Shown here in pieces: positions 1-64,000 of a stretch of DNA of 64,000 bases. How positions within the stretch are numbered: position 1 is the stretch's first letter; the number at the start of each line of letters is the position of its first letter. The notes beneath the pieces are model-generated. The model saw only the letters and a list, made by a program, of their open reading frames with translations, did not search any database and was not told the origin of the DNA. Source of the DNA: Opitutaceae bacterium (GTDB lineage Bacteria > Verrucomicrobiota > Verrucomicrobiia > Opitutales > Opitutaceae); assembly GCA_027490995.1 (NCBI GenBank), contig JAIXWY010000005.1, forward strand, positions 1 to 64,000, written 5' to 3'. Position numbers and translations under genes: made by a program.

Positions 1-3000
1 CCTTCGTCACCCGCTCCCACGCGTCCAACGTGTGCGTCGTGGCCACCCCGGACGCCGTCACGCTCCGGTGGAACTGGCCGTTCAGCCACACCGTGCTCGC
101 CGTCGTCGAGACTCCGGCGGTCGCAACCGTCGCCGTCCGCACCCGGTTGGTGCGGTCCACGGTCACGGTCTCGGTTTCGGTGCGCCCGGCCGCGTCGATG
201 CGGACCAACTGCGACACCTCCGTGGCGGTCAGTCCGGTCAGCCGGGTCCGGACCTCGGACGCGGTCCGTTCCGCCGTGCTGTTGAGGGTCGGCAGCACCT
301 TCGTGCGCTCGATCCGCCAGGTCTGGCCGGACTGCACCTCAAAGCGGCGCTCCGGTTTGGTCAGGCGATCGTTGGACCCGGCGGTGAGGCTCCCGTCGCT
401 GTTGACGTCGAGCCCCTCCGACACGACCTCGCTCATCGTCCCGTAGGTGATGAGCCGGTCCGGCGTCAGCGGACGCGTGTTGCCCCAGCCCGACGCCGAC
501 GACCAATGCCGCGTTCGCCGCACGCGGCCGAAGGCGTCGTAGAAGGTGTCGACGATCGCAATCGCCCCGGCATCGGTCGGATGGAGGAAGGTCGGGGAAA
601 ACGTCTGGTTCGGGCGGCCGATCCAATCGAGCCACGTGTTGTTCCAGCGGTCGCTGGAGGTGGCGGTGGGCTTGAGCTGGCGCAGCTCGAAGCCGGAGCC
701 GGCATTGATTTCGTAGTGGTGGTATTCCGGGACCGTCGCGGAGCCGGAGCGCCGCTTCAGGCGACCATCGCGGTAGGTTTCCTCGACGACGATGCGCTGG
801 CCCCCGGTGGCGACGTCGCCCGGAAGCACGGTCGTCACCTCCCGGGCCGAAGGATAGGAAAGCGTGCGCGTTCCGGCGTCGGGGTCGCTGTGAGACGTGA
901 GGCGTCCCGCCCGGTCGAAGGCCCACGTCTCGGTGATGGGGCTGGTCGAACCGAGACTCCGCGAGAGCATGCGGTGGTCGGCATCGTAGGTGAAGGACGT
1001 CGTGAGCGCGGGGCGAGCCGGGAAGGTACCCGAGGCGGCGAGACCGGCCTTGGTGGTGGAGCTGACGCGACCGTGCTGGTCGTACGTGTAGCTGACCGGG
1101 ATGCCATCGGCGTCCTTGTGCAAGGTGAGTCGGCCGTCGGTGTACGTGAACTCGTCGACGTAGCGGCCATTGTCGAGGTAGTGGTAGAGCGGCTTGCGGT
1201 CCTCGATCGCCGACAGCGAGCCCTGTGCCTTCACCCAGGACGAGCCATTGTGCACCCAGCTGGAGCGGTAGATGACGGCGCCCTGGCGGGTGCGCACCAC
1301 CTGCTCCATGGACGACTGTGACGGAACGACGTAGACCGGATTCATGGTGTAGCCGCTGACGACGTACGCGGATCCGGCGGAGGCGCTCGCGCTGCCCCGC
1401 ACGACGAGTTCCTCGATGTGGAAGTCGCCGGGATTCGGGCTGAACGAGCGCAGGGAGAGATTGAACCAGCCCTCCCGGTAGGAGCGGGATTCGCGCGTGC
1501 CATCGGGGAACGTGGTGCTGTGCACGCGGCCGGGCCAGTACTGGAACGTGTCGCCCACGGTGTCCTCGCGGTAGTACTGGGTGACCGTGGTTTCGGCGGC
1601 GGAGGAACTGCCGGGGGACCGTTCGTAGCGGGTGCGCGTCTCGGTCACGAGCGGCCGGCCGTTCACCGTGGAGTCGGCGTAGTCGATGTCGGTCTGGCCG
1701 GCGGCGATGCCATTGATGGTGGTGGCGATGCTGAACGGACGCCGGTTGGCACCGGTCCAATCGGCCTCGTAGAGATGTTCGACGACCCGGCAGTTGGCGG
1801 TCGTCGCGGCGCCCGCGCTGGTCGGGGCGTCGAGGTACGGCGTGAAGACCCGGTGCACCTGGCCGCGGGTTTCAAACGGGGCCTCGTAGTAGGTGAGCTT
1901 GGTCCAGTTGCCGTCCGGCTGGGTGATGGAGGCGAGCTTGCGGTGGCTGCCCGGCGAGGCCGGGGTGTCGTAGTACGTGTAGGTTGTGGTGAGTGCGGCG
2001 CCGGTGGGATCGAGGACGACGCTGGCCACCTCCAGAGTGCCGCCGACGACGGCGTAGCTCTTCCGTGTCTGGGACGCGACGGTCGCGCCGTCTGAGACGG
2101 TGACCTCCTCGATGCTGTTGCCGGAGGGGTAGGCGTAGGTGATCAGGCGCCGGGGCGTGGAACCGGACTGGGTCCAGTCGGTCACGGTCCACGTCGTGGT
2201 GGTGGTCTTGGACAGTTCAGTGACCTCGCTGCGAGCCCCGCGGGTGCGGGTGATGCGGAGGACATCGGTGGACGGCCGCTCCACGCGGTAGGTCATGAAC
2301 GGGCTACCGCTGAGCAAGTAGACCCCGTTGCTGAGCGTGCCGACCTGTGCGGGCCGGTAGAGTCGGATTTCGTAGGAACTGCCGAGATTCTGGATGTCGG
2401 CGAGCCCATCTGGTGCGAGCACCTGGCGGAGGACGCCGCCGGCGGCGAAGCGCACGTCGACCTCGGCGCTCGGGAATTCGTAGTAGAGACTGGCGACGGA
2501 GGAGGCGCCGGCGACGGTCGGCTCGCGCAGTTCGATCGCGCCCGCGCCTTGCGCGTTGCGCAGGTAGCCCATGCTCACCTGCCAGAGCACCCGGACCGGT
2601 CGCACCGAGCCGGCCTCGCCGAAGAGCCCCCGGGCCTCGCTGCCGTTCGGCACGACCCGGAGCCGGTAGATCCGGTTGGCTGCGGTGCCCTCGTGTACGA
2701 TGAGACGATCGACATCGTCGACCAGCAGTTGGTAGCCGTGGGGCACGATGTAGGCCCACTTCACCTGGGCGACATTGGCGACGGCAGTGGTGAGCAAGTA
2801 TTCCTTGCCCGGTTTGAGGTCGAGATCGACGCGGCTGGCCGACTGCCAGGCAACGCTGCCGGCGATGCCGGCGTGCAGGTACGTGGGGGCGCCGGTGGAG
2901 GCGTAGATGCTCGCCACGGCGGTGGACTGCGGCAGGTAGGTCGCCGTGATGCCGACGGGTACGGTGATCGGACTGTCGAGGCTCTGGCCCCGCAGCGTGA

Positions 3001-3061
3001 GACCGGCGAGGCTGAGCAGACCGAGGCAGAGGAGGCGGGACAGGAAGGAAGCGGGATGCAT
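1..3061 (-). CDS. Secreted YD/RHS-repeat protein, C-terminus beyond window
   Basis: The minus strand is open without a stop from an ATG at 3061 to base 1, giving at least 1020 residues; the gene continues past the left edge. The N-terminus (MHPASFLSRLLCLGLLSLAG...) is a signal peptide ending near LRGQS. After about 300 residues of beta-rich sequence come Tyr-Asp repeat units typical of RHS/YD proteins, such as SYTYDQHGRVSS, FTYDADHRMLS and WAFDRAGRLTSHSDPDAGTR (roughly residues 640-740). RHS proteins are large surface or secreted shells that often carry a variable C-terminal toxin; that end is not visible here. Only 17 bp separate it from the upstream exported protein, so the two are probably one operon. 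Family is clear; the role (toxin, adhesin, wall protein) is open. Confidence 0.85.
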   Translation of the reverse strand, partial: MHPASFLSRLLCLGLLSLAGLTLRGQSLDSPITVPVGITATYLPQSTAVASIYASTGAPTYLHAGIAGSVAWQSASRVDLDLKPGKEYLLTTAVANVAQVKWAYIVPHGYQLLVDDVDRLIVHEGTAANRIYRLRVVPNGSEARGLFGEAGSVRPVRVLWQVSMGYLRNAQGAGAIELREPTVAGASSVASLYYEFPSAEVDVRFAAGGVLRQVLAPDGLADIQNLGSSYEIRLYRPAQVGTLSNGVYLLSGSPFMTYRVERPSTDVLRITRTRGARSEVTELSKTTTTTWTVTDWTQSGSTPRRLITYAYPSGNSIEEVTVSDGATVASQTRKSYAVVGGTLEVASVVLDPTGAALTTTYTYYDTPASPGSHRKLASITQPDGNWTKLTYYEAPFETRGQVHRVFTPYLDAPTSAGAATTANCRVVEHLYEADWTGANRRPFSIATTINGIAAGQTDIDYADSTVNGRPLVTETRTRYERSPGSSSAAETTVTQYYREDTVGDTFQYWPGRVHSTTFPDGTRESRSYREGWFNLSLRSFSPNPGDFHIEELVVRGSASASAGSAYVVSGYTMNPVYVVPSQSSMEQVVRTRQGAVIYRSSWVHNGSSWVKAQGSLSAIEDRKPLYHYLDNGRYVDEFTYTDGRLTLHKDADGIPVSYTYDQHGRVSSTTKAGLAASGTFPARPALTTSFTYDADHRMLSRSLGSTSPITETWAFDRAGRLTSHSDPDAGTRTLSYPSAREVTTVLPGDVATGGQRIVVEETYRDGRLKRRSGSATVPEYHHYEINAGSGFELRQLKPTATSSDRWNNTWLDWIGRPNQTFSPTFLHPTDAGAIAIVDTFYDAFGRVRRTRHWSSASGWGNTRPLTPDRLITYGTMSEVVSEGLDVNSDGSLTAGSNDRLTKPERRFEVQSGQTWRIERTKVLPTLNSTAERTASEVRTRLTGLTATEVSQLVRIDAAGRTETETVTVDRTNRVRTATVATAGVSTTASTVWLNGQFHRSVTASGVATTHTLDAWERVTK

Positions 3062-3078
3062 CGTGGGATCCTCCGGGC

Positions 3079-3696
3079 TTACGGTTGGGTGGACGGGCTC
3101 GGCCGGTAGGCGCGCGTGAGCGGATCACGGGCGAGTTCCTCGCTGCGGATCCGGCGCAGCCGGGCCCGCTCCTCGATCAATTTCAACGCGCGCGTCGCCT
3201 GAGCGTCGCCCGGAGACTCCGTGAGGACCCCCTGCCAGGCCTCGGCGGCGTCCTCGGGGCGCCCGAGGGCGCGTTCCAGCAGCAAGGCACGGAGCCGGTG
3301 ACCGGACGTGCGCTCGGAGCGCCGCGACCACCCCGTGATCTGCTTGGGCCCGAGCCGCCGGAGCGCCTCGTTCGCGGCGAGGGACGCGGTCGCGGAATCG
3401 CTCCGGTTCAGCGCGGTGAGCGCCGCCGAGCCCAACTCCTCGGCCACGACCGCCTCGGCGGCGCCACCGGCCTCCACCGGCCGGGACCGGATCTTCCCGA
3501 GGGCCACTCCCACCTCGCCGCGCTGCAGCGCGTCGTAGATCGCGGCTTGGTCCTGCCGCTTTTGCTCGGCCGCCCGTGCGGCGGAAGCGACGGCGGCGGC
3601 CGCGACCTCCCCGCCGGGCGCGAAGTCGGGAGGAGCGCTGCGCAGCGAGACGCTGGCGGCGAGCACGAGTACGAAGTGCGGGAACGTCGGTTTCAT
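3079..3696 (-). CDS. Small exported protein upstream of the RHS gene
   Basis: 205 residues from the ATG at 3696; a TTG further upstream (3744) is possible but would bury the hydrophobic start. MKPTFPHFVLVLAASVSLRSA looks like a signal peptide. The rest is Ala/Glu/Arg-rich and helical, with a pattern reminiscent of tetratricopeptide-like helices (EALRRLGPKQITGW, LERALGRPEDAAEAWQGVL), but I recognise no named family. It ends 17 bp before the RHS gene on the same strand, so it may help export or assembly of that product; this is inference from position only. Confidence 0.6.
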   Translation of the reverse strand: MKPTFPHFVLVLAASVSLRSAPPDFAPGGEVAAAAVASAARAAEQKRQDQAAIYDALQRGEVGVALGKIRSRPVEAGGAAEAVVAEELGSAALTALNRSDSATASLAANEALRRLGPKQITGWSRRSERTSGHRLRALLLERALGRPEDAAEAWQGVLTESPGDAQATRALKLIEERARLRRIRSEELARDPLTRAYRPSPSTQP

Positions 3697-3772
3697 GAAT
3701 CGGGGGAGGGGTCGGATGAGTGGGAACGCGGTTGAACGCGCCAACTTTTCCCCGATTTTCGCCGCCCAAAAC

Positions 3773-3810
3773 AGCCTCCAGATGTCGTAAATTTACGACA
3801 TCTGGAGGCT
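3773..3810. promoter_or_regulatory. 38-bp perfect palindrome upstream of the RHS operon
   Basis: Bases 3773-3791 are the exact reverse complement of 3792-3810, with no spacer: 19 bp per arm, core GTCGTAAATTTACGAC. The centre lies about 95 bp upstream of the ATG at 3696. It has no T-run after it, which argues against a plain terminator. A dyad operator for a dimeric or tetrameric repressor is the simplest reading; a cruciform or site for a recombinase is possible. The regulator is not identifiable from the window. Confidence 0.6.
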
Positions 3811-3900
3811 TGACACCCACCCGGTGAACCCTCGTTTCCCTCGGAGAAACGCGTCCACCCGCACCAAATTTCTGGTGTAAGTGCTTGAAAAAAACGCCGC

Positions 3901-3933
3901 AAAAAAAACGCCGACCCGGAGGTCGGCGTTTTT
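3901..3933 (-). terminator. Rho-independent terminator after rpsI
   Basis: An 8-bp GC stem (3909-3916 with 3921-3928) around a 4-base loop CGGA is flanked by an A-run on the left and a T-run on the right. It lies 22 bp downstream of the rpsI stop on the minus strand. The symmetric A/T flanks would let it work in both directions. Confidence 0.9.
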
Positions 3934-3954
3934 GAAAGAGGATCGCGAAGCGGA

Positions 3955-4356
3955 TTAGCGCTTCGAGAACTGGAAGCGCTTGCGAGCGCCGGGCTGGCCG
4001 GGCTTCTTACGTTCCTTCTCACGCGGATCGCGCGTGATGTGGCCGGCCTTCTTGAGCGGCGAGCGCAGCTCCGGATTCATCTTCTGGAGGGCGCGGGCGA
4101 TGCCGTGAGCGGTCGCGCCAGCCTGGCCGGCGACGCCGCCACCCGCGACATTGACGGTCACGTCGATCTTCTCGCGAAGATCAACCGTCAGGAGGGGGGC
4201 ATACGCCTGCTTGGCGAAGTTCTCGTGGGAGAAGTAGTCCTCGAACTCGCGCCCATTGGCGACGAGCTTGCCGGAACCCTCGACGATACGCACGCGCGCC
4301 GTCGCGGTCTTGCGGCGGCCGGTGGCGGTGAAAACGTTGGTGGCGGTCGCGCTCAT
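3955..4356 (-). CDS. rpsI: 30S ribosomal protein S9
   Basis: 133 residues from the ATG at 4356. S9 hallmarks are present: [13 protein letters not shown] near the N-terminus, the [19 protein letters not shown] glycine-rich core, and the C-terminal tail ending KRFQFSKR, which reaches the ribosomal P-site tRNA in known structures. The length is normal for the family. It follows rplM with 8 bp between stop and start, the standard rplM-rpsI operon, and is followed by a strong terminator. Confidence 0.98.
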
Positions 4357-4364
4357 GGTCGGAA

Positions 4365-4796
4365 TCAAACGGAAATCTTGATCGGGTTCTGGGCCGCGTG
4401 CGTGTGCTCCGGGCCGGCGAAAACGCGCAGCTTGGTGAGCATCTTGGCCGCGATGCGGTTCTTCGGGAGCATACCCTTGACGGCGTGCTTCACGATGAAG
4501 GGGGCGTTGCGCTCGCGCTGCTGCGGCATGGAGCGGAAGCTCTCACCACCGACGAAGCCCGAGAAGAACATGTACTCGTTCTGCTCTTCCTTGCGACCCG
4601 TCAGCGCCACCTTGCTGGCGTTGATGATCACGACGTAGTCGCCCGTATCGACGGAAGGGGTATAGGAGGCCTTGGTCCGACCACGAATCAGATTCGCGGC
4701 CTTCACGGCGAGACGGCCCAGCACCGCACCTTCGGCATCGATCAGATACCACTTGGGTTGGGGCAGGGTCTCGTTTTTGGCGAGGAACGTTTTCAT
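4365..4796 (-). CDS. rplM: 50S ribosomal protein L13
   Basis: 143 residues from ATG 4796 ([10 protein letters not shown]). The family signatures [36 protein letters not shown] and the segment [16 protein letters not shown] are all present; length is normal. First gene of the rplM-rpsI operon. An early-binding large-subunit protein; L13 regulates its own operon in some bacteria, but no such leader is evident in the 140 bp upstream, which also carry the terminator of the preceding gene. Confidence 0.98.
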
Positions 4797-4865
4797 GCGA
4801 AAAGAGGTCAAGAGCTAGGGTTGTCCGAGGGAGTGTCAACTGCATTTCCCAGCCAGAAAAGAGAC

Positions 4866-4906
4866 CCGCCCGGTCTCCACGGCCAAGACCGCGAAAAACC
4901 GGGCGG
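4866..4906 (-). terminator. Probable terminator after the Gcw_chp gene
   Basis: A two-tier inverted repeat: outer arms 4866-4874 and 4898-4906 (9 bp), inner arms 4872-4876 and 4886-4890 as an alternative fold. On the minus strand it is followed by a T-rich stretch (GTCTCTTTTCT). It sits about 30 bp past the stop of the 4939-5625 gene. Confidence 0.55.
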
Positions 4907-4938
4907 ATGAAAACTTAAGGCTAAAGAGTGGCTTTAAC

Positions 4939-5625
4939 TCAGAAACCCACGGTCACTCCGGCGGTGAACCAGACGTGGTCATCGGCGGAATCCATGCTAT
5001 TGGATGCATACTGCACACCCACCGCTGCGGTTGCCTTCTCCGAGAGCTTGAACGGCAGGTTCACGCCCAGACCCCAATAGGTGTAGTCGTCACCGACATC
5101 CGGGGAGACATTGCCCAAGGTGGCCGAGAAGTCGAGCGAGGTGCCGGCTGACTCCATGGGAACGCTGTAGCCGACCGCGCCCTGCAGCGTGAAGGCCTTC
5201 AGGGTCGTGTCGTAGTACGCGTAAAGCCCAGGCGAGAAGCCCGAAACGCTACCCGTCAGGCCAATGTAGCCCTCAAAGGTATTCGAGTCGTACACCGAGG
5301 TGTCCGCCTCGGGGTAGTAGTAGAGGGTCCCGCCGAAATCGAGCTTCACGACGTCGCTCAGGGGCAGCGAGTAACCGGCGTAGAAATCGATCTCGTTATC
5401 GAGGTTGTCCGTGATCGGCTGGTTGGTCCAGACGCCCGCATAAAAGTTCCCCGAGGTGAGCTCGACGGAAGGCTGCAAGGATTCCTTGGCGTACTGCACG
5501 CCGCGGAAGACATACTTACTCGCGTAAGGAAAATCGACCGTCACGGAATACGACGGCGCCGCTTCGGCGCCCCGCAGTCCGAGCGCGGAAGCAAACAGGC
5601 AAAGGAGGAGGGTGGCTTTTTTCAT
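4939..5625 (-). CDS. Gcw_chp-family outer-membrane protein
   Basis: 228 residues from ATG 5625 (MKKATLLLCLFASALGLRGAEA), a clear signal peptide; the reading frame stays open further upstream but that part looks non-coding. The mature start SVTVDFPYASKYVFRGVQYA matches the Gcw_chp/TIGR02001 signature (Y-V-x-R-G near the start of an amphipathic barrel). Alternating aromatic beta-strands and a terminal Phe (TAGVTVGF) fit an outer-membrane beta-barrel. Function of the family is unknown; some members are called TorF porin-like. Divergent from the DUF423 gene with 159 bp between. Confidence 0.8.
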   Translation of the reverse strand: MKKATLLLCLFASALGLRGAEAAPSYSVTVDFPYASKYVFRGVQYAKESLQPSVELTSGNFYAGVWTNQPITDNLDNEIDFYAGYSLPLSDVVKLDFGGTLYYYPEADTSVYDSNTFEGYIGLTGSVSGFSPGLYAYYDTTLKAFTLQGAVGYSVPMESAGTSLDFSATLGNVSPDVGDDYTYWGLGVNLPFKLSEKATAAVGVQYASNSMDSADDHVWFTAGVTVGF

Positions 5626-5784
5626 GGTGTAGGTTTCAGTTTGAGGAAGACCCGAGGGTCCAGAACGACCTCTCTCCACCCGAAACCGGCATGAAGCCTG
5701 TCCCAGCAGAGAGCGGCCGGTCGGAGACCAGACGTGTCCACAAAGGTTCCAAAAGCAGAACGCGGGCCACACTTCCTCTTTGCC

Positions 5785-6165
5785 ATGAAAAAATTTGCTC
5801 TTTTTGCCGCCGCGGCCGGTTTCACCGCCGTCGCCTTGGGCGCGTTTGGCGCCCATGCCTTGAAGCCCACCCTGCTGGCCCGGGGATCCTTGGAGACGTG
5901 GCACACCGCCTCACTCTACCATCTCGTGCACGCGGTCGCGTTGCTCGGGGTCGCCTTGGCCACGCTCAGTGGCGTCGCTCCGGGTCGGGCGCTCGCGCGA
6001 GCCGGCACCTGCTGGCTCGCCGGGACCGTGCTGTTCTCAGGTTCCCTCTATGTGCTGGCCTTGGGTGGTCCTCGCTGGCTCGGGCCCATCACTCCAGTTG
6101 GCGGGGTGCTGCTGATCGCGGGCTGGATTCTCGTCGCGTTCGCCGGCCGCCGTTCGCCAGCCTAA
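5785..6165 (+). CDS. DUF423 family inner-membrane protein
   Basis: 126 residues from ATG 5785 (MKKFALFAAAAGF). The family hallmark LGAFGAHALKP is present, followed by about four hydrophobic helices and the typical WHTASLYHLVHAVALLG. Homologues (YgdD of E. coli) are small four-helix inner-membrane proteins of unknown function. It lies 20 bp before the nucleotidyltransferase gene on the same strand, so the two may be co-transcribed. Confidence 0.85.
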   Translation: MKKFALFAAAAGFTAVALGAFGAHALKPTLLARGSLETWHTASLYHLVHAVALLGVALATLSGVAPGRALARAGTCWLAGTVLFSGSLYVLALGGPRWLGPITPVGGVLLIAGWILVAFAGRRSPA

Positions 6166-6185
6166 GGTCCACGCGTCGTTCATCC

Positions 6186-7709
6186 ATGCAGCTCCCCGAT
6201 TCCCTCCACGAAGCTCTCCTCGCGCTGCGGCCCATTGGCCGGCCGCGCTTGGTAGGCGGCTGCGTGCGAGACTGGCTCATGGGGACCACGTCCAAGGATT
6301 TCGACGTGGAGGTCGGGGGCACCGACTTCCCCAGCCTCCATCAGGCCCTCGCCCCGCTCGGAGCCACCGATGTCGTCGGGCGGAGTTTCGGGGTGATCAA
6401 GGTGCGGACGCGCGACGGCCGGGAGTACGACTTCAGCCTGCCGCGCCGCGAATCCAAGACCGGCGCCGGCCACCGCGGCTTCGCCGTCGCTCCAGATCCG
6501 TCGCTCAGCGACGCCGACGCCGCCGCCCGGCGCGACTTCACGGTCAACGCCATCGCGTGGGATCCGTTCACCGAGAGTCTGATCGATCCGCTCAACGGCG
6601 TCGCCGATCTCAAGGCCCGCGTGCTGCGCCATGCCAGCCCGGCGTTCATCGAGGATCCACTCCGGGTGCTGCGGGGCATGCAGTTCGCCGCCCGTTTCGA
6701 CCTGACGCTCGCCCCGGAGACCGCCGCGCTCTGCCGGTCGATCGTCGACACCTACGCGGAGCTCCCCGTGGAACGGGTCTGGCACGAGTGGGACAAATGG
6801 GCCACGCAGTCCGTCCGTCCTTCCCGGGGCCTTGTGGTGCTCGAGCAAACCGGCTGGCTGCGCCACTTCCCGGAAATCGCCGCGCTCCGCGGCTGCCTCC
6901 AGGAACCCGAATGGCACCCCGAGGGCGACGCCTTCGAACACACGGGCCTGTGCTGCGACGCGCTCGCGCGGCTCAAGCCGTGGCAGGACTCCGACGCGGC
7001 CCGCCGCCGGTTCCTGCTGCTCGCCGTCCTCGCCCACGACTTCGGCAAGCCGTCCACCACGGTCCGCGCGATGAAGCGCGACGTGCTACGCTGGATCAGC
7101 CCGGGCCACGAGGCCGCCGGGGGGCCGCTGACGGAAACGTTCCTCACCCGGATCGGTGCACCGCTCGATCTCGTCACGTTCGTCCGTCCCCTCGTCGTTG
7201 ACCACCTCGTCCACCACAGCGGCCACCGCAGCGAGTACAGCGACACGCAGGTCCGACGCCTCGCGCGCCGTCTGGCGCCAGCGACGATCGATGATCTCGC
7301 ATTGGTGATGACGGCTGACTCGCTGGGGCGTCCACCGCTGTCGTCGCCGGAGACAATCAACCTGATCGAGAAGATGCGCGCCAAGTCGCGCCAGCTCGAC
7401 CTCGCCGCCAAGGCGCCGCAACCGCTGCTGAAGGGCCGCCATCTCCTCGAACTCGGCCAAACCGCCGGCCCGCACTTCAAGGCCCTGCTCGATCTCGCCT
7501 TCGAAGCGCAGCTCGATGGGATGTTCCGCGACGAGGCCGGCGCCGTGGCGTGGGCCCGCAGCGAACTGCGCCGCGCCACCGGCGCCGCCGCCCGGGCGAG
7601 CGCCGCCGTCACCCCGGCACCTCCGATCGCCACGCCCACTGCCACCTCGGGCATGCCCGCGCCATACCCCCCCACACCGCACACCCTTTCGCCGCCCCCT
7701 TCCTCCTAA
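6186..7709 (+). CDS. cca: CCA tRNA nucleotidyltransferase / poly(A) polymerase family with HD domain
   Basis: 507 residues from ATG 6186. The class II nucleotidyltransferase head is clear: [12 protein letters not shown] (about 22-33) and the metal-binding DFD at 38-40, then [13 protein letters not shown] and [12 protein letters not shown] for RNA binding. An HD phosphohydrolase domain follows ([14 protein letters not shown], then [13 protein letters not shown] with His284-Asp285). The last 50 residues are Ala/Pro/Thr-rich and probably unstructured. The enzyme adds or repairs the CCA end of tRNAs; from sequence alone poly(A) polymerase activity cannot be excluded. Confidence 0.88.
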
Positions 7710-7773
7710 CGCCTTCGTGCTCGGGCCCACTCAGTCCCCACCGCTTCCGCGCCGCTTCTTTTCCTTCTTCTCC

Positions 7774-8721
7774 ATGCCCTCCCAACTCGACCAACTGAAG
7801 CAGTTCACCCAGGTCGTCGCCGACACCGGCGACTTCGCGTCCATGCGGCAGTTTGCCCCTAAAGACGCGACGACCAACCCGTCGCTCATCCTCAAGGCCG
7901 CCGCGATGCCCGAGTACGGCTACCTCGTCGATCAAGCCCTGCGCGACGCCGGCCCCGCCACGCCGGTGGGCCAGGTGATCGATTCGCTGCTCGTGCTCTT
8001 CGGCCTGGAAATCCTCAAAATCGTCCCGGGCCGCGTCTCCACGGAGGTCGATGCCCGCCTGTCCTTTGATCGCGACGGCACGGTCGCCAAGGCCCGCGAA
8101 ATCATCGCGCGCTACGCGGCCGCCGGGATTCCGCGCGAGCGCGTCCTGATCAAGATCGCCTCCACTTGGGAAGGCATCCGCGCCGCCGAGGTCCTCGAAC
8201 GCGAAGGTATCCGCTGCAATCTTACGCTGCTCTTCTCCCTGCCTCAGGCGGTCGCCTGCGCCGAGGCGGGCGTGCGGCTGATTTCGCCGTTCGTCGGCCG
8301 CATCCTCGATTGGCACAAGCGCAACGCCGGCCGCGACTTCGCCCCGGTGGAGGATCCGGGCGTGCGCTCGGTGGCCTCGATCTACGCGTACTACAAACAG
8401 TACGGCTACGCGACCGAAGTCATGGGCGCCTCCTTCCGCAACAAGGGAGAAATCCTCGAACTCGCCGGCTGCGACCTGCTCACCATCGCCCCGCCGCTGC
8501 TCGCCGAACTCGCGGCCAGCGACGAGCCGATCACGCGCAAGCTTTCACCCGAGCACGCCGCGAAGGACGCGCCCTCCCGCCGCTCCTACGACGAAAAAGC
8601 GTTCCGCTTCGCGCTCAACGAGGACGCGATGGCGACCGAGAAAACCGCCGAGGGCATCCGGCTGTTCTCGGCCGACATCGTGAAGTTGGAGACCTTCCTC
8701 GAGCAACGCCGCCGGGGCTGA
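7774..8721 (+). CDS. tal: Transaldolase
   Basis: 315 residues from ATG 7774, the usual size of TalB-type enzymes (E. coli 317). The N-terminal [13 protein letters not shown], the Schiff-base lysine in [10 protein letters not shown] (Lys127) and [12 protein letters not shown] are all present. It moves a dihydroxyacetone unit between sedoheptulose 7-phosphate and glyceraldehyde 3-phosphate in the non-oxidative pentose phosphate pathway. It starts 64 bp after the nucleotidyltransferase gene on the same strand. Confidence 0.96.
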
Positions 8722-8753
8722 GCGCCGACTCACCCCGCACGCCGCGGCCTGGC

Positions 8754-9284
8754 TCAGCGGTCCGCCTGCACCGGGCGGACCGCGTCCAGCGTGAGCTGGC
8801 CGCCCTCCACCGCGAACGCCGCCGGGCCCACCGCCAGTTCGCCATCCGTCAGGATACGCGCCCGCAAGCCACCCCGACCCTTCAGCCACGCCTCGGCTCC
8901 CGAGCCCACGGCCTGATCCATCCAATAGCAGGGCGTGGATTCCGCGGTGCCTTCGAACGTGACTCCCCCCAAGGAAAACCGCGCGCCAATCAGCGCCGAC
9001 AGATCGAGGCCCTCGACGACCACATTGCGCCGCACCGCCCCCGGGCTCACGCCCGAGACGCCGAGTGCCGCGCAGAGTCCGTTCCAAGCGGCGAAGTCAA
9101 AGAACGTGATCTGCCCGCGGTAGTCTTCCTTGTAATCGAAAAAACGATCGCCCTCGATCCCGCGCCCGGCCCGACACCGAACCCGCTCCACCGAAAGGGT
9201 CGCATGGCTCCCCGCCGGACGGCCATGATGACCAAAGTAGTTGTGGCCGGGGGAAATGAAAAGGTGGCGGACGTGAACCGGCAT
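8754..9284 (-). CDS. MOSC-domain protein
   Basis: 176 residues from ATG 9284. The sequence carries a MOSC core: GIEGDRFF, RRNVVVEGLDL, a conserved Cys in ESTPCYWMDQAVG, and LKGRGGLRARILTDGEL near the end. MOSC domains occur at the C-terminus of molybdenum-cofactor sulfurases and in small stand-alone proteins that handle Moco sulfur; no Moco gene is nearby to narrow this. It converges on tal with 32 bp between stops. Confidence 0.85.
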   Translation of the reverse strand: MPVHVRHLFISPGHNYFGHHGRPAGSHATLSVERVRCRAGRGIEGDRFFDYKEDYRGQITFFDFAAWNGLCAALGVSGVSPGAVRRNVVVEGLDLSALIGARFSLGGVTFEGTAESTPCYWMDQAVGSGAEAWLKGRGGLRARILTDGELAVGPAAFAVEGGQLTLDAVRPVQADR

Positions 9285-9567
9285 GATGGCGACGCGCTGA
9301 GTTCACGCGGCGACCCACGGAAACGCAATCCCACTCCGCGCCGCGGCCCAAGGCCGCACTCGGACCCCGCACCCGCCGAGCTCGGTGCGACGACCGTCGG
9401 GCGCGGAATGTCCAGCCAGCGCGGTCGCTTATCCGCTTCAGTTCAGCGCCGCGACGCGTTGCGTTGCACGGCACTGCACGGCACTGCGCGGCGCGGCGTC
9501 GGTCCTTCCGAGAAGACACGGCTGCTTTTTTCTTTCCAGCGCCTCCCCGCACGGTTCGCTCTCCATC

Positions 9568-11145
9568 ATGCGCCCCGCCCCGTTGGTGTCCCGCTGGTCG
9601 ACGCTCCGCGCGCGACTTGCCGCCCTCAGCCTGCTCGTCCTGCTCACCGCCTTCAGCCTGCCCTCGGCGACCCTCGCCGCCAGCGCTCCGCCGGGCCTGC
9701 GGGTGCCACGGTCCGTCGTATTCATCCTCTCCGATGATCATCGTTACGACGCGATGGGGTTCATGGGGCACCCCTTTCTCCAGACTCCGCACCTCGACTC
9801 GATCGCCGCCCAAGGCGTGCACCTCCGCAACGCCTGCGTGACGACCGCGCTCTGCTCACCCAGCCGCGCCTCCATCCTCACCGGCCTGACCTCGCATCGT
9901 CACCGGGTGGTCGACAACTACAACGCGATCGCGCCGGGCATCCGCTTCTTCCCGGAGGACCTGCAGCAGGCCGGCTATCGCACGGCGTTCATTGGCAAGT
10001 GGCACATGGGCGGTGAATCCGACGCCCCGCGCCCCGGCTTCGATCACTGGGTGAGCTTCCGCGGCCAAGGCTCGTACCTGCCGGAACCCAAAGGACTGAA
10101 CGTCAACGGCCAACGCGTGCCGCAACGCGGCTACATCACCGACGAACTCACCGACTACGCGATCGACTGGCTCAAGACGCAGCGCCCGCAGGAGCAGCCG
10201 TTCTTCCTCTACCTGTCGCACAAGGCGGCGCACGCCAACTTCACCCCGGCGGAGCGCCACCGCGGACGCTACGCCAACGCGCCGGTGCCGCGGCCCGGCA
10301 ACGCCAACGAGACGCCCGACGAGCTCGCCGCCAAGCCACGCTGGGTCCGCGACCAACGCAACAGCTGGCACGGCGCTGACTTCCCCTACCACAGCGACCT
10401 CGACATCGCGGACTACTACCGCAGCTACTGCGAAACGCTCCTTGCCGTCGACGACAGCGTCGGCCGGGTCCTCGCGCAGCTCAAGGAACTCGGCTGCCTG
10501 GAGGACACCCTGGTGATCTACATGGGCGACAACGGATTCATGTTCGGCGAGCACGGGCTGATCGACAAGCGCGTCGCCTACGAAGAGTCCATCCGCGTAC
10601 CCTTGCTCATGCAGTGCCCCGCGCTGTTTCCCGGTGGGCGTACGGTGGATGCCGTGGTCGCCAACATCGACATCGCCCCCACGATCCTGCAGGCCGTCGG
10701 CCTGACCCCGCGGCCCGGCCTGGATGGCCGCAGCTTCCTCAGCCTCGCGCAGGGCAAGTCGCTCCCCTGGCGCGAGGATTTTCTGTATGTGTACTACTGG
10801 GAGCGGAACTATCCCCAGACCCCGACGACCTTCGCGCTGCGGACGGATCGCTACAAGTACATCACCTATTATGGCCTCTGGGACATCGATGAATTGTACG
10901 ACCTCCGCGAAGATCCCGCGGAGCGCCGCAACCTGATTCAAAGCCCCGAGCACCGCGCGATCGCGCGCGACCTCGAGCAGCGCCTTTACCGCCGCCTCGC
11001 CGCGGAGGGCGGCATGCAGATTCCGCTCAACGCCCCGAAAGGTGCGATCTACGACAAACGCCTCGAATCCCGCGAAGGTTCTGAAGCCGCCGACTTCCCG
11101 CCCCACATCGTCGTTCCCCACCCGCTGAATCGTGGCGCGCAGTAG
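9568..11145 (+). CDS. Secreted type I sulfatase
   Basis: 525 residues from ATG 9568 (signal peptide MRPAPLVSRW...LLVLLTAFSLPSATLAA). Metal-binding SDDHRYD (Asp56-Asp57) and the formylglycine motif C-S-P-S-R at Cys96-Arg100 are intact, then GKWHMGG and the second metal site MGDNGFMFGEHG. The Cys must be converted to formylglycine by a maturase not seen here. Substrate is unknown; such enzymes in Verrucomicrobia often desulfate algal or animal polysaccharides. It stands alone, without glycoside hydrolases nearby. Confidence 0.92.
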   Translation: MRPAPLVSRWSTLRARLAALSLLVLLTAFSLPSATLAASAPPGLRVPRSVVFILSDDHRYDAMGFMGHPFLQTPHLDSIAAQGVHLRNACVTTALCSPSRASILTGLTSHRHRVVDNYNAIAPGIRFFPEDLQQAGYRTAFIGKWHMGGESDAPRPGFDHWVSFRGQGSYLPEPKGLNVNGQRVPQRGYITDELTDYAIDWLKTQRPQEQPFFLYLSHKAAHANFTPAERHRGRYANAPVPRPGNANETPDELAAKPRWVRDQRNSWHGADFPYHSDLDIADYYRSYCETLLAVDDSVGRVLAQLKELGCLEDTLVIYMGDNGFMFGEHGLIDKRVAYEESIRVPLLMQCPALFPGGRTVDAVVANIDIAPTILQAVGLTPRPGLDGRSFLSLAQGKSLPWREDFLYVYYWERNYPQTPTTFALRTDRYKYITYYGLWDIDELYDLREDPAERRNLIQSPEHRAIARDLEQRLYRRLAAEGGMQIPLNAPKGAIYDKRLESREGSEAADFPPHIVVPHPLNRGAQ

Positions 11146-11428
11146 CGCGAGCCCGCGGGCTGCGGTCGGCGTGAATCCGACGCGCCCACGACGAAAATGG
11201 GGGTGCCGTGTGGCTTCGTCCTACCTCGTTAGCGACGGTGGCGTGGCCACGGTTTCACGGGCGAGGTGGACCCGGATCATTGGACGGCGGATCGGGTAAA
11301 ATAGGTTAAGATAAGAGAGGGTCGCAGGGGGAGGGCCGAAGCTCCTCAACCGCTCCCCGATTCGAGGGTCAGGCTTTGCCGCGCGCCCTGTGCGGCGGAT
11401 GTCGGCGATCATCACCGGACAAGCCGGA
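11146..11428. other. Intergenic, no gene seen
   Basis: 283 bp between the sulfatase and the VF530-type gene. A 12-bp GC palindrome (11150-11161, AGCCCGCGGGCT) lies just after the sulfatase stop but has no T-run. An A-rich patch at 11295-11320 stands out from the GC-rich surroundings. No supported reading frame. Confidence 0.5.
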
Positions 11429-11671
11429 TCAGTGGGCATCCGGAAGGGCTCGCCGGGACTTTCCCTCCACGTAGAGGTCTTCCACCTTCTTGCGCGCCCA
11501 AGGCGTGCGCCGGAGGAACACGAGGCTTGAGTTGATGCTGGGGTCGAAGCGGAAGCACCGGATGTCCACCCGATTGGCGAGCCCCGCCCAGCCGTGCGCC
11601 GCGACGAGCTCGGTCAGGAGTTGCTTGAGCGTGACGCCGTGCAGAGGGTCCTTGCTCGGAGTGGATTCCAT
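11429..11671 (-). CDS. VF530 family DNA-binding protein
   Basis: 80 residues from ATG 11671 (MESTPSKDPLHG). The frame stays open upstream, but that part translates a repeat element, so the internal ATG is chosen. The core KDPLHGVTLKQLLTELVAAHGW, INSSLVFLRRTPWARKKVEDLY matches the VF530/DUF2132 family almost end to end. Members are small helical proteins with a DNA-binding-like fold; their biological role is unknown. Its upstream region is occupied by repeat element A. Confidence 0.88.
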   Translation of the reverse strand: MESTPSKDPLHGVTLKQLLTELVAAHGWAGLANRVDIRCFRFDPSINSSLVFLRRTPWARKKVEDLYVEGKSRRALPDAH

Positions 11672-11786
11672 CCCGCTAACGTCGTGAACCCGCCGCGCGA
11701 TGCAAGCACGGGCCGGGGCACCGTGGCACGTACCGCGGCGGCACGCCGGCCAGCAGCCCCGCGCTGACGAGACCTTCACACGCACG

Positions 11787-11855
11787 CAAGGGGTCAGGCT
11801 TTGCTCTTTGCCGTCCGGCCTTTTTCTGGAGGTCACACGCACGCAAGCACGCACG
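11787..11855 (+). repeat. Partial tandem copy of repeat element A
   Basis: This 69-bp unit repeats the left end of the adjacent element: 11787-11832 matches 11856-11902 almost base for base (28-bp terminal repeat plus about 18 bp of core). It ends in a run of CACGCACGCAAG-type short repeats. It looks like a tandem duplication of the element end. Confidence 0.85.
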
Positions 11856-11965
11856 CAAGGGGTCAGGCTTTGCTCTTTGCCGTCCGGCCGTTTTCTGGAG
11901 GGCGACGGAGCGACGCGGGAACCCGACTCGGCTGAGGACGGCAAAGTACAAAGCCTGACCCCTTG
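11856..11965 (-). repeat. Repeat element A (110 bp, inverted core)
   Basis: Terminal inverted repeats of 28 bp at 11856-11883 and 11938-11965 (2 mismatches) begin CAAGGGGTCAGGCTTTG. The 54-bp core matches the cores of elements B and C only when reverse-complemented, so this copy is flipped. It lies between the VF530 gene and the PagL-like gene. REPIN/MITE-like, non-coding; short frames across it are artefacts. Confidence 0.88.
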
Positions 11966-11990
11966 AGGCGCCTTCTCTTCTCCCGCCCCC

Positions 11991-12003
11991 ATCGCACGGT
12001 GTC
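11991..12003 (+). repeat. Secondary conserved motif beside element A
   Basis: ATCGCACGGTGTC here recurs exactly at 13037-13049 beside element B. The 20 bases after it are also related (GTCC-GGACCTGGCCC here, GTCCTGACATGACCCC there). It is a second repeated block in the same orientation in both places although the cores of A and B are opposite. Confidence 0.7.
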
Positions 12004-12087
12004 CTACGTCCGGACCTGGCCCAGTTTGGAGCGCGTCACACCGTTTGGAGGGCGGTGGCTAACCAGCCCGGGCGCCGCGGCCGGGAT

Positions 12088-12708
12088 CTAGCGCGACCAC
12101 GAAAGGCGGAGGGCCAGGCCGTCGTATCCGGAATTCCGCGAGAGCAGGTCGGCGTTGGAAAAGTGTAGCCAGATTAGCCCGACCGTCCACGGGCGCGACG
12201 GCACCTCCCATTCCAGCCCACTGAGCAGCTTGAAGTTGAAGTGGGTGCCGTCGGCGGGGAAGTGGCGGGAGGCGCCGTGCACGCCGAACTCAACCAAGAC
12301 GGTGGGGAGCCGCGCCAGCGCGCCAACGCGAGTCTCCGGGGCCAGCCGCCAACGAAATTCACGGCCGGCGCTAGCCAGCGCAGCATGCCCGCCGGCACTC
12401 CGGAAACGTCCCGTCGTGGCGTCGTAACTATTGTAGACCTTGGCGTAGCCGATCCCCGCGGTCCAACGGGTCTCGCTCGAGCGAAGCAGGCGCGCCAAGG
12501 GATCCAGCGGGCTGTCCCACGCCCACGTCAGACGGAACGGGAGTCCTTCGTGCGAAATATCCCACGCTGGGACATCCGCGTAAACCCAAGCGCCGCGGCG
12601 GTCCAGGGTCGCGCCACCGGCAGCCGAGGGCGCCGCAGCCAAGAGCGCCAGCACAAGGGTCGCGAGACCGACAAGGCGAAGAGCAGGAAGGGTGCCGCAG
12701 AAGAGCAT
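12088..12708 (-). CDS. PagL-like lipid A deacylase (acyloxyacyl hydrolase) family protein
   Basis: 206 residues from ATG 12708, with a signal peptide (LVGLATLVLALLAAAPSAAG). The C-terminal strand IWLHFSNADLLSRNSGYDG matches the PagL signature His-x-Ser-Asn...Asn-x-Gly: His182 and Ser184 line up with the catalytic His and Ser of Pseudomonas PagL, and Asp196 sits where PagL has Glu. Such proteins are outer-membrane barrels that remove an acyl chain from lipid A. The Glu-to-Asp change leaves activity uncertain. It begins 143 bp from repeat element B. Confidence 0.72.
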   Translation of the reverse strand: MLFCGTLPALRLVGLATLVLALLAAAPSAAGGATLDRRGAWVYADVPAWDISHEGLPFRLTWAWDSPLDPLARLLRSSETRWTAGIGYAKVYNSYDATTGRFRSAGGHAALASAGREFRWRLAPETRVGALARLPTVLVEFGVHGASRHFPADGTHFNFKLLSGLEWEVPSRPWTVGLIWLHFSNADLLSRNSGYDGLALRLSWSR

Positions 12709-12851
12709 GCCCCCACCATATGCGTTTCGTCAGGGCCGCAAGCCGCACACGATTGCGGCGCCAGCGCCATTGGACGGAGACCGAGCGTAGCAGCGGAGCA
12801 GGAGGGTTCCCGCCGCTCCTGCCCGCCTCGGGCTACCGGCGGACACGCACG

Positions 12852-12962
12852 CAAGGGGTCAGGCTTTGCTCTTTGCCGTACTCAGCTCAGTCGGACTCCC
12901 GTCGTGACCCCGCCGCCCAGCGGAAAACGATCGGACGGCAAAGAGCAAAGCCTGACCCCTTG
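12852..12962 (+). repeat. Repeat element B (111 bp)
   Basis: Perfect 28-bp terminal inverted repeats at 12852-12879 and 12935-12962 enclose a 55-bp core. It matches element C at 107 of 111 positions by eye. It lies in the divergent 498-bp gap between the PagL-like gene and the outer-membrane barrel gene. No reading frame of its own. Confidence 0.92.
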
Positions 12963-13036
12963 GGCGGGGTTTGGCGGCGCTTGGACCGCGAGGCCCCCTT
13001 GGACGGCGAGCCCCTCCCGGCGCTTCTCCCGCGCAG

Positions 13037-13049
13037 ATCGCACGGTGTC
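13037..13049 (+). repeat. Secondary conserved motif beside element B
   Basis: Exact copy of the ATCGCACGGTGTC block at 11991-12003, followed by GGTCCTGACATGACCCC. It lies 75 bp from the end of element B, against 26 bp for element A. Confidence 0.7.
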
Positions 13050-13206
13050 AGAGGTCCTGACATGACCCCGGTTGGGACGATGAGCGGTGCGTACTCTCTG
13101 AATACCGTTCATTCGCTCCGTTTTCCATTCGAGCGGAACAATCGACGGTTCGCCCCTCCCGGCTCGCTCCAGCGGCGCGGCGCGGCACGACTGAGCTCGC
13201 CTACAT

Positions 13207-14208
13207 ATGACGCACATATCCAAACGTTTCTCTGTCCTTGCGGGAAAGGTGGTCTCGAGCGCGGCTCCTTTCGCCCTCACCTCCTCGCTCCGTTCCGTAG
13301 CCCTTCGCGGTTGCGTCGGCGCGTGCCTTGCCGCCGCTGGCGCCTCCCCGGCCTGGGCACAGCCCGGAGGAAGTGGACCGGCTTCTTCGGTGAAGGTGAC
13401 CTTTTCTCACTCGGCGGAGTCCGATGCGGATCTGCTGGGCATATCGGCGGCAGGGACAATCGCAGTCGATGCGTGGAGCGTATCGGGTAAGACCACGCGC
13501 GTGCTTCGCCCTGGCGTGTTCGCATCCGTGGGAGCCACGTGGGAGCAGTACTCCATCGACGCCCCGGTCACGAAACCATCGACTAGTCTCTCGTCGAAAC
13601 TGCCAGTCCCGGAGAAGCTCCGCGGGGCCGCGCTCGATCTCTCTGGTACGATGACGTTGGACGCGGGCTGGATGGTATCGCTGACGGTTTCGCCGGGCTT
13701 CTACTCCGCCGGATCATCGCTCGGATCGGACGGTTTCAATGTGCCCGGCCTGCTTCTCGGCACCCGTCGGATCAGCCCGACGCTCTCGATCGCGGTGGGC
13801 CTGCGCTTTGACGGATTCTCGGATAACTCGCTGCTGCCCGTTGCAGGCCTCCGCTGGCAGCCAACGCCCGAGTGGCTGGTGTCGGTCGGTGCGCCGCGGA
13901 CTGAGGCGGTGTACACCCTTCGCGAAGGCCTGAAAGTCTTCGGCGGGGCCTCCCTCCAAGGAGGCGGCTTTGCGGTCGATGACCGACGTCTGGTCTCCAG
14001 TGGTAAAATCTCTCTTCGCGACACGTACGTCGATTACCAGGAAATCCGCGCCGGGCTCGGCGTTCGCTGGGATCTAAACGAGACGCTGGCCCTCGAGATC
14101 GAGGGAGGTTGGATCGTGGATCAGCGGTTTGATTACTACGAACGGTCACTGGAAGTGACAGCGGGTGGCGCGGCGTTCGGACACATCGCCCTCTCAACCC
14201 GGTTCTGA
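13207..14208 (+). CDS. Probable outer-membrane beta-barrel protein (DUF6268-like)
   Basis: 333 residues from ATG 13207. A long N-terminal basic/hydrophobic segment ends in ASPAWAQ, a plausible signal-peptidase site near residue 51. The mature part is built of alternating strands (VKVTFSHSAESDADLLG, LPVAGLRWQPTPEWLVSVGAP, YVDYQEIRAGLGVRWDL) and ends in Phe (IALSTRF), as expected for an outer-membrane barrel. The pattern LPVAGLRWQPTPEW recalls DUF6268 proteins, common in Verrucomicrobia; that assignment is tentative and no function is known. Confidence 0.65.
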   Translation: MTHISKRFSVLAGKVVSSAAPFALTSSLRSVALRGCVGACLAAAGASPAWAQPGGSGPASSVKVTFSHSAESDADLLGISAAGTIAVDAWSVSGKTTRVLRPGVFASVGATWEQYSIDAPVTKPSTSLSSKLPVPEKLRGAALDLSGTMTLDAGWMVSLTVSPGFYSAGSSLGSDGFNVPGLLLGTRRISPTLSIAVGLRFDGFSDNSLLPVAGLRWQPTPEWLVSVGAPRTEAVYTLREGLKVFGGASLQGGGFAVDDRRLVSSGKISLRDTYVDYQEIRAGLGVRWDLNETLALEIEGGWIVDQRFDYYERSLEVTAGGAAFGHIALSTRF

Positions 14209-14366
14209 CGAGGGCCAAACAGCCTACGTCCTCACCTGTCCATGGTCTTCAATGGGAATGCCTCGCCCGGCCCTCGCGTCGGCCCAACCCATCGCTCGCC
14301 CATTAGCGAGCGACCGGCGCGGCACGATCATGGGTGATCCTCGCCCCCGGCACAAAGGAATCGATG

Positions 14367-15143
14367 ATGTCCCCGACCCCACCCTCGCACGACCCCCTCA
14401 AGCCCTCGCGCTGCCTTTATCTCATCGCAGGGTTCGTCCTACTGCTGCAGGCTATCATCATCTTTGCGCCGATGGCCGTGCTCGGCGGGGCGATCCAGTG
14501 GCCTGACAGCCTCGATTATTCGCCCGCGCGGATGCTGCCCCTGCTTTGGGAGCAGCTCGGTGCCGTACGGCTGGGTTACGGCCTGTATCTTGGCTACTCC
14601 CTGCTCTTCCTAGTGACCGGCGTCTTGACGGTGCGTCTGGCGGCCCGGCCTGGTCCGATGGGAACCCTTGGCCTGATCGCCCTTGGCGCGGCGGCGGTTT
14701 CGACGCTGGCCCGGGCCATCGGGATCATTCGCTGGCTCACCGGCAGCGCGGCGTTGGCCGAGGCCTATTCAAAGCCCGACCTATCTCCGGAAGCGCGCAC
14801 CGCAATTGAAGCGATGCAGGCGGCCATCAATGCGTGGGGTGGCGCCATCGGTGAGGCGTTGGGGGTTGCGGCCTTCGCGGCGATCTGGGCGATCTCGGCG
14901 AGCCTGCTCATCCTGCGCGATCGCCAGCTCCCGAGATGGGCGGGCGTGACTGGACTCGCGGCGGGCGTGCTTGTCGCGCTACCCGTCATCGAACTCTTCG
15001 GCATCGCGCCCCCAGTCTCGATCGTGCTCTCGACGACGGGGATGCAGTTCTGGTTCATGGCGCTCGGCGGATTGTTCCTTTGGCGCGGCCTCCACCGCCC
15101 GGAATGGCGAGCCGTGAGGGGGCATGTCTCGACTCGGGACTGA
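14367..15143 (+). CDS. DUF4386-like integral membrane protein
   Basis: 258 residues from ATG 14367, chosen over ATG 14364 because AAAGGAA at 14354-14360 is better spaced to it. About six hydrophobic helices are visible, including CLYLIAGFVLLLQAIIIFAPM, GYSLLFLVTGVLTVRLAA and IVLSTTGMQFWFMALGGLFLW. The overall pattern resembles DUF4386 membrane proteins of unknown function. No operon partner; element C starts 140 bp downstream. Confidence 0.6.
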   Translation: MSPTPPSHDPLKPSRCLYLIAGFVLLLQAIIIFAPMAVLGGAIQWPDSLDYSPARMLPLLWEQLGAVRLGYGLYLGYSLLFLVTGVLTVRLAARPGPMGTLGLIALGAAAVSTLARAIGIIRWLTGSAALAEAYSKPDLSPEARTAIEAMQAAINAWGGAIGEALGVAAFAAIWAISASLLILRDRQLPRWAGVTGLAAGVLVALPVIELFGIAPPVSIVLSTTGMQFWFMALGGLFLWRGLHRPEWRAVRGHVSTRD

Positions 15144-15284
15144 CACCTGCGGGCGCGATGGGACCGCCATCGCGATGGAGACGAGTCAGCGGACCGCGAC
15201 AAAGCAGCGCTCAGCGCACTCGGAGGGCAAGCACTCGGCACTCAGAACTGCACCCAAAGGGTCAACTGAACCCAAAACTGAACC
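15144..15284. other. Intergenic with short tandem repeats
   Basis: 141 bp after the DUF4386-like gene. Three 11-base repeats of the form AACTG(A/C)ACCCA sit at 15246-15256, 15264-15274 and 15276-15286, the last merging into element C. No gene seen. Confidence 0.6.
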
Positions 15285-15395
15285 CAAGGGGTCAGGCTTT
15301 GCTCTTTGTCGTACTCAGCTCAGTCGGGCTCCCGTCGTGGCCCCGCCGCCCAGCGAAAAACGATCGGACGGCAAAGAGCAAAGCCTGACCCCTTG
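15285..15395 (+). repeat. Repeat element C (111 bp)
   Basis: 28-bp terminal inverted repeats at 15285-15312 and 15368-15395 with a single mismatch; core in the same orientation as element B and differing from B at only 4 of 111 bases overall. TTGGACGGCAGT-like 12-mers follow at 15393, 15407 and 15425, possibly remnants of further ends. It lies 183 bp upstream of tRNA-Arg. Confidence 0.92.
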
Positions 15396-15577
15396 GACGG
15401 CAGTTCTTGGACGGCAGTGACCCCGTGGACGACAGTTTGGACCTGAATCCGGATCCTGAGGCGCTTCTGGTGCAGCACGGCAGGAGTCCGGATCTCCGGC
15501 GCAGCACGCACGGCTTGATGGCTCGGGCGTTGACCCCGGAGCAGCGATGAGTTCTCTCGGAATTCGGTCACCGCGTC

Positions 15578-15653
15578 GTCCCCATAGCTCAAGTGGATAG
15601 AGCAGTCGTTTCCTAAACGACTGATCCGTGTTCGAGTCACGGTGGGGGCACCA
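15578..15653 (+). tRNA. tRNA-Arg (anticodon CCU), CCA encoded
   Basis: A full cloverleaf can be drawn: acceptor arms GTCCCCA and TGGGGGC (15578-15584, 15643-15649), D stem GCTC/GAGC, anticodon stem GTCGT/ACGAC with loop TTCCTAA, T stem CCGTG/CACGG with loop TTCGAGT, discriminator A and an encoded CCA at 15651-15653. The anticodon CCT in DNA reads AGG arginine codons, a rare codon class in such GC-rich genomes. No integrase or duplicated tRNA end is seen nearby. Confidence 0.95.
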
Positions 15654-15725
15654 GCCCGCGCGTTGACTTCGCGGCGCCAGCGCTGCCGGGCTTCTCTCGT
15701 CGAAGGAAATCCCCCGCCCCCATCC

Positions 15726-17174
15726 ATGAATCCGCAGCCAACGAGCCCCTCGGTAACGCCTACCACAGGGAACCTCCTCTCCACCAGCGTCGGGCACGTG
15801 TGGCTCAGCGCACTCTGGATTCTGATCGCGTGTGCCGTCCCCGCGTACGCCAACACAGCACCCACCAGCGGCTGGCGGGCCGGCGTAGCACGGGCGAAGA
15901 TCACGCCGCCTGCCGGGGTTTGGATGACTGGCTACGGGTCGCGCGATCGGCCGGCCGAGGGCACCGGACAGGATCTGTGGGCCAAGGTGCTCGCGGTCGC
16001 GGATCCGTCCGGTCAACGCGCGGTGCTCGTCACGCTCGATCTCTGCGGCATCCCACGGGAATTCTCCGACGCGGTCGCTCAAGGCGTGAGCGACTCACAC
16101 GGTCTGCCGCGCAGCGCCGTGATGGTGAATGTCTCTCACACGCACTGCTCCCCGTTCCTTCGCGGCTACTTGAACGGTCTCCGGGTGCTGCCACCCGAAG
16201 GTCTCGCCCGCTCCGACGACTACGCGGCCACGCTCCGCGCCACGATCACGCGCGCCGCCCGGGCGGCGCTGGACACGCTGCAACCGGCCGCCCTGACGTG
16301 GGGCGAGGACGAAGCCCACTTCGGTTTCAATCGCCGCGAAAATCCCGAGAAGGAAGTACCGGCGTTGCGCGCGGCCGGACAACTCCGGGGCCCGGTCGAC
16401 CCACGCGTGCCCGTGCTCGCGGTGCACGCGGCCTCCGGCGAACTAGCCGCGCTGCTCGTGTCGTACGCGTGCCACAACACGACGTTGTCGTACTTCCAGT
16501 GGCACGGTGACTACGCGGGCTCAGCGCAGCTCGAACTCGAGCGGCGTTATCCGGGCGCCACGGTGCTCTTCGCGAGCGGGTGCGGCGGCGACATCAATCC
16601 GGGGCCGCGGCGTCAGGTGGCGCTGGCGGAGCAGTACGGCCGCGACCTCGCCGACGCCGCGGACCGTGCGCTCGCGCGGCCGCTGCAGCGCATCGAGGGC
16701 CAGCTCGGCACCGCCTTCTCGGATCTGCCGTTGCGCTTCGCACGGATTCCAACGGCGGAGGAATTGGCGGCGGCGCGCGCGAGCGGCGAATCCGCGCGCG
16801 TGGCGTGGGCAGCCGCCGTGAGCAGCGACCTCGCGGCGAAGGGTGATGCGATCCTCGACACCGCCTACCCGGTGCAGGCGTGGCGCCTCGGCGACCTCGC
16901 CTGGCTCGCCCTCGGGGGCGAAGTGGTCGTCGACTACGCCCTGCGCTTCCGGGCGGAAGAAGGCCGCAATCTGTGGGTATTCGGCTACTCCAACGACGTC
17001 ATGGCCTACATCCCGAGCGAGCGCGTGCTCCGCGAAGGCCGCTACGAGGGCGACTCGTCCATGCTGCCGTACGGGCGACCGTCGGCGTGGGCGCCAGGGA
17101 TTGAGGAAAAGGTGGTGCAGGCCGCGCGCGCGACGCTGCGGGAAGCGGAGCGGGCGGCGACCGCGCCGCGCTGA
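15726..17174 (+). CDS. Neutral/alkaline ceramidase N-terminal domain protein, exported
   Basis: 482 residues from ATG 15726, with a hydrophobic export signal (VWLSALWILIACAVPAYA). GWRAGVARAKITPPAGVWMTGYG at the mature start, the putative zinc ligands in VNVSHTHCSP (His138, His140) and a later CHNTTL His follow the neutral ceramidase N-terminal domain. Where characterised ceramidases have a Gly-Asp-x-Ser-Pro nucleophile, this protein has GGDINPG, with Asn for Ser, so amidase activity on ceramide is doubtful. Probably a zinc-dependent exported hydrolase of unknown substrate. First gene after tRNA-Arg. Confidence 0.8.
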   Translation: MNPQPTSPSVTPTTGNLLSTSVGHVWLSALWILIACAVPAYANTAPTSGWRAGVARAKITPPAGVWMTGYGSRDRPAEGTGQDLWAKVLAVADPSGQRAVLVTLDLCGIPREFSDAVAQGVSDSHGLPRSAVMVNVSHTHCSPFLRGYLNGLRVLPPEGLARSDDYAATLRATITRAARAALDTLQPAALTWGEDEAHFGFNRRENPEKEVPALRAAGQLRGPVDPRVPVLAVHAASGELAALLVSYACHNTTLSYFQWHGDYAGSAQLELERRYPGATVLFASGCGGDINPGPRRQVALAEQYGRDLADAADRALARPLQRIEGQLGTAFSDLPLRFARIPTAEELAAARASGESARVAWAAAVSSDLAAKGDAILDTAYPVQAWRLGDLAWLALGGEVVVDYALRFRAEEGRNLWVFGYSNDVMAYIPSERVLREGRYEGDSSMLPYGRPSAWAPGIEEKVVQAARATLREAERAATAPR

Positions 17175-17568
17175 GCCGCGCGCGAATCGGGGAGTCCGGG
17201 CGAACTCCGGTACCCGCCCTACTAACCAGCAGTCGCGCCCTCGCGGCGGACCAGCGATCGCCCTCGGGCAGCGCACCACCGAGCGCGCGTAGACAAGGGT
17301 GCGACCAGCGATCGATGCTCGCGCGCGTCCTGCCCGCGGAGGGCGCGACGACCCTCATGGTGACGACCATGGCGCCCCCCGGTCGATTACGCGCGAGCCC
17401 GCGTCTGAAGAAAGTCCTACGGTCGCTGTCCCGGCCCGAAGCGGTCGCGATGACCGCCGGATCTTCGGCGATCGCGTGCTGACCGCATCGCCTGCCGACC
17501 GCGCCGCACGCTTGCGCGCGGGGAGGCGGTCCCTAGGGTCACGGCCAACGCGCCGCTTGGCGCGGTCG
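17175..17568. other. Intergenic, no gene seen
   Basis: 394 bp between the ceramidase-like gene and the glycosyltransferase gene. The downstream gene's frame stays open through much of it, but the translation is Arg/Ala/Asp-rich without structure and the glycosyltransferase fold begins only after ATG 17569. Short GCGATCG-type words recur (near 17252, 17302, 17468). No RNA or promoter recognised. Confidence 0.5.
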
Positions 17569-18954
17569 ATGGTCGACTCCTCTTCACGCCCCCCGCTCCT
17601 GCTGCTGACCCACGAATTTTCGCCGCGTCGCGGGGGCATCGCGACGTACGCGGAAGAAATGGCCCGCGCCGCCGTGGCGCTCGGATTCGCAGTGGAAGTC
17701 TGGGCCCCCGAGGCGCCCGCTCCCGCTACTGCCTCTGCCCCGGTCCTCCCGAAGACCGCTTCCTCTCCGGTTCCCGCCAAGACCCCCGCCAGCGGAGCGA
17801 TCGCCACGATCCGCAGCACGACCTTCAGCGATCGCGCCGCCAACCCCACCGCCGCCGCAGTCCCCACCGCTGCCACTCGCACCACCGATCCCCTTCGTCC
17901 GACCGACGCCGGCGAGCACGCGGACGACCCGCGTAACGACCTCGCGCCACCCTACGCGGTGCGCCGTCTGCCCATCCGCGGCACGCACGGACCGCGCTGC
18001 GTCCTGCGCACGGCGCGGGAACTCCTGCGCGAACGCACGCGACTCCGGGGATGCGTCGTCCTGCTCGCCGAACCCGGACCCATGCTCGCATGGATGGTCG
18101 CGGGACTCTTCGCCGCGTTGCGGCCGCGCGAGCTGCTCCTTGCGTTTCACGGATCGGAATTGCTGCGCTGGCAGACCGCGCCGCTGCAACGTCGCGGCCT
18201 GCGGACGCTGCTTCGCCAGGCGACCCGCACGGCGACTCTCACTGGATACACCGAGGCGTTGCTGCTGCGGCAGTTTCCCGAGGCGACGGACAAAGTGTGC
18301 CGCACGCCCGGCGCGCCCCGGACCGCGCGGGCCCTCCCGCCCCGTGGCACGACGACCTCCGACCGTCGCAGCGACACCGGGGATCGCCGCTTGGTCGTCC
18401 TCACCGTCGGGCGCCTGCACCCACGCAAAGGTCAGGTCCAAACGCTCGCCGCGCTCCAACGCCTCGCCCCCGGCCTCCGGGCGCGCGTCGAATACTGGAT
18501 CGCGGGTGGCCAGAGCAAGGGCGGCTGCGAGGAAACGCTGCGCTCGCTCGCGGCGGCCGGCGACGTGCCGGTGCGGTTTCTGGGTGAGGTGGCGGACGAG
18601 GAGCTCGATCGCCTTTACGCGCAGGCGGATCTGTTCGCGCTGACCAGCGTGGAGTACGGGCACAGCGTGGAAGGCTTTGGCCTCGTCTATCTGGAAGCAG
18701 CCGCGCACGGGCTGCCCGCGATCGCGCACCGCGTCGGCGGTGTTTCCGAAGCCGTCATCGACGGTGAGACCGGACTGTGCGTGTCACCGAACGAACCGGA
18801 CCAACTCACCGCGGCGTTCGCGCGCTTGCTCGGTGATGCGGACCTGCGCCGCCGCATGGGCGAAGCCGCCCGGGCGCGCGCGCGCCTGGCGAATTGGACC
18901 GACTCTGCCCGCGCCCTTCTGCTGCCCTCTGAACCGGCTTCTCTTTCCCGATGA
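17569..18954 (+). CDS. GT4-family glycosyltransferase
   Basis: 461 residues from ATG 17569. The N-terminal Rossmann lobe LLLLTHEFSPRRGGIATYAEEMA and the C-terminal GT4 lobe are clear: VLTVGRLHPRKGQVQTL, FLGEVADEELDRLYAQADLFALTS, and the EGFGLVYLEAAAHGLPAIAHRVGG motif with its E-x7-E pair. Residues about 46-125 are an Ala/Pro/Thr-rich insertion not usual in the family. It transfers a sugar from a nucleotide donor; acceptor unknown. Its stop overlaps the thioesterase ATG (ATGA), so they are translationally coupled. Confidence 0.88.
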   Translation: MVDSSSRPPLLLLTHEFSPRRGGIATYAEEMARAAVALGFAVEVWAPEAPAPATASAPVLPKTASSPVPAKTPASGAIATIRSTTFSDRAANPTAAAVPTAATRTTDPLRPTDAGEHADDPRNDLAPPYAVRRLPIRGTHGPRCVLRTARELLRERTRLRGCVVLLAEPGPMLAWMVAGLFAALRPRELLLAFHGSELLRWQTAPLQRRGLRTLLRQATRTATLTGYTEALLLRQFPEATDKVCRTPGAPRTARALPPRGTTTSDRRSDTGDRRLVVLTVGRLHPRKGQVQTLAALQRLAPGLRARVEYWIAGGQSKGGCEETLRSLAAAGDVPVRFLGEVADEELDRLYAQADLFALTSVEYGHSVEGFGLVYLEAAAHGLPAIAHRVGGVSEAVIDGETGLCVSPNEPDQLTAAFARLLGDADLRRRMGEAARARARLANWTDSARALLLPSEPASLSR

Positions 18955-19370
18955 TTCAATCCCGCACCCAGGTCACCGTTCGCTACGCCGAAACCGACAT
19001 GATGGGCGTCGTCTACCACGGAAATTACCTCCCGTGGTTTGAGATCGGCCGCACCACGCTGCTCCGCGAGCAGGGTCTGCCCTATCGCAAGCTGGAAGAA
19101 GACGGCTTCCGACTCCCGGTGCTGGAGGTCGCCTTGAAGTATCTCCGCCCGGCGGTCTACGACGACACGGTGACGATCGTGACCACGTTGCGCGAGCGTC
19201 CGCTCCTGCGCATCCGACTCGAGTATGAAGTGTACCGCGGCGAAGAACTGCTGGCGACCGGCAGCACGGTGCACGCGTTCATCGACCGCAGCGGCCGCCC
19301 GGTGCGCCCGCCGGCGGCGTTCAGCGAGACGATGGCTGCCCTGTTCCCCGCAACGCCCACGGCAGGCTAG
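18951..19370 (+). CDS. Acyl-CoA thioesterase, YbgC/FadM-like 4HBT family
   Basis: 139 residues from ATG 18951. The hot-dog signature YAETDMMGVVYHGNYLPWFE carries the catalytic Asp and the His of the YbgC/FadM class. Hydrolyses acyl-CoA thioesters; the chain length cannot be told. It overlaps the glycosyltransferase by 4 bp. Its TAG stop lies in a CTAG whose other strand is the TAG stop of the converging queG gene. Confidence 0.9.
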   Translation: MIQSRTQVTVRYAETDMMGVVYHGNYLPWFEIGRTTLLREQGLPYRKLEEDGFRLPVLEVALKYLRPAVYDDTVTIVTTLRERPLLRIRLEYEVYRGEELLATGSTVHAFIDRSGRPVRPPAAFSETMAALFPATPTAG

Positions 19371-20533
19371 CCCGCGACCGCGCGACTCTCCTCCGCCGCG
19401 TATTCGGCGAGCACGAGCGGATCGGCTTCGACGGCGCGGGCGGACGCGAGCGTGGCGCCGCCGCCGAGGCGGAAGACCGCCCAGACCGCGTGGGCCCGCA
19501 CCACCGGCAGCGGGTGCTGGGCGAGGAGCTGCAACGCCGGCAGGTGCGCACGATCTCCGGCATTGCCCGCCACGATGCAGGCATTGCGGAGCAGACCCGA
19601 AAGTTTCAGCCGCTTCACCGCAGTGCCTCGAAACACCACCGCAAAACGCTCCGGCGTAAGTGCGAGCAACTCCGCGAGGGAAAGATCGCGCAAGTCGTGT
19701 CGGACACTAAGCAGCAAGCGCCGCCCCTCCTGCGCGAAACGGTTCCACGGACACACCTCAAGACACGTGTCACACCCGTAGACGCGATCGCCGATGCCGG
19801 GGCGCAGCTCGCGCGGGATGATGCCCTTGTTCTCGATCGTGTGATAGGAAACACAGCGTCGCGAATCGACGACGCCCGGGGACGGGAACGCCTGCGTCGG
19901 GCACGCCTCGAGGCAGCGCGTGCACTTGCCGCAGAGAAGCCCGGCGTGCGCTCCGGGTGCGGCGGGATCCGCGGGCGGCGGGCGGCGCCGGATCGGCGGA
20001 TCGGCCGGAAGGGCAAGGCGCGTGAGGATTGAAGCGAGGAAGAGCCAGTTGCCGTGCGTGCGCGAAATCAGCATCGCATTCTTGCCCGTGAACCCGAGCC
20101 CGCTGCGCGCGGCCCAGCCACGCTCCAGCACTGGGCCCGTGTCGACATAGTAGCGATAATCGTCGGGGCCGACTCCCGCGAGTCGTTCCAGCACACGTCC
20201 TGCCTCCACCAGACCCGCGCGGATCGTGTCGTGATAGTCGGCGTGCAGCGCGTACCGGGCCCAGCGTGGGCGCTCCGCGACCGGCGGAGCATCGGGCAGC
20301 GAATAATTGACGCCCAGCAGGATGATCGAGCGTGCGCCGGGGAGTACCTGGGTCGGATCAGCGCGCTTGTCGCGCGTGCGTTCCATCCATGCCATGTCGG
20401 CGTGGTGGCCGGCATCGAGCCACGCCCCGAGACTCGCACCAACGTCGGCGTCCGGTAGGGCGGCGAACCGCACCTCGTCGAACCCCAGGTCGCGCAGTCC
20501 TGCGCGCACCTCCTCGTGGAGCGCCGATGCCAT
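19367..20533 (-). CDS. queG: Epoxyqueuosine reductase
   Basis: 388 residues from ATG 20533. Cobalamin-binding N-terminal half (GVNYSLPD, WARYALHADYHD, YYVDTGPVLERGWAARSGLGFTGKN) followed by two 4Fe-4S clusters: CGKCTRCLEACPTQAF and CDTCLEVCPWN. The C-terminal 90 residues are helical repeats (LSGLLRNACIVAGNAG, PVVRAHAVWAVFRLG). It performs the last step of queuosine synthesis on tRNA. Four bases separate it from aroK upstream, so they share a transcript. No other queuosine gene is in the window. Confidence 0.95.
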   Translation of the reverse strand: MASALHEEVRAGLRDLGFDEVRFAALPDADVGASLGAWLDAGHHADMAWMERTRDKRADPTQVLPGARSIILLGVNYSLPDAPPVAERPRWARYALHADYHDTIRAGLVEAGRVLERLAGVGPDDYRYYVDTGPVLERGWAARSGLGFTGKNAMLISRTHGNWLFLASILTRLALPADPPIRRRPPPADPAAPGAHAGLLCGKCTRCLEACPTQAFPSPGVVDSRRCVSYHTIENKGIIPRELRPGIGDRVYGCDTCLEVCPWNRFAQEGRRLLLSVRHDLRDLSLAELLALTPERFAVVFRGTAVKRLKLSGLLRNACIVAGNAGDRAHLPALQLLAQHPLPVVRAHAVWAVFRLGGGATLASARAVEADPLVLAEYAAEESRAVAG

Positions 20534-20537
20534 CGGG

Positions 20538-21107
20538 TCAGGCGCGGCGCGGCGCGTCCGCCGGCCGATGCTGGCGGAGCCACTCGGCGGCGTCGCGCTG
20601 ATAGGAACGCAAGACGTGAGTGACGATGTCGCCCAGTGGACGCGCATCGGTGAGGATCATCGTGCCGGCGCTGCGGTACAGCGGTTCGCGCGCGGCGTAG
20701 AGCGTTCGCAGCCGCGTTTCGATGTCCTCGACATTCAGGAGAGGCCGATGCTTTTGCCCCTGCGTGCGGCGGAGGATCGTCTCGAGCGAAGCGTGCAGGC
20801 AGATGATCACGCCCTTGCGGCGGAGGAGATCGAGCATGCCCTCGGGCACGATGAGCCCGCCGCCGCAGGCCACGATCTGGCCGGACTCCGGGTGGCCGGA
20901 CTCGATGAACGTGCGCTCCATTTTGCGAAAGGCCGCCTCGCCCTGCTCCGCGAAAATGGTCGAGACCGGCTGACCCGCGATCCGCTCGATCTCATGATCG
21001 CTATCGATGACCGTCATGCGCAGCCGCTGCCCCAAGGCCCGGCCGATGGTTGTCTTGCCGGTACCCATGAAGCCAACGAGATAGAGGTTGGGAACGAAGG
21101 CGGCCAT
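20538..21107 (-). CDS. aroK: Shikimate kinase
   Basis: 189 residues from ATG 21107. P-loop GFMGTGKTTIGRAL, the shikimate-binding DSDHEIE, GEAAFRKMER, CGGGLIVPEGM and the lid arginine region TQGQKHRPLLN are all present. It phosphorylates shikimate in aromatic amino-acid synthesis. Slightly longer than E. coli AroK, with a C-terminal helical tail. Divergent from the TRAP operon with 160 bp between. Confidence 0.95.
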   Translation of the reverse strand: MAAFVPNLYLVGFMGTGKTTIGRALGQRLRMTVIDSDHEIERIAGQPVSTIFAEQGEAAFRKMERTFIESGHPESGQIVACGGGLIVPEGMLDLLRRKGVIICLHASLETILRRTQGQKHRPLLNVEDIETRLRTLYAAREPLYRSAGTMILTDARPLGDIVTHVLRSYQRDAAEWLRQHRPADAPRRA

Positions 21108-21267
21108 CGGGAAGGTCGCTCATCGATGGCGTGACGGACCGTCCCTGCCAACGCCGAAAAATCCGCTCGCGCCCCCGCGCAACGCCGTACTCCAGGCCGC
21201 TCGCAGCAAAGAAAGGCTCGTCTGACCGCGGCCAACCGACGATGGTGAAGACCTACCCCCCGCCGTG

Positions 21268-22263
21268 ATGCCGCGTCGCCTCACCCTCTCCCTCCTTGCC
21301 GGGCTCTCGCTGGTTCTGGTCCTGCTCGCGGGCTGCGGCCGGGCCGGAGGAGCCAAAGTCATCAAACTGGCGCACGCGCTCGACCCGTCGCATCCGGTCC
21401 ATCTCGGCATGGTGCACTTTGCATCGCGCCTGGAAGAGAAATCGGGGGGGCGGATCCGCGTGGACCTTTATCCGAGCGGCCAGCTTGGCACCGAGCGCGA
21501 ATGCATCGAACTGCTCCAGCTGGGCGGGCTCGGGATGACCAAGGCCTCGTCCTCGGCGCTGGAGGGCTTCGCGGAAGCCTACCGGGTCTTCGGCCTGCCA
21601 TTTCTCTTCCGCAACGAGGCGCACCGCTGGGCGACCCTCGAAGGCGCGGTCGGCCGCGAAATCCTTTGGGCGACAGAGGACAAGTTCCTGCGCGGGCTCT
21701 GCTACTACGATGCCGGCACGCGCAACTTCTACACGACCACCCGGCGGGTGGAACGGCCGGAGGATTTGGCCGGGCTGAAGATCCGCACTCAGGAAAGCCC
21801 GATGGCCATCCGCATGGTCCGGACTCTCGGCGCGTCCGCGACGCCCATCTCCTTCGGCGAACTCTACACCGCACTACAGCAGGGCGTCGTCGACGGTGCT
21901 GAGAACAATCCGCCCAGCTTCCACCTGTCGCGCCATTACGAACTCAGCCGCTACTACGTACTCAGCGAGCACTCGGCCGTGCCCGACGTGCTGCTGATCA
22001 GCACCCACCTGTGGCGCCAGCTCTCGGCGGAGGAGCAGCGTTGGGTGCAGGAGGCGGCCGACGAATCGCAGGTACTCCAGCGGCGGCTCTGGAAAGAGGC
22101 CTCCACCCGCTCGCTGGAGGCGGTGCGCGCCGCGGGGGTGGAGATCATCGTGCCAAACCAGGCCGCCTTTCAGGCCCGCGTGGCCCCGCTGCACGAGGAG
22201 ATTGCGCAGGAAATGCCGTCCGTCGGCGAACTCGCGCGCCGCATCCGAGAGGTCACACCATGA
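21268..22263 (+). CDS. dctP: TRAP transporter solute-binding lipoprotein (DctP family)
   Basis: 331 residues from ATG 21268; a GTG just before is possible. The lipobox LLAGC (Cys23) predicts a lipoprotein. KLAHALDPSHPVHLGMVHFA, the arginine region GLKIRTQESPMAIRMVRTLGASATPI (the conserved Arg that binds carboxylates) and ELYTALQQGVVDGAEN are typical of DctP. It delivers an organic acid to the DctQM permease. First gene of a three-gene operon; its stop overlaps the dctQ start. Confidence 0.95.
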   Translation: MPRRLTLSLLAGLSLVLVLLAGCGRAGGAKVIKLAHALDPSHPVHLGMVHFASRLEEKSGGRIRVDLYPSGQLGTERECIELLQLGGLGMTKASSSALEGFAEAYRVFGLPFLFRNEAHRWATLEGAVGREILWATEDKFLRGLCYYDAGTRNFYTTTRRVERPEDLAGLKIRTQESPMAIRMVRTLGASATPISFGELYTALQQGVVDGAENNPPSFHLSRHYELSRYYVLSEHSAVPDVLLISTHLWRQLSAEEQRWVQEAADESQVLQRRLWKEASTRSLEAVRAAGVEIIVPNQAAFQARVAPLHEEIAQEMPSVGELARRIREVTP

Positions 22264-22766
22264 ACGCCACCCGCCGCGCCCTCGAGCGCCTGCTCGCCGC
22301 GACCATTGCCGTGCTCATGACCGCGATGGTGCTGAACGTGCTCTGGCAGGTCTTCTCGCGATTCGTGCTCCGGACGCCCAGTTCGCACACGGAGGAACTC
22401 GCCCGCTACCTCATGATCTGGCTCGGGCTGCTCGGCGGCGCCTACGGCGTCGGGACCAAGTCGCACCTCGCGGTCGATTATTTCATGGCTGGCCTGCAAG
22501 GTGCGGCGCGTCGTGGCCTGCAAGCCGCGGTGGAACTTGCGGTCCTCGTCTTCGCGGCCGCCGTGATGGTGGGCGGTGGCGTGCGTCTCATGTGGGTGAC
22601 CTTCACGCTGGGGCAAACCTCGGCGGCGCTCGGGCTGAAGCTCGGCTACGTCTATGCCGCCGTGCCGCTCGCAGGCGCCTGCATCGTCGTGTTTTCCGTC
22701 GCCTCACTCGCGGCCCTTCGGCGCGGGGATGACGAGCATGCCAAGCAGTCGGGAGGACTGAACTGA
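22260..22766 (+). CDS. dctQ: TRAP transporter small permease (DctQ family)
   Basis: 168 residues from ATG 22260, overlapping the dctP stop as ATGA. Four transmembrane helices; the motif RTPSSHTEELARYLMIWLGLLGGAYG is the DctQ signature, with the Glu-Glu pair and the Trp in place. Forms the membrane complex with DctM. One base separates its stop from the dctM ATG. Confidence 0.95.
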   Translation: MNATRRALERLLAATIAVLMTAMVLNVLWQVFSRFVLRTPSSHTEELARYLMIWLGLLGGAYGVGTKSHLAVDYFMAGLQGAARRGLQAAVELAVLVFAAAVMVGGGVRLMWVTFTLGQTSAALGLKLGYVYAAVPLAGACIVVFSVASLAALRRGDDEHAKQSGGLN

Positions 22767-22767
22767 C

Positions 22768-24063
22768 ATGAACGAAGCCTTCGTCCTATTATTCGTCTTC
22801 GTCGTCCTGCTCGCCGCCGGCGTCCCGATCGCGTTCACGCTCGGCCTCTCGGCCTTCGCCGCTCTCGCGGTCAGCCTCGACCCCGGCTCTGCCTCGACCG
22901 TGCTCGCGCAGCGGCTCGCCACGGGTCTCGACAGCTTCGCGCTCCTGGCGATTCCCTTCTTTATCCTCTCGGGTAACCTCATGAATCGAGGCGGCATCGC
23001 GGCGCGGTTGGTGGACCTCGCGAAAGTCGTGGTCGGTCGACTCCCGGGCGGGCTCGCCTACGTCAACGTGCTTGCAAACATGCTCTTCGGCGCCGTCTCG
23101 GGCTCGGCCGCCGCATCGGCCGCCGCCAACGGCGGCTTCATGGCGCCGCTGATGAAGCGCGAAGGGTACGATCGGGACTTCGGTGCGGCGGTAAACATCT
23201 CCTCCGCCGTCACGGGCCTGCTCATCCCACCCAGCAACGTGATGGTCGTCTACTCGCTCGCCAGCGGAGGCGTTTCCATTGCGGCGCTCTTTGTCGCCGG
23301 TTACGTGCCGGGAATCCTCCTTGGACTCGTGCTGATGGTGGTGGGCGGCATGCTCGCGCAGCGACGCGGCTACCCCGTGGGCGAGCGGATCGGCGCGGCC
23401 CAGGCGTGGCGCATCCTCCGGGCGGCGCTGCCCAGCCTCGCCCTCATCCTCGTCATCATGGGCGGCATTATCCTCGGCTGGTTCACCCCCACCGAAGCCA
23501 GCGCCGTCGCCGTGCTCTACACCTTCGTCCTCGCCGTCCTTGTTTACCGGGAGGTGCGGTGGCGCGACCTGCCCCGGATTGTGACCGACTCGGCCGCGAC
23601 CACCGCCGTTGTCCTGCTCCTCATCGGCGCCTCCATGGGCCTCTCGTGGGTGATGTCTTCAGCCAACCTGCCGCAGGCTGTGACCTCCCTGTTGCTCGGC
23701 CTGACCGAGGACAAGCTGATGCTGCTCCTGCTCATCAACCTGCTGCTCTTGTTTGTGGGCACCTTCATGGACATGACGCCGGCGGTGCTCATCTTCACCC
23801 CGATCCTTCTGCCCGTGGTGCAGAAGTTCGGCATGGATCCGATCCACTTCGGGCTGATGATGATCTTCAACCTCTGCATCGGCCTCTGCACGCCGCCGGT
23901 CGGCAGCGTACTCTTTGTCGGCTGCAGCGTCGCACAGACCACGTTGCGCCAAGTCCTGAGACCACTCCTGCCCTTCTTCGCGGCGATGGTGATCGTGCTC
24001 CTGCTGGTGACCTACGTCCCGGCGCTTTCCCTCTGGCTCCCGTCTGTCCTCGGCTTGAAGTGA
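22768..24063 (+). CDS. dctM: TRAP transporter large permease (DctM family)
   Basis: 431 residues, about 12 helices. Hallmarks: IPFFILSGNLMNRGGIAARL, FGAVSGSAAASAAANGG, INISSAVTGLLIPPSNVMVVYSL-type region, GWFTPTEASAVAVLYTF and a C-terminal LGLCTPPVG-like motif (IGLCTPPVGSVLFVG). Sodium-coupled uptake of a dicarboxylate or sugar acid with DctP and DctQ; the substrate cannot be read from sequence. Confidence 0.96.
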   Translation: MNEAFVLLFVFVVLLAAGVPIAFTLGLSAFAALAVSLDPGSASTVLAQRLATGLDSFALLAIPFFILSGNLMNRGGIAARLVDLAKVVVGRLPGGLAYVNVLANMLFGAVSGSAAASAAANGGFMAPLMKREGYDRDFGAAVNISSAVTGLLIPPSNVMVVYSLASGGVSIAALFVAGYVPGILLGLVLMVVGGMLAQRRGYPVGERIGAAQAWRILRAALPSLALILVIMGGIILGWFTPTEASAVAVLYTFVLAVLVYREVRWRDLPRIVTDSAATTAVVLLLIGASMGLSWVMSSANLPQAVTSLLLGLTEDKLMLLLLINLLLLFVGTFMDMTPAVLIFTPILLPVVQKFGMDPIHFGLMMIFNLCIGLCTPPVGSVLFVGCSVAQTTLRQVLRPLLPFFAAMVIVLLLVTYVPALSLWLPSVLGLK

Positions 24064-24127
24064 GCGGCTCAGGCGCCTGAGGCGGATCGGCGTCAATGGC
24101 CCAGCCGACCGGTACCCTCAGGGTCAC

Positions 24128-24146
24128 GTCGTGGCTGAGCCACGAC
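24128..24146. terminator. Hairpin after the TRAP operon
   Basis: GTCGTGG, loop CTGAG, CCACGAC: a 7-bp perfect stem 65 bp after the dctM stop. No T-run follows, so it is at best a weak or Rho-assisted terminator. Confidence 0.4.
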
Positions 24147-24243
24147 TAGGTAAGAGACCTTGGCCGAACCGGGTCATGTATCCACGCAACCACCGCGATT
24201 CCTCTCGACATGATAAAGCCCATTCATGAATCAGGGAGTGCCT

Positions 24244-24831
24244 ATGTACGGACTCGTGAATCGGGCGGTGCAAGAACTCGTCACCAAGAACCACGGTGAA
24301 GACGTCTGGCTGCGCATCCGGAAACAGGCCAACGTCGACGCGCCCTCGTTTCTGAGACTAACGCAGTATCCGGATGAGGTGACTTACGCGTTGGTTGGCG
24401 CGGCGTCGGCCGAACTGGGTGTGCCGGCGAGCGATCTCCTGCGCGAGTTTGGCCGCTCCTGGATCGGTTTCGCGATGCGGGAAGGTTATCAAGAGATGTT
24501 TCGAGTCTCGGGAAAGGATCTGCGGAGCTTTCTGGCCAATCTCGATAACCTGCACGCGCGGCTCAGCATGACCTTCGTTGGCATGGACGCACCGAGTTTC
24601 GTGGTGAAGGACCAAGGCCCGGATGAAATGCAGGTACACTACTACAGCTCGAGACCGGGCCTAGCCCCGTTTGTCCAAGGCCTGCTGGAAGGCTTGGGGC
24701 CCGTATTCCGTTGCGAGGTGCAGGCGACGATCGAATCGACGCGGGCCGACGGCCACGACCACGATACCTTCCACGTGCGCTGCACGCCCGCGCCGGGAGC
24801 GGCGGCATCCCCCTCGGGGACGGCAACCTAA
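24244..24831 (+). CDS. H-NOX (heme NO-binding) sensor protein
   Basis: 195 residues from ATG 24244, preceded by AGGGAG; an in-frame ATG at 24226 is less likely because the family starts MYGLVNRA. Family length is about 180-190. The proximal heme-ligand histidine is His104 in [11 protein letters not shown] and the propionate-binding Tyr-x-Ser-x-Arg is present as YYSSRPGL. It senses NO (or O2) through heme in the cytoplasm and usually controls a partner kinase or cyclase. The next gene, 7 bp downstream, is such a kinase. Confidence 0.93.
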
Positions 24832-24838
24832 GGAAGGT

Positions 24839-27361
24839 ATGTCGGCGCCGGATGTGCACGCTCTGCTGCAGGCGGCTTTTCCGTTCCATCTCGCCTTCGA
24901 TCCGGAACTCCGCGTGGTCGCCGTCGGGCGGAGCATTCCCAAGATTTGCCCCGAGGCCATCGAAGGTGCGAGCCTGCTCGCCATCGCGCGCGTGCTGCGA
25001 CCCAAAGGAGTGGTCGATGCGGCCGGCGTCATGGCGCGCCGCGGCCAACTGTTCCTGCTGCAGTTTCCGGGGAACAATGTCCAACTGCGCGGGGAGGTGA
25101 TCCTGCTCGCGTCGGCCGCGGGGGAACCGCCGAACTTCGTGTTCGTCGGTTCACCCTGGGTGACTAAGCTCGAAACGGTCGCGGACCTAGGCCTGACCCT
25201 TTCGGACTTCGCCGTCCACGACCCCATCGCGGAATTTGCGTTGCTGCTGCAGACGCGCGACATGGCCCTGGAGGACGCGCAAAACCTGACCAAGCAGCTC
25301 GAGCAGGAACGTGCCGAGCTACACGAACTCGCCTCCCTGCAACGTCTCCAGATCGAGGTCTCTCAGGCGCTGGCCGGTGCCGAGGACGAGGCAGGCGGCG
25401 TAAAGGCCCTGCTCAGCGAGATCTGCCGCGGACTTCGGTACGACGTGGCGGAGCTGTGGTCGATCGACCCCGCAGGCGCAGTGGTCTGCACGCACCACTT
25501 CAGCTCACGCGGGAATCCCGCGAGCGCACACTCCCTCGACGACTCGCCCGCCCGACTGCCCGGCGCCGACGAAGCGATCATCGCTCGCGTCGTCGCCACC
25601 GGCGTGCCGTACGCGACCACTCGCGACGCCGCATCGGTCGGGCCCGAGCGGGCGGTGACCGCGGGCGAGACGGGCCTCGTGACCGAATTGACGGTGCCGG
25701 TGCGAAGCTCCACCCGCACGCTCGGTGCCTTGCGGCTCCGGTCATCCGGCGATGGCGGCGAGTCGCGCCGCCTGATCGACGGCATCACCCAGATCGGCGA
25801 GCGTCTGGGCTGGTACCTCGAACGGTGCCGCGGCCTCGAAGCGGTGCGGCGCGCCAAGGCGGCCGAGAACGCCAACGAAGCCAAAAGCGCGTTCCTCGCC
25901 ACGATGAGTCACGAGATCCGCACCCCCTTGAATGCCGTGATCGGGGTCTGCGGATTGCTGCTGGAAACCGAGCTATCCGGCGAGCAGCGCAAGCTCGTCG
26001 AGATCATGCGCAACAGCGGCGACACCCTGCTGGAAATCATCAATGACACCCTCGACCTCGCGAAGATCGAGGCGGGCCGCGTCGACTTGCAACGACGCAC
26101 GGTCGACCCGCGCGTGCTGGTCGAGGAGGCGCTGGACGTCTTGGCATTCCGGGCTGCGGAGAAGGGCCTGCGCATCGCCGGCGTCGTTCGCAGTGCGGTG
26201 CCTGACTCCGTCGTTGTCGATCCGCTGCGGGTCCGTCAGATCCTCGTGAACCTGCTGGGTAACGCGGTCAAATTCACCGAACGAGGCGAGGTCGTGGTTG
26301 AAGTGATCGTACCCAGAGAGGGCTACCTCGAGTTCAGGGTGCGCGACACCGGCATCGGCATCCCGCGCGCCTGGCGCGACCGCGTGTTCCAGCCGTTCTC
26401 GCAGGTCGAGACATCCGACGCGCGCCGCTTCGGAGGCACCGGGCTGGGCCTCGCAATCACCGGCCAACTGGTGCAGATGTGCGGCGGATCGATCCACGTG
26501 GAATCGGAGGAGGGCGTCGGCTCGACCTTCACCTTCGACATCGAAGCGCCGCGGGGGGAGGGCCGGCGACCCGACGCCGGTGACCGATTGCGCGGGCGCA
26601 CTGCTCTAGTGGTCGACCGTCATCGCGCCTCTGCCGAAGCGCTGGTCCTCACGCTGCAGCACCTCGGCATGGCGGCGCGGTCCGCCCACGACCTTTCCTC
26701 GGCCCGGAGCTTACTGGCCGCGACGCCGGTGGATTTCGGGTTGGTCGAGGGAGACCTGTGGCTCGCCGACGAGGCTGGCTGGCGCGACCTGCAGCCGAAG
26801 CTCTGCGGCACCCTGCTGGCGACGCACGCCTTGGGCCGGCCGCTCGCTCTCACCGGCGCACCCGCCACGCTGACCACGCCGGCGCGCGGAGCCTCCCTCG
26901 CCGCCATCCTCGGTGAACTACAGACCACCGGGCCGCGTCAGGCACCTGCGGTCGCGCCGCCGGAGCCCCTCCCGCCCTTGCCTCCGGTGCGCGTGTTGCT
27001 CGTCGACGACAACGTCGTGAACCGCACCGTCGCATCGCAGATGCTGCAGCGACTCGGCGTTGCTCCGTCGACCGCGGCTGACGGCGCCGGAGCGATCGAG
27101 GCCGTGCTCGGCGGTTCCTTCGATATCGTACTGATGGACGTGCAGATGCCCGGGATGGACGGCTTGGAGGCGACGCGGCGGATCCGCCGCTCTCTCGCTG
27201 GCCCCCGGCCTCGGATCGTCGCGATGACCGCCAACGCCATCGAAGGCGACCGCGAACGATGCCTCGACGCTGGCATGGACGACTACCTTGCGAAGCCGAT
27301 CCGGCTGGAAACCCTCGCGACGACGCTGCGGCGGCAAGTCGCCTTTCTGCGGCAGACTTAG
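24839..27361 (+). CDS. HNOBA-GAF hybrid histidine kinase, probable H-NOX partner
   Basis: 840 residues from ATG 24839 (AAGGAAGG just upstream). Order: HNOBA-like domain, about 10-140 ([26 protein letters not shown]-like, LRGEVILL); coiled-coil signalling helix 140-175; GAF 180-335; HisKA with His358 in [14 protein letters not shown]; HATPase ([29 protein letters not shown]); a degenerate receiver about 590-690 with Glu where the Asp should be; a true receiver with Asp767 ([12 protein letters not shown]). HNOBA is the domain that pairs with H-NOX in guanylate cyclases. No output regulator or HPt protein lies next to it. Confidence 0.9.
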
Positions 27362-27525
27362 GTCTCCGGTCCCGCACCGGAAAAGCGAGCTGCCGAACGG
27401 CGCGATCCCGGCAATCCAGAGGACCAACGGCCGCCTCCCGACCCACTCGTGCGGGGAAGGGCCGCCGACTCCAACTGTGCGCGGTTCCGCGTGACTCCCT
27501 GGGTGTGCGAACCTAGCTTCCGCCA

Positions 27526-28767
27526 ATGACCCCCACGCGCCCGCTGCTGCCCGACCTCGCCCGTGCCTTCGCGCTGTTTGGTATCGCGGTGGTGAACGTC
27601 GACTTCTTCGCCCACGCCACGACCGGTGGGGTGATCGCCGCCGGCTGGAACACCCCGGGCGACCGGATTCTCTGGTGCGCGGTTGCGTCCCTCTTCCTGC
27701 TGAAGTCCTACTCGCTCTTTGCCCTGATGTTCGGCTTCGGCTTCGAGCAGCAGAGAACCGCCTCTGCGGCCGAAGGAGCGGGCTTCGTGGGCCGCTACGT
27801 GCGCCGCATGACAGGACTGCTGGTGCTCGGCGCGCTCAACGTTTTGCTCCTGTTCTACGGGGACATCCTCATCGTGTACGGCCTTGTCGGCTCCGTGCTC
27901 CTGCTCTTCCGCAACCTCGGCCCGCAGGCGTTGCGACGCTGGGCGATTGGACTTTACGCGCTGCAGATCGTGGCGGCGCTGCTCTTCGCGCTGGTGGCGG
28001 CGTTTCTTCTCCTGCCGGAAGCGGCGACGATGCGGGACGAAGTGGTGGCTGAGTCTGGGCAGGACACCGCGAACCGCGTCGCGGGCTTTGCCGCCGTCAA
28101 TCCCCTCACCGTGGCGGCCACGCGCCTCGACGCGTGGACCAGCGACATCGTATGGGTTTTATCGCTCCAGGGAATCGGCGTCCTCGCGTTCATGCTCTAC
28201 GGCATGTCCCTTGCCCGCCGCGGCGTCCTCCTTGATCCGGCGGCGCCGCGGTGGTCGCGTGCCCGACGCATCGATCTGCCCATCGGCCTGCTGCTCGCCG
28301 TGGCCGGCGGAGTACTGATGGTCCAAAGTCGCCACGAACTCGATTTCTCATTCATGGCCGGTTTCGCCCTCGCGATCGTTGGCAGCCCCTTCACGACCAT
28401 GGGTTACCTCGGCGTGATCGCCGCGTGGACGCAGCGCACCGAATCGCCACTGCGCACCTTCCTCAGTCGGGCGGGCGGCGGCTCGCTCACCGCCTACCTG
28501 CTACAGGGCCTGCTCATGTCCCTGATTTTCTCCGGCTACGGCCTCGGCTTGGTCGGCACACTCAGCGCTACCGCCTACATCCCGATCGCCGCCGCGGTCG
28601 CCGTCGCTTCCCTCGCGTTCGTCGGCTGGTGGCGCGGGCGTCATCGCGCGGGTCCGGTCGAAGACCTCCTGCGCCGCTGGGTCTACCTCGGCCAACGGCG
28701 CGGCGCGAAGACTCCGGACGCCGAGCTGGCAGTCCCGTCGACGCCGGCTGAACCCCCTCGTCCCTGA
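27526..28767 (+). CDS. DUF418 family membrane protein
   Basis: 413 residues from ATG 27526. About nine hydrophobic helices, the N-terminal LPDLARAFALFGIAVVNV (family R-G-x-A-x-x-G-I-x-x-x-N pattern) and the conserved C-terminal region SRAGGGSLTAYLLQGLL fit DUF418 proteins such as YeiB. Inner-membrane; function unknown, sometimes compared with acyltransferases. Tail of 40 residues is polar and Pro-rich. No clear operon partner. Confidence 0.85.
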   Translation: MTPTRPLLPDLARAFALFGIAVVNVDFFAHATTGGVIAAGWNTPGDRILWCAVASLFLLKSYSLFALMFGFGFEQQRTASAAEGAGFVGRYVRRMTGLLVLGALNVLLLFYGDILIVYGLVGSVLLLFRNLGPQALRRWAIGLYALQIVAALLFALVAAFLLLPEAATMRDEVVAESGQDTANRVAGFAAVNPLTVAATRLDAWTSDIVWVLSLQGIGVLAFMLYGMSLARRGVLLDPAAPRWSRARRIDLPIGLLLAVAGGVLMVQSRHELDFSFMAGFALAIVGSPFTTMGYLGVIAAWTQRTESPLRTFLSRAGGGSLTAYLLQGLLMSLIFSGYGLGLVGTLSATAYIPIAAAVAVASLAFVGWWRGRHRAGPVEDLLRRWVYLGQRRGAKTPDAELAVPSTPAEPPRP

Positions 28768-28868
28768 TCTGGGCCGCGGGGAACGCGCCGCCCGGCCAAC
28801 GGCTGCATCCGTGTTCGCGCCTGCAGAATCCGCTTCCCCGCCCAGCCCCGCCTCGCGAGACTCTCGCC

Positions 28869-29936
28869 ATGCCCGAGCCACTGCGGTCCGATCACCATTT
28901 CGCGAGCGACAACACGGCCGGCATCTGTCCCGAAGCGTGGGCGGCCCTGCAGCGGGCGAACGTCGGACGCGAGCCGAGCTATGGGGCGGATGGGTGGACG
29001 CAGCGGGCGACGGAGCTGATCCGCGGCGTGTTTGAGCGGCCGGACGCGGAAGTCTTCTTCGTCTTCAACGGCACGGCGGCCAATGCCCTCGCGCTGGCGA
29101 GCGCGTGCGAAAGCTACCACGGCATCGTCGGCCATGAAATCGCACACATCATGGTCGACGAGTGTGGTGCGCCCGGTTTTTTCACCGGTGGTGCGACTCT
29201 TCTGCCCTGCCCTGGCGCACGGGCGAAGCTCGAGCCCGTGGCCGTGGAACGCGTGCTCACCCGCCGCTCCGACCTGCACTTCCCGAAGCCCCGCGTGCTA
29301 TCGCTCACCCAATCGACGGAATGGGGCACCGCGTACCGACCCGCTGAAATCGCCGCTTTGTCGGCGCTCGCGCGGCGCCACGGACTCGTGGTGCACATGG
29401 ACGGCGCCCGCTTTGCCAATGCCGCGGCGGCGCTCGCGGGCGAAGGTGCGACGCCGGCGGACCTGACCTGGCGCGCGGGCGTCGACGTACTCTGTTTTGG
29501 CGGGACGAAAAACGGCCTCAACAGCACGGAGGCCCTCGTGTTCTTCAATCCCGAGTTGGCGCGCGACTTCGCGTGGCGCGGCAAGCAAGCGGGTCAACTC
29601 GCGTCGAAGATGCGCTTCGCCACCGCGCAGTGGGTGGGTATGTTGGAAAACGGAGCGTGGCTACGCCACGCCGCGCACGCGAATCGGATGGCCGGCCGCC
29701 TCGCGGACCTTCTCCGCGCCATTCCTGGCGTATCCCTCTGCCTTGAACCCGAGGTGAATGCCGTCTTCGTGCGTCTGGCCAAGACCGTGGCCGCCGCGCT
29801 CGAGGCACGCGGGTGGCACTTTCACGCGTTCATCGGCGACGACGGCTACCGCCTGATGTGCTCATGGGACACGCGCGACGAAGACCTGCAGGCCCTTGTG
29901 CAGGACCTTCGCGAGGTACTGAGTGCCTCGTCGTAA
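28869..29936 (+). CDS. ltaE: Low-specificity threonine aldolase
   Basis: 355 residues from ATG 28869. SDHHFASDNTAGICPEAW, the His-bearing GHEIAHIMVDECGAP, HMDGARFANAAAAL and the PLP lysine in CFGGTKNGLNS (Lys214) define the family of beta-eliminating lyases that split threonine or allo-threonine into glycine and acetaldehyde. PLP-dependent, cytoplasmic. It starts 101 bp after the DUF418 gene and converges on the FKBP gene. Confidence 0.9.
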   Translation: MPEPLRSDHHFASDNTAGICPEAWAALQRANVGREPSYGADGWTQRATELIRGVFERPDAEVFFVFNGTAANALALASACESYHGIVGHEIAHIMVDECGAPGFFTGGATLLPCPGARAKLEPVAVERVLTRRSDLHFPKPRVLSLTQSTEWGTAYRPAEIAALSALARRHGLVVHMDGARFANAAAALAGEGATPADLTWRAGVDVLCFGGTKNGLNSTEALVFFNPELARDFAWRGKQAGQLASKMRFATAQWVGMLENGAWLRHAAHANRMAGRLADLLRAIPGVSLCLEPEVNAVFVRLAKTVAAALEARGWHFHAFIGDDGYRLMCSWDTRDEDLQALVQDLREVLSASS

Positions 29937-30076
29937 ACCATCGGCCGACCGGACCGCCGACTCAGACCGGATCCAGAGACTCGTGCGAGTCGTCGCCGAA
30001 ACGGGCGCAACCGCGATTGGCCCGCGAAGGTTGGAGCTACGCGCGACGAACCCGTTCTCGGGCGCGGATCCCGGCG

Positions 30077-30106
30077 AAAAAAAGCGCCCCGGAGTGACCG
30101 GGGCGC
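30077..30106 (-). terminator. Rho-independent terminator after the FKBP gene
   Basis: Stem 30084-30092 with 30098-30106 (9 bp, GC-rich), loop AGTGA, and on the minus strand a run of seven T follows (plus-strand A-run 30077-30083). It lies about 50 bp past the FKBP stop. Confidence 0.92.
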
Positions 30107-30156
30107 GGGGGGGAAGATCGTTGGGCCGCACCGCGGCGGCCGAAACAAACGAAACC

Positions 30157-30966
30157 TTACTTGGTCGCGGCCGGAGCGGCGGGTGCCGCCGGAGCTTCCG
30201 GAGCGGTCGGAGCGGCCGGAGCCTTGATTTCCAGCAGTTCGACATCGAAGACCAGCGTCGCGGCGGGCGGGATGCCCGGGCGGCCCTCGTCGCCGTAGGC
30301 CAGTTGCGGCGGGACGTAGAGCTTGATCTTACCGCCGACGTTCACCTTCTGCAGGCCCTCGGTCCAGCCCGGGATGACCTGATCGAGGCCGAACTCGGCC
30401 GGTTCGCCGCGCTGCACGGAGCTATCGAAGACGGAGCCATCGATCAGCGTGCCCGTGTAGTGCACCTTGACGGTGTCGGTGGCCTTCGGGAAAGCGCCGG
30501 TGCCCGGCTGCACGATTTCGAACACCAGGCCGCTGGGCAGCACGACGACGCCCGGCTTGGCCTTGATCTCGGTGAGGAACTTGGCGGATGCCTCGAGCCC
30601 CTGACGCTTCAGCTCGGCCATGTAGGCCTCCTGCTTCGCCTGCATGAACTTGTCCATCTCGGGCCCGATTTCCTCGAGCTTGTAAGGGGCATCCGCGCCG
30701 GCGGCGGCGGCCTGCAGGCCCTTGATCATCGCGGCGGTCTGCTCGGGCGTGAACTTGAGCTCAGTGATCCCGATGCGCTTGCCGACGAACCAGCCGAACG
30801 TCTCGAGCAGCTGGTCTTCGGTGAACCGCGGAGCGGCCGGAGCCGCGGTCGCCGCGAGGGCCGCCGGGGTGTTGGCGAGTGTCGGAGCCGGCTCTTGCTG
30901 AGCGGCGGCGACAGAGAAAGAGACGGCCAGCAAGGCCGACGAGGAGAGGACTCGGAGGGAGGTCAT
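30157..30966 (-). CDS. Exported FKBP-type peptidyl-prolyl isomerase (Mip/FkpA-like)
   Basis: 269 residues from ATG 30966. Signal peptide to about residue 22, an Ala/Pro linker, a helical dimerisation region (about 47-135, FKBP_N type), then the FKBP domain about 140-248: VKVHYTGTLIDGSVFDSS, VIPGWTEGLQKVNVGGKIKLYVPP, LAYGDEG and ATLVFDVELLEI, with the Tyr, Asp, Trp and Phe of the active pocket present. The last 20 residues are an Ala/Pro tail. Folding helper in the periplasm. Divergent from the LOG-fusion gene. Confidence 0.93.
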   Translation of the reverse strand: MTSLRVLSSSALLAVSFSVAAAQQEPAPTLANTPAALAATAAPAAPRFTEDQLLETFGWFVGKRIGITELKFTPEQTAAMIKGLQAAAAGADAPYKLEEIGPEMDKFMQAKQEAYMAELKRQGLEASAKFLTEIKAKPGVVVLPSGLVFEIVQPGTGAFPKATDTVKVHYTGTLIDGSVFDSSVQRGEPAEFGLDQVIPGWTEGLQKVNVGGKIKLYVPPQLAYGDEGRPGIPPAATLVFDVELLEIKAPAAPTAPEAPAAPAAPAATK

Positions 30967-31114
30967 GCGTCGATGGGAGTAAACTCAGGGATCCGCCGAA
31001 TGCGGAAGTGGTTCCCGGAAAAGGACTGACCTGTGCCCGGAGTTGGTGGCGAAGGCAAACCATTATCCTCGCTTGTGTCCCCGCGCGGAAGGGAGACACT
31101 GCGGCGTCCGTACC

Positions 31115-33031
31115 ATGCAAGACGATCTCTTCTGGACCAGTCAGGATGGGCAAATTCTCACCGTGCGGCACAAGGATGAGGCGACGGTGCTGCTCACCCT
31201 CGCCTTCTGGCCCCGCCATCCGGCGGAGTTCGACTTTCTCAAGCGGCGCGTCGCCGACCTCCGCTTTACCGAGCGCAGCACCCTGGCCCGGATCGGCATC
31301 GAGATGCTCACGCAGGGGTGCCCGACGATCGAAGGCAACCGGATCACGCTGGAAGCCGAGGCCTTCCTTTTCGACTCCAGCTTCCCGAATGCCGCCTACT
31401 GGCGGAAGCTCCTCCGCCCCGGCGTCACGGTCGGCCGCCTCTACTACGCCCCCGCCGCCGCGAAGCTGACCACCGCGGAAATCTGGGATGCCGTGCGCAC
31501 CAACCAGATCAAGCTTCCCAACACCATTAGCATCGACCGCCTCGGGCGCGTCTACCTCACGCCGCATCAGGTTGTCTACACCCTCAACCCCCGCCTGCCC
31601 CGCAGCAGTTTCGAGCGCCTCGTGTGCGGCGAGGCCGGCCGCCCCTTCCTCGACAAGGTCCAGCTCCGGCGCGACGCGTCTCCGCTCACCATCCCGCCAC
31701 GCTCCGGACTGATCACCAGCTGCTCGATGTATCTCAAAGAGCACTACGTGGTGCTAAACCAGGGCGAGGGTCCGTTCGGCATCCACACCAGCGCGGTGCT
31801 GCTCGATCCCTTGAAGACCTTCGGCACGAACGTCATGCTGGAGATCTATAACCAAGGCGACCAGCCGGTGGTCAACCCACTGGTCTCTGTGGAGGTCTTC
31901 CGCGCGCCGCCGGTCAGCGATCCCGAGAGCAAGCAACTCGCGAAGCGGCGGACCCGGCTGCTCACCACCGTGGGCGAGGCATTTCAGGCGCTCGACGAGG
32001 CGCCCCCACCACCGGCCACGGAGGCCCGGCCGCGCGCACGGCTCACCGTGCGCGGCCAAAGCTCCACGATGGAGAACCTGAGTCGGCTGCTCAGCCTCGG
32101 CGCCGGAGGCACGCTCAAGCCCAAGCTCGCGGAGGCCAAGGGGGAGAGCCCGGGCTACAAGACCCTCATCCAAGCCCTCGACAATGCGCCGGCCGACGCG
32201 GACACGCTGCTGGTGGATTTCTTCCCGAATCTGTTCGAGTACATCGAACTCCTCACCCGCGTCCCCGAGCTCAAGATCCGCCGCATCGTCTTCCGCCGAC
32301 CGTCGCGCACGCACGGGTTCTTCCTCTCGAGCAACGCCCATGCGCGGCTGGATGCGCTCAACGCCTTCGGCATCGATGTCTACTGGTACAACGAGGCGAT
32401 GGGCGACGTGTTCCTCCACACGTACAAGAAGGACCAGGGTTTCTTCATCCGTGAGGAACTGGTCCGACGCTTCCAGGAAGCCACCATCCTCGCGTTCTAC
32501 GGCAGCGCCGTGGGACTCGATATCGAGCAGACGCGGCGGATCTCGCAGTTGATCGACACGCTCACGGGTTTCATCGGCCCCAACGTCGGCGTGCTCACCG
32601 GCGGAGGCGGCGGCGTCATGCGCCTCGCCACCGACCAAGCCCGCAGCCAGGGTGCACTGACCGGCGCGTGCTTCCTCGAACTTGAGGCGCAGCCTCCGGA
32701 ACTCGGGGTCGATTTCTTCAACACGTTCCAGGAAAACAGCCGCCACTTCCGCCAAAAATGGTTCGAGGTGGCCGATTTCTGCATCTTCAACGTCGGCGGA
32801 GTCGGCACCCTCGAGGAAATCGGAATCGAGCTGTGCAACCTGAAGCTGGGGATTCGCCCCCGGGTGCCTTACGTATTCTACGATCCGAAGTACTTTGCCG
32901 ACCTGCGCGAGCAGTTGCTCGAGATGGTCCGCACCCAGCGCGCCCCGGCGTGGATGATGGACTTTATCCTGTTCTCCGACGATCCCGCCGAGGTCGTCAG
33001 CTTCTACCGCAAGAAGCTGCAAGTCCTCTGA
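31115..33031 (+). CDS. Fusion protein: unknown N-terminal region plus LOG-family domain
   Basis: 638 residues from ATG 31115. Residues about 1-450 match no domain I know; they contain beta-rich sequence and an Ala/Pro hinge near 300. Residues about 455-635 are a Rossmann LOG/lysine-decarboxylase-like domain: LAFYGSAVGLD, VGVLTGGGGGVMRLATDQAR and FNVGGVGTLEEIGIEL. The family motif P-G-G-x-G-T-x-x-E appears with Val for Pro, and the R-K of the AMP site is altered (RHFRQKWF). LOG enzymes cleave nucleoside monophosphates such as cytokinin ribotides. Substrate here unknown. It lies 47 bp before purD, so a nucleotide role is plausible. Confidence 0.75.
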   Translation: MQDDLFWTSQDGQILTVRHKDEATVLLTLAFWPRHPAEFDFLKRRVADLRFTERSTLARIGIEMLTQGCPTIEGNRITLEAEAFLFDSSFPNAAYWRKLLRPGVTVGRLYYAPAAAKLTTAEIWDAVRTNQIKLPNTISIDRLGRVYLTPHQVVYTLNPRLPRSSFERLVCGEAGRPFLDKVQLRRDASPLTIPPRSGLITSCSMYLKEHYVVLNQGEGPFGIHTSAVLLDPLKTFGTNVMLEIYNQGDQPVVNPLVSVEVFRAPPVSDPESKQLAKRRTRLLTTVGEAFQALDEAPPPPATEARPRARLTVRGQSSTMENLSRLLSLGAGGTLKPKLAEAKGESPGYKTLIQALDNAPADADTLLVDFFPNLFEYIELLTRVPELKIRRIVFRRPSRTHGFFLSSNAHARLDALNAFGIDVYWYNEAMGDVFLHTYKKDQGFFIREELVRRFQEATILAFYGSAVGLDIEQTRRISQLIDTLTGFIGPNVGVLTGGGGGVMRLATDQARSQGALTGACFLELEAQPPELGVDFFNTFQENSRHFRQKWFEVADFCIFNVGGVGTLEEIGIELCNLKLGIRPRVPYVFYDPKYFADLREQLLEMVRTQRAPAWMMDFILFSDDPAEVVSFYRKKLQVL

Positions 33032-33078
33032 CGCGGCTTGCCTAACCCGGGTCGTCCGAGGTTTGCTCCCGGTTTCCC

Positions 33079-34380
33079 ATGGCCCCCCTTCCGCGCTCGA
33101 TCCTCGTCGTCGGCTCCGGCGGTCGCGAACACGCCCTCGTGCACGCGCTCCGGCGCTCGCCCAGCCAGCCCCGCGTCCTCGCCGCCCCCGGCAACGCCGG
33201 CATCGCCGACGATGTCCCGTGCTTGCCCGTCGCGGTCGACAACATCCGGGGGATCGTCCAACTGGTCCAACGCGAGGCGATCGACTTCGTCGTGGTCGGG
33301 CCCGAAGTGCCTCTTTCCCTTGGCCTGGTCGATGCGCTGGAGGCCGCCGGCGTTCCCGCCTACGGCCCGAAGGCCGACGGCGCTCGGCTGGAGGCGTCGA
33401 AGATCTACACCAAGGAAATCCTCCAAAAGTACCGGATTCCCACCGCCGACGCTGCCTTCTTTGAGGACGCCGATGCTGCGATCGCCTACATCCGCGCCCG
33501 GCCCGCCCCCATCGTCGTGAAGGCCGATGGCCTCGCCGCCGGCAAGGGAGTGGTCGTCGCTTCCTCCCACGACGAAGCCGCCGCCGCCGTCCAGGCGCTG
33601 CTCGCCCTGCACGCTCGTCCCGAGCCTTCCGCCCCGCCGGCCCGCATCCTCATCGAGGACTGCCTCGTCGGCGAGGAAACCTCCCTGCTCGTCGTGGTCT
33701 CGGGTCGTGACTACGTCATCCTGCCGACGTCGCAGGACCACAAGCGCGTGGGCGATAACGATACCGGCCCCAACACCGGCGGGATGGGCACGTATTCACC
33801 GGCCGACGTGGTGACGCCGGATCTGCTCGCGCGCATCGACCGGGAGATTGTACGTCCGTCCGTCGACGCGATCGCCGCCGAGGGCATCGATTTCCGCGGC
33901 ACGCTCTTCATCGGGATCATGCTCACCGCCGACGGCCCGAAGGTGCTCGAATACAACACGCGTTTCGGTGATCCCGAGACACAGGTGGTGCTCCCGCGGC
34001 TGCGCACCGATGTGGTGAGCCTGCTCTGGGCCGCCGCCCACGGCGAACTTGCCCAGGTCTCCCTCGAAGTGCACCCGGAACACGCGCTCTGCGTCGTGAT
34101 CGCCGCCCTCGGCTACCCGGATCGCTATCCCAAGGGCGATGTCATCCACATTCCGGATCCGCTGCCGCCGGAGGTCACGGTGTACCACGCCGGCACCGCA
34201 CGCTCCGCGGCCGGTGAACTCGTCACCCACGGCGGTCGCGTCCTCGGCGTCACCGCGCTCGGCCCCACTCTGCAGGCCGCGGCGAACTCGGCCTACGCGA
34301 CCTGCGAGCGCATCACGTGCGTGTCGAAGTACTTTCGCCGCGACATCGGGGCCCGACAGCTGCGCCGGGAGTCGGTCTAA
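33079..34380 (+). CDS. purD: Phosphoribosylamine-glycine ligase
   Basis: 433 residues from ATG 33079. ILVVGSGGREHALVHAL, the GARS hallmark APGNAGIADD, the ATP-grasp segment PIVVKADGLAAGKGVVVA, SQDHKRVGDNDTGPNTGGMGTYSP and EYNTRFGDPETQVVLPRL are all present. It makes glycinamide ribonucleotide in purine synthesis. No other pur gene is next to it; the glycine-forming glyA lies 1.3 kb downstream on the same strand. Confidence 0.97.
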   Translation: MAPLPRSILVVGSGGREHALVHALRRSPSQPRVLAAPGNAGIADDVPCLPVAVDNIRGIVQLVQREAIDFVVVGPEVPLSLGLVDALEAAGVPAYGPKADGARLEASKIYTKEILQKYRIPTADAAFFEDADAAIAYIRARPAPIVVKADGLAAGKGVVVASSHDEAAAAVQALLALHARPEPSAPPARILIEDCLVGEETSLLVVVSGRDYVILPTSQDHKRVGDNDTGPNTGGMGTYSPADVVTPDLLARIDREIVRPSVDAIAAEGIDFRGTLFIGIMLTADGPKVLEYNTRFGDPETQVVLPRLRTDVVSLLWAAAHGELAQVSLEVHPEHALCVVIAALGYPDRYPKGDVIHIPDPLPPEVTVYHAGTARSAAGELVTHGGRVLGVTALGPTLQAAANSAYATCERITCVSKYFRRDIGARQLRRESV

Positions 34381-34396
34381 ACACTCGGGTCATCTC

Positions 34397-35047
34397 GTGC
34401 TCCGACCTTCCCGCCTTCTCATTTTCGTCGCGACCCTGATCGGGACGCCGCTATCCTGGGCGGTGCCGCAGTCGCGTCCGCTGCCAGACGGACCCGCGTA
34501 TCTCCGCAGTCGCGATCTGAGCCAGCTGGACGTGGCGTCGGCGCCGATGGACTTGATTCTCGACCTGCGTGGCGTGGGTGAGATGACCGCTGAAGGCAAC
34601 GCGCGTCTGAACGCCGTGCTCGCCGCTGGCTCGGTCCGAACGGTGCGTCTGGTGTTGGTCGACCCCGGGACGGCGCCCGGCGTGCGCGCGGCCGTCCGGG
34701 CTGCGTCGGGCCGCATCCTGACTCTCGGGGCCAACCTGCCCCCGGAGGCGGTGGACGTAGCCGTCGCCACTCCGGTGGAGTTTGACCGTCGGGCGGTCGC
34801 GGCTCTGGATGATGGAAAAGCCCCGCAAGAACTCCTCGCCACGGCTCCGGAGAAAGCCCGGTACGACGAGTCGGCCATGGTCCGTGATCATGCCAAAGGG
34901 CTGCCGATTCCGGAGGCCCCTCCGGAGCAGGAGACGGACGATTCGAAGACGCCGCCCCCCGCGCCGGAGGACGCCGTTCTCGTCGACCGTGTGTTGGAGC
35001 GGGCCCTGCACCTGCATCGCGCGCTGCGGGCGATCCGCCGGATCTAG
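34397..35047 (+). CDS. Small exported protein of unknown function
   Basis: 216 residues from GTG 34397 (the frame is open further upstream inside purD, but the hydrophobic start LLIFVATLIGTPLSWA fits a signal peptide at this GTG). The mature part has a Rossmann-like alternation (MDLILDLRG, TVRLVLVDPG, GRILTLGANLP) and an acidic/Pro-rich segment before a helical C-terminus (VLERALHLHRALRAIRRI). I recognise no family. It begins 16 bp after purD and 75 bp before the phosphatase gene. Confidence 0.55.
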   Translation: MLRPSRLLIFVATLIGTPLSWAVPQSRPLPDGPAYLRSRDLSQLDVASAPMDLILDLRGVGEMTAEGNARLNAVLAAGSVRTVRLVLVDPGTAPGVRAAVRAASGRILTLGANLPPEAVDVAVATPVEFDRRAVAALDDGKAPQELLATAPEKARYDESAMVRDHAKGLPIPEAPPEQETDDSKTPPPAPEDAVLVDRVLERALHLHRALRAIRRI

Positions 35048-35122
35048 GACGAAGCGGGTAAGCGACGGTCCCCGCGGAGGTTGCCTTTCGTCTGGAAGCG
35101 GATTGAGTAAAGGTTCCACGGC

Positions 35123-35608
35123 ATGAGCGAGAAGCGCACCCTCCTTACCGTCTGTACGGCCAACACCTGCCGCAGCCCGATGGCGGCTAGCCTGTTGGCG
35201 CATGCGCTCGCGGCCCAGCCGGAACCCCTGCGCTCGCTCCAAGTGATCTCCGCCGGCGTGGCCGCGCGAGGCGGCGAACCCGTCTCCGCCAACTCCGTGG
35301 CCGCGATGAAGCGCGTGGGCCTGAACATCGACCGCCACGTCAGCCGACCCCTTTCGCAGACGCTCGTGGACGATGCCTTGGCGATCTTTTGCATGACGGA
35401 AGGGCATCGGAACATGATCCAGCTCCGGTTCGATCCTCCGCCCCGCCACCTTTACCTCTGGCGGGAATTCCTGCCGGCGGGCGATCCGGAGATCGCGGAC
35501 CCCTTTGGGGGCAACCTCCGCATGTACGAGTCTTGCCGCGATGAGATGGTCGAGGCCATCCCCTCCCTCGTCGCCTTCCTCCAGCGCCTGCGGCGCGGCG
35601 AGGTGTAA
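35123..35608 (+). CDS. Low-molecular-weight phosphatase, YwlE-like (possible protein-arginine phosphatase)
   Basis: 161 residues from ATG 35123. The LMW-PTP P-loop is C11-T-A-N-T-C-R-S-P and the acid loop is [15 protein letters not shown]. The Thr at position 15 of the P-loop is the residue that lets YwlE of Bacillus favour phospho-arginine over phospho-tyrosine, and YwlE lies near glyA in Bacillus as this gene does (94 bp upstream). Tyrosine phosphatase or arsenate reductase activity cannot be excluded. No arginine kinase is in the window. Confidence 0.8.
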
Positions 35609-35702
35609 GCGGCGGTTTTTGCTTCCGATCCGGGGATTTCGCTGCTTCCTCGGAAGTCGGCCGACGCGGGTGTGGATCGTTGCCCGTCGAGGCCGCTCCC
35701 TC

Positions 35703-36968
35703 ATGCTCAACACGTCACCGCTCGCCCAACTCGACCCAGAAATCTCCGCCGCCATCGCCGCGGAGTTTGATCGTCAGCAAAGCCACATCGAGCTGATTGC
35801 CTCGGAGAACTTCACCTACCCGGCGGTGATGGAGGCTCAAGGTAGCGTCCTGACCAACAAGTACGCCGAAGGCTATCCGGGGAAGCGCTGGTACGGTGGT
35901 TGCGAGCACGTGGACGTCGTGGAGACGCTCGCCATTGAGCGGGCCAAGCGGCTCTTTGGGGCGGAGCACGCGAACGTGCAGCCGCATTCCGGATCTCAGG
36001 CCAATTTCGCGGTGTACACCTCGGTGCTTTCACCCGGCGACAAGGTGCTCGGCATGAATCTCGCGCACGGCGGTCACCTCACGCACGGCAACCCGGCGAA
36101 TTTCTCCGGCAAACTCTATCAGTTCTGCCAGTACGGGGTGCGCGAGGACAACGGGCTGATCGACTATGATGAACTCGCCGCCGTGGCCCTCCGCGAGAAG
36201 CCCAAGATGATCACGGTCGGCGCGAGCGCGTACTCGCGAATCATCGACTTTGCCCGCATGGGCGAGATCGCCCGCAGCGTGGGCGCGTACCTCTTCGCGG
36301 ACATCGCGCACATTGCCGGCTTGGTCGCGACCGGCGTGCATCCGTCCCCGGTGCCGCACGCGGATTTCGTCACCACCACCACGCACAAGACCCTGCGCGG
36401 CCCGCGCGGTGGGCTGATCCTCTGCCGCGCGGCACACGCGAAGGCCATTGACTCGGCCATGTTCCCCGGCAGCCAGGGCGGCCCGTTGATGCACGTCATC
36501 GCAGCCAAGGCCGTGTGCTTCAACGAGTGCCTCAAGCCCGACTTCCGCCAGTACGCGGAGCAGGTCGTGCGCAACTCACGCGCCTTCGCTGCCGCCATGA
36601 TCTCGCGCGGCTACAAGGTCGTCTCCGGCGGCACCGACAATCACCTCTTCCTCGTCGACCTCCGCGCCAATCTGCCCGAACTCACCGCGAAAAAGGCCCA
36701 GGAGACCCTGGACCTCGCACATATCACGCTGAACAAGAACACCGTGCCTTTCGAGACCCGCTCGCCCTTCCAGGCCTCGGGCATCCGCATCGGCACGCCG
36801 GCCGTGACCTCGCGTGGGATGAAGGAAGGCGAGATGGACAGCATCGCGGGCGCGATCGACCTCGTGCTCAAGGCCATCGGCACGCCGGACGAAGCGGCCA
36901 CCTTGGTCAAGGCTCAGGAACGCGTCGCCGCGATCCTGTCGCGCTACCCGCTCCCCTACAAACGCTGA
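35703..36968 (+). CDS. glyA: Serine hydroxymethyltransferase
   Basis: 421 residues from ATG 35703, the usual length. [50 protein letters not shown], and the PLP lysine 229 in [15 protein letters not shown] are diagnostic. It interconverts serine and glycine, loading tetrahydrofolate with one carbon. No riboswitch fold is apparent in the 94 bp upstream. Confidence 0.98.
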
Positions 36969-37146
36969 GCCGCGAGGCGGACGCGCGGACGCTCCACGCC
37001 GCCCGCAACGACGCGTCGCGTGGACGGCCCGCCGAACGCGCGTTCGCCCGAATCCCCTGCCCCGCAGGGCGTTTGCCGGACCTTCTCGCGCCGCGCGGCG
37101 TTTGCCGCTTGGCGGCCCGGGTGTGACGGGTTTTGCTCCCTCTCTC

Positions 37147-38472
37147 GTGTCCACGTCCGCTCCCTCGTCCCCGCGCAGGCTGTCGCTCGGCGTCATTTTC
37201 CTGACGCTGTACATCGACCTGATCGGGTTCTCGATCATCTTCCCGCTGGGTCCGGACCTGTTGAGGCACTACCTCGCGGTGGAGGGGCACTCCGGGCTGC
37301 TGGGATTTCTGCTGCAAGGTCTGACGAGTGCCGCCTCGGCGCTGGGCAATGAGCGTCACCTGCCCGAGGTTCTCTTCGGCGGAGTGATCAGCTCGCTCTT
37401 CTCGATCCTCCAATTCGTGTTCGCGCCTTTCTGGGGAGGGCTCTCGGACAAGCGTGGGCGGCGGCCGATCCTCTTGCTCACTGTGGCGGGCACGGCGGCG
37501 AGCTACCTGCTCTGGGTGTTTTCCGGGTCATTCTGGCTGTTCTTGGTTGCCCGGCTGATTGCTGGAGCCTTCGGGGGCAATCTGTCGGTGGCGACGGCGG
37601 CGGTGGCGGACGTGACCACGCGGGCGGAGCGCTCGCGGGCGATGGGGTTGGTCGGGGCGGCCTTCGGTCTCGGGCTCGTGACCGGACCGCTGCTCGGTGC
37701 CGTGGCGGTGCGGATCGACCTGACGGAGCTGTTCCCCTCGCTTGTGCCGTGGGGCCTGAACCCGTTCTCGGCGCCGGCCTTGCTCGCCTGCACCATGAGC
37801 GTCGTGAACCTGATCTGGATCGCCGCCCGTTTCCGCGAGCCGCTTTCAGACGCCGCGCGCAGCGAGGCCCGCGAGCCGCGGCTGCGCAACCCGGTGCGCG
37901 CCCTGCTCGAACAGCGACGGCCCGAAGTGCGGCGGATCAACATCGTGTCCTTCCTGTACTCGGTCGCCTTCGTCTCCATGGAGACGTCCCTCGTTTTCCT
38001 CGCGGCCGAACGCTTCCGGTTCTCGCCGCACGACAACGGTCTGCTCATGGGCTTCCTCGGCGTTTGCTCGATTCTGACCCAGGGTGTGCTGGTGCGGAAG
38101 CTCCTCCTCCGCCTGCGGGAAACGCGGGTCCTGCTCATCGGTCTGGCCACGTCGGCGGTCGGCCTCTTGACGATCGGGTTCTCACCTACCCCGGTGTTTC
38201 TGTACGTCGGCGTCGGACTGCTCGCGCTCGGCGGGGGCCTCATCAACCCGGCTTCCAGCGGCCTGATTTCGCTGTACGCGGATGAGCAGGAACAAGGGCG
38301 CGTCCTCGGGATCTTCCGGTCTCTCGGCTCGCTCGCCCGCGCGATCACGCCGCTCGGTGCGGGCGCGATCTTCTGGACGCTGGGCGCGGAAACCATCTTC
38401 AGTGTAGGCGCGGCGCTCGCGGTCGTGGCGGCGTGGCTCGCGCTGCGCCTGCCCCAGCCCCGCATCGGATGA
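37147..38472 (+). CDS. MFS transporter, multidrug/tetracycline-efflux-like
   Basis: About 441 residues from GTG 37147; earlier TTG (37102) and GTG (37123) in frame are possible and no clear ribosome site decides. Twelve helices; the loop-2/3 motif FWGGLSDKRGRRPILLL and the antiporter motif C-like GLVTGPLLGAVA point to the TetA-type drug:proton antiporters. A longer than usual segment follows helix 1. Its stop overlaps the ATG of the protease gene (ATGA), so the two are coupled. Substrate unknown. Confidence 0.85.
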   Translation: MSTSAPSSPRRLSLGVIFLTLYIDLIGFSIIFPLGPDLLRHYLAVEGHSGLLGFLLQGLTSAASALGNERHLPEVLFGGVISSLFSILQFVFAPFWGGLSDKRGRRPILLLTVAGTAASYLLWVFSGSFWLFLVARLIAGAFGGNLSVATAAVADVTTRAERSRAMGLVGAAFGLGLVTGPLLGAVAVRIDLTELFPSLVPWGLNPFSAPALLACTMSVVNLIWIAARFREPLSDAARSEAREPRLRNPVRALLEQRRPEVRRINIVSFLYSVAFVSMETSLVFLAAERFRFSPHDNGLLMGFLGVCSILTQGVLVRKLLLRLRETRVLLIGLATSAVGLLTIGFSPTPVFLYVGVGLLALGGGLINPASSGLISLYADEQEQGRVLGIFRSLGSLARAITPLGAGAIFWTLGAETIFSVGAALAVVAAWLALRLPQPRIG

Positions 38473-39686
38473 CGGCGGTTCCCGGCTCCCCTCTCGTTCC
38501 CTGCTTCGCCCGGTCTCTGCTCCTCGGCGGGCTGCTGGCCGCTGCCCTGATCGTGCTGTCCGGCTGCGCGCTCCTCCCCCGCAACCCGGAGCCGGGGCGC
38601 ACCACCTTCTCCGCCCCGCTGGTCAGCCTACCCATCGTCCTCACGGCCAACACGCCGATCATCGAAATCCCCCGCAGTAAGTCGGGGCCGTGGCGCTTCC
38701 TCGTCGACACCGGCTCGTCCGTGACGCTCGTGTCGCCGGAATTCGCCGCCCACGCTGGCCGCCGCGGTGCCACGCCCGAGGCCGGCGTGTCCGTGCGCTC
38801 CGCCAGCGGCGAAGTCATCACGCTACCCGCCGTCACGCTCCGGCGTCTCGACCTCGGCGACGTCCGCTTCGAGTCGGTCCCCGCCGTGGTCTATGATTTC
38901 GATGCCCTTTCGGATCACTTCGGTGAGCGAATCGATGGGGTGCTGGGATTTCCGCTGTTCCGGGAAACCGTCCTCACGCTCGATTATCCGCAGTCCATGC
39001 TCCACCTGACTCCCGCGGGCAGCAGCGGTGGGCTGATGCCGGGCGCACGGCTGCGCTTCGACCCCGCGAACCGCGTGCCCCTGGTGCCCATGGAGGTCGC
39101 GGGGCAGCCCGTGAACGCCCTGGTGGACACTGGCAGCGATGGCGGACTGCAGCTCAATCCGGCTGGGCTCGCGCTCCGCTTCGTGCACCCTCCCGTCGCG
39201 GGAGCAAAGGTGGCCACCCTCGCGGGCGATCGCCAACAGCGCCTTGGTCGGATCGAGGATCCGGCGCGCTTGGGAACGCACGTCTTCTCGCAGCCCATCG
39301 TCGACCTCAACGACTCCCTCAGTTCCTTGGGCGGCGGACTGCTACGGCACTTCGTCGCCACTTTCGATCAATCGCGCGGGGAGCTGACGCTCTTCCGCGA
39401 CCCGGGCACGAGCTTGGCCACGCCGGCGATGCGAAGCGGGGGGCTGAGCTTCCGCCGTACCCCCGCCTATTGGCGGGTCTCGCACGTCATTGCCGGCTCT
39501 CCGGCCGCGCGGGCCGGGATTCAGGAGGGAGATTTGGTGATCCGGATCGAGGGCGAACCCGTCGCGAACTGGACGCTGCGCCGCTACGACGCCGTGAGTG
39601 CCCGTGTCTCGGCGTTGCAGCTGACCTTCCTGCACGGTCTGCAGGAGCGGACCGAGCGGGTCGAGTTCTTCACGCTGGTGCCCTAG
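38469..39686 (+). CDS. Lipoprotein aspartyl protease with PDZ domain
   Basis: 405 residues from ATG 38469. Lipobox VLSGC (Cys33). Two retropepsin-like lobes each carry Asp-Thr-Gly: RFLVDTGSSVTLVS (Asp80) and ALVDTGSDGGLQL (Asp220), so one chain supplies both halves of the active site. A PDZ domain follows about residue 325 (SHVIAGSPAARAGIQEGDLVIRIEGEPV). A cell-envelope protease or peptide-binding protein facing the periplasm. Target unknown. Converges on rsmB, sharing 4 bp. Confidence 0.87.
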   Translation: MTAVPGSPLVPCFARSLLLGGLLAAALIVLSGCALLPRNPEPGRTTFSAPLVSLPIVLTANTPIIEIPRSKSGPWRFLVDTGSSVTLVSPEFAAHAGRRGATPEAGVSVRSASGEVITLPAVTLRRLDLGDVRFESVPAVVYDFDALSDHFGERIDGVLGFPLFRETVLTLDYPQSMLHLTPAGSSGGLMPGARLRFDPANRVPLVPMEVAGQPVNALVDTGSDGGLQLNPAGLALRFVHPPVAGAKVATLAGDRQQRLGRIEDPARLGTHVFSQPIVDLNDSLSSLGGGLLRHFVATFDQSRGELTLFRDPGTSLATPAMRSGGLSFRRTPAYWRVSHVIAGSPAARAGIQEGDLVIRIEGEPVANWTLRRYDAVSARVSALQLTFLHGLQERTERVEFFTLVP

Positions 39687-40999
39687 CCCGAGGCGGCCTG
39701 CGGCGCCCGGAGCCGGAACGCGCCCGCACCATCCTCGCCAGTCACCCAGGATCGAGCTAAGACCTGATCCTCGAGCGTCCAACCGCGACCCGCGGATGAA
39801 GCGAGAAAGGCCTCGATGACGCCTTCGTTCTCCTCGCGCTCAAGACTGCAGGTCGAATAGACGAGCCGGCCGCCGGGTGCCACCCGGCCCGCCGCGGCCC
39901 GCAGCAACAGCAGCTGCTGGCTGGCATGGCGCACGATGTCGCCGGCCTGCAGCCGCCAGCGAACGTCGACCCGATGGCGCATGACGCCGGTATTCGAGCA
40001 GGGCACATCGAGCAGCACGCCAACGAAGCGGTCGGGCAAGCCCTGCTCCCGAAACGTTTCGGTCCGGGCGGTCTCAAGGTCGATTCCAACGATATCCACC
40101 TGCACGCCCCGGACCTCGGCGAGATTCTCACGGAGCCGATCCAACCGCGGCCCCGGGAGGTCCAAGGCGACCAGCCGGCCCGCCCCCTGCAGGCGATCCG
40201 CGATCAACACGCTCTTGCCGCCAGGAGCAGCGCAGGCATCGAGCAGCGTCTCGCCGGCCAGCGGCTGCAGCAGATCGACGGCGTGGCGGGTCGCGGGATC
40301 TTGGATGTAAAGCTGTCCCGCTTGCCGGAGGGCGAGCACCTCAGGCCAGCGACCTGCGGGCACCTCGAAGAAGGACGGCGCAAGCGTCGGCCGCAGCCAG
40401 TCCGGGGCCGCCGCGCCCTTGCCGCGCCAACGGACATGGATGCGCGCGGGGGTCTGGTGCAGCTCGAGCAGGCGCAGCGTCGCCTCGGCCCCAAACGCCT
40501 CAAGCCAGCGGCTTACCAGCCACTCGGGATGGGAAAATCGGTGAGCCAGAGCCACCGCCGTCAGTTCGGTTGGCAACGGTTCAGCGAGACCCGCCGCCAT
40601 CCGGCGGACCACGGCGTTCACCAGCCGTGCCTCCGATGCACTGGTGAGGCGCTTCGCCTGCTCCACGGCGTGGTGCACGACCCGGGCCACGTGGCCCTCT
40701 TCGCCGCCCTCGATCAGCTCAAACCCGGCCGTCAACAGCACCGCCCGCACCCGTAACCGCGGCGTGCGCTCCACCCGGCGGCCTACCTCACGCTCCAACC
40801 GGCTGAGGTGGCGCAGGACGCCGAGGAACAGATGCTGGACCCGTGCCCGCTCTGCGGACGTCAGGGTGCGCGGCAGACTCTCCAGCAGGGCGTCCGCCCG
40901 TTCCGCGCGATCCAGCCAGCGGATGAGCAGCCGCACGGCGGCCGCCCATGCGGGGGAAAAGGAAGGAGACGCTGCTGCCGGAGGAGGCGGAGTCCGCAT
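39683..40999 (-). CDS. rsmB: 16S rRNA (cytosine-967-C5)-methyltransferase
   Basis: 438 residues from ATG 40999. An N-terminal NusB-like helical domain (about 10-145, LVNAVVRRMA) precedes the methyltransferase: LDACAAPGGKSVLIA for SAM, DVPCSNTGVMRHRVDVRW and YSTCSLEREENE with the two catalytic cysteines. Divergent from the greA-like gene with 130 bp between. Confidence 0.95.
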   Translation of the reverse strand: MRTPPPPAAASPSFSPAWAAAVRLLIRWLDRAERADALLESLPRTLTSAERARVQHLFLGVLRHLSRLEREVGRRVERTPRLRVRAVLLTAGFELIEGGEEGHVARVVHHAVEQAKRLTSASEARLVNAVVRRMAAGLAEPLPTELTAVALAHRFSHPEWLVSRWLEAFGAEATLRLLELHQTPARIHVRWRGKGAAAPDWLRPTLAPSFFEVPAGRWPEVLALRQAGQLYIQDPATRHAVDLLQPLAGETLLDACAAPGGKSVLIADRLQGAGRLVALDLPGPRLDRLRENLAEVRGVQVDIVGIDLETARTETFREQGLPDRFVGVLLDVPCSNTGVMRHRVDVRWRLQAGDIVRHASQQLLLLRAAAGRVAPGGRLVYSTCSLEREENEGVIEAFLASSAGRGWTLEDQVLARSWVTGEDGAGAFRLRAPQAASG

Positions 41000-41129
41000 G
41001 GGAACGGGAAAGGATATCAGGCGCCAGACACTTGCCAAGGAGGAAGGGCAAACCGGGAAAGACGGCGTCCGCAGGGGCTGGTTGACATCCCCCCCCATCG
41101 TCCGCTTTGATCTCCCTTCTCCCTCGATT

Positions 41130-42983
41130 ATGACTTCGGATGCAGTATCAGCGCTGATCGCCAAGAACCCGTCTCTCAAGACCCATCGAGCCAAGCTCGA
41201 ATCGATGGAGGCCGGCGCGTACGTCATTCACCGGAGCTGGGGATTTGGGCAGATCAGCCGCTATGACGAAGCGGCCCAGCGCCTGATCATCGACTTCGCC
41301 GCGAAGCCGGGCCACCCGATGGATCCGGCGTTCTGCCTGACCACGATGGACGTGCTGCCGGCCAAGCACTTGCTGGTCCGCAAGGAGACGGACAAGGCGA
41401 CGATCGCCAACCTCATCGAGCAGAATCCCGCCCAACTGGTTGTCGAGGCACTGCAGGCTTACCCGAACAACGCCACGACGGCGATCGATCTTGAGATCAC
41501 GCTCGCCCAGACCATCGGCGAAGAGCGCTTTAAGAAGTGGTGGGCCAACGCCAAGAAGGAAGTCGCCAAAGACGCCCGCATCGCCGTCCCCGCGAAGAAG
41601 ACGGAATGCTACGTCCTGCGCGAAATCGCCGTTTCCGCTGAAGAGGAGATCCTTGAGAGCTTCTCCGGCACCCGGTCGGCCCGCCGCCGGATCCTGCTTG
41701 CCGAGCAGTTGCTCGGATCCGTCGAAAAGGGCGCAACCAAGATCGATCTCTCCGCCGTCCTGACCGGCCTCACCGAGGCCGTCCGCGATTCCAATCAGCT
41801 CGACGCCGCCGAGCGCCTCCACGGCGCCGCCGTGCGCGATGACCTCGCCCAACTGCTCGAAGTCGAGATCGCAACGCTCGAGCCGTCGCAGGCATCCCTG
41901 ATCGCCAATCCGCGCGACCTGCCCACCATTTCCGACCGCATCCCGGTCCACTTCCAGTCGCGCTTCCTCGAGCTCATTCTCGGGACGCATCCGATCGAGG
42001 CCCGCGACATCGCGTTCAACCTCCTCAAGACGTCCCAAGGCAAGTTCACCACGGAGTGCATCAAGTTCCTCGTCGAGAAGGGACACACCGCCGAGTTGGC
42101 CACCGTGTTCAAGCGCTGGCAGACCGAACAGAACCTTCGCGCTCCAGTGCTCCTGTGGATCGTCAAGAACCGCGGCACGCCCAAGTTTGCCAAGCTGCTG
42201 GATGACATGATCACGCCGCGGCTTCTCAACGCGATTTTCTTCGCGATCGACTACGAGGCGCTTCAGTCCGCCTCCGCCCGCCGCATCCCGCTCGCCGACA
42301 TCCTCAGCGAGGACACCGAGCTGATCGGTGAGCTGCTCTCGCGCGCCGATCCCGAGACCGCCCGCGATCTCGCCAATACCCTCATGCTCAACCAGGGCTT
42401 CGAGGAACTGACGAAGAAGTCCCTCCTCGCTCGCTTCATCAAGCTGTTCCCGAGCATCCAGTCGCTCGTTGCCAGCGACGCCGAGTCCAAGGAGGAACAG
42501 CTCCTCGTCTCGCGCGGGAGCTACGAGCGCAAGCGCGAGGAGTACGAGACCATCGTCTCGCGCAAGATTCCCGAGAACTCCAAGGCCATCGCCGCCGCCC
42601 GCGAGCACGGCGATTTGAAGGAAAATTCCGAATACAAGATGGCCAAGCAGGACCAGCAGGTCCTCATGGCCCAGAAGAGCCTGCTCGAGCGCGACCTCGG
42701 CCGCGCCCGGATCACCGACTTCCGCGAGGCCACGACCGATCAGATCAGCGTCGGCAGCGTGGTCGAGATCCGCAGCCTGACGAACGGGGCATCCTCGCGC
42801 TATACGATTCTGGGAGCCTGGGACAGCGACCCGGACAATCACGTCATCGCCTACAAGACGCCGCTCGGGCTCGCCCTGCTCGGCCGCCGAGTCGGCGACC
42901 AGGTGAAGGTGAAGATCGGCGCTTCCGAGGACAGCTACTCGGTCACGTCGATCTCGCGCTACGTCGACCAGGCTTCAGCCTGA
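41130..42983 (+). CDS. greA: GreA/GreB elongation factor with long N-terminal extension
   Basis: 617 residues from ATG 41130, against 158 for E. coli GreA. The last 155 residues are a full Gre factor: coiled coil with the acidic tip AAREHGDLKENSEYKMAKQ (Asp and Glu that help RNA polymerase cleave backtracked RNA), then the FKBP-like domain (VGSVVEIRSL, TPLGLALLGRRVGDQVKV). The first 460 residues are mostly helical and of unknown function; residues about 30-70 (HRSWGFGQISRYDEAAQRLIIDF) resemble a small CarD/KOW-like barrel. Chlamydial GreA is also known to be greatly extended. Confidence 0.88.
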   Translation: MTSDAVSALIAKNPSLKTHRAKLESMEAGAYVIHRSWGFGQISRYDEAAQRLIIDFAAKPGHPMDPAFCLTTMDVLPAKHLLVRKETDKATIANLIEQNPAQLVVEALQAYPNNATTAIDLEITLAQTIGEERFKKWWANAKKEVAKDARIAVPAKKTECYVLREIAVSAEEEILESFSGTRSARRRILLAEQLLGSVEKGATKIDLSAVLTGLTEAVRDSNQLDAAERLHGAAVRDDLAQLLEVEIATLEPSQASLIANPRDLPTISDRIPVHFQSRFLELILGTHPIEARDIAFNLLKTSQGKFTTECIKFLVEKGHTAELATVFKRWQTEQNLRAPVLLWIVKNRGTPKFAKLLDDMITPRLLNAIFFAIDYEALQSASARRIPLADILSEDTELIGELLSRADPETARDLANTLMLNQGFEELTKKSLLARFIKLFPSIQSLVASDAESKEEQLLVSRGSYERKREEYETIVSRKIPENSKAIAAAREHGDLKENSEYKMAKQDQQVLMAQKSLLERDLGRARITDFREATTDQISVGSVVEIRSLTNGASSRYTILGAWDSDPDNHVIAYKTPLGLALLGRRVGDQVKVKIGASEDSYSVTSISRYVDQASA

Positions 42984-43010
42984 GTCGCAGAGTGCGGCGC
43001 AACGCCGTTT

Positions 43011-43042
43011 CCGGCCCGGCGTCATCCCGACCACCGGGCCGG
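43011..43042 (+). terminator. GC hairpin after greA
   Basis: Arms 43011-43019 and 43034-43042 (CCGGCCCGG/CCGGGCCGG) with a 14-base loop, 27 bp past the stop. No T-run follows, so intrinsic termination is doubtful. Confidence 0.4.
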
Positions 43043-43100
43043 CTGGGTCGTCGGTGGGACCGGGTTTGACGCAGGGTAAATCGCCTGCCAGCGTCACGCC

Positions 43101-43481
43101 ATGGACTCCACCCCTACCCCCCCTCCCCCCGTGACCCAGGTGCTTTCCAAAGATGCGAAGATGTGGGCGATGCTGTGCCACCTCTCCGCGCTCAGCACCT
43201 TCATCATCCCCTTCGGCTCCGTGCTCGGCCCGTTGATCGTCTGGCAGATCAAGAAGAACGAGTTCCCGATCGTCGACGATCAGGGCAAGGAAGCGCTCAA
43301 TTTCCAGATCACCACGATGATCGCCGCGTTCGTCTCTTTGATCCTGGTCTTTGTTGCCGTCGGCATCGTGCTGCTCATCGCGGTCGGCATTACCTCGCTG
43401 GTGTTCACGATCATCGCCGCGATCAAGGCCAACAACGGGGAGACCTATCGGTACCCGTTTTCCCTGCGGCTCATCAAGTAA
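43101..43481 (+). CDS. DUF4870 family membrane protein
   Basis: 126 residues from ATG 43101. After a Pro-rich start come KMWAMLCHLSALSTFIIPFGSVLGPLIVWQIKK and EALNFQITTMIAA, the DUF4870/Tic20-like signature, and three to four helices, ending YPFSLRLIK. Function unknown. 21 bp before the ArsR-methyltransferase gene. Confidence 0.9.
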   Translation: MDSTPTPPPPVTQVLSKDAKMWAMLCHLSALSTFIIPFGSVLGPLIVWQIKKNEFPIVDDQGKEALNFQITTMIAAFVSLILVFVAVGIVLLIAVGITSLVFTIIAAIKANNGETYRYPFSLRLIK

Positions 43482-43502
43482 GCGGAGACCCGTTCGCGCC
43501 GC

Positions 43503-44477
43503 GTGAACGCCTGCTGGGACCTCCTCAAGCTTCTCGCCGATCCGACGCGGCTGCGACTGCTTGCGCTGCTGCACCGCGAGGAGCTTTCGGTGGCGGAACT
43601 GCAGGAGATCCTCGGGATGGCCCAGTCCCGCATCTCGTCGCAGCTTGCCTTGCTGCGTCAGGCGGGACTGGTCTCTGACCGACGGGACGGCAAGAAGGCG
43701 TTCTACTCGATCCATCCGCACCTCGCGGAGGCCCAGACGCACTTACTGCGCGCCGCTTGGGACGCTGTGGCGAGTGAGCTCGGGTCGGACCGCGATAACC
43801 TGGAGCGCATCCTCGCCAAGCGGCGGGCGCACCAGGAGCAGTACTTCAACCTCATCGCCGGCAAGCTCGGGCGGAACTACTGCCCCGGTCGTTCGTGGCA
43901 GGCCATTGGACACCTTGCCCTGCGGCTCGCGCCGCCGATCATCGTCGCCGATCTCGGCGCGGGCGAAGGTCTGATCTCGCAGTTGCTCGCGCGTCGCGCC
44001 CAGCAGGTCTGGTGCATCGACAACTCCCCGCGCATGGTCGAGGTCGGGACCGATTTAGCGGAACGCAACGGCCTCCACAACCTCACCTACCGGCTGGGCG
44101 ATATCGAGAAGGTGCCGCTGCCGGATGAGTCGGTCGATCTCGCCATCCTCAGCCAAGCGCTCCACCACGCCCATCACCCGCAGAGCGCGGTGAACGAGGC
44201 CTTCCGCATCCTGCGTCGCGGCGGACAACTCCTCGTGCTCGATCTCAAGGAGCACAGCTTTGAGCGCGCCCGCGAACTCTACGCCGACGTCTGGCTCGGG
44301 TTCGGCGAGAGCGCGCTGCACCGCTTTCTGCGGCAGGCCGGTTTCGAGCAGGTCGAGGTCTCGATCGTCGCCCGCGAAGAGCAGGAGCCGCATTTTGAAA
44401 CGATCCTCGCCTGCGGGATTCGCCCCGGGGGGACGACCGTGCCGCCGCCGGCCGCGTCAGCGGTCCCGGTCGACTAG
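43503..44477 (+). CDS. ArsR-type regulator fused to SAM-dependent methyltransferase
   Basis: 324 residues from GTG 43503. Residues 1-85 are a winged helix of the ArsR type (LLKLLADPTRLRLLALLHREELSVAELQEIL, QSRISSQLALLRQAGLV); no metal-binding cysteine pair is seen in the recognition helix. Residues about 125-305 are a class I methyltransferase (IVADLGAGEGLISQLLA, VDLAILSQALHHAHHP). The fusion is widespread; the methyltransferase half may sense SAM or SAH rather than methylate. Targets unknown. Converges on ptsI, overlapping its end by 4 bp. Confidence 0.9.
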   Translation: MNACWDLLKLLADPTRLRLLALLHREELSVAELQEILGMAQSRISSQLALLRQAGLVSDRRDGKKAFYSIHPHLAEAQTHLLRAAWDAVASELGSDRDNLERILAKRRAHQEQYFNLIAGKLGRNYCPGRSWQAIGHLALRLAPPIIVADLGAGEGLISQLLARRAQQVWCIDNSPRMVEVGTDLAERNGLHNLTYRLGDIEKVPLPDESVDLAILSQALHHAHHPQSAVNEAFRILRRGGQLLVLDLKEHSFERARELYADVWLGFGESALHRFLRQAGFEQVEVSIVAREEQEPHFETILACGIRPGGTTVPPPAASAVPVD

Positions 44478-46243
44478 TCGAAGCGGACCCGGGCGCGATG
44501 GAACTGCTCGCAGAGCGCGAGCACCTCGCGCCCACCAGCGAGAGTCAACGCCTCCTCCGCGAGCGCCCTCGCATCGGCCAGCGTCATGGAGCGGATCACG
44601 TACCGCACCGCCGGGATGAGGGGCGGGGTCATGCTGAGTTCATCGACACCGAGACCCAGCAGCAGCGGGGCCAGCACCGGGTCGCCCGCCATCTCGCCGC
44701 AGACGCTGACCTTGATACCCGCGGCGTGGGCCTCGCGCACAATGTGGCGGATGGTGCGGATCACGGCCGGATGGGTCGGCTCGTAAAGGTGCGCGATGCG
44801 GTCGTTGACCCGGTCGATCGCGAGGAGGTACTGAATGAGGTCGTTGGTCCCGATGCTGAAGAAGTCGTTGCGGGTCGCCAGCAGGTCCGCCGTGTAAGCG
44901 GCGCTGGGGATCTCGATCATGGATCCGACCGCGAGCTTCTCGTCGAAGGGCACGCCCGCCGCGCGGAGTTCCTCGCGGCATTCCTCGAGGACGGCGTTGG
45001 CTCGAGCCAATTCCTCGCACCCGCTGATCATCGGGTACATGAGTTTCACGTTCCCGGACACGCTGGCCCGCAGGATCGCGCGGAGCTGCTCCTTGAAGAG
45101 GTTCGGGTTCTCCAAGCAGAAACGGATCGCGCGGAATCCGAGGAACGGATTATCCTCCCGGGGAAACAGACCCGGATTACCTTCCATCGCCTTGTCTCCA
45201 CCGAGATCCAGCGAGCGGATCACGACGGTGGCCGGCGCCAGCTGCTCCGCGACCCGGCGGTAGGCCTGAAACTGTTCCTCCTCTCCGGGGATCTGCGACC
45301 CGTTGAGGTAGAGAAACTCCGTACGGTACAGCCCCACACCCGAGGCGAGGTACTCCTTCACGAGGGGCGTCTCCTCGGCGTTCTCGATATTCGCCCGCAA
45401 CACCACCTCCACGCCATCGAGCGTGACGGACGGGCGCTGGTTGGCGAGGAGCAGGCGCTGCTCGAGGGACTTCTTCTGGACCTGAATCTTGCCGTACCGG
45501 AACAGCGTCTGCTCCGAGGGATGCACGATCACCAACCCGTCGTACCCGTCGACGAGGATCCAGTCGCCATGGTGGACCTTGGCGCTGAGGCCGCGGGCGC
45601 CGACCACCGCGGGGACCTTCATCGAGCGCGCGACGATCACCGCATGGCTCGTTTTGCTACCCGTGTCCGTGATCACCGCCAGCGCATGGCTCCGGTCGAT
45701 GCTGGCCGCGTCCGACGGGGAAATGTCATTCGCCACGACCACCCGCTTGTCCACGAGCCGCGACAGGTTCTCCGACGATTGACCGAGCAGGTTGGCCAGC
45801 ACGCGCTGCGCCACATCGCGAATGTCCCCCGCGCGTTCCCGCAGGTACTCGTCGTCGATCTCCGTAAACGCCACGACGTAGCGGCGCGCCACGTCGTTGA
45901 AGCAGCTCTCGATGTTCCGCCCGGACTTCTCAAACGAGCGGATCGTCTCCGCAATCAGCGCCTGATCTTCCAGCACGAGCAGGTGCGCATCGAAGATCCG
46001 TGCCTCGTCCGCCCCCAGATTCCTTTCCACTTCATCGCGGATCCGCTGGATCTGCCCCCGGGTCACCAGCACCGCGTGCTCAAAGCGCGCCACTTCGTCG
46101 GCCCGCTTTTCCGGCTCTACTTCATACGTGGGCACCTCGAGATCCGACTGGAGGTACACAAACACCTGTCCATAGGCGATCCCCTGCGAGGCGGCGATGC
46201 CTTGCACCACAAGTTCGGGTTTTGGGTGGGCCTGCTCGGACAT
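44474..46243 (-). CDS. ptsI: Phosphoenolpyruvate-protein phosphotransferase (PTS enzyme I)
   Basis: 589 residues from ATG 46243 (an ATG at 46258 would add five). The phospho-histidine is His200 in TGSKTSHAVIVARSMKVPAVVG; the PEP-binding barrel shows GVGLYRTEFLYL, VIRSLDLGGDKAM, GSMIEIPSAA and SIGTNDLIQYLLAIDR with the active-site Cys in VSVCGEMAGD. It takes phosphate from PEP and passes it to HPr. No HPr or enzyme II is adjacent, so a regulatory role is as likely as sugar uptake. Confidence 0.96.
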   Translation of the reverse strand: MSEQAHPKPELVVQGIAASQGIAYGQVFVYLQSDLEVPTYEVEPEKRADEVARFEHAVLVTRGQIQRIRDEVERNLGADEARIFDAHLLVLEDQALIAETIRSFEKSGRNIESCFNDVARRYVVAFTEIDDEYLRERAGDIRDVAQRVLANLLGQSSENLSRLVDKRVVVANDISPSDAASIDRSHALAVITDTGSKTSHAVIVARSMKVPAVVGARGLSAKVHHGDWILVDGYDGLVIVHPSEQTLFRYGKIQVQKKSLEQRLLLANQRPSVTLDGVEVVLRANIENAEETPLVKEYLASGVGLYRTEFLYLNGSQIPGEEEQFQAYRRVAEQLAPATVVIRSLDLGGDKAMEGNPGLFPREDNPFLGFRAIRFCLENPNLFKEQLRAILRASVSGNVKLMYPMISGCEELARANAVLEECREELRAAGVPFDEKLAVGSMIEIPSAAYTADLLATRNDFFSIGTNDLIQYLLAIDRVNDRIAHLYEPTHPAVIRTIRHIVREAHAAGIKVSVCGEMAGDPVLAPLLLGLGVDELSMTPPLIPAVRYVIRSMTLADARALAEEALTLAGGREVLALCEQFHRARVRFD

Positions 46244-46374
46244 GGAGGAAACCGGCATCGGATCGGAGGGGGTGCGCCGACGCCGGGGGAGCTTTAGCCC
46301 CGTGCGCCGAGGAGGGTCAACGCGGATTTCCACGACGACGCAAAAGCGTCACCGCACGGGCCGCCCGGGCTGCC

Positions 46375-47286
46375 TCACGCCAGCCGACTTGCGGCAAAAA
46401 AGGCCTCGTCACCCCACGCCGCGATCACACGTCGGCGCAGCGCCTCTGTCAGTTCGCCCAGCTGCCGCTCCGTCGCGTCGGCCGGCCCGAACGCAAAGCA
46501 ACAACTGCCGCTGCCGCTCATGCGGACGGGCAAGCCGAGTTCCTCGCGGACCTGCTCCGCCAGCGCGGGCAGCGCGAGGTACTTGCCAAACGCCACGCGC
46601 TCGAGGGTGTTGCCCGGGAGCGCCTCCAGCGGAGCAGCGCGGTCCGCGAACCACGCCGTCAACCGCGACTCCACGCCGGCGGGGTCGTCGTACGTTCCCG
46701 CTCTCAACGCGGCCAGGCGACGGAAGGCCCACGGGGTCTCGATGCCCCACACTGGCTTGAACAGCCACACCGGACGCCCAGCCAAACGCGCCGCCACGTC
46801 CGGCGACACGGGCTGCACACGCTCACCCCGTCCCCGCAGCACCACGGGGCCAGCGAACAAAAAGAGCGGGCAGTCCGACCCCAATTCCGCCGCCAGCTCC
46901 GCCAGCACGGCATCGCCCAGCCGCGTCCCCGCGAGCTGGTCCAACGCGCGCAACGCCATCGTCGCGTTGCTGCTGCCTCCACCCAAGCCGGCTCCACGCG
47001 GGATGCGTTTCGCGAGGTGAAAGCGTACGCCGCCGTTCCAGCCTGTCCGGGCCCGAAACACCCGCTCCGCTCGGAGCACCAAGTTACTCGCATCCACCGG
47101 GAGCGTGGGGTCGTCGCAGCTCAGGCTCGCCGTGCCGTCCGGCCCCGGCTCCGCCGCAAGGGTGTCGGCCAGAGCCAGCGGGCTGACCAGCGAAATGAGG
47201 TCGTGATAGCCGTCGGCCCGGCGACCGACCACGGCAAGGCTGAGGTTCAGCTTGGCCGGAGAGGACAGGACAGGGTGGGAAGGCAC
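46375..47286 (-). CDS. ispE: 4-diphosphocytidyl-2-C-methyl-D-erythritol kinase
   Basis: 303 residues from GTG 47286, chosen because GGGGAAG lies 7 bases upstream and the family starts with the LSSPAKLNLSLAVVGRRADGYHDL motif soon after. IPRGAGLGGGSSNATMAL is the GHMP-kinase ATP loop and RMSGSGSCCFAF the C-terminal one. Fourth step of the MEP isoprenoid pathway. Divergent from pyrF-ispD-ispF, with 130 bp between, so three MEP genes sit together. Confidence 0.95.
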   Translation of the reverse strand: MPSHPVLSSPAKLNLSLAVVGRRADGYHDLISLVSPLALADTLAAEPGPDGTASLSCDDPTLPVDASNLVLRAERVFRARTGWNGGVRFHLAKRIPRGAGLGGGSSNATMALRALDQLAGTRLGDAVLAELAAELGSDCPLFLFAGPVVLRGRGERVQPVSPDVAARLAGRPVWLFKPVWGIETPWAFRRLAALRAGTYDDPAGVESRLTAWFADRAAPLEALPGNTLERVAFGKYLALPALAEQVREELGLPVRMSGSGSCCFAFGPADATERQLGELTEALRRRVIAAWGDEAFFAASRLA

Positions 47287-47416
47287 GGGTTGACTTCCCC
47301 AGCCTGCACGGAGTGACCGCCCAAGCTGAAGCCGAAACGTTCCGTTTTCCCGGTTTGCCAGCCCCGGCCCCAGAGGCCTATTCCTGAGGCTCTCCTCCGT
47401 CCTTCCTACCCGCGCC

Positions 47417-48124
47417 ATGGCCTGCGATCTCATCCTCGTCCTCGACGAACCCTCCCCCCGCGTTGTCCAGCCGCTCCTGCGCGCCCTTTCCGGAGAGATT
47501 CGCTGGGTCAAGATCGGCCTGCAGATGTTCACCGCCTGCGGGCCGGATTGCGTGCGCGAGATCGCCGACCAGGGGTTCAAGGTGTTCCTCGACCTGAAAC
47601 TGCACGACATTCCGAATACCGTCGGTCATGCCGTGGAGTCCGCCGCCCGCCTGCCCATCCACATGCTGACGCTGCACACCTGCGGCGGTGCGGAGATGAT
47701 GCGCCGGGCCGTCGCCGCCCAGCAGGCCACGCGGCCGGATCTCCTGCTCTTGGGCGTCACCGTCCTCACCTCGATGGGCACCGCCGATCTCAATGCCGTC
47801 GGCGTCCCGGGCGCCCCGGAGGACCAGGTGCTCCGGCTCGCCCGGCTGGCCACCGGTGCCGGGCTCGCCGGGCTGGTCTGCTCCCCGCTCGAGATCGCTC
47901 CACTCCGCGCCGCACTGCCCGCCCAGACGCAGTTGATCACTCCAGGGATCCGGCCCAGCGGCGCAAAGGCCGACGACCAAACGCGCGTGCTCACCCCCGC
48001 CCAGGCCGCCGCCGCCGGAGCCAACTTCCTCGTGGTCGGGCGCCCCATTTCCCAAGCCGCCGACCCCGCCGCCGCCGCCCGCAGCATCCTCGCCGAGATC
48101 GCGGGTCGCGGCACTACGCCATGA
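47417..48124 (+). CDS. pyrF: Orotidine 5'-phosphate decarboxylase
   Basis: 235 residues from ATG 47417. The catalytic DLKLHDIPNT (Asp59, Lys61, Asp64), VKIGLQMF at the substrate pocket, LITPGIRP and FLVVGRPIS for phosphate binding are all in place. Makes UMP in pyrimidine synthesis. Its stop overlaps the ispD ATG (ATGA), so pyrF, ispD and probably ispF are one operon. Confidence 0.97.
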   Translation: MACDLILVLDEPSPRVVQPLLRALSGEIRWVKIGLQMFTACGPDCVREIADQGFKVFLDLKLHDIPNTVGHAVESAARLPIHMLTLHTCGGAEMMRRAVAAQQATRPDLLLLGVTVLTSMGTADLNAVGVPGAPEDQVLRLARLATGAGLAGLVCSPLEIAPLRAALPAQTQLITPGIRPSGAKADDQTRVLTPAQAAAAGANFLVVGRPISQAADPAAAARSILAEIAGRGTTP

Positions 48125-48810
48125 GCCGCACCGCCGCCATTCTCCTCGCGGCCGGCAGCGGCCGGCGCATGCAGGGGGCGGTCGAGGACAAGGTCCTCGC
48201 GCCACTCGACGGTAAACCCGCCTTCGCCCACGTGGTCGCTGCTTTCCTCGCCAGCCACGCCGTCGACTTCTACGTCATCGTCCACCGCGACGCCGCCCAG
48301 TCTCTCCGGCTTTCCGCCTACGCACCGACGCCGGCTCAATTTGTCCGCGGAGGCGCCGAGCGGCAGGACTCCGTCGCGCGCGCCCTCGCCGTCCTGCCCG
48401 ATGATGTGGCTCATGTGTTCATCCATGACTGCGCCCGCCCGCTGATCCGGCCCGAGCAGATCGCCGCCCTGCGACGGATCGTGATCCGCGAAGAGGCGGT
48501 CGTCCTCGCCCACCGGGTCACGGACACGATCAAAGAGCACCATGACTCCGCGCGGCTCCGGACGCTCGATCGTTCCCGTCTCTGGGCCATGGAGACGCCG
48601 CAGGTCTTCGCGCGTCCGCTGATCGTCCGTGCCTATGCCCGGGTGGCCGCCCGGGGCGAGCGTATCACCGACGATGCGCAGGCGGTCGAGGGGCTTCGTC
48701 ACCCGATCGCCCTGCTCGAGAACTCGCACCCGAATCCGAAGCTCACCACACCCGCCGATCTCGCGTGGTGCGAATTCCTGCTCCGTCAGCGTCACGCACC
48801 CAAGGCCTAG
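48121..48810 (+). CDS. ispD: 2-C-methyl-D-erythritol 4-phosphate cytidylyltransferase
   Basis: 229 residues from ATG 48121, overlapping pyrF by 4 bp. AAILLAAGSGRRM is the nucleotide-binding loop; VRGGAERQDSVARAL, HDCARPLI, VTDTIKE and ETPQVFA are the IspD signatures. CTP transfer to MEP, third step of the pathway. 44 bp before ispF. Confidence 0.96.
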   Translation: MSRTAAILLAAGSGRRMQGAVEDKVLAPLDGKPAFAHVVAAFLASHAVDFYVIVHRDAAQSLRLSAYAPTPAQFVRGGAERQDSVARALAVLPDDVAHVFIHDCARPLIRPEQIAALRRIVIREEAVVLAHRVTDTIKEHHDSARLRTLDRSRLWAMETPQVFARPLIVRAYARVAARGERITDDAQAVEGLRHPIALLENSHPNPKLTTPADLAWCEFLLRQRHAPKA

Positions 48811-48854
48811 ACCGACGCGGCGCTGCCCACCCTTCCCGCCTTCTCCCTTTTTCC

Positions 48855-49328
48855 ATGCGCATCGGCCACGGCTACGACATTCACCGCCTCGTCCCGGGTC
48901 GGCCGCTGATCCTCGGGGGAGTCCGCTTTGAAACCGATTATGGTCTCGAGGGGCATAGCGACGCCGACTGCCTGACACACGCGATGTGTGATGCCCTTCT
49001 CGGCGCGGCCGGCTTGCCGGATATTGGTCATTTTTTTCCAAATACCGATGAGTCGCTACGCGGCATCGATTCGCAGCTCCTCCTGCAGCGCGTGATCGCC
49101 GAGCTGGCCCGCCGCGGCTGGGCACCGGTGAACCTCGACGCCACCGTGATCGCCGAGCGTCCCCGCCTGCTGGCCCGCGTCCCGGAGATGAAAGCCCGGC
49201 TCGCCGCGAGCACGGGCCTGGCCATCGACGCCATCGGGATCAAGGCGACGACCAACGAGGGGGTCGGAGACCTGGGCCGCGGCATCGCCATCGCGGCGCA
49301 CGCCGTCGCGCTGCTTCAGCGCATCTAG
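48855..49328 (+). CDS. ispF: 2-C-methyl-D-erythritol 2,4-cyclodiphosphate synthase
   Basis: 157 residues from ATG 48855. Metal ligands in GYDIHRL (Asp8, His10), then LEGHSDADCLTHA, DIGHFFPNTDE, and the C-terminal KATTNEGVGDLGRGIAIAAHAV are diagnostic. Forms the cyclic diphosphate in the fifth MEP step. Last gene of the pyrF-ispD-ispF group. Confidence 0.97.
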   Translation: MRIGHGYDIHRLVPGRPLILGGVRFETDYGLEGHSDADCLTHAMCDALLGAAGLPDIGHFFPNTDESLRGIDSQLLLQRVIAELARRGWAPVNLDATVIAERPRLLARVPEMKARLAASTGLAIDAIGIKATTNEGVGDLGRGIAIAAHAVALLQRI

Positions 49329-49347
49329 ACCCGTCGAAGGGGCACCC

Positions 49348-50982
49348 ATGCGCCGTTCCGCGTTCGCCGCTCTGCTGGGCACGGTCCTTCTGCTCGGATT
49401 CGCGATGCTCGCCGGAGGCTGCCGGCCGCGCGAGACTGCGGTCGAACGCGGAGTGCGGGAACAGGTGTTACACCGCGGCTTCAGTCCTGACATCGCCGAT
49501 CTCGATCCGCACGTCGCCATGATGGTCAGCGACTACGGCGTAATCTCCGCCTTCTTCGAGGGACTGGTCGCCGAGGACCCGCGCGACCTTCATCCCGTGC
49601 CGGGCGTCGCGGAGCACTGGACGGTGTCGGCGGACGGCCTCACGTACACGTTTCACCTGCGGTCGAACGCACGGTGGTCGAACGGAGATCCCATCACTGC
49701 CCCCGACTTCTTGGCGTCGTGGCGCCGCGCGCTCACGCCGTCCTTTGGCTGCGACAACGCGAACCTGATGTACGTCGTGCGTGGGGCGGCCGACTTCCAT
49801 CAGGGCCGAGCGACGCGCTTTTCCGACGTGGGTTTTGCCGCGCCGGATGCCCGCACCGTGGTGATCACGCTGGAGCGCCCGACGCCGTACTTCCTCTCGC
49901 TGCTGCAGCACTGGGTCTGGTGGCCGGTGCACTTTCCCACGCTGGAAAAGGCGGGGGACCCCTACGCGCGTGGCACCCGCTGGACCCGGCCCGAAACATT
50001 TGTGGGCAACGGTCCGTTCCGGCTCCGCGAGTGGACGATTGGACAGCGCATCGTGGGCGAGCGGAGCGAAACCTACTGGGACGCAGCCAGCGTGCGGCTC
50101 CGGGAACTTCGGCTGTACCCGATGGAGGACATTAATGCGGAAGAGCGGGCGTTCCGCGGGGGCCAGCTCCACGTCACGGAGGCGGTGCCGGCAGCGAAGA
50201 TCGATGCTTACCGCGCCTCGCCGTCGGGCGAGCTGCGGATGGATCCGGCGCTGGGGACGTATTTCTACCGCCTCAACGTGACGCATCCGTCCCTCGCTTC
50301 GGCTGAGCTCCGTCGGGCCCTCGCGCAGGCGGTGGACCGCGAAGCGATCGTGACGCGGATCCTGCGCGGCACGCAGGTGGCCTCGGCCGCGTTTACTCCC
50401 GGTGGGCTGGCGGGCTACGAACCACCGCGCGGGCTGGAGTACGATCCGGACGCGGCACGGGCCTCGCTGGCAGCAGCCGGTTATCCGGGTGGGAAAGGTG
50501 CACCCGAACTCGAACTCCTGTTCAACAGCTCGGAGAATCACCGGGCCATCGCCGAAGCTCTCCAGGAGATGTGGCGCCGCGAGCTCGGCCTCTCCGTCCG
50601 CCTCGTCTCGATGGAAGGAAAGACCGTGCTGGATGCCCGACGCACCGGGCAGTTCCAGCTTCTTCGCTCCAGCTGGGTCGGCGACTACGCGGATCCCATG
50701 ACCTTCCTCGCCGTCTGGCGCGGGGCGAGCGGCAACAACTACACCGGCTGGCGGAGCCCGGCCTACGAAGCGCTGCTCGACCAAGCCGAGCGCACCCCCA
50801 GCGAGGCCGAGCGCGCGACGCGGCTGAGGGAGGCGGAGACCCTCCTGCTCAGCGAGGCCCCGCTCATTCCCCTGTACCGTTACACCCACGTGTACCTCCT
50901 CCATCCCCAAGTGCGGGGCTGGTACTCAAACCCCATGGGCCGACATCCGTACAAGCACGTCTGGCTGGAGCCAACCCGCTGA
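49348..50982 (+). CDS. Oligopeptide-binding lipoprotein (SBP family 5), copy 1
   Basis: 544 residues from ATG 49348. Lipobox MLAGGC (Cys25). SPDIADLDPHVAMMVSDYGV, WTVSADGLTYTFHLRSNARWSNGDPI and ALAQAVDREAIV are OppA/DppA features. Periplasmic binding of peptides or similar solutes for the two permeases downstream. Closely related in layout to the next gene, so the pair arose by duplication. 19 bp after ispF. Confidence 0.92.
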   Translation: MRRSAFAALLGTVLLLGFAMLAGGCRPRETAVERGVREQVLHRGFSPDIADLDPHVAMMVSDYGVISAFFEGLVAEDPRDLHPVPGVAEHWTVSADGLTYTFHLRSNARWSNGDPITAPDFLASWRRALTPSFGCDNANLMYVVRGAADFHQGRATRFSDVGFAAPDARTVVITLERPTPYFLSLLQHWVWWPVHFPTLEKAGDPYARGTRWTRPETFVGNGPFRLREWTIGQRIVGERSETYWDAASVRLRELRLYPMEDINAEERAFRGGQLHVTEAVPAAKIDAYRASPSGELRMDPALGTYFYRLNVTHPSLASAELRRALAQAVDREAIVTRILRGTQVASAAFTPGGLAGYEPPRGLEYDPDAARASLAAAGYPGGKGAPELELLFNSSENHRAIAEALQEMWRRELGLSVRLVSMEGKTVLDARRTGQFQLLRSSWVGDYADPMTFLAVWRGASGNNYTGWRSPAYEALLDQAERTPSEAERATRLREAETLLLSEAPLIPLYRYTHVYLLHPQVRGWYSNPMGRHPYKHVWLEPTR

Positions 50983-51022
50983 GTCCGCTGGACCTTCGCG
51001 CATTCCTGCGCTCACTTCACCC

Positions 51023-52645
51023 ATGACCCGACGCTTTCTTTTCCTCTCCCTGGCGACCGCGCTCCTCGTGGGCGGATGCAAACCCCGGGACGCCGCCACC
51101 CCGGCGGCCGGAGCTGCCGGCGCCACCGCCGGTTCCCGAGTGCTCCACCTTGGCAACGGTACCGAGCCGCAGGACCTCGACCCGCAGATCGTCACCGGCG
51201 TGCCCGAGAACAAGATCGTCAACGCCCTCTTCGAGGGCCTCGTCGCCTATGGTCCGAGCGGTCAAGGCACCATCCCTGCCGCCGCGGCGAGTTGGAGCAT
51301 CTCCGAGGACGGCCTCGTCTACACGTTCAACCTCCAGCCCAATGGCCGCTGGTCTAACGGCGACCCCGTCACCGCGGCCGACTTCGTCGGATCGTACCGT
51401 CGCATCCTCAACCCGAAGCTCGCCTCCGAATACGCCAGCAAGCTCTACCCGGTGGTCGGCGCCCGCGAATTCCACGAAGGCAAGCTGCAGGACTTTTCCA
51501 AGACGGGCTTCAAGGCGCTGGATGCACGCACGCTGCAGATCACGCTGAAGCGGCCCACGTCGTTCCTGATTGAGTCGTTGAAGCACTACGCCTGGTTCCC
51601 GGTTCACCTGCCGACGGTCGAGAAGTTCGGCGGCCTCGAGCGCAAGGGCACCGCGTGGACCAAGCCCGGCAACCTCGTCGGCAACGGGCCCTACCTCCTC
51701 ACCGAATGGGCCATGCAGCAGCGCGTGATCGTCGACCAGTCGCCGACCTACTGGGACCGCGCTGCGCTGCGGACCGATCGCATCATCTTCTACCCGACGG
51801 AAAACATCGAAACCGAGGAGCGGATGTTCCGGACCGGCCAGCTGCACAAGACCAACGAGTTGCCGCTCGACAAGACGGACGTCTACCGCCGGGAACAGCC
51901 GGAGAGCCTGCGCATCGATCCGCTGCTCGGAATCTACTTCTTCCGCATCAACCTGACCCGGCCGCCGCTAAACGACAAACGCATCCGGCGCGCGCTGGCC
52001 CTCGCCATCAACCGCGAGGTCATCGTCGAGAAAGTCACGCGCCAGAACCAGCAGCCCGCCTACAACGCCTGCCCGCCGATGGAGAGCTTCAAGTCCCCCG
52101 TCCGCCTCACCGGCGACCTCGCGGAGGCGCGCCGCCTGCTCGCTGAAGCCGGCTATCCGGAAGGCAAGGGCCTGCGCCCGATCGAGCTCCTCTACAACAC
52201 GAGCCAGAACCACAAGAAAATCGCCGAGGCTCTCCAGCAGATGTGGCGCCAGAACCTCGGAATCAACGTCTCCCTCGTGAACCAAGAGTGGAAGGTGTAC
52301 CTCGATTCTCAGGACACCCTGAGCTACGATCTCTCCCGCGCGGGATGGATCGCCGACTACGTGGATCCGAACACGTTCTTCGACCTGTGGCGGACCGGGG
52401 ATGGCAATAACGACACCGGGTTTTCCAACGCCGAGTACGACCGTCTGCTGGAGGAGGCCCTCGGGACCTCGGACCAAGCCGCCCGACGCGCCCTCTACGC
52501 CCGGATGGACGCGATCCTGATGGATGAGCTACCGATCATCCCCCTGTATTTCTACACGCGCACGTACGCCGCCAATCCGCGCCTTCAGGCGCCGCCGAAC
52601 TTGGTCGAGACGCCGAACTACAAGTTCATCTACCTCCGGGACTAG
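51023..52645 (+). CDS. oppA: Oligopeptide-binding lipoprotein (SBP family 5), copy 2
   Basis: 540 residues from ATG 51023. Lipobox LLVGGC (Cys19). NGTEPQDLDPQIVTGVPENKI, LVYTFNLQPNGRWSNGDPVTAADF and ALALAINREVIVEKV match OppA. Shares the same motifs at the same spacing as copy 1 (for instance VGNGPY/F, YTHVYL versus FYTRTYA at the end) but differs widely between them, so the two may differ in ligand. 40 bp after copy 1; 102 bp before the oppB-like permease. Confidence 0.93.
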   Translation: MTRRFLFLSLATALLVGGCKPRDAATPAAGAAGATAGSRVLHLGNGTEPQDLDPQIVTGVPENKIVNALFEGLVAYGPSGQGTIPAAAASWSISEDGLVYTFNLQPNGRWSNGDPVTAADFVGSYRRILNPKLASEYASKLYPVVGAREFHEGKLQDFSKTGFKALDARTLQITLKRPTSFLIESLKHYAWFPVHLPTVEKFGGLERKGTAWTKPGNLVGNGPYLLTEWAMQQRVIVDQSPTYWDRAALRTDRIIFYPTENIETEERMFRTGQLHKTNELPLDKTDVYRREQPESLRIDPLLGIYFFRINLTRPPLNDKRIRRALALAINREVIVEKVTRQNQQPAYNACPPMESFKSPVRLTGDLAEARRLLAEAGYPEGKGLRPIELLYNTSQNHKKIAEALQQMWRQNLGINVSLVNQEWKVYLDSQDTLSYDLSRAGWIADYVDPNTFFDLWRTGDGNNDTGFSNAEYDRLLEEALGTSDQAARRALYARMDAILMDELPIIPLYFYTRTYAANPRLQAPPNLVETPNYKFIYLRD

Positions 52646-52747
52646 GCCGGGCCCCGTCCTCGTGCACCCGGTTGGCGCCGCCCCCGACCGGGTGGCGCCG
52701 CCTGCCGCCTTGCCTTCGCCGGGAAAGGGCTGAAGTCTCCCTTCCGC

Positions 52748-53668
52748 ATGCTTCGGTTCTTCGCGTCGCGCCTGCTGCAGTCCCTGCTGGCGCTGATCAT
52801 CATCATCACCGCCACGTTCTTCATGCTCCGCTTCGTGCCGGGCGGTCCGTTCACTTCGGAGAAGGCCGTCACGCCGGAAATCCTGCGTAACCTCGAGGCG
52901 CACTATGGACTCGATCAGCCGCTGTGGAAGCAGTACGTCGACTACCTCGGAAGCCTCGCGCAGGGCGACTTCGGGCCGTCGTTCAAATACCCGAATCGCA
53001 CGGTCAACGAGATCCTCGCCGACAAGCTACCGGTCTCGCTGGAACTGGGCTTCCTCTCACTGCTCGTCGCCCTGCTGATCGGCCTGCCTCTGGGCATCCT
53101 CGCGGCAGTCCGCCGCAATACGTGGGTCGACTACGTGGGGTCCTCGTTCGGCATGGTCGGCATTTCCATCCCGACGTTCGTGGTCGGTCCGCTGCTGGTC
53201 CTCGCGTTCGCCATCCACCTCGGTTGGTTCAACGCCTCGGGCTGGTACTCCCCCATCGACCGGGTGCTGCCCTGCCTCGTCTTGGGCATCGCCTACGCCG
53301 CCCCGATCTCGCGCCTGACCCGCGGCGGGATGCTGGAGGTGCTGAGCCAGGACTTCATCCGCACCGCCCGCGCCAAGGGCGCGTCCGAGCTGCGGGTGGT
53401 CCTGCGCCACTCCCTGAAGGGCGGCCTGCTGCCCGTGGTGTCATTCCTCGGACCAGCCATCGCCGGCATCCTCACGGGGTCCTTCGTGATCGAGACCATC
53501 TTCCAAATCCCCGGCATCGGCCGCGAATTCGTCAACAGCGCCTTCAACCGCGACTACACCTTGGTGCTGGGCACCGTCATCCTCTACGCGGTGCTCATCA
53601 TGGCGCTCAATCTCGCCGCTGATGTCGTGCAGGCATGGATGAACCCGAAGGTCCGGCTCGAGGCCTGA
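52748..53668 (+). CDS. oppB: Peptide ABC transporter permease, OppB type
   Basis: 306 residues from ATG 52748. N-terminal helix with MLRFVPGGPF, then the family segment LDQPLWKQYVDYLGSLAQGDFGPSF, and the coupling loop EVLSQDFIRTARAKGASELRVVLRHSLK that docks with the ATPase. Six helices. First of the two inner-membrane subunits; the OppC-type gene follows after 23 bp. Confidence 0.95.
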   Translation: MLRFFASRLLQSLLALIIIITATFFMLRFVPGGPFTSEKAVTPEILRNLEAHYGLDQPLWKQYVDYLGSLAQGDFGPSFKYPNRTVNEILADKLPVSLELGFLSLLVALLIGLPLGILAAVRRNTWVDYVGSSFGMVGISIPTFVVGPLLVLAFAIHLGWFNASGWYSPIDRVLPCLVLGIAYAAPISRLTRGGMLEVLSQDFIRTARAKGASELRVVLRHSLKGGLLPVVSFLGPAIAGILTGSFVIETIFQIPGIGREFVNSAFNRDYTLVLGTVILYAVLIMALNLAADVVQAWMNPKVRLEA

Positions 53669-53691
53669 TCCCCACCTCCCGGCCGTCCCCC

Positions 53692-54591
53692 ATGTCCGCC
53701 TCCGTTTCGCCCACCGTGACTTCCCCCGCCGCCACTCCGGAAGAGGGCAACTCGCTCTGGCATGATGCCTGGCTGCGTCTGCGCAAGAACCGCCTCGCCG
53801 TCTTCGGCGGAGTCGTCCTCGTGTTCGTCGCCCTCGCCTGCTTCGTCGGTCCATTCCTCAGCCCGTACGGTTACGAGGAGCAGAATCTCGACCTCGGTGC
53901 CTCCGCACCGAGTGCCGCCCACTGGCTGGGCACCGACACGCTGGGCCGCGACCTGCTCGTGCGCTTGCTCTACGGCGGCCGCGTGTCACTCGGCGTCGGC
54001 CTCGCCGCCACCTTCGTCGCCCTCACCATCGGCGTGGTCTACGGCGCCGTCGCCGGGTACTCCGGCGGCAAACGCGACGCCTTCATGATGCGCGCGGTCG
54101 ACATCATGTATTCGCTGCCGTTCACGATCTTCGTGATCCTGCTGATGGTATTCTTCGGTCGAAACATCATCCTGCTCTTCGTCGCGATCGGCGCCGTGGA
54201 GTGGCTGACGATGGCCCGTATCGTGCGCGGCCAGGTGATGTCGGTGAAGCGGATGGAGTTCATCGAGGCCGCCCGCTCCCTCGGCTTCGGCCGGCGTCGC
54301 ATCATCTTCCGCCACATTCTCCCGAACATCCTCGGTCCGATCATTGTTTACACGACGCTCACGATCCCCGGGGTCATGCTCCTCGAGGCCTTCCTCAGCT
54401 TCCTCGGTCTCGGCGTCCAGCCGCCCATGAGCTCATGGGGCGTGCTGATCAAGGACGGGGCCGAGAAGATGGAGGAGTTTCCGTGGCTGCTGATCTTCCC
54501 CGGCACGGTCTTCTCCCTCACGCTGTTCTCGCTCAATTTTCTCGGTGACGGGCTGCGCGACGCGCTGGATGTGCGCGCGAGCAAGGACTGA
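53692..54591 (+). CDS. oppC: Peptide ABC transporter permease, OppC type
   Basis: 299 residues from ATG 53692 (the frame is open upstream over the end of oppB). HWLGTDTLGRDLLVRLLYGGRVSLGVGL is the OppC/DppC signature and MEFIEAARSLGFGRRRIIFRHILPN the ATPase-contact loop. Six helices. No ATPase subunits (oppD, oppF) follow; the next gene is a self-contained exporter. Confidence 0.95.
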   Translation: MSASVSPTVTSPAATPEEGNSLWHDAWLRLRKNRLAVFGGVVLVFVALACFVGPFLSPYGYEEQNLDLGASAPSAAHWLGTDTLGRDLLVRLLYGGRVSLGVGLAATFVALTIGVVYGAVAGYSGGKRDAFMMRAVDIMYSLPFTIFVILLMVFFGRNIILLFVAIGAVEWLTMARIVRGQVMSVKRMEFIEAARSLGFGRRRIIFRHILPNILGPIIVYTTLTIPGVMLLEAFLSFLGLGVQPPMSSWGVLIKDGAEKMEEFPWLLIFPGTVFSLTLFSLNFLGDGLRDALDVRASKD

Positions 54592-54615
54592 GCGTTCGTC
54601 GGGATCCGACCGATC

Positions 54616-56373
54616 ATGCGCGCCCTCCGCCGACTCCGCCCGTACCTGCGGTTCCTCCGGCCGGTGCGCGCTCACTTAGTCGGGGCGATCCTCTTCGGAT
54701 TGCTCTACGCCGCCGCCACGGGCCTGGGGATTCCGGCGCTCACCAACTACGTTTTTCCGCGCATCTTCACCGACACCGCGGATCGCATGGTGTGGGGCGA
54801 TGTGCTGCTGGTCGCGGCCTACATCCCGTTCATCTTCCTCGTCCGCGCTGCCGCCGGCTACCTGAACGGCGTCCTCATCCAGTTCGCCGGCACTCGGGTG
54901 CTCGAGGGCCTGCGGCTCGACTACTTCCGCAAGCTGCAGATCCTGCCGCTGTCGTTCGTGCAGAGCCGCCAGACGGGCGACCTCATCTCGCGCGGCCTTG
55001 CGGATACGACCCAGCTGCAGTTCGTGCTGACACAATTGGCCAACGACGGCATCAAGCAGCCGGGCACGCTGCTCTTCGCCTTGGCGTTCCTCGTCCACAA
55101 GGCCGTCCAAGCCGAGGGAATCGCGCTGATGCTGGTCTGCCTCGCCGTCGTGCCCCTCGTGGTGTTTCCCGTCCGCTACATCGGCCGCAAGGTCACCCGG
55201 CGAGCGCAGGACCTGCAGAGCCAACTTGGGGCCGTGACCGCACTCTTCACCGAGAATCTGTCCGCCGCCCGCGAGGTCCGCGCCTACGGGCTGGAGGCGC
55301 ACGAGACGTCGCGTTTCGAAGCTCTCACCCGGCGGCTCTTCTCATCGCAGATGAAGATCGCCAAGTATGCCCAGGCGCTGAGCCCTGTCATCGAGGTCAT
55401 CGCCGCGCTCGGGATCGCCGGCACGCTCCTCTATGCCTACTCGGCCGGAGTCTCGAAGGATGACTTCCTTGGGGTCGTGACCGCGCTGTTCCTGGCGTAC
55501 GAGCCGATCAAAAAGCTCGGGGCGCTGAACAACGAGTTGAGCCGCGCGGTCGCGTCGCTCGACCGCCTGGAGGTGGTCCTGCTCGCGCCGGTCGCGATCG
55601 CCGATCCGGCCCAGCCCGCGACGATTCCCGGTGGACGGCTGCGCGGGGGAGTGCGCTTCGATGGCGTGTCGTTCGCCTACGCACCGGGTCAGCCGGTGCT
55701 GCACGACGTGACCGTTGACGTCCCTCCGGGCACGGTCTGCGCGCTCGTCGGCCCGAGCGGCGCCGGCAAGAGCACGTTCGCCAACCTCGTGCCCCGCTTC
55801 TTTGAGGCCAGCCAAGGCGCCGTCCGGATCGACGGGATCGATGTGCGCGAACTCCGCCTGGCCGAGTTGCGCGGCAACATTGCGGTGGTGTCGCAAGATC
55901 CGGTGCTCTTCAACGACACGATCCGCAACAACCTGCTGCTCGGGCGTCCCGACGCGACCGAGGCCGAGGTGGTCGCCGCCGCGAAGGATGCGTTCGCCCA
56001 TGATTTCATCGCGGCCGAGCCCGAGGGCTACGCGACCACGGTCGGCGAGCGTGGAGGCCGGCTCTCCGGGGGCCAGCGGCAGCGCCTGGCGCTAGCGCGG
56101 GCGTTTCTCCGCAACGCGCCGATCCTGATTCTCGACGAGGCGACCAGCGCGCTCGACAGCGAGAGCGAGGCCGCCGTGCAGCAGGCACTGCAGAAGCTGA
56201 TGGTCGGAAAGACCGTGTTCATCATCGCCCACCGGTTCTCCACGATCCGCGCGGCCTCGCTGATCCTCGTCTTCGACGAGGGCCGCATCGCGGCGCGGGG
56301 CTCCCACGCCGAATTGTACGCCTCCTGCGCACTCTACCGCAGCCTCTACGATCGGCAGAGTGGCGGCGCCTGA
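54616..56373 (+). CDS. MsbA-like ABC exporter (fused membrane and ATPase domains)
   Basis: 585 residues from ATG 54616. Six helices in residues about 15-310, then the ATPase: Walker A VGPSGAGKSTFANL, Q-loop VSQDPVLF, signature LSGGQRQRLALARAFL and Walker B ILILDEATSALD. Layout and length fit the lipid A-core flippase MsbA, and the glycosyltransferases that follow support an envelope-lipid role. A peptide or drug exporter is the alternative. Confidence 0.88.
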   Translation: MRALRRLRPYLRFLRPVRAHLVGAILFGLLYAAATGLGIPALTNYVFPRIFTDTADRMVWGDVLLVAAYIPFIFLVRAAAGYLNGVLIQFAGTRVLEGLRLDYFRKLQILPLSFVQSRQTGDLISRGLADTTQLQFVLTQLANDGIKQPGTLLFALAFLVHKAVQAEGIALMLVCLAVVPLVVFPVRYIGRKVTRRAQDLQSQLGAVTALFTENLSAAREVRAYGLEAHETSRFEALTRRLFSSQMKIAKYAQALSPVIEVIAALGIAGTLLYAYSAGVSKDDFLGVVTALFLAYEPIKKLGALNNELSRAVASLDRLEVVLLAPVAIADPAQPATIPGGRLRGGVRFDGVSFAYAPGQPVLHDVTVDVPPGTVCALVGPSGAGKSTFANLVPRFFEASQGAVRIDGIDVRELRLAELRGNIAVVSQDPVLFNDTIRNNLLLGRPDATEAEVVAAAKDAFAHDFIAAEPEGYATTVGERGGRLSGGQRQRLALARAFLRNAPILILDEATSALDSESEAAVQQALQKLMVGKTVFIIAHRFSTIRAASLILVFDEGRIAARGSHAELYASCALYRSLYDRQSGGA

Positions 56374-56404
56374 GTCGTCGCCGCCTCGCCCTCCCCGCCC
56401 GGTC

Positions 56405-57508
56405 ATGGCTACCGCCGCGCCCCGCATCCTCGTCATCCGCCGCCGCTACCTCGGCGACGTCGTGCTGCTCGGCAGCGTCTTCGCCAGCCTGCGCGCCCAC
56501 TGGCCAGGGGCTTCACTCTGCGTCCTCACCGAGGCCGCCTACGCCGAAGTGCTGGGCCTGAACCCAGACGTGGCTCATGCGCTGGTCTTCCCGTCCTCGC
56601 TCGCCGGTTGGCCGCGATTTGTCCGCACGCTCCGGGCCGCTCGGTTCACCCACGTGCTCGACTTCGACAACAACGACCGCACCGCACTCGTCACGCGGCT
56701 CTCCGGCGCACCGGTCCGGGTCACCTACGATCGCGAGACGAATCCGTTCCGGCATCGCTGGGCCTACACGGGATCAGCCAAGATCACGAACGCCTTCTAC
56801 ACGTCGGAACACATCACCGAGACCTACCTCGCGCTGCTCGGCGCACTCGACGTGCCGGCCTCGGTCCGCACCGTCCGCCTCGTGCCGCGCGCGGCCGACC
56901 GCGATGCCGTCCGGGCCCTCCTCGGACCCGCCGCGCCGTCCTCGTCCGCAACCTCAGCCACGCGGAGCGGGTCGGGATCCCGGGCGCCGCGGGTGCTCGT
57001 CCACCCCGGCAGCCGCAGTCCTTTCCGGGTTTGGCCCGCCGAGCGATTTGCGGCGGTCTGCGATCGGCTGCAGGATGAGCTCGGCGCGCAAGTTTTTCTC
57101 GTGGCCGGTCCCGGCGAGCAGGCGCTGGTCCGCGCCATCCGCGGCCACGCCCAGAGCCACCTCATCGCGCTGAGCCAGCGCCTCAACGTCGGCCAGTTCG
57201 CCGCGCTGCTCGCCGAGTTCGACGCCATGCTCTGCCACGACAGTGGCCCCATGCACGTGGCCGCCTCCGTCGGCACGCCCGTCGTCGCGCTCTTCGGCTC
57301 GCAAAACGCCGCGATCTGGCGCCCGCTCGGGCCGCGGCACACCGTGCTCCAGACGCCGCTGCCGTGCACGTGCCTCGGCACCGCCGCCCCGGGGCCTTGC
57401 GTCCCTTCGGATTCGTACCGGAGCTACTGTGTGCGCAAGCTGGAGCCCGATCTCGTCTTCGCCGCGCTCCGGGCTACGCTCACCACCGCCACTCCCAGCC
57501 ATGGCTGA
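56405..57508 (+). CDS. GT9 heptosyltransferase-like glycosyltransferase
   Basis: 367 residues from ATG 56405. ILVIRRRYLGDVVLLGSVFASLR at the start (the I-R-x-x-x-x-G-D motif of heptosyltransferases), VLVHPGSRSPFRVWPAERFAAVCDRL and CHDSGPMHVAASVGTPVVALFGSQN at the C-terminal ADP-heptose site. Probably adds a heptose-like sugar to the lipopolysaccharide core. It overlaps the next glycosyltransferase by 8 bp. An insertion rich in Ala/Ser separates the two lobes. Confidence 0.9.
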   Translation: MATAAPRILVIRRRYLGDVVLLGSVFASLRAHWPGASLCVLTEAAYAEVLGLNPDVAHALVFPSSLAGWPRFVRTLRAARFTHVLDFDNNDRTALVTRLSGAPVRVTYDRETNPFRHRWAYTGSAKITNAFYTSEHITETYLALLGALDVPASVRTVRLVPRAADRDAVRALLGPAAPSSSATSATRSGSGSRAPRVLVHPGSRSPFRVWPAERFAAVCDRLQDELGAQVFLVAGPGEQALVRAIRGHAQSHLIALSQRLNVGQFAALLAEFDAMLCHDSGPMHVAASVGTPVVALFGSQNAAIWRPLGPRHTVLQTPLPCTCLGTAAPGPCVPSDSYRSYCVRKLEPDLVFAALRATLTTATPSHG

Positions 57509-58451
57509 CACGCCGCTCACCGTCACGATCGCAATCCCGACTTACCGGCGGCCCGCGCTGCTGCAGCAGACGTTGGAGGGTCTGGTGCAGCAGGATTATC
57601 CAGCCGAGCAGCTGGAAATCCTGATTCTCGACAATAACTCACGCGACGAGACCCGCGCCGTGGTCGAGCGCTTCGCGGGAGCGCGGCACGTCCCCCGCTA
57701 CCTCCTCGAAACGCAACAGGGCGCAAACTTCGCGCGCAACCGGGCAATCGCGGAGGCGAAGGGCGAAGTGGTGGTGTTTGGCGACGACGACATCCTCATT
57801 GGGCCGGACTGGGTCCGGGAGATCGTTCGTCCCTTTGCCGAGAATCCCCCGGGCCGGGTCGGGGCGGTCGGCGGCGAAGTGACCCCGGTTTTCCCGGAAG
57901 GGTGTCCGCCTTGGGTCGAGGTCTTCCACGGGCCGCAGGCCTTCCGGACCGAAGCGGGGCCGCTCCGGCCCGGGCAAGTGCCGATGAGTGCAAGCCTCGC
58001 CTTTCTGCGACGAACCTTTGCGGAGCTGGGGGGCTTCGATACCACGGTGGGCCGGAAAGGCTCGGTGATCTTCGGCGGTGACGAGAACCTCGCGATCCGT
58101 CGGCTGCAGCAGGCGGGCTACGAAGTCTGGTTCGCGCCCAAGGCGCGGGCGCTGCACCAGATGCCGGCCAGCCGCACCACGCTCCGTTACGTGCGCAAGC
58201 ACGCCTTCGATTCCGCCCGGTCGCGGGTGCTGGGGCGGCTCCGTGAGGACCGGGAAGGCGGGCGATCGTCCGCCGGCTACCTCGCCTCGCGTCTCGTCGG
58301 CAATCTCGCCAAGGCGGCTGGCTTCGCCGTGCTGGCGGCCCTGAGTTTTGTGGCGTTCCGCCCCGATGCCGCGCGCCAGAATCTGGTCCGTTCCTGGCGC
58401 AGTTGCGGCTATCTCTATCAGATCACACGCAGCGCCGCGGGCCGGGTCTGA
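57501..58451 (+). CDS. GT2-family glycosyltransferase
   Basis: 316 residues from ATG 57501. GT-A fold: VTIAIPTYRRPALLQQTLEGLVQQ, ILDNNSRDETRAV, ARNRAIAEAKGEVVVFGDDDILIG (DDD metal site) and GGDENLAIRRLQQAGYEVWFAP. A C-terminal hydrophobic stretch (AGFAVLAALSFVAF) may anchor it in the membrane. Sugar and acceptor are unknown; part of the envelope glycan group. Confidence 0.9.
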   Translation: MADTPLTVTIAIPTYRRPALLQQTLEGLVQQDYPAEQLEILILDNNSRDETRAVVERFAGARHVPRYLLETQQGANFARNRAIAEAKGEVVVFGDDDILIGPDWVREIVRPFAENPPGRVGAVGGEVTPVFPEGCPPWVEVFHGPQAFRTEAGPLRPGQVPMSASLAFLRRTFAELGGFDTTVGRKGSVIFGGDENLAIRRLQQAGYEVWFAPKARALHQMPASRTTLRYVRKHAFDSARSRVLGRLREDREGGRSSAGYLASRLVGNLAKAAGFAVLAALSFVAFRPDAARQNLVRSWRSCGYLYQITRSAAGRV

Positions 58452-58557
58452 CGCTTGCCCCCGGGCTCCGGCTCGGTTTGGGTAGAGCGTCCACCTTGTC
58501 CCGTCCGAACCGCCGTCGTCCGGCCGCGGTTCGGGTGCCGTTTCTCCTTCCCCCGCC

Positions 58558-59349
58558 TTGAACCGTCCTCCCCTCGCGTTGTCCGTCGTGATCGTTGCCC
58601 GCAACGAAGGCCGGATCCTGCCCCGCTGCCTCGCGAGCGTGCACGGGTGGGTCGACGAGATCATCGTCGCGCTGAACGGCACCACCGACGACAGCGCGGC
58701 CGTGGCGGCTCGATTCGGGGCGGCGGTGCACACGCTGGAATGGCGCGGGTACCGCGATACCAAAAACGATGCCCTCGCGCTCGCCCGCCATCCGTGGGTG
58801 CTGTGCCTCGACGCCGACGAAGAAGTATCCGGCGCGCTCCGCCGGGACATCGAAGCCTTCTTCGCCGAGGGCCAAGATACGGCCCATGCTGGGGCCCGCT
58901 TTCCCCGCAAAGTCTGGTTCATCGATCGCTGGATCACGCACGGTGACTGGTACCCGGATCTTTCCCTGCGCCTGATCGACCGCCGCCGCTCCCGCTGGGG
59001 TGGCGACGCGGTGGTGCACGAGAAGATGGAATGTGACGGCCCCGTTTTGCGGCTGCGCGGGGACCTGCATCATTACTCGTTTCCAAACCTCGCCACCCAG
59101 ATCGCGAAGATCAATCCCTTCGCCGACCTCTTTGTCCGCCAGCAGCAGGAGCGCGGACGGCGGTTCTCAGCGATCAACGCCCTGGGCCGGGCGCTCTGGC
59201 GCTTCTTCCGTGGCTATGTGCTCAAGGCTGGATTCCGCGACGGCTATCCCGGCCTGTACGTCGCGACCGTCAATGCGTTCGCGGTCTTCGCCCGCCATGC
59301 CCGGCTGTATGAAGCAGAGCGCGGTCGCCCGCCGCCGGATTTGTCCTGA
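58558..59349 (+). CDS. GT2 glycosyltransferase, WaaE/KdtX-like
   Basis: 263 residues from TTG 58558; no ATG lies near the conserved N-terminus, so a TTG start is inferred. LSVVIVARNEGRILPRCLASV, the metal site LCLDADEEVS and GGDAVVHEKMEC plus the LHHYSF segment follow the WaaE/KdtX pattern of core-oligosaccharide glucosyltransferases. Starts 107 bp after the previous gene; 2 bp before the dciA-like gene. Confidence 0.85.
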   Translation: MNRPPLALSVVIVARNEGRILPRCLASVHGWVDEIIVALNGTTDDSAAVAARFGAAVHTLEWRGYRDTKNDALALARHPWVLCLDADEEVSGALRRDIEAFFAEGQDTAHAGARFPRKVWFIDRWITHGDWYPDLSLRLIDRRRSRWGGDAVVHEKMECDGPVLRLRGDLHHYSFPNLATQIAKINPFADLFVRQQQERGRRFSAINALGRALWRFFRGYVLKAGFRDGYPGLYVATVNAFAVFARHARLYEAERGRPPPDLS

Positions 59350-59351
59350 CC

Positions 59352-59744
59352 ATGCCCTCGGACGCCGAGCCCACCCGCTTCAGCCGCACCGCGGAGGACC
59401 TGATCGCCTCCCTGCGCCGCTTGCCGCTGGAAACCAACCCGCGAACCCGACGCCGGGCGACGCAGGAGGTCTCGGCGCTGGTCAATGAACTCGTGGTCCG
59501 CCACGGCATCGGCATCGAAACCCCTGAGCACACCATCCGCGAACAGTGGGCCACGATCGTCGGACCCGCGAATGCAGCTTATTCGCATCCCTTTCAGATC
59601 GATTCGAAGGGCCGATTGATCGTCGTGACGAGCCACGCGATCGTTCGAAATGAGCTCTTCCTGCATCGCGCCACGATCACAAAGAAAGTGCAACAGTTAC
59701 CCGGTTGCAGCGCAATCCGAGAAGTCTTCCTTCGGTCAGGCTAG
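59352..59744 (+). CDS. dciA: DUF721/DciA-like protein
   Basis: 130 residues from ATG 59352. The C-terminal domain (REQWATIVGPANAAYSHPFQIDSKGRLIVVTSHAIVRNELFLHRATI) is DUF721, the DciA family that loads or helps the replicative helicase DnaB in bacteria lacking DnaC. N-terminal 40 residues are basic and Arg-rich. Name by family only. 222 bp upstream of rpsO. Confidence 0.8.
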   Translation: MPSDAEPTRFSRTAEDLIASLRRLPLETNPRTRRRATQEVSALVNELVVRHGIGIETPEHTIREQWATIVGPANAAYSHPFQIDSKGRLIVVTSHAIVRNELFLHRATITKKVQQLPGCSAIREVFLRSG

Positions 59745-59801
59745 CTCAAACTTCGCGCTTGCGCCCGGCCGGCGCAGTCGAGACTCTCGGCACTTGCGTT
59801 A

Positions 59802-59900
59802 GTGGATGCCCGTCAGGTTACGGGCGCCCACCATGCCTGGTCCTGCATCCCGCAGGATTGGAACGGTGTTGCCGGCCTAGCCTGCGGTTCTCCCCGCAGG
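59802..59900 (+). promoter_or_regulatory. rpsO leader with three stem-loops
   Basis: Three hairpins stand in a row: 59802-59831 (GTGG/CCAC plus GCCCGT/ACGGGC, loop CAGGTT), 59841-59857 (TCCTGC/GCAGGA, loop ATCCC) and 59881-59900 (CCTGCGG/CCGCAGG, loop TTCTCC). They occupy the gap between dciA and rpsO. S15 represses its own mRNA in several bacteria by binding leader folds, so this may be such an element; this is inference. Confidence 0.45.
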
Positions 59901-59966
59901 CGCCGCGGGTGACACGGGAGCTGCAGCCCGCCGCCCCCCTTCAGGCGTGTAACTCCATCAAAAACC

Positions 59967-60233
59967 ATGTCCACCGCTACCGCTAAGCCCGAAATCATCG
60001 CTCAGTATAAGACTCACGACAAGGATACCGGCTCGTCCGAGGTCCAGATCGCGCTGCTCACTGCCCGGATCAATCACTTGACCGAGCACCTGCGCACGCA
60101 TCGCAAGGACTTCCACAGCCGCCGCGGCCTCCTTCAGATGGCGAGCCGCCGCCGCAAGCTGCTTGATTACCTCAAGCGCCAGGATCTCTCGAAGTACACC
60201 GAGATCCTGCAGAAGCTCAGTCTGCGCAAGTAA
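59967..60233 (+). CDS. rpsO: 30S ribosomal protein S15
   Basis: 88 residues from ATG 59967. [50 protein letters not shown] is the full S15 signature; length is normal. Binds 16S rRNA in the central domain. The rpsO-pnp order is the common bacterial arrangement, with 366 bp between here. Confidence 0.98.
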
Positions 60234-60246
60234 CCCTTCTCTGCAC

Positions 60247-60275
60247 ACGGGCGACCCGATCCGCGGGTCGCCCGT
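60247..60275 (+). terminator. Hairpin after rpsO
   Basis: Arms 60247-60257 and 60265-60275 form an 11-bp perfect stem (ACGGGCGACCC) with a 7-base loop, 13 bp past the rpsO stop. Only a weak T-rich tail (TGTCTTC) follows, so it may terminate partly or act as a stability or processing element of the rpsO-pnp transcript. Confidence 0.65.
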
Positions 60276-60360
60276 TGTCTTCACGACACTCGCCGACGTC
60301 CGGGACATTTCCGCTTGCCGCCACGCCCTCCGGGGCCGGGGGCGCCAACCGGAAATCTCT

Positions 60361-60599
60361 CGTGATTGTCACGGGGATGCAGGGTGGAATTCCACCCCAA
60401 CCGCGCCGCCGTTCAACCGGTGGCCTCAACCCAGGGCCTGCCGCCCGTCTCTCCACGAGACCGGTCGGCGCCCGAACCCGCCGCAGGCCTTCCGCCTGCG
60501 CCACCGGGCCGCTTCCGGCGGTCGCCCGGTCGTTCCCAAATCCGCCGTCCGCACGTACGTCCGTACGCCAGTCAGTCAGTCAGTCATCGAAAGTAAGTC
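60361..60599 (+). promoter_or_regulatory. pnp leader with several inverted repeats
   Basis: Inverted repeats at 60361-60373 (CGTGA-TTG-TCACG), 60382-60397 (16-bp palindrome around GGAATTCC), 60482-60500 (CGCAGGC-CTTCC-GCCTGCG) and 60554-60567 (CGTACG-TC-CGTACG), then four CAGT repeats at 60569-60584 just before the start codon. In E. coli the pnp leader is folded, cut by RNase III and used for autocontrol; a similar role is plausible but unproven. Confidence 0.45.
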
Positions 60600-62789
60600 A
60601 TGAATCAGAAATACAACGTCGTGGTTCCCGAACTCGGAATCACTTTCTCCACGGGCTCCATCGCCCAACTCGCCAACGGCGCCGTCAATGTGTGCGTCGG
60701 CGAAACCAACCTGCTCGTCACCGCTTGCGTCGCCCAGACGATGCGCCCCGGCCAGGACTTCTTCCCGCTCACCGTCGACTACCGCGAGAAGTACGCCGCC
60801 GCCGGCCGCTTCCCGGGTGGCTACTTCAAGCGCGAGGGTCGTCCTTCCGAAAAGGAAATTCTCACGTCGCGCCTCTGCGATCGTCCGTGCCGCCCGCTCT
60901 TCCCCGAGGGCTTCCTGAATGAGGTGCAGATCATCGGCCAGCTGCTCTCCGCTGACCAGCTGAACGACGCCGATATCCCGATGGTGAACGGCGCCTCCGC
61001 CGCTCTCGCGATTTCCGACATTCCGTGGGCCGGTCCGATCGCCGCCGTGCGCGTCGGCCAGATCGACGGCCAGTTCGTCGCCAACCCGACGATCGAGCAG
61101 ATGTTCGCCAGCAACCTCGACCTGATCTACGTCGGCACCGAGAAGGACATGCTGATGATCGAGGGTTCGGCCGACCAGATCACCGAGGAGCGCTTCATCG
61201 AGGCCCTCGAGTTCGGCCACCGCTCCATCCAACCGATCATCCGCGCCATCCGCGAGCTCGTCGCCCTCTGCGGCAAGCCGAAGGCCACGTTCGCCCTCGT
61301 CGGCGCCACGCCCGAAGCCCGCGCCATCATCGAGCGCGTCGTCCCCGCCGAGCGCCTCGCCACCGCCATCTTCGGCAAGGAGAAGGCCGCCCGCGGCGCC
61401 GCCGTCAAGGTGCTCAAGGAAGAGGCCAAGACCGCCCTTCTCGCCGAACTCGGCGAGGGCAAGTTCACCGATGTCGACCTCAACGTCGTCTTCGAGGACC
61501 TGCAATACAAGGCCTACCGCAAGACCGTCCTCGAGCGCGGCGTCCGCGCCGACGGCCGCAACGCCAAGCAGGTCCGCCCGCTTGAAGCCCAAGTCGGCGT
61601 GCTCCCGCGCGTCCACGGTTCCGCCATGTTCCAGCGCGGCGACACCCAGAACATCGCGATCACCACGCTCGGACCGACCAAGGAAGCGCAGGAAATGGAC
61701 GGCCTGACCGGCGGCGCGACCTCGAAGTCGTTCATCCTCCACTACAACTTCCCGCCCTTCTCCGTCGGCGAAACCGGCCGCTTCACCGGCCCGGGTCGCC
61801 GCGAAATCGGCCACGGCGCGCTCGCCGAGCGCTCCCTCGTGCCGATCCTCCCGCCCGAGGACGTCTTCCCGTACTCCATCCGCGTCGTCTCCGAGATCAT
61901 GGCCTCCAATGGCTCGACCTCGATGGCGTCGATCTGCGGTGGCTGTCTGGCCCTCATGGACGCGGGCGTGCCGATCATCGCTCCAGTCGCCGGTATCTCC
62001 TGCGGTCTGATGACCGAGAACGCGGCCGATGGTTCGATCGCGAAGTGGACCACGATCACCGACATCCTCGGTGAGGAAGATCACTTCGGCGATATGGACT
62101 TCAAGCTCGCCGGCACGACCAAGGGGATCACGGGCTTCCAGCTCGACCTGAAGATCAACGGTCTGCCCTTCGAGATCGCCAAGACCGCGATCTTCCAGGC
62201 CCGCGACGCGCGCATCGAAATCCTCAAGACGATGCTCGGCGCCCTCAGCGCCCCGCGCAAGGACCTCTCCACGTACGCTCCGCGCATCCAGACGATCCAG
62301 ATCGATCCGGAAAAGATCGGCCTGCTCATCGGACCGGGCGGCAAGACGATCCGCCGCATCGTCGAAACGACCGGCGCGCAGATCGACATCGCCGAGGACG
62401 ACTCGGGCAAGGTGTTCATCTACTCGAACAACGCCGACGCGATGAACCGCGCCGTCCAGGAAATCGACTCGCTCTGCGGCGGCGGCGCCCAGATCGAGAA
62501 CGGCAAGATCTACCAGGGCCGCGTCACCGGCATCAAGGAGTTCGGCTGCTTCGTCGAGTGTCTCCCGGGCAAGGAAGGCCTCTGCCACATCTCCGAGCTC
62601 GCCGACATGCGCGTACGCCGCACCGAAGACGTCGTGAAGATGGGCGAGACCATCTGGGTCAAGTGCGTCGGCATCGACGAAAAGTCCGGCAAGGTCCGCC
62701 TCTCGCGCAAGGCCGCGATGAAGGAACGCGAACAGCAGGCCCAGGGCAGCGCTCCCGCTCCCGAGGCGCCGGCTCCCTCCGCCTCGTAA
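60600..62789 (+). CDS. pnp: Polyribonucleotide nucleotidyltransferase
   Basis: 729 residues from ATG 60600. Two RNase PH domains ([34 protein letters not shown] and, in the second, [19 protein letters not shown] and [25 protein letters not shown]-type active-site region), a KH domain ([15 protein letters not shown]) and an S1 domain ([31 protein letters not shown]). An Ala/Pro tail closes it. Phosphorolytic 3'-exonuclease of the RNA degradosome. Followed by a strong terminator. Confidence 0.98.
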
Positions 62790-62827
62790 CCGGAATCCTT
62801 CGGATCGCTTGCGATCCGTTCCCCTTC

Positions 62828-62860
62828 AGGCCGGAGCCTTCACGGGCTCCGGCCTTTTTT
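62828..62860 (+). terminator. Rho-independent terminator after pnp
   Basis: Arms 62828-62838 and 62845-62855 (11 bp, AGGCCGGAGCC) with loop TTCACG, followed by a T-run to 62860. It lies 39 bp past the pnp stop. Confidence 0.95.
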
Positions 62861-63059
62861 GTTCAACCCCACCAGCCACCGGCACGTCACGTCCGCTCTC
62901 CCACGCGACCGCACAGGTTGCGCCACCCTCGCCGCACGTGCAGCGGGGCCTCAAGGGAGCACGCGGCAGTCTCTCTCGCTCCCGACGCGCCCGCCCTTGC
63001 ACTGCCGGGCCCCGCCTGACATCCCTCCCGTCTCCGCCGGGTCTCGGCGATCCGCTCCC

Positions 63060-63869
63060 ATGAAGCTCCTAGTCACCAACGACGACGGCATCGACTCCAC
63101 GTTTCTCCTCGAACTCGTCCGCGCCCTCAAGGACGCCGGGCACTCCGTCTTCGTCGTCGCCCCAAAGAGCGAACAAAGCTGGATCGGGTGCGCGAAGTCG
63201 CGGCACCGGACGGTCACGTCCACCGCGCTGCCGCCGCTGCTCGGCTGCCCGACGTGGACGGTCGACGGGACGCCGAGCGACTGCGTGAACATCGCCCTCG
63301 CCCACCTGCTGCCGCGCGGCGAGCGGATCGACGCCGTCGTCTCCGGCATCAACATCGGACGCAACGCCTCACTGGGTTTCATCCTCGCCAGCGGTACGAT
63401 CGGCGGCGCGTGGGAGGGCGCGATCCACGGCCTCCCCGGTATCGCCCTGTCCCACGATCTTTCCGCCGAGGCCTTCGCGACGATTCGGGTGCAGGGTGGG
63501 CAGCCCGATGCCCGGATCCTCGCATCCGTCCGCACCGCCGCCGCCCGTGCCGCCGCGCTCCTGCCAGAGCTGGTCGCGACGATCCCCGGACCCGGCTTCG
63601 CGGTGCACAACCTTAACTTCCCCGATCCCTGCGGGCCCGACACCCCGGTCGTCCGCACCGTGCCGGCCCACGTCGTCATTCCCGGGCTCTTCAGCCCCGC
63701 GGCCGACGACGGCACGCACCGTTTTGTCTTTCACCTCGGCGAGGACCGCTCCCCGACCGAGCCGCTGACCGACCGCGTGGCGTTGGACACCGGGCGGATC
63801 AGCCACACGATCCTCGATTACCGCGTCCTCGGCTCCGCCTTCGTACCACCGGCGGCCGCCCCGCGCTGA
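63060..63869 (+). CDS. surE: 5'-nucleotidase SurE
   Basis: 269 residues from ATG 63060. MKLLVTNDDGIDSTFLLELVRAL carries the metal-binding Asp8-Asp9 pair, SGINIGRNASLGFILASGTIGGAWEGAIHGLPGIALS the rest of the active site, and TPSDCVNIAL the substrate loop. Nucleoside 5'- and 3'-monophosphate phosphatase, often a stress or stationary-phase enzyme. 200 bp after the pnp terminator. The frame is open upstream but the family start is clear. Confidence 0.95.
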   Translation: MKLLVTNDDGIDSTFLLELVRALKDAGHSVFVVAPKSEQSWIGCAKSRHRTVTSTALPPLLGCPTWTVDGTPSDCVNIALAHLLPRGERIDAVVSGINIGRNASLGFILASGTIGGAWEGAIHGLPGIALSHDLSAEAFATIRVQGGQPDARILASVRTAAARAAALLPELVATIPGPGFAVHNLNFPDPCGPDTPVVRTVPAHVVIPGLFSPAADDGTHRFVFHLGEDRSPTEPLTDRVALDTGRISHTILDYRVLGSAFVPPAAAPR

Positions 63870-63939
63870 CCTCTCAGCGGCACGGGGACGCATTGACGCC
63901 CCCGGCCGCGCCGCCAATTCTTCCCCTCTCTCCGAGCCG

Positions 63940-64000
63940 ATGATCGAAGTTGAAAACCTCACCCGCGTCTTTCGCACCTACCGGAAAAAGCCGGGGTTCT
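63940..64000 (+). CDS. ABC transporter ATP-binding protein, N-terminus only
   Basis: Only 20 codons are visible: MIEVENLTRVFRTYRKKPGF, running off the right edge. The V-E-N-L-T-R-x-F start followed by a short basic segment resembles ABC-2-type ATPases of the COG4586 kind, usually followed by two permease genes. The ATP-binding motifs are beyond the window. Confidence 0.7.
   Translation, partial: MIEVENLTRVFRTYRKKPGF

Follow-up and report, generated by a model that had tools for sequence, protein, structure and literature searches.

The window, a stretch of 64,000 nucleotides from an Opitutaceae bacterium, holds an accessory block between a sulfatase gene and a tRNA-Arg gene, and this block contains three hairpin elements, A, B and C, together with four ORFs. 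Its features, with the tRNA beside it, are as follows.

11148..15519, no strand: accessory block with A, B, C and four ORFs, missing between sulfatase and tRNA-Arg in the congeners G003 and G004
11363..11378, +: lone, degenerate copy of the end motif, CGAGGGTCAGGCTTTG, differing from the 16-mer at 3 positions
11778..11834, +: partial tandem copy of the left end of A, a 12-nt tail plus about 43 nt of element
11835..11858, +: two tandem 12-nt tails before A, ACACGCACGCAA / GCACGCACGCAA (d=12)
11856..11965, -: element A, inverted ends 11856-11885 and 11936-11965, core opposite to B and C
11991..12025, -: degenerate RAYT-2-type end (second motif, copy 1), compared with the RAYT-2 end by eye
12088..12708, -: ORF with a PagL (lipid A deacylase) domain, between A and B (Pfam PF09411, E 3.8e-9)
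12843..12854, +: left tail of B, its last 11 nt CACGCACGCAA equal to those of A's left tail
12852..12962, +: element B, perfect 28-nt inverted ends
13037..13069, -: RAYT-2-type end (second motif, copy 2), 13050-13069 with 3 mismatches to GGGGTCATGTCAGGACATAG
13207..14208, +: ORF, DUF6268, between B and C (PF19783, E 2.2e-10)
14358..15143, +: ORF, DUF4386, between B and C (PF14329, E 4.6e-11)
15246..15287, +: tandem tails left of C, AACTGCACCCAAAGGGTC, AACTGAACCCAA, AACTGAACCCAA (d=12)
15285..15395, +: element C, inverted ends, same core direction as B
15393..15437, -: tandem tails right of C, AACTGTCGTCCACGGGGTC, ACTGCCGTCCAAG, AACTGCCGTCCAA (d=14)
15578..15653, +: tRNA-Arg (CCT), conserved in congeners, the right-hand landmark of the empty sites

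The original prediction described this stretch as accessory, and empty sites in the two congeners support that description: between the matched edges (11143 or 11147, and 15520) there are 81 nt in G004 and 150 nt in G003, with flanks 84-90% identical to the congeners. A check of these sites for target duplication found the entire 4.4-kb block missing and both breakpoints in non-homologous DNA. The block provides an example of REPIN-like repeats found together with gained genes next to a tRNA.

The elements lie where they had been placed, at 11856-11965, 12852-12962 and 15285-15395 (110, 111 and 111 bp), and their inverted ends come close to the 28 bp first read, at 30 nt in A (93%), 28 nt in B (100%) and 29 nt in C (97%). 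B and C are identical at 107 of 111 positions, the core of A matches B in reverse only (score 69 versus 29), and a second copy of A's left end lies at 11787, each as the original prediction had it. All three are inverted doublets that fold as single-stranded DNA, with about 12 nt of flank, into a single long hairpin of the kind that defines a REPIN, at -44.6 to -47 kcal/mol (z = -6.9 to -8.6); no shuffle folded as well (0/200 for each). A single repeat alone forms no stable hairpin (-1.5 kcal/mol, z 0.55). A and B occupy separate sites and are 15% divergent.

A dispersed repeat family and its Y1 transposase gene

The REPIN- or MITE-like reading had been staked on further copies with related cores. 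Copies are plentiful: the 14-nt end motif GGGGTCAGGCTTTG occurs exactly 62 times on 11 contigs of the genome (reversed control, 0) and is present in 16 of 114 other genomes searched, and the congener G004 holds 11 copies without a match resembling RAYT-1, the transposase gene described below. On cores the outcome is divided, in that eight members share the core of A, B and C and many copies have others; the dimers measure about 105-160 bp, with cores shared within subfamilies.

No Y1 transposase match lies in the window, consistent with the prediction that it holds no RAYT. The genome encodes two Y1/HUH transposases (PF01797), on contigs C2 and C5, and the search for a RAYT/TnpA-REP gene that had been proposed as a check finds one of them between inverted copies of the A/B/C end motif; with many copies and a cognate Y1 gene between the same ends, the REPIN/MITE-like reading stands. 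This gene, RAYT-1, lies between motif copies GGGGTCAG at C2:9207(+) and 10233(-), a span of 1038, and its inverted flanking repeats fit GGGGWSAS. The 324-aa product matches PF01797 (E 8e-11) and carries the motifs NHFH, FQG and YIHLNP. Examined for the C-terminal helix-turn-helix domain of TnpA-Y1 subclass 2.1, it gave Y1_Tnp alone in Pfam at E 0.001 and no sequence match in the PDB at E 0.01. Across RAYT-1 and 29 relatives, NH[YF]H is found at all 30 loci, FQG at 28 (L121 and L130 have FEG only) and Y[IV]HLNP at 29, with YIHMNP at the other. At 23 of the 30 transposase loci an inverted pair carries GGGTCA in both copies, and at L107 in addition one of the two copies deviates by a single letter; among nine loci from other organisms, a fitting inverted pair is present in two only and a tandem in one (L097). 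The RAYT-1 stop codon falls inside the end motif, and a TGA stop followed by CCC (the complement of the motif GGGTCA) recurs at 14 of 32 loci examined, RAYT-1 included. The NCBIfam REP_Tyr_transpos model reaches 59.6 bits, below its cut-off of 80, and the IS200 transposase model 20.2 and 31.2 bits, far under its cut-off of 55; the repeat begins GGGG, and no GT[AG]G tag stands at the foot of a stable single-repeat hairpin.

These features can be set beside several published systems. In TIRtron/TIRYT elements, as the text of Di Nocera et al. (2013, PMC3733652) presents them, a Y1 transposase gene lies between long GGGGWSAS terminal inverted repeats, which form moderately abundant families with many dimers or clusters; the RAYT-1 family has the same Y1 gene between GGGGWSAS inverted repeats and the same dispersed repeat family, and departs from those descriptions in its dimers of about 105-160 bp with subfamily-shared cores and in its outer tails of about 12 nt with tandem scars. 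RAYT-1 also resembles TnpA-Y1 subclass 2.1, a long protein for which the text of Quentin et al. (2018, PMC6006769) gives the motifs NHVH / NH[YF]H, FQ and Y[IV]HLNP (table 1), in its NH[YF]H, FQ and Y[IV]HLNP motifs and its length; that text counts 493 sequences in this largest subclass of class 2, equates it with Bertels group 1 and has it probably corresponding to TIRYT. The survey (PMC6006769) detected no REP-like sequences next to subclass 2.1 genes, whereas RAYT-1 has its own end repeat dispersed in 62 exact copies. REPINs, as described in the text of Bertels and Rainey (2011, PMC3116915), are dispersed inverted doublets that form one long hairpin and have a cognate transposase; the 16-mers given number 1,422, and a putative excision intermediate bears a 5' tail. 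The A/B/C family shares the long-hairpin inverted doublets, the dispersal and the cognate transposase, but has no GTAG tag, an unstable single repeat (-1.5 kcal/mol) and far fewer copies than 1,422. A Y1 HUH enzyme is likewise common to the family and to IS200/IS605 elements such as IS608, as the text of PMC8266576 describes them, although here both ends are one repeat, inverted, and the IS200 model falls far below its cut-off. Judged by its ends and motifs, the A/B/C family is REPIN-like, of the published TIRtron/TIRYT type and not of the GTAG-type REP/RAYT. The original suggestion of REP sequences moved by RAYTs holds in spirit, while the branch is that of GGGGWSAS terminal inverted repeats (TIRYT, subclass 2.1), without the GTAG tag.

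Tails and tandem copies outside the end repeats

Over the first 12 nt beyond the ends, flank identity among 39 core-homologous end pairs lies at 0.53-1.0; it drops to 0.44 at position 13 and 0.29 at 14, and a tail of about 12 nt accompanies many related copies, not all. Beyond many ends this tail recurs as a head-to-tail repeat that also takes in 0-42 nt of the end. The 12-nt tail tandem of A begins 11 nt before GGGG, and the partial copy at 11778..11834 covers the end repeat and the start of the core (98% over 54 nt, offset 69); the tandem left of C begins 12 nt before GGGG, with an offset of 30 also detected, and the tails right of C (d=14) form no exact tandem by the definition of the second detector used below. 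The left tail of B sits beside the opposite core end compared with A's left tail, and B and C, 96% identical, have neither tail in common.

A first detector, which requires about 10 tail letters and is blind to shorter starts, picked up tandem tails at 13 out of 62 ends of RAYT-1 type and, in relatives, at 10 of 30 ends of the RAYT-1 motif, the ends being non-independent as related and neighbouring copies. As controls, random positions gave 110 in 20,000, pseudo-ends 0 in 139 (offsets to 20 only), and GGGGTC sites other than these ends 3 in 92. Other end repeats had tandems in 7 of 18 cases, all seven in G071, with G024 at 0/5. G014 showed tandem tails at 8 of 17 end repeats, its rows from a degenerate end pattern having been inspected one by one; ends found with the degenerate pattern had tandems in 1 of 4 cases in G012 and 0 of 3 in G018, and against its reversed control in three genomes the pattern did little or no better (17 versus 13, 4 versus 8, 3 versus 4). 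The RAYT-2 family, the second in the genome, yielded 3 of 47 with the first detector and 2 of 47 with the second. Rows too close to a contig end were dropped (4/66 RAYT-1, 1/48 RAYT-2, 1/31 in relatives). The tandem signature is seen in several end-repeat families and hardly in the genome's second family, where it does no better than the 3/92 control.

Of 216 end rows, 40 contain an exact tandem according to the second detector, which presupposes no tail, versus 11 of 20,000 random positions. Its 39 listed tandems comprise 37 distinct ones, with L109/L199 and L113/L218 each in two sets. Starts lie 10-14.5 nt before GGGG in 34 of the 37, the exceptions being two at about 4 and 6 nt and one that is ambiguous; ends are scattered, the shallowest at about 0 and the deepest at 42 nt inside the repeat, most at 0-8 nt. 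The tandem scan with the first detector drew on 21 of 30 transposase loci, leaving out L102, L106 and L107 (counted in other sets), L105, L116, L118, L120 and L127 (no pair) and L131 (its pair not such a repeat); its own 39 tandem rows, filtered for completeness, ambiguity and identical tails, gave a set of 24. Nested insertion into the GGGGTC of another element, as a source of tandem tails, is disfavoured by the absence of the displaced remainder GGCTTTG (0/8): of 11 tandem-tailed RAYT-1 ends inspected, 8 had their far end within 400 nt, and the next 60 nt were scanned, with only 11 nt scannable at C2:116. The searched passages of the REP/RAYT/TIRYT literature contain no description of the tail and tandem signature, and the same is true of the REPIN passages (PMC3116915).

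A proposed cutting mechanism and its alternatives

A, B and C are probably small mobile elements that rely on a transposase which cuts single strands and whose gene lies elsewhere in the genome. We consider it likely that they are non-autonomous, REPIN-like dimers of the TIRtron family that depend on RAYT-1, with a nick about 12 nt outside GGGG, tandems formed by nicking, extension and rejoining, and reshuffling of cores. The transposase would recognise the terminal repeat and nick about 12 nt outside its GGGG; on the strand with the tail and GGGGTCAGGCTTTGCTCTTTGCCGT, the predicted cut lies about 12 nt 5' of GGGG, which would make the tail part of the mobile unit. In IS608, cleavage some nucleotides beyond the terminal hairpin likewise assigns a tail to the element. 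Sometimes the freed 3' end might be lengthened across the tail and a few initial nucleotides of the repeat and then rejoined to the 5' end of the tail; the product would be a tandem copy whose start hardly varies and whose end does. Cores may be flipped or reshuffled relative to tails when the near-identical inverted ends recombine, and such recombination could account for the difference between A and B. Sequence comparison shows the many dispersed copies, the cognate gene within the same ends, the empty site for the whole block, the tails and the head-to-tail duplications of tail and repeat start; the cutting, copying and recombination steps are inferred. We extend this only tentatively to TIRYT (subclass 2.1) enzymes at large, which might cut about 12 nt outside a GGGTC-type repeat and, through abortive nicking, extension and rejoining, write tandem scars of tail and truncated repeat.

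The text of PMC8266576 describes as poorly understood the way in which domesticated transposases spread REP-like repeats. The tail signature yields a precise, testable cut-site prediction for subclass 2.1, and tandem tails offer a sequence-only marker of past activity; if the proposal is true, this pattern of fixed starts and variable ends could be read as a trace of REP-type transposition across phyla, and what moves as a unit would be the hairpin with its tail instead of the hairpin by itself.

The tandem tails could instead arise by replication slippage at elements that still depend on a transposase, with a polymerase stalling at the hairpin, slipping about one DNA turn and recopying the flank. 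Slippage at a hairpin likewise yields tandem copies, the single-strand hairpins are very stable (z -6.9 to -8.6), and most tandem ends, 0-8 nt into the repeat, are close to the hairpin base; one favoured start would be unexpected, however, and starts are nearly fixed (34/37 at 10-14.5 nt), while some ends reach 34 and 42 nt, deep inside the hairpin, and a tail of about 12 nt common to many dispersed related copies points to the tail as part of the mobile unit. We regard slippage as rather unlikely. Slighter still is the case for a chance local duplication without any mobile element, which would suit three elements inside 3.6 kb and which we reject as practically negligible, given 62 copies on 11 contigs, the motif in 16 of 114 other genomes and the Y1 genes. 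An integron-like gene-cassette array, with the repeats as recombination sites and ORF blocks between hairpins, would fit the alternation of ORFs and elements in the block and the RAYT-2-type copies on C1 and C11, spaced 0.3-4 kb in one orientation; it is disfavoured to the point of being barely credible, because the genome (94.67% complete) has no integrase above cut-off (top TIGR02249 match 79.7 versus 265 bits) and the same ends flank a Y1 transposase gene.

The remaining alternative, which we hold to be very improbable, is an invertible-DNA switch in which the core flips between its inverted ends (perhaps by the transposase or RecA) and alters the expression of neighbouring genes. Two of the eight genome members with the A/B/C core are reversed, A and C12:715552-715654, and one tail is shared across the flip, the 13-nt right tail of the latter being that of C12:712212-712316. 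The other six members nevertheless run one way, the RAYT-2-type copies that match the exact core motif share one direction (6/6 on C1, 6/6 on C11), no recombinase was linked to the core, and A and B, at different places and 15% divergent, are not one site in two states.

The original prediction had derived an inversion between the end repeats from the ATCGCACGGTGTC motif, which does occur at 11991 and 13037 and was taken as a neutral orientation landmark. It is a degenerate end of the second repeat family (RAYT-2-type), at 11991..12025 too degenerate for a 3-mismatch search with the RAYT-2 motif, and is rejected as a landmark. What survives of the inversion is the relative flip, which is real and has its second case on C12; there is no sign of an invertible switch. 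Cores and ends do get reshuffled, as the outer tails show: those of A and B combine differently with the core, and they suggest that it may be B, and not A, in which the pairing of tail and core was rearranged.

Repeat families and their transposases

Elements A (11856-11965), B (12852-12962) and C (15285-15395) lie in the window where the original prediction placed them; as it claimed, B and C are identical at 107 of 111 positions, and the core of A matches that of B in reversed orientation only. Folded as single strands, each forms a long hairpin, better than 200 of 200 shuffles. The further copies that the prediction asked to be sought exist: the RAYT-1 end motif has 62 exact occurrences across the 3.47-Mb genome, 28 of them forward and 34 reverse, spread over 11 contigs, and the reversed control has none. 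These copy numbers are lower bounds because contigs start or end at the repeats. The assembly breaks there: a motif copy lies within 25 nt of the start of contigs C2, C5, C6, C11 and C15, C10 starts within ~110 nt of such a repeat, and C6 and C11 also end at repeats.

The genome holds two Y1_Tnp genes, each with its own family of end repeats:
C2:9216-10187, minus strand: RAYT-1, Y1_Tnp gene
C5:43375-44388: RAYT-2, open frame flanked on both sides by its own end repeat, GGGGTCATGTCAGGACATAG

RAYT-1 sits between two motif copies 1038 bp apart, C2:9207 (+) and C2:10233 (-); the TCA within GGGGTCAGG, read as its complement, supplies the gene's TGA stop. A TGA-CCC stop, complementary to the end motif GGGTCA, is found in 14/32 loci (L102-L131, L059 and L097). 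The RAYT-2 end GGGGTCATGTCAGGACATAG has 48 copies at ≤3 mismatches in the genome, and its reversed control none at that threshold. The second motif of the original prediction is in part of this type: 13037-13069 contains a RAYT-2-type end with 3 mismatches, and the copy at 11991 is, by eye, a more degenerate end of this type.

Across 30 loci (RAYT-1 and 29 relatives), NH[YF]H occurs in 30/30, FQG in 28/30 and Y[IV]H[LM]NP in 30/30, the motifs tabulated for TnpA-Y1 subclass 2.1 in PMC6006769. An inverted GGGTCA pair 1.0-1.2 kb apart brackets the gene in 23 of these loci; at L107 the pair is one letter off, at L131 it is unrelated, and five yielded no inverted pair. The ends fit the GGGGWSAS of TIRtrons (PMC3733652). 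The elements are TIRtron-type and REPIN-like, a kind already known. Among 115 genomes including this one, the exact RAYT-1 end motif is present in 17 and a RAYT-1-like protein in 74 (E ≤ 0.001, partial matches accepted). The congener G004 (L168-L174) carries 11 exact motif copies and no RAYT-1-like protein match in an assembly 94% complete in 400 contigs, which may mean either that the family is an orphan or that the assembly has a gap.

Tandem tails at the repeat ends

The tail, a stretch of some 12 nt just outside the GGGG of an end, is repeated upstream at 13/62 RAYT-1 ends in this genome and at 10/30 ends of the motif in relatives, the upstream copies usually including the first nucleotides of the end repeat. 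Control frequencies were 110/20,000 at random window positions, 0/139 at pseudo-ends 30 nt upstream (offsets to 20 only) and 3/92 at other GGGGTC sites, one of the three being the tail array of C6:5248 met from the opposite side. RAYT-2 ends (3/47) do no better than the GGGGTC control. For other end repeats, tandem tails occur at 8/17 ends in G014, 7/18 in G071 and G024 (all seven in G071, 0/5 in G024), 1/4 in G012 and 0/3 in G018. Among nine loci of named organisms, L094 and L097 have a fitting inverted pair, and only L097 (Geobacter argillaceus, repeat GGTGTCAGACC) has a tandem, found at each of its two ends when the setting was loosened. In the window, C has tail arrays on both flanks, and the left end of A carries first a copy that takes in ~43 nt of repeat plus core, then bare tails.

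With the detector behind these counts, the 24 tandems that passed filtering begin 11.8 ± 1.1 nt ahead of GGGG, and their ends lie -0.5 to 42 nt inside the repeat; because this detector required ~10 tail letters, starts nearer GGGG escaped it. A second detector, seeking exact head-to-tail copies of 10-60 nt touching the GGGG boundary with no demand on tail letters, found tandems in 40/216 end rows versus 11/20,000 random positions. Distinct tandems number 37: the start lies 10-14.5 nt ahead of GGGG in 34 and nearer, at roughly 4 and 6 nt, in two, which leaves one ambiguous case; the ends reach up to 42 nt into the repeat.

Exact tandems by set, second detector
RAYT-1: 11/62
RAYT-2: 2/47
Relatives: 9/30
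Transposase loci: 5/42
G071/G024: 6/18
G014: 7/17

A site-specific nick outside GGGG, followed by limited 3'-end extension and rejoining, would be expected to leave just such a trace, a near-fixed start with a variable end. HUH enzymes carry out single-strand cleavage and ligation (PMC6006769). We infer that the transposase would cut at the scar start. The main rival is slippage at the hairpin, which would itself produce tandem tails. The recurrent tail signature sharply predicts where the enzyme would cut; we found no description of it in the literature searched.

Identity within 39 pairs of ends with alike cores, pairs that are not independent of one another, is 0.53-1.0 over the 12 nt beyond GGGG, 0.44 at 13 and 0.29 at 14, and again 0.34-0.47 at 15-18 nt. 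Among the RAYT-2-type copies arrayed on C11, 10/15 pairwise matches start 10-13 nt beyond the left end, and the other five, all involving C11:10728, start nearer. Tails are not always companions of the core, since B and C share neither tail despite 96% identity.

The accessory block beside tRNA-Arg

Window 11148-15519: accessory block adjoining the tRNA, with A, B, C and ORFs

The accessory stretch postulated here is real: the matched edges of the sulfatase gene and of the tRNA-Arg region lie 81 nt apart in G004 versus 4,376 nt in the window, and 150 nt apart in the congener G003 versus 4,372 nt. In both empty-site comparisons the two breakpoints fall inside non-homologous DNA, so no target duplication is readable. 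The ORFs, interspersed with A, B and C, have VF530, PagL, DUF6268 and DUF4386 domains.

Core orientation

Six of the eight members of the A/B/C subfamily have one core orientation; the two with a reversed core are A and C12:715552-715654. A right tail of 13 nt is common to C12:715654 and C12:712316 although the core of the former is reversed, and A and B share a left tail (last 11 nt) although their cores are opposite. Recombination between near-identical inverted ends would reshuffle cores relative to tails in this way. The relative flip behind the inversion originally proposed for A is real, but B may be the rearranged member, because the tail-core pairing of A resembles that of the C11 copy, in which tail GCGCACGCAA adjoins the same core end. 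A regulated switch by core inversion is not supported, and RAYT-2-type copies with the exact core motif keep one orientation (6/6 on C1, 6/6 on C11). RAYT-2-type elements recur array-like every 0.3-4 kb at C1:73500-93400 (L088) and on C11 (L162). Two congeners each have an element pair directly following an apparent tRNA 3' end, judged by eye (L071, ~C2:7609-7668; L172, ~C254:11128-11187); the two pairs have different cores and could represent one site with a replaced core.
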